This document shows positions 1-64,000 of a DNA stretch of 64,000 nucleotides, in pieces. Within the stretch, counting starts at the first letter, position 1; the number at the start of each line of letters is the position of its first letter. Location: positions 434,001 through 498,000 of the forward strand of contig JBBPEB010000034.1 in NCBI GenBank assembly GCA_039096225.1. Reading direction: 5' to 3'. The position numbers were made by a program, and so were the translations under genes. Origin of the DNA: Blastocystis sp. Blastoise (taxonomy: Eukaryota; Sar; Bigyra; Opalinata; Blastocystidae). The notes under the pieces are model-generated. The model saw only the letters and a list, made by a program, of their open reading frames with translations, was not told the DNA's origin and made no database searches.

Positions 1-70
1 GAATAAATGACTATGTGAAATACTATATATATTATATATAATATATAATATATAATATATTAAAAGTATA

Positions 71-339
71 CTAATAAGCCGCTATCAGTAAGATGAATCC
101 AACAATTAATAGAATAACATGATTATAAGAGAATTCTATATATATATGAAAATAATAAATATATAAAAAAAATATAATTAATAATAAAAATACCATGTGT
201 AATAGAAACATCAACGTTAACAATAAATGGTTCAGAATTTTGAATTTTGAATAAAATAGCACCAACAGGAGATATATATTGTAATTCAGCACCATTTTCG
301 TCTTTGAATGTTCTTTCATATTTTGTATCTACAGTGCCA
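71..339 (-). CDS. 3' end of a gene for a protein with a C-terminal membrane anchor (fragment)
   Basis: Two minus-strand exons join in phase: about 339-194 and 135-71, split by a 58-base intron that starts GTATTTTT and ends ATATAG. The first encodes a polar stretch (SGTVDTKYERTFKDENGAEL and onward). The second encodes one hydrophobic helix (HVILLIVGFILLIAAY) that ends at a TAG stop, so the protein would be tail-anchored or type I. An AG at 340-341 could be the upstream splice acceptor. The 5' part is not recognisable between 345 and 925. I do not recognise the family, and the fragment may be a dead end of the neighbouring gene family. Confidence 0.45.
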
Positions 340-345
340 CTGTGT

Positions 346-925
346 TTCTCTTATATCTCTATTAAAATTATATAAAAAAAGTAAATTAAGAACTATTTAA
401 GGTTAAAGAAAATAGAACTAAAATAGATTTGAGATCCTGTTCAACTTTTTTTGGATATAAGGCGTACTACCAAATGTGGCTAAACAAGAAAAACTCTGCC
501 TACCAGTGTGTGGTTTGAAGAAACAAACTTTTTTGTTTGCTCTATGTCTATTATATATATATAAACTAAGTTGTTAACAATGTTTTTGCAAACACATATT
601 AAGATTCAATATCAATAAATATAATTTCTTATGATATATCTATTATTTTGAGCAAATATTCTATGAATACAGAATTATTATGAATTCATAATAAACATAA
701 AATAATACACTTTATAAATATTTGAATACATTTATTACCATTATTTAAATTATATTTAACTACTAATGATATTTAATAATTTCAAAATATACCAATGTTT
801 TTATTTATATATAAAATTTGTAAATACGTTAATAAATATATTAAAAAATTATGAAAAAGAAATGATACATAGATAGCATAGTATAAAAAAGTAGTACAGA
901 TAAATAAAAAAAGTATTTACTCGAT
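346..925. other. Intergenic region with a small GC-richer island
   Basis: Mostly AT-rich. Bases about 430-545 are clearly less AT-rich than the surroundings. On minus they can be read as degenerate peptides (for example CLATFGSTPYIQKK) ending in stops, and they contain a short inverted repeat around 515-538 (AAACAAAC against GTTTG). This could be a decayed exon or an RNA gene; I cannot decide which. Confidence 0.3.
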
Positions 926-3900
926 TTATTTTAATTTATAAAATACATGATTCTCTTTAATAAATGCCGAATCATTCAATTGTTGTTTATATATATTCCT
1001 TTTTTCATCTGAAATATCATAATCTATATAATGTTATTAATACAAATAACTATATGTATACCCAACCAAAAAATAAATTCTTTCAATTTTGGAATCTTTC
1101 CAATAGTTATAAATTTAATAAGTTTGGATAATTGTTCTTCATCATAAATATCTATAAAACACAAAATAGTATATAAAATAATGATAAATGTACATAATTC
1201 TAAGCTTCTTATATTTTGAGTTTTATTTTCATTTATACAATCTAACAGCAATTTTATATCATATATACTCATCATTTCATCTAAACAAAAGTATAATACT
1301 TTAATAAGATATATATACTGTCTGTACTAATAATTTTATCTATAAATGAATTACTATCATATTTACATCGAGGAATAGAAGTATCAGGATTATAAGTATA
1401 AGAGGAGTCATCATATGTGTCTATAGAAATATAATATTAATGAATTTGAATAAAATCATTATTACAGACATACTATAAAAAACAATGGTACTTAATGATG
1501 GAAAGTTATTATTATGAATAAATTTAAATAACTTTTTAATAAAAGAACAAGAATATTCTTCGTTACCAGAGTAAACTATAGATATATACAATATCTAGTT
1601 TTAAAATATAATTATATAATAAAAAAAAATATGTGCAAATCATGATTTGTAATATATAATATCATGGTTATCATTATTATATACAAAACTTAATATATTT
1701 TAATTGATGGAAATTATCTGTAGTGAGTACTTGATAAAAACTATTGTCTAGTATGCCATTAATACCTAAATATATATTCATAAAAAAATCATGAAATGTA
1801 TAATAAAAAATAATAAAAATATTATATCTAAATAATATATATACTTAGATTTAATTGAGTTGTATTATGAAAGCAACCCTTGTGAACTAATCGATTTATA
1901 AAAGACATAGTACAACCTAATAAGAATAGTTTACAATAATTATATAAATTATCAAAACACATAATTATATATATAAATAATTACCTTGTATTGTAACAAT
2001 AAAAGCCTTAGGAATTAATTTCTCCATTATATTTTCATATGCAGTTAAATACTCAGATGATGAATCTTTTTTAATACGTACTATATATATATTTATATGT
2101 TTTATAATATAATATACAATTAATCGTTAATCCATGAATAGTATTAAACTTATTATTATTAAAAAGAGTTGATATCCATGTTAAATATTCTATACTTTTA
2201 TTCTTATCAACTATAGATAGTATACAAAATTGACTAATATATATATAGAAAGAATATACATGAGACATTTAATTGATTCAAGTATTGTAATACATTACTG
2301 TTTAAGAATCTTTCTAAAGAATTTCTTTTATCAACTTGATATGGATCATCAGAATATGATATGCTACCTATAAGTGAATATATATTAATATTTATATTAT
2401 GTACTAACATTATATTTATTAAATATAAATAAATACTCGTTAACGTAATATCTAGCCAATTAATATTTTGTTTACAATTTACAAAATAATCTAATTTTTT
2501 AATATTTTCAAAATCAGAATAACGAACTATATAAAATATAATATACAATATATAATAATTAAGAAAACATTATAATATATAGTCTATACTATAAAGATAA
2601 TCAAATGAAATAAGATTTTTCTCTAATAATACATTTAGATATGGAAAAGTATAAATCCAATAACCTATAAAAAAGCAAATAAAAATTATTAATAATATAT
2701 ATTATATAATAATCATAAATATATTTATATAATACTTTTACAAACATCATTTATATCGATATGAATTGAGTAAGTACACGCTAAATCAACTAAATCAACT
2801 ATTTCCTTATTCACCAAGAAATTATCATGTATATGAATGGTATCAATGATAGATATTAAATTCTCTGGAAATATAGACTTGAAATTGTCAGTATCTAAAT
2901 TAAGAATAATAAGTTATTTATTAATAAATTAATATACTCATTCTACATCTGTAATTGATAATATGTAATTTTGGGAAACATTCTTTCTTTAGTAAAGATA
3001 ATTGGAAACGTTCTACATATATAAATAATATTTATTCTATTATTATATATACCATAATTATAATCATATATGAGTTCAATAACATTTGGAAATACATGAC
3101 TTGTAATTAATTTGTAAAATAGATTATAATCAATTTCATTTGTCAATTTTTTAACTAAATAGAATAATAATGATAATAATAATATTTTAGAAAATACTCG
3201 ATTCAACATTTAATACAGTTAAAGAATCAAAAACACCTTTTTCAAATAATTTCATAATAACTCTAGCCTGAGATTTTAAATATCTGACTAGAATAAAGTA
3301 TTTAGTTTATTATATATATATATATATCTACATTTATCTAAAATGATTTTTGAAATAGAACAATATGAAGAAAGACTTAATAATTGTGACATACCATATT
3401 CTGAAGATATTTTATCAATACTATTTTACATATTAGATAAATGTATAAACATATAATACTATATACAATAATTTTTTATCATTTGTTTTATCTATATATA
3501 TATAATAATAAATTATATGATTTTATATATATATACCATCATATTTTATACTGACTTCATCATCTAATGTATATTCATCTTCTGTTTTACTTATTTCTAA
3601 CTTTGAATAATCTTTTGTATATATAGCTTCATTAACTATATATTTATATAATTTAGGTAATTCATTCTTTTCTCTTTTTTTATTATAAGAATCAATCAAA
3701 TCATGTGAATAATAGATTTTATTAAGATCTAAAGAAGAAATCTTATTATATTCATTCATTTCTGATTCAGTGTAATACTCATATTTTATAGATTTATTTT
3801 TTTTATAGTTAGATTCATTAAATAAGTGAATATATTCCCTTATATATTCATCAGTGTTTGGATTTAATAATAGTTCAGTTTTTTTATAATTTGTAGTTAC

Positions 3901-4055
3901 TATATAGTAAAAAAATAAATATATATATATTATATATACCAATTATCTTTAATTCTTCTAATGAAGGGAATATCTCTTTAATATATTTTGGACATATATA
4001 TTCTAATGGAATGTTCGATGCATAATCATCTATATATATAGTGGTATTTTCTTAT

Positions 4056-4116
<61 letters not shown>

Positions 4117-4705
4117 TCAATCTCCACTTCAATAACATTCATCATTTTAAAAAGTAATGAATAATATAATAAATCATCTTTTTGTTGTTGACTAAATAAT
4201 CCTAATAAATAATATATTATTTTGAAAATATTATATAATTACTTTGTATATATATTTTTTTAACATTTGAACTAAATAAAATCATAGGAATTTGTAGCTT
4301 ATTCTCGTCATCAAAATAGTCATATACATCATATGAATTTTCTTTTAAATAATTAGCAAATAGCTGCTTAACATGAAACAATAAATCACTTTGCTGTTCA
4401 TTACTAATCACAGCAGGATATTCAACAAGCGTACAATAAATATCATAACTATCTCGCAGATTTAAAGAAGAAATATCCATGTTTTTGTCCATCAAAAAAG
4501 AAATCACTTTTTCAATATGAAAAGGAAGTATATCTAAATAATAACTACCATCCTCATATTTCTCAGAGTGTTCTATAATATCATAAAACGGTAATTGCTG
4601 ATATTTCTCAATAAATTCTTTAGAAATCCATAATTTCGTTTCATCTTGAAATGAAAATAAATCTAGAAAAGCAAATAAATATTTCTTAGTGATATTTAAA
4701 TACAT
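926..4705 (-). CDS. BTB/T1-like N terminus plus leucine/isoleucine-rich repeat protein (about 21 exons)
   Basis: Exon 1 (4705-4243) starts at an ATG and encodes about 154 residues resembling a BTB/POZ or T1 fold (LWISKEFIEKYQQLPFYDII, then DGSYYLDILPFHIEKVISFL). It is followed by about 20 short exons, each encoding 25-50 residues of repeats of the type FPxLxxI/FPNVIELIYDY. The stop is TAA at 926-928. All junctions could be joined in frame by hand, with introns of roughly 35-95 bases (GTATAT...TATAG). Nineteen of the twenty introns are phase 1. Repeat proteins with a BTB head are usually adaptors, for example for cullin ligases, but that role is inference. No membrane segment or signal peptide is evident. 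The exact family is not recognised. Confidence 0.75.
4040..4112. repeat. (AT)n microsatellite in an intron of the BTB/repeat gene
   Basis: An almost perfect alternating AT run fills the intron after the exon that ends with the residues MNVIEVEIE. It forms most of the intron body. Confidence 0.9.
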
Positions 4706-6271
4706 TTATTATCAGTTAAATGAAAATTGGTGTCTGACATGACTCACTTTCAACTAAAATGATAAAATAATAATATACTCTTATGCTTAAAAGATACCTT
4801 TTATATGAATAATTAATAAATACTTAAAAATATGTTGTAATCAATAACATATACGATGATTCATTGAGATAAGCAAAGCATAAAACTTGCAACTTTTTTT
4901 GAATATTTTTCCTGAAAAAAAAAGAAAATTGAACTATTTTCTTATAAATATCCATGATTCTTTTTCAGTCATTTTTAGATCTTTTTCTATAATTTTTTTC
5001 AGAAACAACTCATTATTCATTATTTCCGCCTTATTATTCATTATTTTTGAAAATAAAAATTCAATATATGCTTATGTTCAAGTCTTGAATGTATATTTAC
5101 ATTATACTATCAAAAAGAGTACTAATTATATTTATTAAATTATCAAAATAGAGTAAATTCTTATCGGTGATATCAAAATAATATGGTTAGATATAGCAAA
5201 TATCAAATAATTACAAATTATTCATTTTTAAATTCAAATTGAGATAGATGATCACACTTTTATGTTTATCTATTCATTTAAACGTCTTTAAAAGTTGGAT
5301 TATGAATCTATGTTTATGGAAAATATATTACTAGATCTGAATTCTTCTATTCTGAAATGAAATCACATTAAAATAATATACTTTCTTCAATAAACTTCTT
5401 ATGATGTTCAAAATTATTGCTACATATGTCTATCAAAGTTACAATCATTTTAAGCATTATTCAAGCATAAATTAGTATATATTAATTGAGCTATATGAGA
5501 AATAATATCTTTTATTTATACTTTTATTAAATAAAATATCATTAAATGTACTTATTATATATTTAAATATAAATAACATGAAAAAAGGGAACCTACTATA
5601 TTCTTTATATTTTATTTTTATTAAATTTTGTCAATAACAATTCATATTAAAGTATTCTTAATATTTTACTATTTTTTTATTGTTTCCATTTCTTATATAT
5701 ATATCCATCAAATCTATTGACTATTCTATGATTATCAATATGATTTATAAATAAAACTATATTCTCTATGTTATCATAATAAAAATGAAACTCTTAACTA
5801 GTTGAACTATCACTAAATAATTTATTAAGTATTATTCTATTTATAATATAATCATATAATCATTATTTTTACTAGTTGTATATATATATCCATTCCCATT
5901 TTATTTAATAATATTTTCTTTGATAAATATCATAATAATACATAAGAAAAAAATGTTTTTTTGGCATTAAAAAGTCTCTCATAGTATTTATACATATATT
6001 ATACATAATCCTAAGTTTCATTATAATAGGTTTTGAATTAACAAGAGAAGTTTTTAATAAAAATGATCTAAAAATATTTTACACTGAATATTATCAATGA
6101 TTAACTTTTTAAAAACAAAACTCACGCATAATATTATTAAATAAATAAATGCAGAAATAAATACTAATACAATAAATATATAATAAAAATATATATAGAT
6201 AATCAAAAATATATAAACACATAAAAATTTAAAACAAAAAATAAACAATTAAAATTTAATAAACATAAGAA
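4706..6271. other. Intergenic region, no gene seen
   Basis: This is upstream of the BTB/repeat gene and downstream of the VWA gene. Open frames here, such as the plus-strand frame at 4887-5138, are hydrophobic, low in complexity and lack splice-linked partners. I see no RNA gene. Confidence 0.5.
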
Positions 6272-9200
6272 TTACACAGATTTTAATACTTGAGTATACT
6301 CATTAATAAGAATATCATCAAACATATCTTCCATTTTTTGTCGAATAGTACCACTAGTACCATTACTTTGAGAATCTACTAAAAAGTCTTCATCAAATAT
6401 ATAATTATTACCTTCAACTCTTCTACCATCAAAAACATTATTATCAATTTCTTCTCTTAATTTATTTGCACTTAATAATATTTTATTACTTTTAATAGGC
6501 ATAAAATGTACTTTAACATTACGTTTAACAATAATATCACATATTTTATGATACTGTTCATTCAAATCAATTCCATTAAAGGGATATACTAATTTACATT
6601 TTGGTAATAAATTATGCATAGGATCTCCACCACATAATAATAATATATGAGTATAACCAGGTAATTTATCAATTTCTTTTAATGCTTCTATTAAACCACC
6701 ATTCACGTCTTTACAATTTGAACAACAACCATTACAAAAACCATTTCCTGTTCTTTTTTTATTATTTAAAAAGTCATCAGAGAAATCATTTGGTTTACTC
6801 ATTCCACTTGAAAGAATTGATAATTGATCATCATAATTACTATATTGAACAACTTGATAACGAATAGAAGCATTATTCTTTCCCAAAATTTCATTACGTC
6901 TTTCATCTAATTTCTTTAATACATTGCCAAAGAATTGTTTTGTACTATCATAATACTGATGTTGATTACCAGATGTGCATATAACAATAGATACAACTAA
7001 ATTTGTAGGTGATTTTATATCTCTCCTTTCACATTCTTCTGTCTTTATATCTTGATCTGTAAAAGAAGACATATCTACTTTAGTATAATAATCAGGTATT
7101 TGTTCATTACTAAGATCAGCTGCATGAGATTCATTAGTTTCATTCAAATAATCATCAAAACTAAGTGACCAAATAACTGCATTACTTATCCAACGAGCAG
7201 TACCATCACTTGACCAATCACTATATAACTTACTAGCTGCTGTATCTATTACTATTCTACCATAATTCTGATATGCATCTTTTATCATTACAGCAGCATG
7301 ACCATTTTGTTCTCTTGCAAATGTTTTAAAACCACAATTAACTAATTCATCTTCATCAATATTTGCTAATGTTACACCTTCAAATATTTTATTTAAACCA
7401 TAATTAATAGGTAATCTACATTCTTTATTAAACAAATCTTCACCAATAGGAACAAATTGACCATAACCTGGATCTTTATCATCATCTACTTCATCTATCT
7501 TCTTCTCATAAATCCAACCACGTCCATCTATCTTCTCTTCAGTATCACATAATTCACTTATATGATAAGGACCATCTTCATAATTAAAGAATTTACAAGC
7601 TTCAAAATCTAATGGAGAATTCTCTAACATAAACATAATACCACCACGATGAGCATGGAATATATGTAAACATTTTATAAAACTATTCAAATAATTAAAA
7701 TCACCTTGATGTTCTGGATCTCCTAAAACACCATCACCAGGACTACATGTAATAACTACACTTCTATATTTACCTGATCTTAATCGATCCATAGCATCAA
7801 AATAATCATATACTATATCTACTTTAAATCCTTTCACTTTTAATTTAGCTACAGGTCCTTTCTTTAAATTATCAACAGTAACATCAGGATCAACTTGATT
7901 TCCTTGTTCATCTATATTATTAGGTCTAGCAGTATATAAAACAACAAATAATACATTAAATTGATCAAAAGCACCATCTCTACCTAAATCATCACTTGAA
8001 TCATCAAAATTTTCATCCTTCTCTAATTTAACAATTCTATAATTATTATTATTACCAGAATAAAAATCTAAAAACTTAGCACGTCGTTGATATTCACCAA
8101 ATTCATCAATAATTCTCTTTATATCTGCTGGATGGAAAACATCATTGAATTTATTTTCTAATAAATTTTCATAATATATAGTATCACACATATAATTACA
8201 TATAGTATTAGGATTAGTAGTAGGTGTATGCATATTCTCTAAAGCAGTAGGAAGTTGATGTATATCACTACACCATATAAAAGAAGGGAAAATATTCTCA
8301 TAATCTACTATACTATATCCAATACCTATTCCTATAAAAGAAGTTTCACTACTTATAATCACATTCTTAATTTCTTTACGAGCTATTTCACAAGAAATAC
8401 CATCAGTAAATACAAATTCCATACTTGAATAAGGACGACTATTACATACAGAAGTAGCTTGTTTTATTACTTGATCAATACATGTAGAAGGAGTAGGAGA
8501 AGAGAAATGTTGAAATAAAGAAGAAAGAATTGTATATGTCCAAATTTCATAAGATTGTAAACCTGTTCCAATACAATAACATTTATCTTTTGCTATCCAT
8601 ATATCTACAGCTGATACAGATAATTCACTTAAACATCTTATAAATAATAATATAGTATGAATTGAATGACGAATATTTAATATATTAAAAGAAGAACATT
8701 TACAATCTATTATTATACTAATAGAATAAGCACGAATCTTACCTCCTGACTTCTTCTTAAATAATTTACCATTACCTGTTTTAGTTATCAAGAAATTAAT
8801 ATAATTTCTTAAATGAATTGATGTACCTGTAACAGAAGCAATCCAAGAAGTAGCTTTATTTGGAGGAATTATAGAATTATTCATAGAATCATATATTAAT
8901 TCCTTACTAATAATACTACTCATTTGATTCAATATTAATTTATTTCCTCCATTAGGAACATGTTCTAAATCTGTTTGAGCAACAGAAGGAAGAATAATAG
9001 TTTCTCCTGTTTTTTGGAATAAACTAACTACATAAGGCATATCATAACATTTGTCAAGTTCTGATAAATGAGATATCTTATCATCCTTTATATCTTGTAG
9101 AGGAATAGATAATATAGATAATAAATCGATTTCTTTAGAATTCACACTATTTTGACTTGGATATACTACTTCTAATATATCTTTATTTGATTCAAGTAAT

Positions 9201-11391
9201 TCAGATGAATAAAACATATTTAACAATGAATCAGAAAGTGGTTGAGAACGTAAAGAAGCTATGTTTGATACATTCATCATATTCTCTTTAAAATTGTTCT
9301 TTAATTGATCATTCATTTCATTCAAAAGTACTTCAGGAAGTCTTTCATCTTGTATTAAGCCATCAGATTGTATATGGAATAAAAATAAATGTTGAAGATG
9401 ATTTGTAAAGAAACTAGTAATTTCAGGTAAATCACTTAATAATTGTTCAGAATAACCATCAGATAATATAAAGAATGATTGACTTAGAAGATCTTTAGAA
9501 GGTTGTTCAAAAGCAAATAAATCTAATGGTGTTGAAGGTATCTTTTTCACTTTTTCTAAATCATAAATAATAGAAATCTTTTCATATAAATTATCTTTTG
9601 TTGGTATTAATTTAAATGCCTGTGAACGACCTCCTGTACAATATAGAGAAGTTGGTATACCTAAACAATCACAAATAAGTAATAATAAACAACCTATAGT
9701 ACTTCTTAATCTTGATTTATTCACTTTATGACTAAAATTCACATCACATATCAAATTCACTCGAGGAATATATTTATTCTCTCTCTTTTCACTCTTACGT
9801 ATACTATTCACATAATATGATAATATACCTTTATAATTAACCAATATAAAATCTATAAGATTTTGATTTCTATTAATAGCTTCTATATTAATTTGTTTCA
9901 AACGATCTTCATTTGATGATGTTATTTTAACTAAATCTAATATATTCTTTCGAGACATTACATCTTTAAATAAATTAGATAAAGACATAGATCTAAACTC
10001 TTGTAAAATCTTTTTAATATCTTTTATCTTAATTTTAATTTCTTTAGGATCATCTTTTGAAAACAATTGCTTAATTGAGTCTTGTGTTTCTTCAGGTGTA
10101 CTATTAATAGTATTATCACATAACAAATCACCTATATTTATATAGGATTCTCTTATTTTACAAATCTCTTTAAATTTACTTAGACTATTTTCTATTTCTT
10201 CATCTAATTCTTTAAATAAAGACATATATTGTTTAATTTTATTCTGTTGAATTGAAAGAGAATTAGAAGCTTCAAAAGAAAGTTGATATAATTCTTTTGC
10301 TTTTGAATGATCATTAGTAACATCTTGATAATAATCATCTAATGCTTCACATTTCTTCTTTATATCAAATAATTCTTTCAAAAATAAATCTATATTCTCA
10401 TCAGCAACTTCTTCAAGCTTTGAAGAGAAATATGAAGAAGGATCTGCAGGACGATGAGGTATAGTATTATCTATATATATATATAATAGTTTTGACTTAT
10501 TGAATAGATTATAGTAAACTGCTATTTAAATAAATCAAATAATTATGTATTTACAAATTATTATTGGATAGAAAGTAATATATAATAATATTTCTTTTTA
10601 AATACAAAAAATTACTTAATATATATATATATATATACCTAAAGTTAGAGATGATAAAGATGTGGACAAGGAGAACGATCTTTCATCTATATATATTATA
10701 TAATTTAATAATAATAAATATTTTTCTAAATAATGTAAAAAAGCTTTTAATATCTAACAAAATAATAAAATAATTGAAAATATACCTTAAAAAGCAATAC
10801 AAATTTGACATGTATTGCTTCTTGTGGAGTACATTGACTTTCATCAACTACATGATTATACCACTCTAATTGTATAATATATCCTGATCCATGTTCCAAA
10901 GAAAGAGAAGCAATCTATAGAAAAAAATATAAATATTTGTATATAAGAATATATAATTATAGTTAAATAGCTATAATAACTAATATTAAAATAAGAATTA
11001 TTAATATACACATTGTTTATCAGATTCGCTCTGTTTTGACATTGATTTCATTGGATAAAGTTCTTGAATTTGAGGATTCGTATTTAGAAAAGTTTCTTGA
11101 CTAGTATCTAAAACAATATAAATCGGTTCTTTTAATTGTAGCAATTCTTGCATAATAGAATCTTTGTTGATCGATGGTGAACCAGATGCATCAATACTAT
11201 AATCGAGTTGAAATTCTTCGGGAGTCCAGTTCTATATTGTTAGATTATGAGAATATTTATAAACAGAAAAATACCATGTATCTTGATAAAAACATCGTAG
11301 CTGTTTCATTGTTCGCAACGTTGGTTAATGCATATTCATATTGTGTTGTTTCACAGTTACACGTAAATTGGTATGCAACTTGAGGATTCAT
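6272..11391 (-). CDS. Giant multi-VWA protein with an amidotransferase-like module
   Basis: The start ATG is at 11391 (MNPQVAYQFTCNCETTQYEY). Exons 11391-11275, 11231-11010 and 10914-10786 join in phase. A short exon at 10688-10641 leads with a phase-1 junction into the 4.2-kb exon 10470-6272, which ends in TAA. The large exon (about 1400 codons) has a coiled-coil start and a first VWA-like domain (VNLICDVNFSHKV). A second follows (ISIIIDCKCSSFN, then FVFTDGIS). Next comes a ThuA/class I amidotransferase-like module (VVITCSPGDG; later GRIVIDTAASKLYSDW). A last VWA domain resembles those linked to alpha-kinases (DVNGGLIEAL, then ILLLCGGDPMHN). No kinase domain is present. A role in protein complexes or signalling is inference. 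The junction between 10786 and 10688 is one base out of frame, so an exon, an assembly base or a gene boundary is unresolved. Confidence 0.75.
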
Positions 11392-14172
11392 TCACACAAA
11401 AAAATATACAATAAAAATAAATATGATTCAATAAACAATTTTATAAAAAAAAAAATTGGCTGTTTTCTAGTAGATATAAGCAACTGAAAATTCGAGTATT
11501 TTCTTTGGTGTCTATGACGCGCTTTTATCCTATAAGAATATTTGATTAATAAAATAATATTATTATCTAATCAATTCGTCTAAATCATAAAAAATAACTT
11601 ATATGGTCTCTTTGACTGTAGAATTTATACAAATGTAGTAATAGTTACTATTAAAAGACCACGACAAAATACCAATAAAAACTCACTATTATTTGTTTTT
11701 TATGTTTGTGTTATCGTCGACAGAATTATGAAGAGAATATTTACAAGCAGATCATATCAGATAAAGAAAAGAGATAATTCTATATTCTTTTAGACACAAA
11801 CCAACTAACTTGAGACATTTCCCACTTTAGACACAATTTGACGAAGTTATTATATTTCAGCTAGATTCCATATTGGGGGTGCATAGAATGGCTCTAAATT
11901 TAAGGAACCATAGATTTTATTATATTCAGATATTTTATTATTTCTAGTAAATATCATTGACATTATATTATTATTGATTTTGATCCACAGGATAATCATT
12001 TGCCTAAAGCACTTCATCTAGCTAATCTAAAGTACATTAATAGCAAGAATATTTAATATAATCAAGAAAAGCATAATAATAGTTTTGTTCTTTGTGCAGA
12101 TCACATTATAAGGCATTCAGAGAGTTGAAATTACTTGAAAATCTTCTATATAAAATATAAAAATTTTCAATTGAAAGAGTAATCTGTATGAAAGCAGATA
12201 TATTCATGTAAAACCATTATGTATTTCATTATTCTCATCAATGACTTTGAATTCAAACAAGGGAAAGAACCTTATGGAAGGAATAACTAGTTTTAAATGA
12301 TCAAACAAAAGAAATGGAATTATCACGGAGATCTGTTTGAATTGAGTCAGATTTTGAGAATTTTCTAAACATAAAAAATATCTTTAACTTTTTGTTTATT
12401 TATGTAGATTCTGCTTAATACAGTTTTATAATAATTAGATGCATTAAATTAAAATATAAGAATTGCTTTAAAAAAGGATGATGCGTTTAAATGAAACCTC
12501 AGAGAACAATTATAACGAAACTATTACGTATTTCCTTATTTAACTTATATTTATATATTATAACATATATGAAGTGTGTTCTCATATGTATTTTAATAAG
12601 AAATTTAAACAAATGGATGAATGCGTTACTAATTAACATTTATGTCTTTGATGACGTTCTATTTACAAAAGCAATCTATATTTCTTCATTTATACAAGTG
12701 TTTATACTTATATCCATTACATATTCTCTATTAAATTGCTTTTTATTATGTTTTCAAAATAAACTCTTATGTTTTTCTTATTTTATATGAAATTATTGGT
12801 CTATACTAGTTACTCTTAGCGTTAAAGGTTCTTGAAAGACCTGATACACAAAGAAATACATATTTAATTCTACTTTTATTCTTAGTAATTTTTCAACTTT
12901 TTGAATCCTATATATCTTTTTTATATTTATTATTATTTAGTTTTTCATAGTAATTACTCTGTGTCCATATTTTATAAATTATCTTTAATTTTAATTACTA
13001 TTTTTTTCCTCTTTATCAAAATTGTTCCTAAGGACGAATATGTCTTTCACAAAAGTATGAATTATTACATATCTTCAAATAGAATTATTCAAAAACATTT
13101 TATGAATGTATTATATAAATATAGTTCCTTAAATATATTAAATGTAGTTAAATGGCAATCAATAAATTATATATTATAATAGAATATTAAAAAAAAATCA
13201 AAAGATAAAAATAAAAGAAACTTTTAATCTTACATTTTCTTTTTGATATTTTATTCTAGTGTTCATAACATTCTTTTTAACAGAGTATTTTATATGGTTG
13301 ATTGATAAGACTATTCATATTATTATCTCAACTTTAAATTTTATTCAGAATATCTGTTTTAATTGGAAAATTGCTATCTCTAGTTATATAACAAAACTAG
13401 TAGTTATTATAGTATTATATAGATATATTATCCTTTATTTCAACATATGAAAACTTTTTGATTTTATTTATTATATAAACATGTTTCTTTAATAGAACAC
13501 GTTCTTTTATTTTAGTAATATTTAAATTCTTATTTTTTTTTCTATTTATTTAGAAACGTTTTACGTTGATAAGATGATATAGCACCATATATAGTATATT
13601 GTTCCAGTATTCCATTATTTATATAATTCTCCCAAGTTATACTAATGTGTAATGTTTTATTTTTACATTAATTGAAAAAAACAATCATCAAAATTATGCA
13701 CATTGAAAATAATTGTTCATATATACTATATTATTACTACATACAAGATAGTGTTGTTATAATATATATGAAACAAAAAAAGCAAAACAAGTTGTCCTCA
13801 ATTCTCTACTGAATACTGTAAATAGTATTTTATTTGTATTATCATCTTTATAATACTCTTTTTTTAAGATATATTCTCGTTTTTTAATGTCAATAATTTT
13901 TATGATTAATATCTTTATCATTATTATCAAGTAAACATTGTATTGATTAATTCTCTAAACTAGTTATATAAAAATATAAGTATTTTCACTTTTTCTATAG
14001 ATTATAGAATGATTAATAAAAAGAATTAAAAAAATATTTATTATCCAAGTATTAAAAGTATATATACAAAAATAAAAGATATATCTATAATTTCATGAAA
14101 ACAAAAAAGGAAATCAATATATATATGGTATAAACACAAGTATAAGATAACAATTAATTTGATATATATTAT
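11392..14172. other. Gene-poor region
   Basis: This is 2.8 kb between the VWA gene and the BTB-TLDc locus. Apart from the decayed frame at 11935-12374 I see only short hydrophobic frames (12491-12790, 12901-13179, 13259-13450) typical of AT-rich noise. Confidence 0.5.
11935..12374 (+). pseudogene. Decayed reading frame, family unknown
   Basis: One forward frame gives about 140 codons of normal-looking peptide interrupted by many stops. Readable segments include IIDFDPQDNHLPKALHLANL, NNSFVLCADHIIRHSES, DFEFKQGKEPYGRNN and KKWNYHGDLFELSQILRIF. The base composition is GC-richer than flanking intergenic DNA, as expected for former coding sequence. The stops fall inside segments rather than at splice signals, so introns do not rescue it. 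Product unknown; an old transposon remnant is possible. Confidence 0.4.
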
Positions 14173-15739
14173 TTATGTTCTTCCCCATACTTCATAATCC
14201 TCTACTATAAAATAATTAGACCTATTAGCATCATCAGTATTGACAAATAAAGATGATTTTTGAGGAGTATTCACTACATCATAATATTCTGCATCACAAA
14301 AAGACTCTTTATCATTATGGCATTCATCTGATATTCCAATGTCGCCAACACGTCCAAATATAGGGCCACCCCACAAAACAGATTCTATACCATATTTCTC
14401 TTCACTACCAACATAATCATATTTTGTAGGTGGAATATTATGCTCATTACTTAATGCAAATAAAAACTCTTTTGAATGAAGTTTATATACTATAACATGA
14501 ACAATCCCAATTTTGATCTGTATATCCTCCAAATATATTTTCATGTTTTCTATGACCTATATGTTTAATTAAAATTACTGTTTCTCCTTGTTTATCACAA
14601 TAATCATGAAATTCTTTGGAAGAATAATTATGTTCACTTGCTCTATATATAATATTAAAATAATTATAACTATAAAATAATTAACAATAAAAATATATAT
14701 AAATATATAAATAATAATTTCCATTTCTTTTCGTTACCAAGCCAATTCACTAATGGCTTCTCAAGTTCTCGATTAATAATAGTCGATTCTTTGAACCATC
14801 TTCCCATTATTGCTTCTCTCGCTTCTTCTTTTCCTTGATCACTAAATAAATCAATCATTTCTTTCTCAAATAAATCTTGTTTAATAGTACTAATCTTATC
14901 TTCTTCTATATCTATAATTTTATTCTTTATATATTCATTAATATATTCAATATATTCATATATCTTATCTATATATAAATTATCATCTATATGATTATAA
15001 TCAGCAAATCCATTATTATAATTCATTATATAATTCTTCCATAATCCATTCTTTACTAAATAATCTTTTATAATCTTATCTTTATTTCCATTAATAATCA
15101 ATTCTATTTCTTCTTCTTTTTCTATTTTCTTCTTCTTTGTATCTCTTCTTTCGTTGCGATTGATTAATTCTATTGGTAATATTAATCCACAATATTCAAA
15201 TAAATCTAATATTTCTAATTGTTCTTCATAAGAAAAACTATCAAAATCTTTTTTTTTCCATTCAAATAATCTAATAAATAATAAGCAGAAGCTTCATTTC
15301 CTCTATAATCTAGATATATATTACCATCAATATCTCTTGATTCTTCTGAAGACGCTTCATATATATATGAGTAAGGAATTGATTGAATAATACTCTTTGA
15401 TATTTGAAATAAAGAACCACTATTTGTGAAACGAATAAAATCTTCATCATTATCCTTTTTTCTATAATAATTACCATTTTTAGTAACACTATCTCGACTA
15501 ATCTCATCAAGAATATTTGACGAAATCGAAGACTCATTGATTTGATCATCTCTTTTTGTTTCATAATAATCACGAAAAATGTTCAGAATGCTCTTAATCA
15601 ACGTATCGGAATGAATATAAAGTTTTGATATTGACGAACAACAATCAACAAAAGAATGTAACAGTTTTCCACGTATAACTATATCTTCTTCTAGTTGCCT
15701 GAGACAATCTGTATTTATATTTATTTGTTCCATCAACAT
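14173..15739 (-). pseudogene. BTB(T1)-TLDc gene with two frameshifts and an unsplicable junction
   Basis: From the ATG at 15739 the protein begins with a helical segment, then a T1-type BTB domain (GSLFQISKSIIQSIP, then DIDGNIYLDYRGNEA). Near 15249-15257 a run of nine A residues on the coding strand puts the rest one base out of frame; the other frame continues the domain with DFDSFSYEEQLEILDLFEYC. An acidic linker follows. The TLDc domain (IIYRASEHNYSSKEFHDYC, then NIFGGYTDQNWD) is reached across 14645-14720 without a usable GT donor. It is broken again near 14484-14494, before HSKEFLFALSNEHN, WGGPIFGRVGDIGIS and a final YEVWGRT stop. TLDc proteins are linked to oxidative-stress tolerance and V-ATPase binding. 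Sequencing error could explain one lesion; three suggest decay. Confidence 0.6.
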
Positions 15740-16281
15740 TTTAAGCGAATATTGTGAAAATATAGCAATTAAAAATTTTAAAAAATTTTGAAAAGGAATT
15801 TTTACACAGTAGGTGTCCCAAGTGTTTTTAAAAAAATATTTTATCAAAAGAAAGTCAAATAATTATATGAAATTCGTTAAATAACTGTATTGATATTCAT
15901 TTTTTGTGGTTTTTATAATTATTAGAGTATTAATTATATTCATTTATAGAAGCTTTATAGACATGCTATACATATATAAAACGAATAAAATATATAAAGT
16001 ATATATATATATCCTCAAAAAATATAAAATCAATATTGACCTAAATTATTTAATATATAGATATAGAATATATTCATTTTATCCTATTACATCTAAGAAT
16101 TCTATATAAAGTCAAATATGAATAACAGTAGCATAAATATCTTATACACAATATATATATATATATAACAATAAAAAAAAATAGCATAAAACAAACAAAC
16201 AAAAAATAATACACATAAAATAACAACTATAGCTTTTCATACTGAATAGATCACTTTGTTTACAATTATTAACCAAGTTAT
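15740..16281. other. Intergenic region, no gene seen
   Basis: AT-rich spacer upstream of the BTB-TLDc locus and downstream of the small basic protein gene. Only low-complexity frames are present. Confidence 0.5.
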
Positions 16282-16690
16282 TTACCATAATAAATCAGCA
16301 TCAAATTCATCACCAAGACTTTCTTCAGTTTTCTTCACTTCATAACGTTTCTTCTTTCTGTCTTCTTCTTCTTTGATCTTATCTCTGATTTCTTGTAACT
16401 TATTCTTACCTTTAGATTTCACATCGGATAATTTTATCTTATCACCAATTTGTGAAACTGCTTTGTATGCAGCAATTGATTCTATGTTCTTCCCTATTTC
16501 TTTTGTGACTTTTTTGTCTGTTATAGAAAAAGCTACAGCTTCTGGCTTCTTTGCAGCAATAACATATTTTTTAGGAACATGAACCTTACGTGGTTTCTTT
16601 GTTTTGACTAATTTCTCCTTCCCTCCAGTATCCTTACCTCCCTATATTCAATAAAATCAATACAAACTATATTATTAATACTTGAGCCAT
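16282..16690 (-). CDS. Small lysine-rich protein, 122 residues
   Basis: Exon 1 (16690-16682) encodes only Met-Ala-Gln. After a 40-base intron, exon 2 (16641-16282) continues in phase and ends in TAA. The product is strongly basic (GGKEKLVKTKKPRKVHVPKK) with a helical, charged C terminus (IRDKIKEEEDRKKKRYEVKK) and an acidic tail, DEFDADLLW. No membrane segment is present. It looks like a small nucleolar, ribosome-associated or nucleic-acid-binding protein, but I do not recognise the family. The tiny first exon and the normal codon content argue that it is real. It lies head to head with the small membrane protein gene, about 150 bases away. Confidence 0.6.
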
Positions 16691-16841
16691 CGATTATTTA
16701 AAAAAATAAAATAAATTTAATTTTGATCAGAATTCATGAATAATATTCAGTTTCCTTCGATTAAAACTAAAATAAACAAGATAATTTAGTTTTTATAAAA
16801 CATTTGTATTCCATTATTATTCTGCTTATAAACTGATAGAA

Positions 16842-17007
16842 ATGGCATCTGAGATATATAGCTACTCATCTTACGTTGTTGGAATAGTTATATTAGTTAT
16901 TGGAGTTATTATACCTGTAGGGTATGTTAATTAATACTATAAATACTTATTTTTTATATAGATACATGTATGCTAAAACTTCTTCAAGAATATTACGAAA
17001 AGATTGA
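16842..17007 (+). CDS. 41-residue single-pass membrane protein
   Basis: Exon 1 (16842-16921) and exon 2 (16962-17007) join in phase 2 across a 40-base intron (GTATGT...TATATAG). The product starts MASEIYSYSSYVVG, has one membrane helix (IVILVIGVIIPVGYMY) and ends with a short basic tail, RILRKD. The size and layout resemble small subunits of membrane complexes such as oligosaccharyltransferase or respiratory assemblies; I cannot assign it. The in-phase intron is the main support. It shares an intergenic promoter with the basic protein gene on minus. Confidence 0.5.
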
Positions 17008-17225
17008 GTTTCTTATATGAATTCTTTTTAATTTTTATTGCATTTTCTTATTTTTCACTTTTTATATTGTTTCAATGGTTTTATTTAAATGTAATATATG
17101 TTTTTGTGAATGTATTTTTCTAATAACTAAAACAAAAGTATGATCTTGAACAATTAATCAACAATAACACAAAAAAAAGAGAACAATGAAATTCAAACAT
17201 ATATAGAATACTGTGATTATTTATT

Positions 17226-17543
17226 TTAATTATCATGAATGATACTATCCCAAATTTCATTCAATTTATTAGAATAACGAGGAACAATCCATGATAAAAC
17301 TTCAATTTTCAAGAAATTTGAAGAACTCTTCCATTTTAATAGTAATTGCTTTTTATTATTAATCTTATTAGACATTAACATTTGTATAAGTATCAGTACT
17401 TTTTTAGAAGTAGAATTATCAATAATAATCTTAGGATTATTAATATAATAAGGAAGTAATGATTTAAAAGGTTCAATAATAGAACCAGTTAATAATAAAT
17501 ATGCAAACCATTTATAATAATCTTGACCTTCAAGATATTCAAT
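17226..17543 (-). CDS. C-terminal exon of an unrecognised helical protein
   Basis: One 106-codon frame begins at a good acceptor (TCTTATAG) and ends in TAA. It encodes a helical segment (EYLEGQDYYKWFAYLLL, then NEIWDSIIHDN). A plausible upstream exon lies at about 17684-17740 (DSINNSFKSGNEPF) with a GTAATT donor that joins in phase 0. I could not find the start exon. The family is not recognised; the helices could be part of a scaffold or a nucleolar complex protein. Confidence 0.4.
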   Translation of the reverse strand: MEYLEGQDYYKWFAYLLLTGSIIEPFKSLLPYYINNPKIIIDNSTSKKVLILIQMLMSNKINNKKQLLLKWKSSSNFLKIEVLSWIVPRYSNKLNEIWDSIIHDN

Positions 17544-17744
17544 CTATAAGATATATATATTTTATAAATTCATAATAAGATATATATATATAGTGTTATA
17601 ATTAATTTCATATTCATAATAGTTTCTTATATATATATATGTAATCAGTGATTCTTATAGGATAAAGTGAAAATTTTAATTACGAATGGTTCATTCCCAG
17701 ATTTAAAAGAATTATTAATTGAATCTCTTAGTATATATTATATA

Positions 17745-18236
17745 CATATTCAATGAATACATTAATACTAGTAATTTTTTTTATTTATATATAGTTGTAT
17801 ATATTCACTCTAATATCTTTCAATTGATTGAACATATAAACAAATATAAAATTCATATTTAAAGATACTTTCATTTGATGAAGACAATTCTAAGTAATCT
17901 CATTCTATTCTATATAGGTTTATTAGTATTTTATATTCATTGTATATCATTTTTATTTTCAATAATATATAATTTCATTTTTAAAAGAATTTGTTTTCAG
18001 AATATGATATTAGTGTATCGTTTAATGTATAATAACAAAATATTTGATGAAAAGTAAATTAAAATAATAATTTTTTATTTTTTTAATATTTATTTTGAAG
18101 CAAAGAAGAATAAAATCTTATGATATAGGGAATGATGGATTAATAAAGATCTTCTAAATACACATATAATAGCATAATTATCTTTGATATTAACTCGCAA
18201 GTCATAAAATCTCATTATATCCTGTGATATTATACC

Positions 18237-18270
<34 letters not shown>

Positions 18271-19818
18271 CAATGAAAATGTATGTATTTTATGTATTTC
18301 TATATAATAATGAAAACGAAATATAGGACATATCGATAGAGAACTGTTAATTGTATATATACTAGTTTTCCCAGGTATATAAAACAAAATAAAAACGATA
18401 TATTTTCATTTTTAAGAGTTTCTATTGAACCAATATTTTATTTTATGAACATTTACTATTGATGTATATATAACTTAATATATAAATCAAATTATACTAT
18501 ATATATCATGAGATACATTATTAGCATGAATAATATGAAAACAAATGTAATAATGAAGGTAAAATACATATATATATTTAAAAAACTATTTTTTCTTTAA
18601 ATAAATTCATTATATAGTATTAATAATGATATAATCAGTTACATTAACAACTAATAAACCGATGAATAAAATGGTTTTAATTCAATATACCCTTCATTGA
18701 CTTGTAAAAAGATAAAAACAGTATAAACAATACCAGAATAATTGATTCATTGGGATATCATTAGTTATGTATATGCAAAATAAATAATAAAGTTTATTAA
18801 TAATCATAGTTACATTTAAATGATTTTTGAATCATATAGTTTATAATTAGAATAAATATTCTTAATAACTAATTAAGTAGAATTCTTTATTAGTATGTAT
18901 TACTTATAAAAAAGTATATACGATAATATTGTTCAAATAGTTCAAATACCTATTTGATTTCTTCATCATGTATAGTATATCTAACATATTCTAAAATGAA
19001 TAGAGTTTCTACTACAGACCCCATTCTTTTATTTTAATATTTCTACAGATATATAAAGATTTTAATAGCTACAAAAAAACTAATAATTATCATGTTATTA
19101 GTATATATTAAGATAATGGAATCATGACTATTTTAGGAGAGGATGCTATCATTTATATAATCATATCGTAATATACTTACTCTACACAGAAAGTCAAATA
19201 GTCTTATATAAAATCAACCAATAAATAGTCAATGAATAAAAATTTTAAAATACATAAATAAAGAATGAAGTTGAAAGCTTCATAGCAAGTAAAAGAATAT
19301 TGATAGTATATACATCTAAAATTCCATTATATATAATGATTTCTTTTCAAATTGAAGCATACAAATAATAAAGTATTCAATTCTCTATAGTTTCTCTTTG
19401 TTCTTATATAATTCTATGTACCTGATTCTGTTTTAATCTTTGAAGCTGAAAAATAAAAATGTTATTCAAATTAGCAGAAGATACTAGCACAAAGCTTTCT
19501 TGTGATTATCTAGATTCATCAAATAGGCATAAAGAGCATGATTCTATACTTAAACAGAGGTTAAATTAAATACTAATATACATGAACTCAAGAAATATCA
19601 CTTATAAAAGAAATATACATTTTCAAGGACATAGAGGACTCAGATTTATACATCATCACATTCATCTGTCATTAGTAATTGAATAAAACAAAAAACAAAT
19701 CGAATTCGATTTCTGAAACGGGTTTAGAAAACTTTCAGTTTGGTTGTGTTTCTTTTCCTTTTTGTGTCGACACATACGTATTTCTCCTTAGATAATAATA
19801 GAAGAGACTAGAATAATA
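17745..19818. other. Long intergenic region
   Basis: It contains the hydrophobic 60-codon plus-strand frame 17875-18057 (starting ILSNLILFYIGLLVFYIHC), which has no splice partners or upstream support and may be chance. A TA-rich run lies at 18241-18268. I see no RNA genes or mobile elements. Confidence 0.4.
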
Positions 19819-20819
19819 ATGTTTCAGTCAAATAAGGTTGTGGATGATACAGTTCCGTTAGTAGAAAAGCCTCAAGATACAAGAATTACATGTGATGAGT
19901 TGATGCAAGGTGACTGTATAGTTTCGGGTGATCTTGAAAAGATGGGATATTATTGGAATATGAGTTGTCTTCCTCAATGGAAGCCACGATTCTGTGTTGT
20001 GAAAGGTGGATATTTATGGAAATATCCTCATAGACACGTATATATATGCATCTATATTGTATTATTCAATTATTGTTTCATTTTTATAGGGAACTGGATT
20101 CAAAGGGTATTTTCATCATCATATTTTTTTATAAAATTATACTTCTCTCATTATATAGTTGTCCAATTCCTTTAGAACATGTTCAATATGAAATTGTTGA
20201 TTCCGTTCCTGAACGAAATGTTTTAAAAGTATTTTTTTTAGTTTCAATAAGATAAATATATATCTGTTTTTCTTCTTAGATATATATATGTTTTTTTTCT
20301 TCTTAGATATATATATGTTTTTCTTCTTAGATATATATATGTTTTTCTTCTTAGATATATATGTTTTTTTCTTCTTAGATATATACATTATCAAAAGAAT
20401 GGTATTTCAGATTTTCCAATGAACATGATTTAAATCATTGGATAGATTGTATGAAGAAGTATATTTATTATTATTATTATATATATAGAATTTATTTATT
20501 ATTATATATAAAGTTTGTTTATTATTATATATAAAGTTTGTTTATTATTTTATTATATATAGAGTATGTTTATACATATATATAGAGAACGAGAAATGAT
20601 GATTAAAGTGAGAATGGGTCATCTTCACGTAGATTCTATTACTGAAAAGGCTATGAATGTATATATATTAATATATATATATTATTCTATATTATTATCT
20701 AAATAATATCTTGTTTCTATTATTATTCTATATAGATAGGAGATAGAGAATATGAAAAACGATTAGAACATATGAAGAAACAAGAACCAGATGTCTCTCA
20801 AGTACCTCAACTCTTCTAA
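19819..20819 (+). CDS. Small PH-domain protein
   Basis: Six exons join in phase: 19819-20037, 20090-20106, 20159-20228, 20379-20458, 20586-20658 and 20736-20819. The product is about 180 residues. A pleckstrin-homology fold is indicated by WKPRFCVVKGGYLWKY in the first strands and KEWYFRFSNEHDLNHWIDCM at the end, where the W of the C-terminal helix is the typical PH tryptophan. A charged helical tail follows. PH domains bind phosphoinositides or protein partners at membranes; the ligand cannot be predicted. Exon 2 is only 17 bases. The third intron has five tandem copies of the splice acceptor. Confidence 0.8.
20262..20385 (+). repeat. Tandem repeat carrying five splice-acceptor copies
   Basis: A 24-27 base unit, with the pyrimidine tract and acceptor TTTTTCTTCTTAG followed by ATATAT, is repeated five times inside the third intron of the PH gene. 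The AG dinucleotides end at 20279, 20306, 20330, 20354 and 20378. Spacings are 27, 24, 24 and 24 bases, all multiples of three. Only the last acceptor gives an open frame; the others would read into an in-frame TAG formed by the next copy. Confidence 0.85.
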
Positions 20820-21719
20820 TTCTTATCTGATTTATAAATAAATAAAGAATTCAATATATATATATTATATCATTTATGACTCAAAACTTTTTCAATATTA
20901 TTTATTATTCAAATTTTTATGCACTATAATATATGTTTTATCTCTGTAGTTGACCTTTTTTCATATATTCTGTACTATGTGAAGTATATATTGTTTTGTT
21001 CTTATGAATGGTATAGATGATTCTATTATTTGTCATGTAGTTTCTTCATGTTATTTTCACTTATATATATATATTTTTTAAATTAATAATAAAATTTATT
21101 ACACTTTGAAATGAATAATATTTATAACTTATTTGTAGGCATTCATTTTGAAATATATTCTTTGTAGAGTCAGTGTAAGTATCGCATTTGCATTATCTTT
21201 TATTTGAGTATGAATAACTCACAAAATATATTATTTGTAAACCCTTTATATTTAAATAATCAATAAAAATGCATGTATATAGCAAATTTCACAAAACTTT
21301 TTCATTTCATAGAATCAGATCGTTGTCTTCTATCAGCTGCTATATTTGAAATACTCTTCTTTATTATTCTAAGTTATCATAGAAGTATAAATATGACGTT
21401 TTTCAAATCATTTGACAATTAAAGTCAATACAATTGACTAATTTTATAATAAATTCTATCTGACAGCTTTCATATTGCAATATTCATAATAACTGAGCAA
21501 TAATACTTGTATATAAAAACAATTTTGAATGCCAAAATATTTGGATAAAAGAAATGATTATTGAGTTGAACAGAGAAAGTACACTGAAAGTTAAAATTGA
21601 TTTTTATAATCATTTTATAAAATATGTTCAGTTAGGAAAGTAAAAAATAATATGATTCTAAAACTAAAGAAATTCTTTTCGTTTTCTAAATTTCGATTTT
21701 CTAATAAATTACTTTTGAA
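20820..21719. other. Intergenic region, no gene seen
   Basis: Spacer between the PH gene and the SGT gene, both on plus. It should contain the PH gene's 3' end signals and the SGT promoter; no specific motif stands out. Confidence 0.5.
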
Positions 21720-24029
21720 ATGTCTACTACTTCTGAAAAGCAATTACTCTTTTCTGTCATCAAATTCCTTGAAGATTTATCTTTAAAGAACTCGGATAGC
21801 ACTGAGTCTATGAATGTTTGTATCCAATGCTTACAAGATCAATTCAATATCGATGTTCATGATCCTGATCAAGTTCGTCAACTTGGTGTTTGTCCTAGCT
21901 TATTAGAACTCTTTACGAAAGTACATGCTTTTGAATATTAAATAATCATGTTTTTACTTACATATATAGAATTATCCTGCTCAAGAAAGTGCTAATCCTG
22001 AACTTGCTGGTATTTTTACATATCTAAAAAATCTTCTAATTATTATAAAATAAATAACACTTTTTATAACTATTCTTTAAATCTCTAAAACGTTTTTTAG
22101 CTATTTTTAAATATATAAAATGCTTTTTTTATAGTTATTTCTAACGTTCGATATAATCTATAGAACTTGAATCGGATTCTCGTTTCCAACAATTCATTAA
22201 TAATCTATTAAATAAAGGATACTTTAAAGGAACTGATATTCACGATTTTATTAACAAGGAAAGATTAGAAAAGGCTATATTAAAATTCAAAGAGAAATAT
22301 GGTAATACTACTACTTCTCCTGTTTCTATACCTACTCAAAATGAAGAAAAAACTGTTGTATATAGAATTCATATTATTATAAATAATCACATGATTTCAT
22401 ATTGAGTTATTATTATATTTTATGTTTTTTTAAAAAGAAAATAAATTTATATATGATTATTTATATATAGACTGAAGAAGAAGAAAATCAAGCTGAATCT
22501 CTTAAAGAACAAGGTAAATATATTATATATATATATATATATTAACATAATATATATATATAGGTAATAATTGTTTAGTTCAAAAAGATTATGATGCTGC
22601 TATTAACTGTTATTCTCGTGCTATTTATATAAATCCCCGTGGGAAAAAGTCTCATATTTATTATGGTAATAGAGCTGCTGCTTATATGTATTTAAAACAA
22701 TATGATAGTGCTATTGAAGGTATATATATATATATATTATTATATGGTTTATATACTTTAAAAAAATGTTTTTTAATTAGTATATAATATGTATATAATA
22801 AATAAATGATATATTAATATATATTATGAATAGATTGTAAGACTTCTATTGAGCTTTGTCCCTCTTATATACGTGCTTATACTCGTTTAGCTACTATATA
22901 TATAACAAATAAAGATACTTCAAAAGCAAGAGAAATGTAAATATATATAGTTTTTATTTCTTGTTAATAATAGTCTATATATTATTATGGTGATACATAT
23001 ATTCTATGTATTCTCTATATATAGTATTTCAAAAGGACTTGAAATTGATCCTAATAACAAAGGTCTTCTTGACGGTCTTCAAACAATCAATAATCAAGTA
23101 TAGAATTATTTATATATATATATATTATTAATATTTTGTGACTTAGATATGTATTCTTTTTTAATTAATATTTTGTGATTTCAATATGTGTATATAATCT
23201 ATCTTTCTATCAATATATATATTATTTCTGTATAGTCTTCTTCATCTGATACTAATCCTTCTTCTAATGCTTCTTCTAATGCTTCTTCAGGACTTGATTT
23301 CTCCAATATTGCAGGCATGCTTAGAGACCCTAATGTACAACAAGTATATATATATATTATTATTATTATTTCTTTATTTTTTATTATTTTTTTTTCTGTT
23401 AATAAAAGTTTTTTTCTAGTATATGTATATATTTACTTTTTCATTTTCTATTATATAATACCTTTTAAAGAATATTTAATATATAAAATGTTTTTTTAAA
23501 TATGTTTTCTAAAGAATCTTCAAGGAATTGCCTCCTCTTTATTTGGTGGGAACTCTTCTTCAAATCCCTCTTCGAATCCCTCTTCAGAAAATACATCTAC
23601 GAATAGCACTAATAATACTCCTAATAATATTCCTAATAATAACCCTAATAACACAAATAGTAACCCTCTTGGAGGTCTTTCAGGTCTTCTGAATAATCCT
23701 GAAGTCATGAATATGTATATATATATTTATAAATATTACAAATTATTTATTTATAAATATTAACAAATATATATATAACAAATATTCACAATATATATAT
23801 TAACAAATGTATATTTATAAATATTAAATATATATATATAATACTATAAAATAAAATGAGTATACTATTAATCTACTATATATATAGGGCTCAGAATTTA
23901 ATGAGAGATCCTCAAGCTATGAATAATCTTATGGGAACATTCGGATCTCTCTTTGGAAATAGAGGAGGCAATAGTAATAATGATAATAATAATAAAGATC
24001 AAGATGATACACCTAGCTACTATTCTTAA
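21720..24029 (+). CDS. SGT: SGT-type co-chaperone (small glutamine-rich TPR protein)
   Basis: About ten exons join in phase from the ATG at 21720 to TAA at 24027. The N terminus matches the SGTA dimerisation domain (FSVIKFLEDLSLKNSDSTES), the region that binds Get5/Ubl4 and Bag6. Three TPR units follow (GNNCLVQKDYDAAINCYSRA; YYGNRAAAYMYLKQYDSAIE; SYIRAYTRLATIY), the groove that binds Hsp70 and Hsp90 tails. The C terminus is Asn/Ser-rich with repeated short hydrophobic segments (LDFSNIAGMLRDP, MNNLMGTFGSLFGNRGG) in place of the usual Gln-rich client-binding region. The expected role is to hand tail-anchored membrane proteins to the GET pathway in the cytosol. Confidence 0.9.
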
Positions 24030-24481
24030 TTGTTCTAATATTATGTTGTAATACTATAAATTTCTCACTATAGAAAAATACTGTTTTGTTCATTTATTAT
24101 ACCATATTAGCAAATTGATTTTTTTTTTTCATTTTCTTTTGATAAAGAAAATATGTGTCACATTCTATTATTAATATCTCATTTCATAATCATAAAAACT
24201 ATTATTTTCCAATATAGTAGCAAACAATTTTGTTTAATCAACTTTTCTAAATAGCAATACAAATTGTGAGAAACATGTTTATATCATTCACTTTTAAAAA
24301 CAAACCATATTCATTCTAAAACATATCATATAACAACAAAAAACAAAAAAATAAAAAGAATGATTCATTCAGCAGAATTCAACTATGCTTATTCAAAAAA
24401 AAACCAAAATCTGTTTTTTTTTTATCTTTTTTAAAAATAGTGGCTGATTGAATTACGTTATTTTCTGTACAAGTATAAGAA
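24030..24481. promoter_or_regulatory. Presumed promoter region of the gamma-tubulin complex gene
   Basis: This 450-base spacer lies between two plus-strand genes and is rich in A and T tracts. No TATA box can be singled out in this composition. Confidence 0.3.
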
Positions 24482-29603
<5,122 letters not shown>

Positions 29604-30318
29604 TATATATATAAGTTTTATTTTTTTTTTATTCAAATTTAATTTACATTTATACTATCATTTATTTCTATTTTCTTTTTGGTTTTTTCTCAGTGTATAT
29701 TATAATTTATTAACGTTATTTAGTTCTATTCTTGAAAATTATTCTAACTTTTTTAATTATCGAAGCTTTATATGTGTATGAAACCAAAAATGTTAAAACG
29801 TTTACAAATAAACTAAATGTTAGAATTCTATATGTAAATATTATGGATAAAAAGCTTATAGCTGCAGAAGATATTTATATTAGGAAAATGATTGCATTTA
29901 AATAATAAAAAACGAAAATGTTGTAAAAAACGTTGATTAACTTGGTAAACTGATTTTAAATATATGTTTTCGAATTATGCATATTATTATTCTGCATTTT
30001 ATATTTCATGAAAGTGAGAAATAAAAATGATCGAACATTAGAATTGATTATTTAATTACTATAATATTCACGCCAAGTTTGTCTTGGTACAAAACGAGTG
30101 TTAAGAATAAATAAAATCATAGACAGATAGCAGAAAACGAGTTTGACAAGATATTTAAATAAAAACAAAACAAAAATATTATTTTATATTTTTGCGTATT
30201 CTTCGAGTGATATTTCAGGTTATTTCACAAATTACAATAGAATTCATAATTCATTAATTTATTAGTCTAATCATACTTCATACTCTTTGAAATTGAATAT
30301 TTGTGCTCGATAGTGATT
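29604..30318. other. Intergenic region, no gene seen
   Basis: Spacer between the gamma-tubulin complex gene and DUS2. A short hairpin (CCAAG...CTTGG, about 30073-30087) is present; its role is unknown. Confidence 0.4.
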
Positions 30319-32036
<1,718 letters not shown>

Positions 32037-32386
32037 CTATATGTATATATTATATATATGTATTGTTTAATTTCATATACATTGAATTTTATTTTTTATT
32101 TATTGGTACAATGAAAATTTTAAAGGTTTATGTCCGTAAAGAAGTATTAACTTTGTTTTTGTTGAGTATATTTTAATTTAAGTAGAAAATAATAATAAAT
32201 ATAATGAATAAAAAAACTAGAAAACTAGAACATCAATAGATTATCATATTAAAGACACTCAGACAAAGAAAAAATAGAAAATAGAAAACATATAATGAAT
32301 AAAAAAGAAAAAATGAGAAAAAAATATATTAAAAAATTAATACTAAACATAAATAAATAAATGGATATAAAAATAAAATAATAATA
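32037..32386. terminator. Convergent 3' regions of DUS2 and the TAF4-like gene
   Basis: 350 bases between two stop codons of facing genes. It is A-rich with several AATAAA-like words (for example AATGAATAAAAAA at 32202-32214), as expected for polyadenylation in this composition. Exact cleavage sites cannot be read. Confidence 0.35.
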
Positions 32387-33012
32387 TTAGTTCTTTTTGA
32401 TATCGAGTGCGTCATTAGCCGCTTTTGTGACATGTGTATATATAGTATTATAATGCTGACTACTACATATAGTGAAAGGACTGTCTTCTAAAACACTACG
32501 TAGATCTTCAGCGATAATCGCGGTTATCTCATTATTACCCATAGCTTTTTCTATATATGTAGATAATAAGATAAATATAATAAATATAATAAATAAAATA
32601 AATATAATAAATATAATAAATATAATAAATATAATAAATATAATAAATAATAAATAAGATAAATATAATAAATAAAATAAATAAGATAAATAAATATATA
32701 ATAAATATATAATAAATAAAATAAATATAATAAAAAATATAAATATACCTAATGTGGATATATTATCTTTCGACATGGATTGTTCTTTATATTCATATAT
32801 ATCATTTGTTTCACGTTCTTTCGGATGTATATTGATATGATTATTAATAGTACTATTCTTGCGATTGATTGGAGGAGATTTAATGACAGGTGTATCTATT
32901 GTTATTTCTGTGACAGAGAGTGCGTCATCATTTAATAAGCTGGGTCTTTTCCCTTGGTTTTCATTCTTTATTGATCGAGTAGGAGAAGTAAGAAGAGAAG
33001 AATCTTTTAATA

Positions 33013-33047
<35 letters not shown>

Positions 33048-36000
33048 TTATCTTTATCTTTATTATTAACTAAATTATTATTATCTTTATCTTTATTAAT
33101 ATCAATTAATTTTTGTTGTTTCTGTTCTTCTTCTTTCATCCATAAAGTGATGAAATCATTGTACGTATTCATGGAGTTTAAAGAGAGTGTTCTAGAGAGA
33201 GGATATATATTTCTTCGTTGCTTTGTATAATCATAAGCTCGTTCTACTACATGACGTATATATTGTCGAATCCCTTCAGTAAGAGTAATCAAAGCTTTTT
33301 CAGATACACCTATATTATAACTCTTTGAATATTTTATATATATTGATTTAATTGTTTCTCCATAGAGAATACATATACGATCCCATTTCTTAGATTCACG
33401 GTAATCTACAGAATATTGAGAACGACGAGATACAAAATCAGTATCATTTGATAGTCTCTATTTTATATATATATATATATGAATTAATAGAATAATAAAT
33501 ATAAAATAAATATATATACTTTTTCTAATGTTGATACTTCACCTGTAAGACTATTATTATTTTCATATTGTTTTGAAAAAAGAGAAATATAACCAACATC
33601 TATAAATAATAAATAATAAATAATAAATAATAAATAATAAATAATAAATAATAAATAATAAATAATAAATAATAAATAATAAATAATAAATAATAAATAA
33701 TAAATAATAAATAATAAATAATAAATAATAAATAATAAATAATAAATAATAAATAATAAATAATAAATAATAAATAATAAATAATAAATAATAAATAATA
33801 AATAATAAATAATAAATAATAAATAATAAATAATAAATAATAAATAATAAATAATAAATAATAAATAATAAATAATAAATAATAAATAATATACATTTAT
33901 TTTCATTTGTTTCTTTTTTGATATCTTTCGATAAGATTACAGTAGATCGACTTATAGGTAAAGTTTCTTCTTTGTCTTCTTTCTCTATTCGAGTTGTATT
34001 CTTTGAACGTTTTCCTGTTATATTATTATTCTGATTATTATTCTGATTATTATTATTCTGATTATTATTATTGTTATTCTGATTATTATTATTATTATTA
34101 GATATAACAGTATTATTAGTATTTCCCATAGTATTATTATTATTATTATTATTATTATTTGATCCAATATTTTGATTAATAATTCCAGTAATAGTATTAG
34201 AAGGAGTTCGTTTCTTTACGGTATTTGTCTTAGTCTTCATAGCTGGATAAGTAGATATAGTAGTACTATTAGATATATAATTCGATGGATAAGAAGATCC
34301 TTTCATTGTATTAAAACCATATACTTGATTTGGTTTAATCATAGAAGAAGAAGTAGAAGAAGAAGAAGGAGATACTATTTTAGGATATACACTATTATTA
34401 ATAGTAGTATTATTAATACTATTTGTATTATTAGTAGTAGTATTTGGATAATAAGGATAATTACGAGGATCATTCACAGAATTTGTAGATTGAATATTTC
34501 CTTGTATTCTAGAATTTATAAGATCTGAAGTATTACTAGTATTATTATTCATAATAGTATTATTAGTATTATTCATTTGATTCATATTATTATTAGTATT
34601 AGTATTAGGAATAGAAGAATTTATATTGATTGCTTGTTGATTATTTGTTGTTGTTACTCTATTAATAGTTGAATTATTATAATTCATATTATTTGTATTA
34701 TTATTAGTATTATTCATCATAGTACTATTATTTATATAAGTATTTTTATTAATATATTGTGAATTATGTGTTGAATTCGTACTTCGATGTGAAGATACAG
34801 AAGAAGCTCTTGTTCTTATAGCAGGAGTAGATAGAGATGGAGTTGTATTTATTGTTGATGTATAAGGACTAGTAATTATAGGAGTATTAGAAGCTATAGA
34901 AGGTGTAGATGTATTTATATAAGACATATCTTGAGAATTCACTTGATTATTCTGTGGATATACAGAAATTGGATTTATCATCATTGAAGTGTTATTAGTA
35001 TTAGTATTAGTATTATTATTAGTATATGTTTGAGAATTATAAGAATAAGGAGGAACACTATTAGTATTAGTATTATTATTATTCATTTGATTTATATTAT
35101 TATTCATTTGATTCATATTAGTATTAGTATTCATTTGATTTATATTATTATTATTCATTTGATTCATATTAGTATTAGTATTCATTTGATTTATATTATT
35201 ATTATTATTCATTTGATTTATATTATTATTATTATTCATTTGATTTATATTATTATTATTATTCATTTGATTCATATTAGTATTCATAACATTTGATGGA
35301 GTATTGACTGTATTCATATTTAGTTGCATAGATCCATTCATTTGATTATTATTCATTTGATTATTATTAATATTATTATTCATTTGATTAGTATTATTAT
35401 TCATTTGATTATTATTAATATTATTATTATTATTATTCATTTGATTATTATTATTATTATTATTCATTTTATTATTATTGGATCTACTATAACTAGAATA
35501 TATCGTTATAAATAAAGTACATAACTGCTGCTTCTCCTGATCATTCAATTGAGGGAAACTACTACATGCAGCACAACCCTATATAATTATTAGAAATAGA
35601 ATAATAATTTTGATAAAAAAAAAATAATAAAACAATACAATAATAAATATAATACAATAATAAATATAATAAATAGAATACAATAATTAACACAATAAAA
35701 CAATACAATAATAAATATAATACAATAATAAATATAATACAATAATACAATAATTAACACAATAAAACAATACAATAATAAGCATAATATTAACAAAATA
35801 CTTGACATTTCATTATATGTATTAATTGTGGTTTTGAATTATCTATTTGTTTACCACAACCTTTACATGATAATAAATGATTATAAATATTATATTGTTC
35901 TTCTAATTTTCTATATATATATATTGAAAATACAGTTAATTAATTTTAAGAATAAATATAATATATATAATATACTGAGGAATAAATTTACAATATGGAC

Positions 36001-36514
36001 AATTAGCATCTTTTACGGTTAGATGATCTTTAAAATGTCGAAAAATGGAACACTGACAAACATAATTCTTAATAATTGAATTGTCATGAGGATAAGTATT
36101 AAGATATGCACCTGTACAAATAAATTAAAGAGAATATTCAATCATATTTTAAATAAATTAATGAGATAATATTAAAATATAAAATAATGATGAACATAAT
36201 TAATAAAATATATATATATATAAGCATACGATACATTAGACAAACACAGATACATGTCGAACAATTCTTTTGATTTTGTCCTTGATTATGAGAATCCTAA
36301 AAGAAATAGAAAAAAGAAATGATCACAATAATAAGATACTGTCCAGAAGTGAAGTGACATCTGATGAATCAGTCGAACAAGATCTGAGATATTCTGACCT
36401 TTTGATGTTGAAACTAGTATACAATACTGTTTCACTGCTTCAACAATGGATTGATATGTATTATTCTATATTCATCTATAAGCATGATGATATCTTTAGC
36501 CATACGTTATTCAT
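32387..36514 (-). CDS. Zinc-binding, Asn-rich protein with a TAF4-like C-terminal helix region
   Basis: The start ATG is at 36514. A three-codon first exon joins in phase to NNTYQSIVEAVKQYCILVST. A cysteine-rich region follows (CSTCICVCLMYR; VCQCSIFRHFKDH; NCPYCKFIP; CKGCGKQ; GCAACSSFP), probably several zinc sites. A 500-residue Asn/Thr/Met-rich low-complexity region lies at 35500-33900, broken by an intron that is a 7-base microsatellite. Near the C terminus, KWDRICILYGETIKSIYIKY then ALITLTEGIRQYIRHVVERA resembles the TAF4 conserved domain that carries the second histone-fold helices. The end is VTKAANDALDIKKN. If correct this is a TFIID subunit; the zinc cluster is not typical of TAF4, so the assignment is tentative. 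Confidence 0.6.
32574..32745. repeat. (ATAAATATA)-type low-complexity tract in an intron
   Basis: Variants of AATATAAT and AATAAAT fill the last intron of the TAF4-like gene, between the exon ending at ISTL and the exon starting at EKAMGNNE. Confidence 0.8.
33601..33890. repeat. 7-base tandem repeat (AATAAAT)n inside an intron
   Basis: About forty near-perfect copies of a heptamer lie in an intron of the TAF4-like gene. Because 7 is not divisible by 3, all three frames give the same repeated peptide every 21 bases, which creates long false frames. Donor and acceptor (after NENK; before the exon that reads VGYISLFSKQYENN) show it is removed from the RNA. Confidence 0.93.
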
Positions 36515-37070
36515 TATTCGTTGTTGTATGCTATATAACAAGAAATAAGAAAATCAAAACTTTCTAATCAAATGTATAAAATAGTTACGAATAAATGTGA
36601 CGGTTCAATAGAAAAATTATTTTTTCGATCCTATTATAAAAACTAGTTTTTGTTTTGTTTTCTGGACAATTAGAGACATAATAATATCTCTTTTTATGAC
36701 AACAATGCAGAACTATACATATTGAAGATCGTTTTAACTTATAACATGTCAATCCGTTAGTTGATTAAGATAAAGAGTATTTAAATATGTAGATAATAAT
36801 ATATTCGATGTTTTTTACTATTTCTAAGAATATAAATATTAAAAAAATGAAATAAAATTAAAACTTTATTAAAACTTTTAGAATTTGATTTTTAAAAAAA
36901 TAATAAAACATCTAAACACAACTTATAACAACAAAATATACATATATCAAACATCAAGAAAAATATTAAGACAACAAAAAAAATAAATAATAAAGAAGAA
37001 GTAAAAAAAAAAAAGAAAATAATGAAAATAGTACTTTATATATAATAAAACCATAATATAATGATCATAT
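36515..37070. promoter_or_regulatory. Presumed promoter of the TAF4-like gene and 3' end of NOL10
   Basis: 550 bases between two minus-strand genes. No motif stands out. The A-rich part 36940-37070 lies just downstream of the NOL10 stop. Confidence 0.35.
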
Positions 37071-37762
37071 TTAATGTATTCTTTGACCAAGTGGAATAGA
37101 ATATTGTTGTTTCTTTTTATTTGCAATTTTTCTATTAATTTGTTTTGAGAATCCTTCTTTAGGTAATTGACCTCCTTCTTTAAGACCAAAGAATTTTACA
37201 TTTCTTCTTGGCTTATTATTATATTTATTATTATTACGATTATTATTATTATTATATCGTTGATTGAATCGTTTATTATTATATTTTGGTTTTTGTTCAA
37301 TTTCATTATCACTTGGAGCCATTTCATTATCTGAATCTATTTCTTCATTATTATTATCTTCTTCTTCATCATCATCATCATCATTATTATTATCATCATC
37401 ATCATCATCTTCTTCTTTATTATTATTTTCTAACATTTCAAAATCTTCATTAAGATCATCTTCATCATTATTATTATCTTCTTCTTCATCTATTTCTTCA
37501 TCATTATCATCATTACCATTTTCTTTACCTTCTGTAGATTGAATAGTCTTACGACCATGAGGATATAATCGCTTAAATTCTTCACTATTTTCATCAATTG
37601 TAAATTCATTCTTTTCAAATAAATCCTTAAAACGATCATCTTCAAGTAATTTTGATTTTCCATTCTATAATTAATATTTATTATAAAATTAAATACTCAT
37701 ATATAGTTTTTTTTGAGTATATAATATGAATATATAATATATAATAATAATATATAATAATA

Positions 37763-37794
<32 letters not shown>

Positions 37795-39843
37795 AATACT
37801 TTATCTTGTTCAATTTCATCAATTAATTCTTGATTAACCTTCTTTACCTTCTTACGAATATTAATTCTTTCTCCTTTCTTTTCATCAATAATCTTCTTTC
37901 TTTGTTCTTTCTTCCATTCACTATAAGCAAATGGCTCAGCTACAGATTTCACACGTTGATATAAACGATTATCCATAAAGAAACCATGCATATATGCCTA
38001 TATATATATAGTGTTTAATTACGTAATATTATTATATATGTATTAATAGTGTCTATAATAATAATAAACATAAATAATAATAAAAATAAATAATAATAAA
38101 AATAAATAAATATAATAAATATAATAAACATAATAAATATAATAATAAACATAATAAATATAATAAATATAATAATAAACATAATAATACATACTTTAAG
38201 TAATTCTGTACCAATAAGATTTTCTAATCCTAATTGTGTTAATTCAGTACGTGTAACAAATTTATAATCTTCAAAGTTACTACTTTTAGCTTCAGTCATT
38301 TCTTCTGTTAAATTATCTAAGAATGAACACCATTTAGGAGCTTCTCCTAATTCAGGTATATAATAAGACATAACTTTAGGTTGTTCACAAGCAACACATA
38401 ATAAACCACTATTAGGATAATGACAAAAATGATTAATATCAGCAGGGGTTTCTATATTCACAAGAGATTTATTCGTCTATAGAGTATATAGTATTATATA
38501 TATATTATTTTTTATATGTATTCTATAGAATAATAATAATAATAATAATAAAAACTATATTAACAATAAAAGAAAAACTTAACAAAAATATATACATATA
38601 TATACCTTATAATTCCATAATTTAACAACTTTACGATCACTACTAATAATAAAATCTTTAGTAAATTTAATACCTGTAATAGGTGTTTCATATTGATGTG
38701 TAATAGTTTGAAATGGATTCGGACTACGTAAATCATATAGTTTTATTACACCGTGATTACTACCTATTGCTATACTCATACCATCAGGAGTATAACGAAA
38801 ATAGGTCACTTCTTCTTTATTAAATACCTATATATATATATTAATTGTCGTTATTTTTATCATTTATTAAAATAAATAATATAAAATAAATAATAAAATA
38901 AATAATATAAAATAAATAATAAAAAAAATAATAAAATAAATAATATAAAATAAATAATATAAAATAAATAATATAAAATAAATAATATAATATAATATAT
39001 ACATTAATATGTCCAGCAATTTGTCTATCTCTAGGATCCCAAGCTTCAAATACTCCATTATCTCCTCCTACTCCTACTAACTGATGGGTTGGACATATAC
39101 CTAATTTATTAATACCTGGACATTCTGATTGAAAAGGAGATACAAAACAACCTTGTTCTAAATCTAATCTATATATATCATTTGAATTACCACCTATTAA
39201 TAACTCACATGTCGCCTATATATATATATAAATAATATTTTATTAAATAAATAAATATTTAATAAATATAAAAATAAAAAATAATAATATTAAAATATAT
39301 ATATATACTTTATTATAAGTCATATCTCTTCCAAATTTTGGTATTCTAGTTTTATAATGAAAACCATATTTTGCATGTATTTCTACATTACGATCAGCTT
39401 CCAATATAGCTATTTTACTAAAGTCATCACTTAAAAACTAAAAAATTATATAAATAATAATAATAAAAAATAATTATAATATATTTACTTGGAATTGAGT
39501 GATTTCACTATCAATACCACGCATAAACTTTTGAGATAATTGACTCAATTCAAAACAACGTATTGAAGGAGGATAAGAACCTAATGAATTTTTAAAAAAA
39601 TAAGTTATTATATATAAAAACAAGTATATATATACCGGAAGCAAACATATATTGACCATCAGCAGTTAATTTCACCTTTGCAGCAGCACTATTAAATTCA
39701 AAACCTTGAATAAGCTCAATTCTTGAACGATATGATTCATCTTTAGCTAATTCCTTTCGTTTTTTCTTGCTTAGAAAATCAGGAATAGGTTTACCACAAG
39801 AAAGATTATAGACTTTAACACCATTTGGATTAATAATTTCCAT
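37071..39843 (-). CDS. NOL10: Nucleolar protein 10 (Enp2), ribosome biogenesis WD-repeat protein
   Basis: Starts MEIINPNGVKVYNLSCGKPI and ends IPLGQRIH followed by TAA. WD-type blades include GQYMFASGSYPPSIRCFEL, PTHQLVGVGGDNGVFEAWD, MSIAIGSNHGVIKLYDLRSP and KFTKDFIISSDRKVVKLWN. The family-specific region follows (GLLCVACEQPKVMSYYIPEL; EDYKFVTRTELTQLGLENLI; MHGFFMDNRLYQRVKSVAEP). The C terminus has NUC153-like DDRFKDLFEKNEFTIDENSE, then long acidic and Asn stretches and a basic tail. Enp2/NOL10 acts with the U3 processome and Bfr2 in early 40S assembly in the nucleolus. Exon order and phases agree across at least eight introns. Confidence 0.92.
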
Positions 39844-40553
39844 TCTTCTATATACGTTGAAGAAATATTGTGCTTCTATAGTTTTGTATAAATAAAAAGC
39901 CAGAAAAATATATTTTTTTAGTTTCATGAAATTTTTAAAAGAAACCAACGATTTTATGAGATTCCCATGATTCTCATATGTGTGTGGCATTCTTGCTTAA
40001 TGTATTTTGTTAGGATGGTAAAATCTGTTTTAATTTTATCCATAGTATTCACTTAATAAGAGTTAATTCCATGAAACATTTATAGAATTCTACTTATGAA
40101 ATGTGATATTTTTGTATAATATTTCTTTAATGATGTTTGTGAAGACATTTGGATTTATTATTTGTGATTTCTTCATTATTCTTATTTATTTGATGATGGA
40201 TGATGTGAAGAGAATGGTGCATTGCTGAAAAGTTGATATTTAAAATTCATTAATGAAATGTTAGTGAAAAATGTGATTTGTTCTATTTATTTTAATAGAA
40301 AAGGTTAAAAGATATTTATGATAGAAATTAGAATAGTTTATATTTGTATATTAATAAATTATTATTTTCTATAATTGAAGTATACAGCATTGAAAATGAC
40401 AAATCAAAGTAAAAACATAAAACTGTTGAAGGAAAAATGAATAATGCATTCACACAAGGAATATATATAAATAAATAAATAAATAAGAGAGTGAATAAAA
40501 ACATTTTTAAACGTTTAAACTTTATATGAAGAGTATATGTTAATAAATATATA
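39844..40553. other. Intergenic region, no gene seen
   Basis: Upstream of NOL10 and downstream of the kinase gene. It is AT-rich with a short ATAA repeat at 40470-40485. No RNA gene seen. Confidence 0.5.
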
Positions 40554-42284
40554 CTAATAATCACCAAATTGAACTCTCTTTTCAGTGAAACTAGAATAAA
40601 TATACTAAATCATTTTATTTACTATATATATATACCTTTCAATACTTGGTAAATCAGAAGTAGATCGTTTTAAATGTGAATACTATATATTGAATATATA
40701 TATTTAGAATATTATATCATGAATAGAGATAATATATATTATATTTAATAGATAATAATATATTAAGATATTGCATATATTTATAGAATAATATAACATA
40801 TATTATAATATAATATATATACAAGTATTTGTGCTGATCCATCAGGATCAATAAAATAGAATTCTGTTTGTTTATTTGCTTCATCTAATAGTTCTTTTAC
40901 TTTAGCAAGATTTGAAGTTTCTTTTAATATCTATATTATTCATTATTAAATAATATATATAAAATAATAAGAATAGGACTGATAATGATTATAGTTATAA
41001 TATATATAATTATAATATATATATATATACATGTGTAGCTCTTTCTTTCCAATCCTTATAATGTTCAATGGAACCAGGAATATATGAAGAAGTATCTTTT
41101 GGTTTATATATATAGAATATAGAAATAATAATATAAACAATTTATACACAAAATATTATATTTATTATGATAAGAAATCATTTATAATTATATCTATATA
41201 TATACGTTTATTATCAATAGGATTCATTAATTTGATTTGTTCAGATATAAATGAATAATCAGGAGAATCTTTAAATGATAATGTTTCTATATGTTTAAAC
41301 TATACAAAAATAAAATTATTTTTTAAAAATTATGAAAAAAATTAGTACTAAAAGAATAATAAAAAGTTTAAAATCAACTAAAAAAAATAATAACAATATA
41401 TATATTTATATACAATTTTAATAAAAATATCTTTGTAAGGTAAATTCGTTAATTTATTGATTTCTTCTTCTAAATTATTAATAAATTTTCTTTTTATTTC
41501 AACAGCTAATTTCTTATTTGAAACTGACTCATTTCTCCAAGGTAATCCCTATATATATATAGTATTCTTTTAAATAATAAAATAAAACATAATAATAATA
41601 ATAAGAATAATAAACATAATAAACATAATAATAATAATAATAAGCATAATAATAAGAATAATAAACATAATAATAAGAATAATAAACATAATAATAATTA
41701 GCATAATAATAATAATAATAAACATATAATAAGCATCCACAAACAATATCAATAAACATAAAGAGAACGCTATACATATCATCTCTTCTTCCTAATTCTT
41801 TTTCTAAATGTGAATTTGGTGATGCATATAACGTTGTACCACGAAATTGAGCTTTAGGACGAGCTATATATATATATATATATTATATATATCATTAGTA
41901 TACATTATATAATTATAAATATTATATATTATTTATAATAAAAAAATATAAAATCAATATATATATATTTATAATATAATTAAAAAAAAATAAAACTATA
42001 GAATACCTTCATAAATTAAATCATCTTTTTTCCATTGTCTACACAAACCAAAATCAATTATATATATTTTATTTTTAAGCATTCCTGTTCCAAATACAAA
42101 ATTACTAGGTTTTATATCTCTATGAATATAACCTGTATCATGTAATTGTTTTACACAACTTAATACCTATTCATAAATATATATATAATATTTGAGTATT
42201 TAAGAATACAAAAAAAAAGAATAAAAATAATATTCGATAATTAAATAAAAGATCACTTAATTCATTTATAATTTATTTTAAATG

Positions 42285-42324
<40 letters not shown>

Positions 42325-42868
42325 TTGAAGTATAATACTAGATGCAGTTCTCATATCAAATTGATGATTAGGATAAGTATCTTTTACTTGAGATATACTT
42401 TTACCTAATATTTCCATTACTAAATAATCATAACTTGGATTTGATCTATAGAAAAACAAATATTTATAAATATATAAAAAATATTTAATCTTAGTAATAA
42501 TTTAAAAGATACTGAAAATCGATCCATTTGGCGGCACACGAATAAGGTTGCATTTCTTTCAATATAGAACTCTCTGTTTGTAAAACCAATTTTAATCCAG
42601 TATCTATAGAGAATATAGCATATTTATATGTTTAAATTCGATAAATTCATAAAACATAAATAGAATCAACAATTACTTCGATGCTCAACTTTAACAGCCA
42701 CAGTAGTTGGATCAACTGCAGTTCTTGCGGTATATATTTCACTGTATGTTCCCTATAAATTTAATAAACACTGCATAGAATTAATCAACTTCATACTTTT
42801 CCTATTTTATCAAGAAGAATCCATTTATTATCAAGGACAGATCCAGGACGAATAGGAGGAACACTCAT
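40554..42868 (-). CDS. CK1-superfamily protein kinase, tau-tubulin-kinase-like
   Basis: Starts MSVPPIRPGSVLDNKWILLD. Kinase subdomains are intact: glycine loop GKGTYSEIYTA, catalytic lysine in TTVAVKVEHR, the CK1-type insert AAKWIDFQ, catalytic loop YIHRDIKPSNFVFG, metal-binding IIDFGLCRQW and activation-segment FRGTTLYASPNSHLEKELGR followed by RRDDMYSVLFMFIDI. The SPNSH/LGRRDD pattern is that of the tau-tubulin kinase and CK1 group, not of classical kinases with APE. The C-terminal tail (about 200 residues, ending SFTEKRVQFGDY with TAG) is helical. Substrate and role are not predictable; relatives phosphorylate tubulin-binding proteins. Introns carry (ATA)n tracts. Confidence 0.9.
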
Positions 42869-43895
42869 TATCTATTTTATTATTTGAATTTTTTAAGAAT
42901 ATTGGATTTCTATTTTCAAAAAAAGGGCTTTGATGAAACAATTAGTTTTTTCATGTATTTTTGTTAGTAGAATCATGGTAATTTTCTTTCACATTTAAAA
43001 GATCATTTTATCCATTTGTAAATAATTAGTTACTGTTCAATTCGATAATATAATATTGCTTTCATGTTGTTATTATAAAGGGATGAAATTCATTCCTAAT
43101 AAAAACACAAAAAGATCATGGAATGTAAACTTAAGTCATTAGTTGTTCATAATATTCGACTTTTTAAATTATACATATATATCTTGCAAATAATATAATA
43201 AAAATGATTCATTTTAAAACAAACCATACTCATTTATGATGATACTTTAAGCTTTTATTATAAATTAAGTCATTAACTAACTTTTTGTGTTTCCGTATTT
43301 CATTTTATTCAAGGCATTTTATGAAAAAAAAAACGAAAAATAAAATGCAAGTCATGAATTCCTTCTCAAACATTGCTCTTCTACTTCTATATGATAAATG
43401 CAATCGAGAGAAATCATATTTCAGCCAAATAATAAACATGTAACGAAATTAAAACGAGTATTTGACTATAATTAATTGAGTATGTCTTAGAGATTTCTTT
43501 CAATGTTATTATTCCTACAATATTAATATGTTATAGTCTATTCTAGAAGATTTAATTTGAGTAATGGGTAAACAAAGAAATTGCTTGCTGGCAAAACATA
43601 TTCTTTCTAGAAATTTCCGTTTTTCCAAATACGCCATTTCCATATAATTATTCACTTAATCACTATACTTTTTTTTATACCCGACAATAACCAATAAAAT
43701 GTCATAAACCATTGAATAGCCAATCAAATCCGTCAATAGCATCTCTTATGGAGTTACTTCGGTTTCTTCCAGAAAACCCGACACTTTTTTTGAGACATCG
43801 CTGTTTTGCATAACTTTATTGTTTTGTGATATCAACAATTTCGTTATTTTTGAAAAGCTCTCTTTTTCACCACTATACACTAATACTAAGCAACA
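42869..43895. promoter_or_regulatory. Divergent promoter between the kinase gene and Argonaute
   Basis: A 1-kb divergent spacer. The half nearest Argonaute is less AT-rich. It holds two CCAAT boxes (43691-43695 and 43720-43724) and a perfect three-unit heat-shock-element pattern, TTCnnGAAnnTTC, at 43605-43617, plus a two-unit TTCnnGAA at 43767-43774. These are candidate sites only. Confidence 0.4.
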
Positions 43896-46543
43896 ATGAA
43901 TACCACTCAATGTTCAATTTGCAAAGAATTCAAGCCTAATTCTTGTTTTTCGAAGAATCAACTAAGAACCCAACATAAGTGCCAAGACTGTCTTGCTGGG
44001 GGTGCTCGTATACATATAAATTTACATATTGTTTAAGTCTTTGTTACTTTTTTTATAAACTTTGATCAATTATTTTTTATATTTTATTATATTTTTTCTT
44101 TTGTAGCTGCTCATAATGAGTCCAATAAACCTCAGGAAGTTAAAATTCCTGGAATGAATCTTAAAGTTCAAGTTCCTCCAGGAATGTCTGCTCCTAAAGT
44201 TCAAGGTCCTCCTGGAATGAATGCTGGTAAGAAACAAGGTCCTCCTGGAATGTCTGCTCCTAAAGTTCAAGGACCTCCAGGAATGTCTGCTCCTAAAGTT
44301 CAAGGACCTCCTGGAATGTCTGCTCCTAAAGTTCAAGGTCCTCCTGGAATGTCTGCTCCTAAAGTTCAAGGACCTCCTGGAATGTCTGCTCCTAAAGTTC
44401 AAGGTCCTCCTGGAATGTCTGCTCCTAAGAAACAAGGACCTCCAGGAATGTCTACTCCTAAACCAGTTCAATCTGTTCCAGCTCCTAAGCCAGCTCCAGC
44501 TCCAGCTGGTCCTCAAGGTGCTTGGGGTAAACCTAGAAAAGCAGCTGCTGCTACTCCTGCTGCTTCTAATTTCCCTGCTCCTATTAGTAGATCTTCTGCT
44601 GGTCCTGCTCCTATGCCTGTTTCAAGACCTGCTTGGGGTCCAAATCCATCTTCTTTATCAAATATGCCTAAAGCTGCAATTGGTAAACAAGGTCCTACTA
44701 TATCTCCTGTAGTAAGCTCAAATCAAGCCTCATTATCTTTATCCAAAGCTAATGATGCTTCATCTGCTCTTACTCAGAATAATAGAAATGTTGTTGGTCC
44801 TGTAATACCTGCTCCTTCTGAATCAAATGCTGAAGCTATTCAAGAACTTGTTGTTGGTGAAAAACAAGAAAAAACTTATGATATTGGACCTTATATGGAT
44901 GGTTGTAGACCTACTAAAAAACATGGTACTAAAGGTAAAATTACCAAAGTTGCATCTAACTTTTTTAGGGTTAAACAAACAAAAGATTTAACATTTTATC
45001 AATATGATGTAGTGTATAATGTAAAAGATAAAGAAAATAATTTTAAGAAAGTTGCTCTTCCAGCTGATAAAGCAAAAATATTATTTGAAACTATGAAAAG
45101 TACACCTGATTATTTATCTAGAGTTGGTGATCGTTATTTATTTACTGATGGTAAAGCTATTGCTTATTCTTTATTGAAATTTCAATCTTATGATGCTTTA
45201 GTATGTATTCTCTATTTTATTTTATTTATTAATTATATATATATATATTTCACGTATAGATTAGTATGAAAGAAGGTGATAAGAGTCGTGTTTTTAATAT
45301 AGTTATTACTATTACCCCTAATGTAATTGAAGTCAATAAAGATACATTAAATAAACCAGATAATGCTAAAGTATTACCTCCTATGGATATGATGCATATC
45401 TATAAACAAACACTCACTAAATCTTATTTTGGTCGAAGTGTATATGATGCTCGTTTAGGTAGTACAGTATTAGGTGCAGGTGCAGAGTTATTATGGGGTT
45501 ATTCACAAGCATTCCGTTATTGTGAAGATGGTTTATTTAATATTATGGAACCTACTGCTAGTCAATTTCATATGGGAGGTCCTCTTATGGATCTATGTAA
45601 TGATGTATTTATTTATATTTGTTTTTTTTTTTTTTTTTATATTTATTTTTTTTTTTTTATTATTATTATTATTATTTTATGTTATATATTATATATTATA
45701 TAGATTTTATTTACGGATATAAAAGTAGTAGGTAAATCTTGTCCTCCAGGTAGAAATTGTTCTTTAGAACCAAGACAAATTGAATCTTTAAAAAGTGAAT
45801 TGATTACTTTAAAGGTAACAACAAAACATTTAGGATATGAACGTAAATATGGTATTACTGGTATTTCTAATGTTGCTGCTGATAAAGATATGTATGTTAA
45901 TTTTATTTTTATTTTTATTATTATTTTTTTTTTTTAATAATTACAATATAATAACCTATATATATATATATAGGTTTGAGATAGAAGATGCTAATGGTAA
46001 TAAGAAGAAAGTATCTGTAGCTCAATATTTTGCTCAACAATATGGTATTCGTTTACGTTTCCCTGGTTTACCTTGTGTACAAAAACAAGATTGTAAATTA
46101 CCTATAGAAGTATGTAATGTACCTGCTGGTCAAAGACGTACTCAAAAAATGAATTCGAAACAACAACAAATTATGGTTAAGGTATTTATTATTATTTTTT
46201 TATTTTATTTTTTATTATTTTTTTTTTTTTTTTATTATATATTATTATTATTATTATTATATACTATATAGAGTAGTGCTATTCCTCCAGATCAGCGTAA
46301 AGAGAAGATAATGAATTATGCTAGAGGTCAAGATTATCAAGGTAATGGATATTTAGATGCTGCGGGTATTAGTATTGATAAGAATATGACTCCTGTACCT
46401 GCTCGTGTTTTAGATGATCCTACTTTAATGTATAAGAAAGGAACAAGAGATGAAGCTATTCGTGCTAAAGATGGTCAATGGAATCTTAGAGATGTTCAAC
46501 TCTATAAAACTGTTCCTATTGTAGGTTTATTTGTTATTATTAT

Positions 46544-46582
<39 letters not shown>

Positions 46583-48247
46583 CTTTTTTTTTTTTTAATA
46601 TTTTATTATATATATAAAATCCTAAATAAATAAATTAATACTATAGAAATCCTGTGGTTTACTTATATTAAATGTGCGTCGTGGTCGTCCTACACGTTAT
46701 GATTCAAATATAATTAAATCATTTTTAACAGGATTAAAATTTAGTGGTGTAGTTATCGGTGCTGATTGTTTAGCTTCTTTAGATTTACGTAGTGAAACAA
46801 ATGGTGATAGTTATGATACTATTTATAATGGTTTAATTAAAGAATATGAACGTTGTAGACGTGGTCGTTTTGGTGCACCTCAAATTATATTTGTGTTTAT
46901 GCCTACTAAAGATAGTACTATGTATAGATCCATTAAGAAAGTTACTGATAGTATTTTAAGTGTTCCTTCTCAATGTCTTGTTTGGGAACGTAATTTTAGT
47001 TCAGATCGTGGATTATCTCCTCAATATACAGGTATTTATTTTATTTATTATTTATTTTTATTTATTATTATTATGATTTTTTTTTTTTTTTTTTATAAAT
47101 CTTAATAAATACATTTAATATATCCACTTTTTCAAATAATTATAATCATAATAATATACAGCTAATGTTGCCTTAAAGGTAAATACTAAGTTAGGTGGTA
47201 TGAATACATTCTTACAAAATGATAATCGTCTTATTGTATATATATATATATATATATATATAATAATAATATAGTTATTAATATATATATATATATATAG
47301 TTCAGTAAGAATACAATGATATTAGGTGCTGATGTAACACATCCTATGAGAGGAGAAGCTGATGTTTCTATTGCTGCTGTTGTAGCTTCTGTTGATCCTC
47401 ATGCTAGTATATATATTGGTGAAGCTCGTTGTCAAAAAGCTAGACAAGAAATTATTTCTGATTTAGAAGAAATTATGGTTAGTTTATTAGGATCTTATCA
47501 AAAATATAATAATGGTAAACTTCCTGAAAAATTAATCTTTTATAGAGATGGTGTTGGTGATGGTCAATTTGGAATTGTTTTAGATCAAGAAATACCTCGT
47601 ATTTTTGAAGCTTGTAAATTTTACAATTATAGACCTCAACTTACATTTTTAATTGTTCAAAAACGTCATAATGCTCGTTTCTTCCCTCTTGATCGTAATT
47701 TCACTTCTAGAACAGGAAATGTACCTGCAGGTACTGTTGTAGATACGAATATTACTGATAGATGGGCATTTGATTTCTATCTTAATTCTCATAATGTTTT
47801 ACAAGTATATATTTATATATATAATATATTAATTATTATTATAAATATTATATATATTTTAATTGTTATTTGTTCTTATAACTAATATATATAAATAGGG
47901 TACTGGTCGTAGTGGTTATTATACATGTATTTATGATACTGTTGGTTTTAATGCTGATGATTTACAAGAATTAACATATCGTCTTTGCTATTTATTCTGT
48001 AGAGCTACAAAATCTATTAGTGTTTGTGCTCCTGCTCGTTATGCTCATCATCTTGCTTTTAGACATAGAGATATATTAGGCGTTGCCGATGGGGGTCGTA
48101 GAGGGTATTTATATATATTTATATATGTTATAAAATATTATATTTTATTTAATAATAAATAATTATCTATTTTTTTATAGTGATAATCTTAGAATTCAAA
48201 GTGTTAAAATTGATAAAACTATGTCCACAAAGATGTATTTCGTTTAA
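43896..48247 (+). CDS. AGO: Argonaute with Stc1-like zinc finger and PPGM repeat array
   Basis: Eleven exons join exactly: 43896-44007, 44107-45200, 45260-45604, 45704-45891, 45974-46181, 46272-46520, 46647-47031, 47162-47235, 47301-47804, 47899-48104 and 48181-48247. They give 1143 residues ending MYFV, a normal Argonaute terminus. Residues 1-37 hold a four-cysteine finger (C6, C9, C29, C32) with FSKNQL, like the Stc1 domain that links RNAi to chromatin in fission yeast. Residues about 60-159 are nine 11-residue repeats of GPPGMSAPKVQ type. The N, PAZ, MID and PIWI domains follow. The slicer tetrad is complete: D896 (GADVTHP), E935 (RQEI), D968 (YRDGVGDG) and H1103 (YAHHLAFR). It should cleave RNA guided by small RNAs. 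No Dicer or polymerase gene is in the window. Confidence 0.95.
44160..44470 (+). repeat. 33-base coding minisatellite encoding PPGM repeats of Argonaute
   Basis: Nine tandem units encode PPGMSAPKVQ-like 11-mers; unit 2 reads PPGMNAGKKQ and the last has an extra residue. Silent third-position differences (GGT/GGA, CCT/CCA) distinguish the units, so the peptide is kept while DNA drifts. Confidence 0.93.
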
Positions 48248-48516
48248 AAGTACTATTGTCGTTCTAGTCTTGTGTTAACGGCTTTTTTTTTTAATAAGTA
48301 ATTATTGTTTTTATATGTTTTAATTCATTTTTTTTGTGTTTCCTTATTTTCATTTTATTAATGATCTTAAAGAAATATAAAGTTTATGCATTATTATGTT
48401 GTTTATTTCTTTTTGTTTAGTTTATGAAAAATATGTTATAAATATACTTATTTTAGAAGAAAAAAATAAAAATAGAATTTCTTCAAGTAATAAAAAATTT
48501 AAATTATTTTTTGATT

Positions 48517-48589
48517 GTCCGTGTAGTGTAATGGCTAACACATTGCTCTCCGGAGGCAAGGATTGTGGGTTCGAGTCCCACCTCGGACG
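48517..48589 (+). tRNA. tRNA-Arg (anticodon CCG)
   Basis: A 73-base cloverleaf without intron. The acceptor stem GTCCGTG pairs with CTCGGAC apart from one T-T mismatch. The D stem is GTGT/ACAC. The anticodon stem TTGCT/GGCAA carries loop CTCCGGA, giving anticodon CCG for CGG codons. The T stem and loop are GTGGG-TTCGAGT-CCCAC. The B box GGTTCGAGTCC is intact and a TTTT terminator follows at 48595-48598. CGG is rare in this AT-rich coding sequence but is used in the GC-rich exon motifs. Confidence 0.93.
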
Positions 48590-49225
48590 TATTTATTTTC
48601 TAGATTTAAAATGAATAGTAGTGTATATGCACTTACAAGATGTTTTATTTCATTTTGACGGAATTCAAAGCATCTATTTTTATTTTAAAATGAGTTATTC
48701 ATGCTAAAAAGAGATTTTAAATGAAAATGATCAACATTACTTTTTTTAATGATCTTTTTAATGATTTGATACTATATAAGGATAATATGGTTCAATTCTA
48801 TTTGTAAATTTAATGAAATAGCAATATTCTGTTTGTAAATTAGAATTAGATATGTTTATTGAGATAAATATATCATAAATAATTATTAGGAAATAATTAG
48901 TTTGTTTTGGAGTTACTTTGAATATGCAAGATGATTTTTAAAAATGAGTTTATATTCAATTGAAACTTGAAAATGGAAAAAACAATAAATATACATATAT
49001 TTAAACATTGAGAAAATAGAGATAACCAAAAAAAGAGTTGAAATGAAGCTGAAAAGAGTCATAATTATACAAGATAATAAAGAATAGTCACAATTTGCAA
49101 AAGTGACTAAAAGAAATGAGTTAATATATTCATCTATATACTAAAATAAACTTAAATGTTCATCTAAAAAAAGAGTAGAAATACAAAAATATATATATAT
49201 ATTTATTATTTATAGATCACTCAAT
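48590..49225. other. Intergenic region, no gene seen
   Basis: Between tRNA-Arg and the 3' end of the PIG-W gene. AT-rich with no further tRNA or coding signal. Confidence 0.5.
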
Positions 49226-49689
49226 TTACCAAAATTTTACTTTTATCTTTTTATAATACATAATATAAGCAACTAAAGTAATAAATACCATATAACTATA
49301 GAAAAATGAAAAATAGAAATAATATTTTATTATAGAAAATGATAGTTATTGATTTGATTATTAATAGTGTAATAAAAATGATATATATATATATATATAC
49401 CAAATAAGAATAAGATAAGCTTGCCATGTAGGAACAATAATAGTTTTAAATAAATAATTAATTAAACCAGTACATACATTTGCCTATATAGATAATAAAT
49501 ATTATTATAGTTATATTATTAAAAAAAATTATATATTTATATATACAAGTAAGAAAATGAATAATTGGTTATAGTTAATAGCTTGATAAAAGATGGGTAT
49601 ATATAAATTTTCAACAAGAATATTTACAAGAAGTGCTAAACCTGCATAAGTACCGCCACAAGCGACAGTTAATAAGACATAGGCAGCAT

Positions 49690-49730
<41 letters not shown>

Positions 49731-52123
49731 GATTTAGTAAAGAAACTCTAACTATAAAAAAAATATTTAAAAAAAAATTGAATATCATAAAATTAGTTTG
49801 GTATCAATTATTATTATTATTATATTATATGACTATTATTATTATTATATACCATTCTACGTGAAGATACTTGAATATGATCACTAACCCAAAAGGCAAC
49901 TAACCATAATGTAAGCATAACAGCAAAATGTTTTACAGTAAACATAATATATTAAAGAAATATTCATTTATTCATTTTATAATAATAACTTAATATATAT
50001 ATATAGAGGATATATAAAACGTTTCCATTCAGGTCTAGTTCTTTCCTTATTAAATTCATTTCCTAATAATAATCCTGCTAAATATATACTAAAATAACCT
50101 ATATATATATTATTATATTCTATATATAAGTTGTTATATTCTATATATATAAATGATTATATTCTATATATAAATGATTATATTATATATATATATAAAT
50201 GATTATATTCTATATATAAATGATTATATCAATATATAAATAATTATATTATATATATATACCAAAACAACTCAAAATTCCTTCTTTATTCATATCAAAT
50301 AACGTTGTACGATTATCATTTAATAAATATCTATATATATGTTGATATATATATATATCATTCAATAAATAAATAAATATATATATATATATTTATATAT
50401 ATACTCAGTTCCTCCATGAAGAAGCCAATATTGGTAACTAGAAAGAATAGTAATAATAGATATCCAGACAATAAGTCTATTTCTTAAGAAAGTTGCACAA
50501 ATAGCACTAAATATAGCTACTAATCCTAAAGTAAAAAAGAAGTTCCAATGAACACCATATTCAGTCACTACATGCTGATATCCAAACTCTATATATATAT
50601 ATATATATATTATAAATGAACTATAATAATTTAATAAATAAAATTTTTAAAAAGTCTATGTAAATATTATTTTATGAGAAAATTAGAATAATTATTTATA
50701 TAGACTATAATCTATAATAAAGCACATACCATACACAAAAAATAATCGTAAAAATCCAAGAATAAGAAGAGGAGAAACAGAACTCAATGCAGCTTTTACT
50801 GCTCTATAAATATAGTAGTATAGAATATAAGAATATGTATAATGCTATATAATAAAATATAAGAATAGTTATAATAATATATAATAGAATATAAGAATAT
50901 TTATAATACTATATAATAGAATATAAGAATATTTATAATAATATATAATAGAATATAAGAATATGTATAATAATATATAATAGAATATAAGAATATGTAT
51001 AATAATATATAATAGAATATATGAATATTTTATAATACTATATAATAGAATATACATTATTATATTATAAAATAATAATATATAATATATAATAGTATAT
51101 ACTTCATTCCTCCTTTATATCTTAACTGTCTTGATACCATTCCGCTATTAATCACAAATATACCTACGCCCATATCCATCTATATATATATTATATAATC
51201 ATATATATATACATTATATATATTCATTATATATTATAGTATATAATCATAACATATTATAAACATAAAATATATATATATATACCAACGAACATCCCCA
51301 ATTTAATGTTTTAGCAAGACGACGTGGGAAAATAGGGAAATCAACAGCACATATAGCAAGTACACTATATATATTAAATACATAATTAATAATTAATAGT
51401 AAGAATAAAATTATTTAGTATTCAGTTATACACAAAAATATATAAATACGTTAATCCCATAGTGATACCACGAAACATGGTGAAATATGATTTTTGTTTA
51501 TCATTAAGTGAAATGGGTTGAAAATATGGAGATTGACCTGCCATTTCTCTTTGAGTTTGAGATATAGGATGTCTATAGAATCATAATAATTTAAATAAGT
51601 ATAGGATGAAGCAAAGAATAATCAAAATAAGATTTTTATAAAAAAACTGTAATCATACCGTCTTAAATATTCACCAATAAGTAAACAGAGAATCACACAA
51701 GCTCCTAGAATCCAATAATGAGATTCCATACAAGTTTCTGCAGCTATATTCACACATATAATCATTGAAAAATCCAAGAGGAAGAGATTTGTAACAGATT
51801 TCCAATCACTACCACATAAAGGAATCTAAATAATAGTAATTTTAATTATAAAAGATCTGAGTATACCACAAATAGAAGAAATAAATTAAGATATAAATTA
51901 AAAGAAAAAACTGACAAATTCAGTCAAAAAAAAAGCTTACATTTAACTTAATGAACAAATCAAACACAAGTTGATATAAGAAATAAAATGGAATAGCTAT
52001 GTAGATAACAAGAAGTGCCTCAGCAAGTGAAGGTTGAGCAGTATTCAATGCAAATATTTCTTTTGCTTTCTTATAGTCCGTATTTATCAATTCTAAAACT
52101 TCCTGAGAAACTTGCTCTACCAT
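49226..52123 (-). CDS. PIGW: GPI-anchor inositol acyltransferase PIG-W/GWT1
   Basis: Starts MVEQVSQEVLELINTDYKKA and ends KVKFW with TAA. About 12 exons join in phase and encode a polytopic membrane protein. Family signatures are VDFPIFPRRLAKTLNWGCSL, MDMGVGIFVINSGMVSRQ, LRLFFVYEFGYQHVVTEYGV directly followed by HWNFFFTLGLV, and the C-terminal SSRRMGNAAYVLLTVA with FIFLLANVCTGLINY. PIG-W acylates the inositol of GlcN-PI in the ER, an early step of GPI anchor synthesis. The intron 49938-50013 is U12-like. So the organism makes GPI anchors. Confidence 0.94.
49938..50013 (-). other. U12-type intron, AT-AC, in PIG-W
   Basis: The exon ends in phase 2 (CGT TTT AT), followed by ATATCCTCTATAT, one base off the U12 donor consensus. 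The intron ends TTTCTTTAATATATTATGTTTAC, with a branch-like TTTCTTTAAT about fourteen bases before AC. The next exon resumes T GTA AAA CAT TTT GCT, giving FIVKHFAVML. There is no AG between the only GT candidate and the resumed coding frame, so a GT-AG intron cannot work. Confidence 0.78.
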
Positions 52124-52221
52124 TCTAATATTATTCGAAATAATATTTGATTCAAAGATAAGATCCTATTTTTTTAAGAGATGAAACTCTTTTAGTTCTT
52201 TTAGTAAAAAAAAAGATGTAT

Positions 52222-52698
52222 TTTTTAAAGGGTCCATGCTGACTAGGAATCGAAGAATTCTACAGAAGAAATAGTGATTAACGAAAGATAGATGCATCAT
52301 TGAATGATCCTAAGATTTATTGGATAAAAAAGGGTTGGTCTGAGAAATAAGCCAATGATTTTTACAATAAAGAATGGAGGGGCCTCAATGAGAAGAAAAA
52401 CTGGGTACATCCAAAAACTGACTTTATTCGAATAGAATTTTTTCAACAAATAAAAAAGTGACTATTTAATAAAAAGAGAAACAACCAATACAAAGGAAAA
52501 CAACAACAATTCTTTTTGTTGATTGAAGATCAAAATTCATTCTTTTATGACTATTGAACAATATTACAGAAGATAAAATATAGAAAAGAAGAAGAAATAA
52601 AGAAATACGATAAAAGACAAGAAATGTTGATGACGAAACAGAATGAATTGAATGAAATAGAAGACAATAAAGAGAATTTATTAAAAAAAGATACATAG
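52222..52698 (+). pseudogene. Decayed gene of about 155 codons with four internal stops
   Basis: One plus-strand frame runs LGIEEFYRRNSD-stop, RKIDASLNDPKIYWIKKGWS and on to a stop, ANDFYNKEWRGLNEKKNWVH and on to a stop, then QYKGKQQQFFLLIEDQNSFF and on to a stop, then a charged helical end, and finally a TAG. The internal stops are TAA, TAA, TGA and TGA. The peptide between them is full-complexity and the DNA is GC-richer than flanking spacer. There are no splice signals around the stops. It lies between two intact minus-strand genes. Family unknown. Confidence 0.55.
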
Positions 52699-52714
52699 AA
52701 ATATAGTTATTTAA

Positions 52715-54487
52715 CTAATCTTCTTGACAGATGGTAATAAGATTTTGGATATTTTCTTGAGAGACAGAATGAGCATATCCCATTCGTTTAATAAAGAGTA
52801 TTGTATTCTAAAATTAAAAGATATAGATAGAATTGTTTTTATATATCATATAAATGAAAATAGTTACAGAATAATGAATAGAAATATACATTTTTATCAC
52901 ATTTGAACTGTTTCATATTAAAAATACAAGTATTCAATTGACTTAAAATTATTTGATGTTTATATTGTTGTCCACTTTCATCAAGATGTATCTGGACATA
53001 TCTTAGTAATTCTTCACGTACTAAAATATTTAAAAAATATAGATTATATATATAGAAATGCTTTATATATATATATACTTGATGAAAGCAAGAATTCTTC
53101 CCAAAATCCATAATCTTGCCAAATCGGATGGTCTGATAAATCATCAGAAATCTCATGTTTTTCTATATATAATAATATTGTTTATATATTTATTATTATT
53201 ATTTTTATTTAAATAGATACATATAATTAATATATATATATATAATTATATATAGTATACCCCCATTAAGGTAATAAAAATAGGATTGACTTAAAATCAT
53301 GATGTTTTTACCTTGTTTAATATCTTTTGATCTATATATCTCATCTAATAATAACTTAAATATATGTATAAATATCGGATAATGGCTTCCTATCTATAAT
53401 ATATATATATATATATAGTATTATTCAAAGATTAATATATAGATAAAAATTTATATAGATAAGAAATGTTGTAAATATAATCATATTATTATTTTCAGTA
53501 TCTTACATAAAATTGATATGTTAATAATAATAATAATATTAAAAAAATAAATAGTAATAATAATAAAAATAATATCTCAAATAATAATCTTAATAATCAT
53601 AATTAAAACAATAATAATAATATTTCAAATACACTTTTCCCTTTTCCTCGAAGATCGGTTAATGCCTGTATAAGTATATTTCTACCTTCTCTATTTGTTG
53701 TTAATAAATAAAGTGAACCAGAAACATTATTATTCTTATAAAAATTCATCTGTTGATATTCATTAGATTTCTCTATTTCCGCGGTTATGTGTAAATCTTT
53801 AGAATTATATTCATTGGAGATTAAGTGTATATCAATATCATTTTGATATAGAGAATCACATAAAGAACAACTCTCGGAAATAGTCTCTGAAAGAGTGTCT
53901 GAAAAATCGTCTGAAACAGTTTCAGCCAGTGAAGAACAAGACGCCGTGTTTGAATATGTATTTTGTATTTCTTTATTTATAGTAGTATATATATCTATAT
54001 CTGTTTCTTCCTCTGAATCCGATAAATCATCTATATATATATATATATATATTGAATTAATAAAGTTAATATTCTTCATGGTATAAAAAATTCTTAGTAT
54101 ATATATACCATTATTTATACGAACATCACTTGTTTCTGGTATATATAAAGATGATTGTAAATGAATCGAGTTATTCAAATGAATATTATCTTTAGAATCA
54201 CATTCTAATAAATTTAATAAATAATTATATATAATAATATTTATAGTATTATAGTCTCATAGTATTTATTATATACTTATATGCAAATGTATAATCATCA
54301 GAATGAGTAGTCACTATATATATATTGTTATATATATTGTTATATATATATATACATTTTACTTCTTCTGTATCAATACGAGGGTCATACCATCTATATA
54401 TATATATATATATAGTTATATATATACGCAATATTTGGTATTTGAGTTTGTTCAGGTTCTTTCTTTAAATCCCATTCTCCTTCTATA

Positions 54488-54518
<31 letters not shown>

Positions 54519-55096
54519 GAATACCTTTAAGAATAGAATCAACAATTTGATTATGAATATCTAGTCGAATACCTATATATATACATTTATATATATATAT
54601 ATATATAATTCATCATTATGCTATATATAATTATATATACGTGAATCTCCACTTAGAATGACGCTACCCTGTGTCATCTCTGACAAAGAATCTGTCAATA
54701 CAGATATATATGTCTGAAATACAATATAATTTAGTGTTCAATTAAATGATTTATTATATATATATAGTTATAATTTTATGTACATAAAAAATATATATAC
54801 ATATATATACTAATAATAATATATAGATAATAATAATAATAATATATATATATATATACTTCATCCATTTTTTTAAGTGTTTGAATAACTTGCATAAAAA
54901 TAAGATCTTTTTCTTTCTCTAGCAACATATACCATTTCTGAAGTGAATTTAAATAAGAGTGTTGAATATTCATATATATAGACACACGACTCTCTAGGGA
55001 TAATGCAGTCTCCTTTATAACTCTAAAGATAGGGGAATCAGAGAATAATAGGGGTTTCAACATATGTAGATATATAATATATATATTATGATGTTG

Positions 55097-55130
<34 letters not shown>

Positions 55131-55181
55131 GCAGGATCTTGTTTCATAAGAAGAGCTAGAGATGGAGATATACTGTCTTTA

Positions 55182-55220
<39 letters not shown>

Positions 55221-56876
55221 TTGGTTGTTTATCTTCAAAAATTAGTTCACTTGTTTGAATAATATCATTCTATATATATATATATAAAAAATAACTATAA
55301 ATTAAAAAAATAATATACCACTTTTCTAGTTAGTTTATTATTAACAGAATTAATTATTTCTTCATTTTTCCGACATATTTTAATTAAATTTTTTAATTTA
55401 TAATAATAGAATTCGATGAATAAAGGAAGACGTATATATATCTTATGAAATATAAGCTTACATTGTTCATAATACACTATTTTATTACATATAGACTTCT
55501 CAACATGAGATAAACTCAACTATATATATATATGAGAAAAGGAAAAAAGAATAATATACAAAAAGAATAATATACATAATAATAACATTAAAAGAATAAT
55601 ATACATAATAATAACATTTAAATAATAATAACGATAATAATAACATAAAAATATTTAAAAAAAATAATAAACATCTTAATATATACAATATAAAACAGCA
55701 GCTATAATAAACAAAAATAATAATAAATATAAAAATAAATCATTAATAATAATATACTCCAAGAAGTGATTGTTCTTTTGTTTTTGGAAGAGAGTCTTTT
55801 GTTTTGATTAATTGATGTATATATAGATCTTGCTGTTTTTCTATATTACTAATAAGTACGCGAAAGTCATTTAATTGTTTATAACCATCTTCACAATCTT
55901 TTTGTATACGATTTAATGGAAAAGATGTTATACTATATATATAGAGAATCAACAATAGATATATATGTATATCTATATATTTATATTATATATATATATA
56001 GAGAGAATCAGAAATATATATGTATATCTATATAATTATATTATATATATATAGAGAGAGAATCAGAAACAGATATATATGTATATCTATATAATTATTA
56101 TATACATAATGATATATCAAGAAAAATATATAAACACATTCATATCCTTTATAATAAACTATATATATATACTCATATTCTTGCCATGATTCATCTAAAA
56201 AGCCAAATTTATTATTATTTTGGTATCCCTCAAATATTTCTTTCATCGCTTCTTCATGTGCAAATATATGATCATCATATTCTAATAATTCTTTCATATA
56301 ATGATGATAATCAATTGTTGCTTTGTTACGAATAGATAATGACTATATATATATTATTAAATTAACTAGAATATATATATAAACTTTTCCATATTGTGAT
56401 CTCCAACGTAAAGATTCAACAATTTTCGTATATATACCCATATATACATATCTATACAATAAAGAGAAGCATTAAAAATAATTTTCATTAGTTTATAATC
56501 ACATAAGCATACGTGGGAGCAGCATAAGACATGGCAAGATGCTTCTCATCAGTTAAATTGAGTAACGAGAAAATAGATATAGCTTTCTCAAATGATTCAT
56601 AAGCTCTATCATATGTTTTTCTTAACGAATACAATATTCCTATACAAATATAACGTAGATCTTGATCAAACATACCCAAATATGTATGGCAAATTGCTTC
56701 ATATCTTAAAAATCCATTCTCAACAGAATAGCATAAAGCTTTCAAAAATAAAGGAAGCGCTTTGTTACTTGCTATAATGATTAGCTGTAGCGATAATGAA
56801 TTTAAAATATACATGACTTTCTAAACTTTTCTTCTGCAACTTGTATTAAATGAAATACCTCCTCAGGAGACATCAT
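52715..56876 (-). CDS. Helical (BAR-like) protein with an SBF2/KIAA0513-type C-terminal domain
   Basis: Starts MMSPEEVFHLIQVAEEKFRK with TPR-like helices (NKALPLFLKALCYSVENGF; TYDRAYESFEKAISIFSLLN). A long coiled region follows that resembles a BAR or sorting-nexin fold (YHHYMKELLEYDDHIFAHEE). Next is an acidic serine-rich linker (DDLSDSEEETDIDI). The C-terminal domain reads KDIKQGKNIMILSQSYFYYL, SDHPIWQDYGFWEEFLL, and HQIILSQLNTCIFNMKQFK with a final NLITICQED stop. That layout matches the domain shared by KIAA0513 and MTMR5/13 (SBF2). A membrane-traffic role is inference. The exons around 54430-54200 join one base out of phase, so one junction is unresolved. Confidence 0.65.
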
Positions 56877-57077
56877 CTAAACAGAAAATGAAAGATACCC
56901 AAAAAAAAATATTTTTGAATTTTTTGTTTCTTATTTTTTATATTATAACTTTCTTCAGATTTACAATTTTTATATTCATGTATATTTTTGTTTTGTAAAC
57001 CTCATAGCATATTACATAGGATTTCATTAACAAAACAACTTTATAACATATATATATAGTTAATGACACCTTTTTAA

Positions 57078-57756
57078 TTATAAACTGTTGAATATTTTGT
57101 CGCCACTTTGATTTTTCATTCTTTCAAATAAATCAGAATCTTTCTCTTTTATCATTTTCAAAAGATCTTTCATTATATTGGGACAAGCAATTGTGATCAT
57201 TTGATAAATTTCTTCAAAACATGCTTTTTGATCTAAAGAATAGAGGATATCATGGTAAATTTGTAGTATGAACATGAGTAATAATTAGAAAAGCATAAGA
57301 TGAATCATAGGGATTAGAATTAAACAAAATAGAAAAAAAAAACTTACCATTAGCATAATAAGCATCAGGAACATCTTCTCCTTTTCTACCAGGGACATAA
57401 TCAGTAAGCATCTTGACGACTGCGTGATCACTACCTTTTGAACTTCTACGATAATCATTGATATCTTCAACATTACTCGAGTCCATAGCAACAATAAGAT
57501 CGTAGTCTTCGAAATCCTTCTTTTGGATTTGTGACCCACGTAAATCAGAAATATCTAATCCGTGAGAACGTGCACAACGCTGACCACCAGAATGAGGAGC
57601 TTGACCTACATGAAAAGAACAAGTTCCACAAGAATAAACCTTGATCATATCAGATAAATGAAGGTTTTTTACATATTCTCTCATAATACCTTCTCCAAGA
57701 GGAGATCTACAGATATTTCCTAAACAAACAAATAAGATTCCTGCTTCAAATATCAT
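57078..57756 (-). CDS. Low-molecular-weight protein tyrosine phosphatase
   Basis: Two exons (57756-57348 and 57232-57078) join in phase 1 across an intron starting GTAAGT. The product is 187 residues, slightly longer than the usual 157. The P-loop is near the N terminus, ILFVCLGNICRSPLGEG, with catalytic C11 and R17 in the CX5R motif. The general-acid aspartate is in GEDVPDAYY (D131). The intron falls just after it, and the C-terminal helices read QKACFEEIYQMITIACPNI. The extra C-terminal 30 residues are charged. It removes phosphate from tyrosine on cytosolic proteins. I chose the ATG that gives MIFEAGILFVCLGN; an upstream in-frame TTG is not needed. Confidence 0.93.
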
Positions 57757-58715
57757 GATTTTCAACTATTTATAAAATAATATAATAATTATAAAAAAAA
57801 GAATAGTGTTGACTCTAAAATAACTAATTCTCAAGGAAAATTTATAAAGAGGTTTTTCCTGCTTATTTTAGTATTTAGTACTCGTTATGTTATATTTATT
57901 GTTGAAAAGCAACATAGAAGAATGAAAGGCTTTGCTTATTAGGATACTATAAGTTCTCACTATAATAATTTCATTTTTCCAAAAATGAATTATATATTTA
58001 TTCGATTCTTGGTGTGTTCTAGATAAATATGATAATTTGGAAATGATCAGTATGAACAACTATATAATTTTATTGACAAATGTTGTTATTCAAATTCTTT
58101 TTATTGGTTTGAATTAAATTGATGAACGAATATAAATGCTATGAAGAATAAGAAGTTGCTAGAATCTTGTGAAATATAAAAAAAAACGAAAAATTAATGA
58201 AGAAACGACAATAATTGCAAGTACATAAAAAGACAGTATTTGATGTGATAATATGCTTTTGTAAATAAAAGAATACAATGATCTTATATCAAAATGATAT
58301 TGAGTATACGAGAAAAGTGATTGTATTCATAAGAATATAGATACATATGGTTATATAAGGTTATAGTATTCATATGTTCATTATATATCACGGTATATAA
58401 ATAGTTTTAAATATATTCATAAGCAAATGAAAGCATACATACTTTAAAATATTTATTTCAAGATCATTATTTGTAATAAATAGTATGAGTATAAATATAT
58501 AGAGTTTAAGAATATCACCATAATTATCTGAATATGACTGAATATGCATAAAAATGATATAATGCCATTATCACACTGTTTCATAAAGAAGAAAAGTTAA
58601 AAAAAAAATACACATAAAATATAGTATTCAACATTCAACGAAACATGATATTTTTATATAACAAAACAATTATATATATAACATTTTTATTAACACAGAT
58701 TATTCTTATTTATTT
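57757..58715. other. Intergenic region, no gene seen
   Basis: Between the phosphatase start and the 3' end of RecQ4. AT-rich; only short chance frames such as 57868-58059. Confidence 0.5.
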
Positions 58716-60147
58716 TTAAAGTGGTTTTCCTTGAATAGCCTTGGATGCTATGTCCATTAATTCATAAAAATCATACTATAATAATAATATATAATTCATA
58801 AAAAAAAGAATAATTTTATAATATAAATAGAAATTGAGTTTTTAATGTCAATTTATATATATGTATTTATATACAGTCTTATATATAGCCCATTGGGGAT
58901 GCGTTGACCACATAGCAGCAGGATAAGAGATAGAAGATATACCATGCTTTATATAGTATATATTATTATATATATTATATATTACATAAATTATGATATA
59001 TTGTTATATATATTAATATATTCTATTCTCATAATATTAAAAAAAAATCATATATATATATATACCCATATTCTTGCAATAGACCTACTTGTTAAAATAT
59101 TAGTACCAATTCGTTCATCATGTAAAAATGACTACATATATTTATATCAATTTATATAGATTATATATACTTTAGCTTCTGCGTATATTTGTTTTTCTAT
59201 CGGTTTTGTGGATCTTATAAACCACTCAATTCCATTGGGAATCATCGAAGTAAAACCTATATAATATATATATAATATATAAGATTATAATATATAATAT
59301 ATATTATATAAGATTATAATATATAATATATATTATATAAGATTATAATATATAATATATATAAGATTATAATATATAAGATTATATATACAATATATAA
59401 TATATAATACATACATGAATAATGTTGAAAGGAATGGTCAATATAAATCATATTATTATTAATTATTAATGGAATATCATATTTGAAATATAAATCAATA
59501 TATTCTAAGAATATTGTTTCTATATATATAGTAGTCTAGATCTATTTCTATTATTCGTATATATACGTTTAGCTTCCAAATTTTGATTCCATTGTTCATA
59601 ATAATCACGGGAATCACATAATTTTAACAATACATACATTCTTATAAACTTTTCCAATTGATTCTATATATATAAATAAAAGTTATTTATTCTTTTTATA
59701 TACTTTTTCAATAGTTAATAATTTCTCTTTAAGATATAAACATAATTGATCAACATCCAATTCTTTTCTATCCCTATATATAATAATAATAATAAAAGTG
59801 TTTTATATATATATAATAGAATCAAAAATTAATTTATATATATATATATATATACTTTAGATATTTATAGATATAAGCAACATTACTGTATTGACACACA
59901 ATTAGTTTCTCCTTTTCAAGTCTTGTTAATTCTGATTGTATTTCCACGGGAGAACGTCTCATTATAGAAGCAATATCATATATATTTATGATTAACTCAT
60001 CATTAGCAGAACGACCAAATTCAGTTTTATAAGCTATAGATATAATGTATATATATATAATATACTATACAATTAAAAGATTGAATAGAAAGTGATTCTT
60101 CATCACGTTTTTTTGTAATTAAAAATGAAATAAGCCATGAATGAATC

Positions 60148-60213
<66 letters not shown>

Positions 60214-61657
60214 TATATATACCTTCATTAAAGTACCTCGAATAGCTTTTACTGAAACTTTATTCATTCCTTGATATATATACTGAATATATCCTTGTTT
60301 ATCCAGTTCAATTAAGATCGTGCTTAACACTTCTGAACTGATATCGTAATTATAAGTAGTTGTACTAATATCAATACACTGCAAATTTTTAATTTTTGGA
60401 TTATAGGAATAAACATCTTCATTTTCATCATTTTCTTCAAAAACTGCAGGGAATTTAGTATTAAATATATCATTTATAAGTTTATATATATTCATATATT
60501 CGACACCATTCATAAAAATAGAAGAATATCTATTTATATTGTATATAAATGATATAAATAATATAAATAATATAAATAATAATATAATATAATTAATATA
60601 TATCTATATATATCTATATAGATCTATATATACAATGAATGTAGATCTTCTAGTGTGTATATACATTGTGTATATATATTAATATTCTTATTTCTCCCTC
60701 CTCTCCCTATTTCCTGTATATAGTTCTCTATACATGAAGGAGCATCCCAATGGATAATACCCTATATATATATATATATATATTATCATTAATAATAATA
60801 AATAGAATAACAACATAATAATAAATATAATAATAACAACATAATAAATATAATAATAACAACATAATAAATATAATAATAATAATAATAATAATAAAAT
60901 AAACATACTTCAATATCTCCTTTATCTATTCCTAACCCAAAGGCGATAGTCGCGATTATTATACGTATTCGACCACTATAGAACTGACCCTCTATTTTTG
61001 TACGAGAATCACGTGACATTCCTGCATGATATGGAGCACACTACATATATTCATACAATATTATATATATATATTATATATAATAATAATAATAATAATA
61101 ATCGATATAATAATGTATAGCTTACAATGAATGTATATATAATATATATATATACATTAATTCCTTGTTCATGTAAATAACTTGAAAGTGCTTCTGTTTC
61201 TCGTCGATAATTGACATATATAATTATACTCTTCTTCTTCTCATACCAGGGAGACTTTAAACTACGTAATAACCACGAATATCTATAGGATTACATAGAG
61301 AATAATATATTATTGAGAAAAAAAAGTATACAAGAAACTATATGTTTATATATATATATATACTTATCATCAAGCATAGACATATATATCTTTATATTAG
61401 GTCTTCTCCATCCTCCATTATATATATTTCCCATGGGAATTTGAAGATTTTCACAAATAGACTATAGAGTTTTATTATTCTTTATAATAATACATTTATA
61501 TACTTGAATATCTCGTGATGACGCAGTTGCAGTTAAGCCAAAGAGGGACACATGAGGGATATAACGAGCTTAAAATGAATATATATAATAATATATATAA
61601 TGCAATTGATATATATATATATATTTATTTTTTTATTACAAATATCATTATATAATC

Positions 61658-61696
<39 letters not shown>

Positions 61697-62760
61697 TATA
61701 TAAATACATGTAAAAGATTGTATTTTCAAATACATAGGTCTAAAATTATAACTCCAGCTGGAAATACAATGTACTTCATCGATAACTACATATTTTATTC
61801 GTGATTTTACATTAGGATACGAGAGAATCTTCGTAAATAATCGTGAATATAACTTTTCTGGAGAAATAAATATTATATTTAATTGATTTTGCTCTATTTG
61901 TTTATATAATTGAATTAATTGCTTAGATGTTGTAGTTGATGACAAAATAACAGCAGATAAACACGGGGGAAGAGAAGAAATCTGATCTGTCATTAAACTA
62001 ATTAATGGAGAAATAACCACGGTTATACCTATTATAAAATAGAACTAGTAATAGATATAGATATATATATATACAGTTATAGAGAATAGTAGGTATTTGA
62101 TAAACAAGAGATTTACCACCTCCCGTTGGAGCTATTAATAACTATATATATATGTATATTTATGTATATATATATATATATATTAATAGTAACATATAAT
62201 AACATATAATAAGCATATAATAATAATAATAATAATAATATAATAATAATAATATATAATAAGCATATAATAATAATGTATATATACCCCATTATGTCCT
62301 TGTATCATTTCATTAATTGCCCATAATTGTCCTTTTTTAAATGTGTGTATATTAAACACATGAGTAGCTATATAGTATACTTTCTTCTTCATATTATCAT
62401 CTATACTCATATTCATATTGATGTCTTTCTGTAATTCTATATTATTATCTATAGTATTCTCTATAGTATTATCATCTATAGTAACATCTATATCTATATA
62501 TTTATCTTCATATTCTTCTTCATTATCATCAGTCTCCTCAGAATTCCCGCGGTTATATTCATCACTTTCATCAAGAGTAGTTTCACTATCAGAATCATTT
62601 ATTGGATAAAACGAATCATCTTCTATTTCTTCCAGATCCCCGTGGGAAGTCTTTGTGTTTTCTGAATTCGTGATAGAATTAGGAATAGTTTTTATTAGAG
62701 GAGAAGCATTAGTATTATTATTTAACTCTATTATAGGTGTTGAAGATATATTTGTAGCGA

Positions 62761-62795
<35 letters not shown>

Positions 62796-62797
62796 TG

Positions 62798-62885
<88 letters not shown>

Positions 62886-64000
62886 TTATTATTATTATTA
62901 TTATTTAAAGAATTCGATAGGTCATAGTAAACATTCTTTTGAAGTCCTTCTTGGATGGATAATCCCCATGAATATAATCGATTTATAAGCTCTTCTTTCT
63001 TACCTCCAACGGGAATATGATATCGATGTAAGAGACGTTTTAATGCCGCATTCTATATAATAATAAATATATATATAATAATAATAATAAATATAAATAT
63101 AAATAATAAATATAAATAATAAATATAAATTATAAATATAAATAATAAACATAAATTATAAATATAAATTATAAATATAAATTATAAATATAAATTATAA
63201 ATAATTTAAAATATTAAATATAAATATATATAATAAATAATTTAAAAAATTAAATATAAATATAATAATAAATAATTAAAATAATAATAAATACAGTAAG
63301 TAAGTTCCATTGCGTTTTATATATATCTAAAATATTCATTTCTTTTGAATTTTCTTCATTAAATAATTTTGTGACTCCATCTTCTAATTCATCAGCCCAT
63401 TGGAAAAATTGACAACGTCCCTCATTCCAAGCTAACGGACAACAGAAAAATTCACGATTATGATTACGATTATGTTTTTTAACTTTACATAATTTTGCAG
63501 TTAATCCATGAGAACAAACAGGATATGTTGATGATAATGATAGAATAACCGCGGGAGTAGAGATAGATGTTTCTAGAGAGATAATTATATATATGTTCAC
63601 ATATATTATTTTTGAATAAAATAGAAAGAAAAAGAAATTATTGGTGAATATATATATATATATAGAGGAAAAAGAATATGAATATAAATAGTAATAGGTA
63701 TGTTATACGTGTGATAAAATGAATAACTATTAATGAATAATCATAATAATATAGTTCATAATATATATATATATCTAATAGACAGAATATTGATTTTTTA
63801 CATAGATTAATATATAACATTATATATATACTCATTTCTTTAATATGATCAATACATGCTAATATTTGATCACCATCTAATCCTTTACGCATAGGAATAT
63901 TACCGCGGTTATTCGATGAAATTGTATCTTCTTTATTTTGTTCATAGTCACTTGTTTGTGAATAAAAGTTGACTTTTGAGTCTAATGTATTTCTACGTTT
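58716..64000 (-). CDS. RecQ4-family helicase with N-terminal GRF zinc finger and SAP domain (5' end missing)
   Basis: The gene enters at the right edge and ends at TAA 58716. In order: a GRF zinc finger (PVCSHGLTAKLCKVKKHNRN, then FFCCPLAWNEGRCQFFQWAD); a SAP-like motif (ALKRLLHRYHIPVGGKKEEL); a poly-Asn and acidic linker; then the helicase. Helicase motifs are I LLIAPTGGGKSLVYQIP, Ia VVISPLISLMTDQ, II YVVIDEVHCISSW, III LFGLTATASS, IV SIIIYVNYRRETEALS, V IRIIIATIAFGLGIDKGDIE and VI CIENYIQEIGRGGRN. The C terminus has RecQ4-type winged-helix regions (NYDISSEVLSTILIELDKQG; YDIASIMRRSPVEIQSELTR). RecQ4 acts in replication initiation and repair. The GRF-SAP head differs from the usual Sld2-like one. 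Confidence 0.88.
59255..59405. repeat. TATAAGATTATAATATATAA-type tandem repeat in an intron
   Basis: Four imperfect copies of a unit of about 30 bases in an intron near the 3' end of RecQ4. Composed only of A, T and single Gs; no coding potential. Confidence 0.8.
60143..60210. repeat. (AAT)n microsatellite in an intron of RecQ4
   Basis: About twenty copies of ATA in the intron after the exon that ends KAIRGTLMK. Similar shorter tracts occur in neighbouring introns (60790-60897, 61662-61696). Confidence 0.9.
62761..62905. repeat. (TTA)n tract coding for poly-asparagine in RecQ4
   Basis: Read on minus this is AAT repeats in frame, giving a stretch of more than 40 Asn with single breaks (K, Y, Q). 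It joins the SAP motif region to the acidic linker before the helicase. Unlike the other triplet tracts it lies in an exon. Confidence 0.85.

Follow-up and report, generated by a model that had tools for sequence, protein, structure and literature searches.

A Blastocystis Argonaute with a four-cysteine finger and nine PPGM motifs, putative ligands of GYF domains

Introduction

Silencing by animal microRNAs includes an arm in which TNRC6/GW182 adaptors, GIGYF proteins and 4EHP take part, and to our knowledge the way in which Argonautes repress mRNAs without GW182 adaptors outside animals is largely unclear. According to the available text of PMC12249416, GIGYF2 binds TNRC6A through a PPGL motif, and an excerpt of PMC12171015 gives the consensus of GYF ligands as PPG with F, I, L, M or V as the next residue. 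A further recorded ligand is SmB/B', which in human cells is bound by the GYF protein CD2BP2 and also recruits the WW protein FBP21 (PMC11412891, in the portion available). Within the literature joining Argonaute and the GYF domain, titles and abstract openings do not describe an Argonaute that carries such motifs as an array of its own, and those of the papers listed on Blastocystis with Argonaute, Dicer, RNA interference or small RNA do not describe the gene presented here.

The DNA analysed, a stretch of 64,000 nucleotides referred to below as the window, belongs to Blastocystis sp. Blastoise, of the lineage Stramenopiles, Opalinata; Phaeodactylum and Aureococcus are stramenopiles as well. 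These two genera are included in the legend of an alignment of Stc1, a protein whose family is found in fungi and algae and whose LIM domain is a tandem finger (PMC2875855, Bayne and colleagues, as far as the text available goes). In fission yeast, the same portion of that source reports, mutation of the LIM domain abolishes association with Ago1/RITS, yet CLRC is still recruited when Stc1 is tethered. The Argonaute of the window combines, ahead of its core, a finger that resembles a part of Stc1 with nine motifs that fit the GYF consensus.

Gene model and Argonaute core

The Argonaute gene lies on the + strand of the window (43896-48247) and, as rebuilt from the DNA, it comprises 11 exons that encode 1143 amino acids. 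The 10 introns of the splice model are all GT-AG, with a GC content of 3-14%, and the last base of the stop codon is 48247. The position of the start codon is regarded as settled, since a TAA is found in frame at 43887 with no ATG between it and the start. For Blastocystis sp. Blastoise, NCBI has a hypothetical protein, WA158_006668, that is identical to the model across 1143 of 1143 residues. A sequence-only reading of this DNA had proposed that exon 1 (43896-44007) splices to 44107, and both the GT-AG junction of the model and the identical NCBI protein agree with it; the rebuilt gene likewise contains everything that this reading had placed ahead of a slicer Argonaute, namely the four-cysteine finger with FSKNQL and the nine PPGM motifs. 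The parts of the gene, drawn from the splice model unless other evidence is given, are as follows.

43896-44007, + strand: exon 1, which codes for the complete zinc finger and runs from residue 1 through residue 37 to base one of codon 38 (splice model, identical NCBI protein, upstream in-frame stop)
44008-44106, + strand: intron 1, GTATAC...TTGTAG, 99 bases, 14% GC
44107-45200, + strand: exon 2, the N-terminal extension, probably disordered, and the start of the Argonaute N domain (splice model, pLDDT)
45260-45604, + strand: exon 3
45704-45891, + strand: exon 4
45974-46181, + strand: exon 5
46272-46520, + strand: exon 6
46647-47031, + strand: exon 7
47162-47235, + strand: exon 8
47301-47804, + strand: exon 9, coding for the greater part of PIWI
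47899-48104, + strand: exon 10
48181-48247, + strand: coding part of exon 11 with the stop codon, C-terminus ...MYFV
44907-48247, + strand: Argonaute core, residues 305-1143, in exons 2-11, with N, L1, PAZ, L2, MID and PIWI and the D/E/D/H residues intact (Pfam, alignments, AlphaFold2)

In the neighbourhood of the gene, a tRNA-Arg (anticodon CCG) is located on the + strand at 48516-48590, about 270 bases past the Argonaute stop. Upstream, between 41800 and 42900, minus-strand open frames appear by eye to be protein-kinase-like and broken by short introns; a Pfam scan of one of these frames gave no kinase match.

The core matched the Pfam families Piwi (294 bits), PAZ (75) and ArgoL2 (41) over their cut-offs, while ArgoN remained just below it (29.8 bits, cut-off 30.9) and ArgoMid and ArgoL1 matched more weakly, also under cut-off. 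Judged by bit scores to solved chains, the protein is an Argonaute of the AGO clade, nearer to AGO than to PIWI proteins: the best chain was that of AGO2 (8d6j, 376 bits) and the best PIWI chain reached 149 bits. All four residues of the slicer tetrad are present (D896, E935, D968 and H1103), as are the residues that we take to form the 5'-phosphate pocket (Y825, K829, Q841, K866 and K870). At the presumed Trp-pocket positions R688, Y654, E695 and P590 the residues of the Blastocystis protein are F, Q, none (a gap) and N; these changes were set aside as support, most of the pocket positions being presumed ones. C691 and P700, named as Trp-pocket residues in the available text of PMC9262622, are both kept.

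In an AlphaFold2 model built with a 26-row alignment, the core was well modelled, most of its ten-residue blocks having a pLDDT of at least 80, and residues 1-304 were nearly all below 50. The tail is, on this model, probably disordered; the low values suggest it, the other rows of the alignment being unlikely to inform the tail.

The PPGM array

The tail contains nine PPGM motifs with a period of 11 residues, which start at residues 61, 72, 83, 94, 105, 116, 127, 138 and 149, and which are preceded at residue 51 by IPGM, a tenth unit in decayed form. The array and the two tryptophans that follow it are located as listed.

44162-44462, + strand: 33-bp tandem repeat, 9.1 copies with 88% matches, encoding the nine PPGM motifs; the commonest unit is PPGMSAPKVQG
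44175, 44208, 44241, 44274, 44307, 44340, 44373, 44406 and 44439, + strand: starts of the PPGM codons
44523-44525, + strand: W177, part of the WG in QGAWGKP, past the PPGM array and ahead of the core
44634-44636, + strand: W214, part of the WG in RPAWGPN, likewise past the PPGM array and ahead of the core

These are the two tryptophans of the first 300 residues, each in a WG, and the tail thus differs from GW182/TNRC6 adaptors, whose GW/WG repeats are many and bind Ago; it is rich in proline throughout. With Met among the residues allowed after PPG, all nine motifs agree with the GYF consensus and lie in the low-confidence, probably disordered segment, so that the tail likely offers nine putative ligands for GYF domains.

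The array exceeds what chance would produce. The PPGM codon pattern CCNCCNGGNATG, searched as exact codons within contiguous exons and for PPGM alone, matched at 26 sites of the 33.3-Mb genome, whereas the reversed pattern gave 9 matches. Nine of the 26 belong to the Argonaute, six to a single gene on contig C2 and the other 11 stand singly; hence 15 of the 26 fall in two arrays. The copy number of PPGM is by itself no evidence of selection, because the units are near-identical and the repeat is probably a young one. Among the nine units the PPGM codons show three synonymous differences and no amino-acid difference, against six and eight, respectively, in the spacer codons, a contrast that is consistent with selection on the motif, although the changes are few and the repeat looks young.

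A set of 198 Argonaute-like proteins was used for comparison, 81 of them from one search and the 117 others from the best 120 of 3,564 matches. At least one PPG-hydrophobic motif occurs in 8 of these 198 proteins, and at least two solely in that of Blastocystis, among the matches listed. By the patterns used, none of the 197 other proteins listed has a four-cysteine finger in its first 300 residues. No other Argonaute-like protein named as Blastocystis appeared among the matches listed in either search, many entries of which are nameless.

The C2 gene, with its six exact codon matches (C2:13420-13656), holds the sole other PPGM array of the genome scan. Fragments of it joined by eye matched solved chains of Sm domains and of SmB (E 2e-16 for the best, 9e-14 for the next, weaker beyond), and by these matches the gene is that of SmB. 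The sole other array found is therefore located in a known GYF ligand, SmB being a ligand of CD2BP2.

Candidate readers of the array

That GYF-domain genes should be sought in the same genome had been part of the sequence-only reading, and two domains over the Pfam cut-off were found, at C16:106272 and C32:584483. The first, with 59.5 bits in the genome scan, has as its nearest solved chains GIGYF2 (E 8e-8), GIGYF1 (1.1e-6), yeast SMY2 (6e-5), a plant protein and CD2BP2 (0.033). The groove and steric-clash residues of GIGYF2 named in the available text of PMC12249416 (Y538, D540, Q546, F549, W557, Y562, F563 and L567) are identical in eight of eight cases, with the numbering assigned in this analysis. 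By these likenesses the C16 protein is of the GIGYF/SMY2 type and its ligand groove is conserved.

Near the N-terminus of the C16 protein, a frame lying upstream and presumably part of the same gene encodes IRYTKSELLELF. It includes YTKSELL, a candidate motif for binding the eIF4E family; compared with the published YxYx4L-hydrophobic motif, which along with auxiliary motifs characterises the 4EHP-binding region of GIGYF, the segment IRYTKSELL has I in place of the first Y. A search of this N-terminal segment against solved chains did not recover the 4EHP-binding peptide of GIGYF2, and in view of this and of the replaced Y the link of the C16 protein with 4EHP is one drawn by eye.

The second GYF domain (C32:584483) scored 30 bits and its groove reads, by eye, GPY and GCF where GPF and GYF are expected. 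It lies downstream of an acidic segment, in which Pfam listed nothing, the GYF domain being the only family matched. We take this protein to be probably of the CD2BP2 type. Either this protein or proteins with WW domains could be alternative readers of PPGM.

Matches to IF4E were twelve, at six loci. One of them (C29:1234317-1234980), joined by eye from three frames, gave 113 bits with eIF4E type 2 (4EHP) against 83 bits with the best other eIF4E, and it has YSFW, with Y at what we take to be a position of W in class I. According to these scores it is a 4EHP-like cap-binding protein. By the C16 and C29 matches taken together, this genome codes for a 4EHP-like protein as well as for a GYF domain of the GIGYF type.

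The four-cysteine finger

The finger is encoded entirely by exon 1, and FSKNQL (residues 18-23) lies between its two pairs of cysteines, C6-C9 and C29-C32.

43911-43991, + strand: C4 zinc finger, C6xxC9-x19-C29xxC32 with FSKNQL, similar to the Pfam Stc1 domain in its second part (PF12898 match)

When residues 1-54 were compared with Pfam, Stc1 (PF12898) was the sole family listed, with 20.7 bits and an E-value of 6.2e-4; the whole protein as query gave 15.0 bits. Both scores fall short of the gathering cut-off of 24.8, so the profile comparison proposed by the sequence-only reading did not place the finger in the family. The match spans positions 51-83/84 of the profile and consequently corresponds to one finger of a tandem-finger domain, the complete LIM being absent. 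The likeness exceeds cysteine spacing, because none of 10 shuffles of the finger that preserved the cysteines matched Stc1. Folded alone, the 37-residue peptide of exon 1 gave a pLDDT of 74.7 and two helices, a result given no weight here. A homology search with residues 1-45 returned no candidate among proteins of about 116-369 amino acids.

Two matches to Stc1 were listed in the genome, both below cut-off, the finger of the Argonaute being the best (E 0.018). The other is a C4 finger on the minus strand at C33:1175063-1175158, which matches Stc1 and DUF4428 about equally, both sub-cut-off, in a gene that appears to run into an ASCH domain.

Kinship of the Argonaute finger with Stc1 is accordingly weak at the sequence level, and the finger is most likely a protein-interaction module akin to one part of Stc1. 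Since LIM mutants of Stc1 lose Ago1 and still recruit CLRC, a LIM-like finger alone would not be a chromatin bridge. A role in chromatin may exist all the same, as Pre-SET and SET matches occur together at C32:683826-685209; the genome also has 11 chromodomain matches, 9 of them above cut-off.

Other components of RNA interference

Two RNase III models were run over the genome and each gave one match below threshold, at the same place, with none over cut-off. As to the Clr4-like and Dicer genes that were to be sought, the scans gave the Pre-SET/SET pair and no RNase III domain over cut-off. Because the exons of this genome are short, a Dicer could be missed. A model of RNA-dependent RNA polymerase gave no match in the genome scan and its control was likewise blank, so that absence is not established.

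A second gene with PAZ and PIWI is located at C17:830500-840000. The GADVTHP of AGO2 is replaced in it by GLSRNG and the YRDG by YREC, and its product is probably a non-cleaving PIWI-like protein, as far as these motifs tell. It was considered as a partner slicer and rejected on account of the same replacements; no PPGM match was found at the locus. A partial copy of this gene (C23:150500-160000) shares 81-84% DNA likeness over the PAZ side, and the similarity ends before the PIWI side, for which no match was listed within the stretch examined. The copy was not called broken, since the stops in its PAZ match may be intronic. A PAZ match on C21 was below cut-off and was judged spurious.

Discussion

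The gene with its array and intact slicer residues is present in a genome that also encodes a 4EHP-like protein and a GYF domain whose groove is conserved. From these elements we infer a model in which small-RNA loading, binding, complex formation and repression would follow one another, and to which we give about even chances. The tail of the Argonaute, with its nine PPGM tags, would be a multivalent GYF ligand in cis. The GIGYF/SMY2-type protein (C16:106272) would act as its main reader and would bring the 4EHP-like protein (C29:1234317) to the targets of small RNAs, where competition for the cap would repress their translation, and the finger would serve as an interaction module. The PPG-hydrophobic tags that animals carry in trans on TNRC6/GW182 would thus be hard-wired into the Argonaute. 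The multivalent GYF-binding array that had been proposed from the letters alone holds at the level of its parts, which are two GYF domains, a GIGYF-type groove that is kept, a 4EHP-like protein and the fit to the consensus; its binding is predicted.

The reader of the array could instead be nuclear, either the CD2BP2-like GYF protein or WW splicing factors that would act as on the SmB tail, and the Argonaute would then be tied to the spliceosome. The sole other PPGM array found being in SmB, the existence of a second GYF gene taken as CD2BP2-like, and the recruitment of CD2BP2 and FBP21 by human SmB/B' (PMC11412891, in its available portion) speak for it; the deviating groove (GPY and GCF, by eye) and the flanks of the motifs, MMPPGM[MP] in SmB and mostly GPPGMSAPK in the Argonaute, make it unlikely. 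It is also rather unlikely that the array binds nothing specific and expanded neutrally, as low-complexity sequence within a disordered tail, as the near-identity of the 33-bp units, the proline-rich character of the whole tail and the presence of the array in one of the 198 Argonaute-like proteins listed would suggest. Against such an expansion speaks that nine of nine units fit the ligand consensus while the protein sequence of the spacers varies, even if the changes are few, and that the other array found in the genome sits in a known GYF ligand.

Regarding the finger, the sequence-only reading had suggested a built-in Stc1 that may link the Argonaute to the H3K9 methylation complex. That the finger would recruit a methyltransferase complex to Argonaute targets gains from Stc1 being the sole Pfam family listed for residues 1-54, from the failure of all 10 cysteine-preserving shuffles to match, from the finger ranking first among the Stc1 matches listed for this genome, and from the Pre-SET/SET pair and the nine chromodomains over cut-off. 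We nevertheless consider this role very improbable: the score is below gathering and covers one finger of two, a similar finger precedes an ASCH domain elsewhere in the genome, and in the available text of PMC2875855 the LIM of Stc1 serves to contact Ago1 and not to recruit CLRC. That same requirement of the LIM for Ago1 association would fit a different role, as a related finger is here fused to an Argonaute: the finger might contact the Argonaute in cis, folding back on it or dimerising it and so regulating its state. This role is compatible with the reading of the array by the GIGYF-like protein. It is quite unlikely, in our estimate, given that residues 1-304 are of low confidence in the full-length model, where the alignment is not expected to inform the tail.

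On the preferred reading of the array as a ligand of the GIGYF-like protein, a further and more tentative proposal is that the Argonaute took over the job of the adaptor, so that repression by GIGYF and 4EHP would proceed without GW182, along an axis that stramenopiles would share with animals, whether inherited from a common ancestor or arisen independently; this is possible, with chances clearly below even. Because one genome encodes an Argonaute with its own GYF ligand, a 4EHP-like protein and a likely reader, the question of repression without GW182 can be put to the test with a single domain and a peptide. If true, the arrangement would show in minimal form how nature silences without adaptors, and it would provide a silencing effector to study in Blastocystis, a gut protist.

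Comparison with known systems

Canonical Argonautes of the AGO clade, such as AGO2 and the oomycete AGO, share with the Blastocystis protein PAZ and PIWI over cut-off, the D/E/D/H residues and what we take to be the 5'-phosphate pocket, whereas the 300-residue N-terminal extension with finger and array is an addition of the latter. With Stc1 of fission yeast (PF12898) it has in common a C4 finger with FSKNQL that matches the second part of the profile; the Blastocystis finger is, however, sub-cut-off, single where the LIM is tandem, and fused to the Argonaute, while Stc1 is a separate protein. The C-terminal tail of SmB/B' resembles the Argonaute tail in bearing several PPGM motifs in low-complexity sequence, but its carrier is spliceosomal and its motifs are differently flanked. 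Compared with the TNRC6/GW182-GIGYF-4EHP arm of animal miRNA silencing, the Blastocystis tail has only two WG motifs. Both systems have a PPG-hydrophobic motif in genomes that encode a 4EHP-like protein and a GYF domain of the GIGYF type, and they differ in the placement of the motif: in animals it is a PPGL on a separate GW adaptor, and in Blastocystis it is a PPGM, present nine times, on the Argonaute itself.
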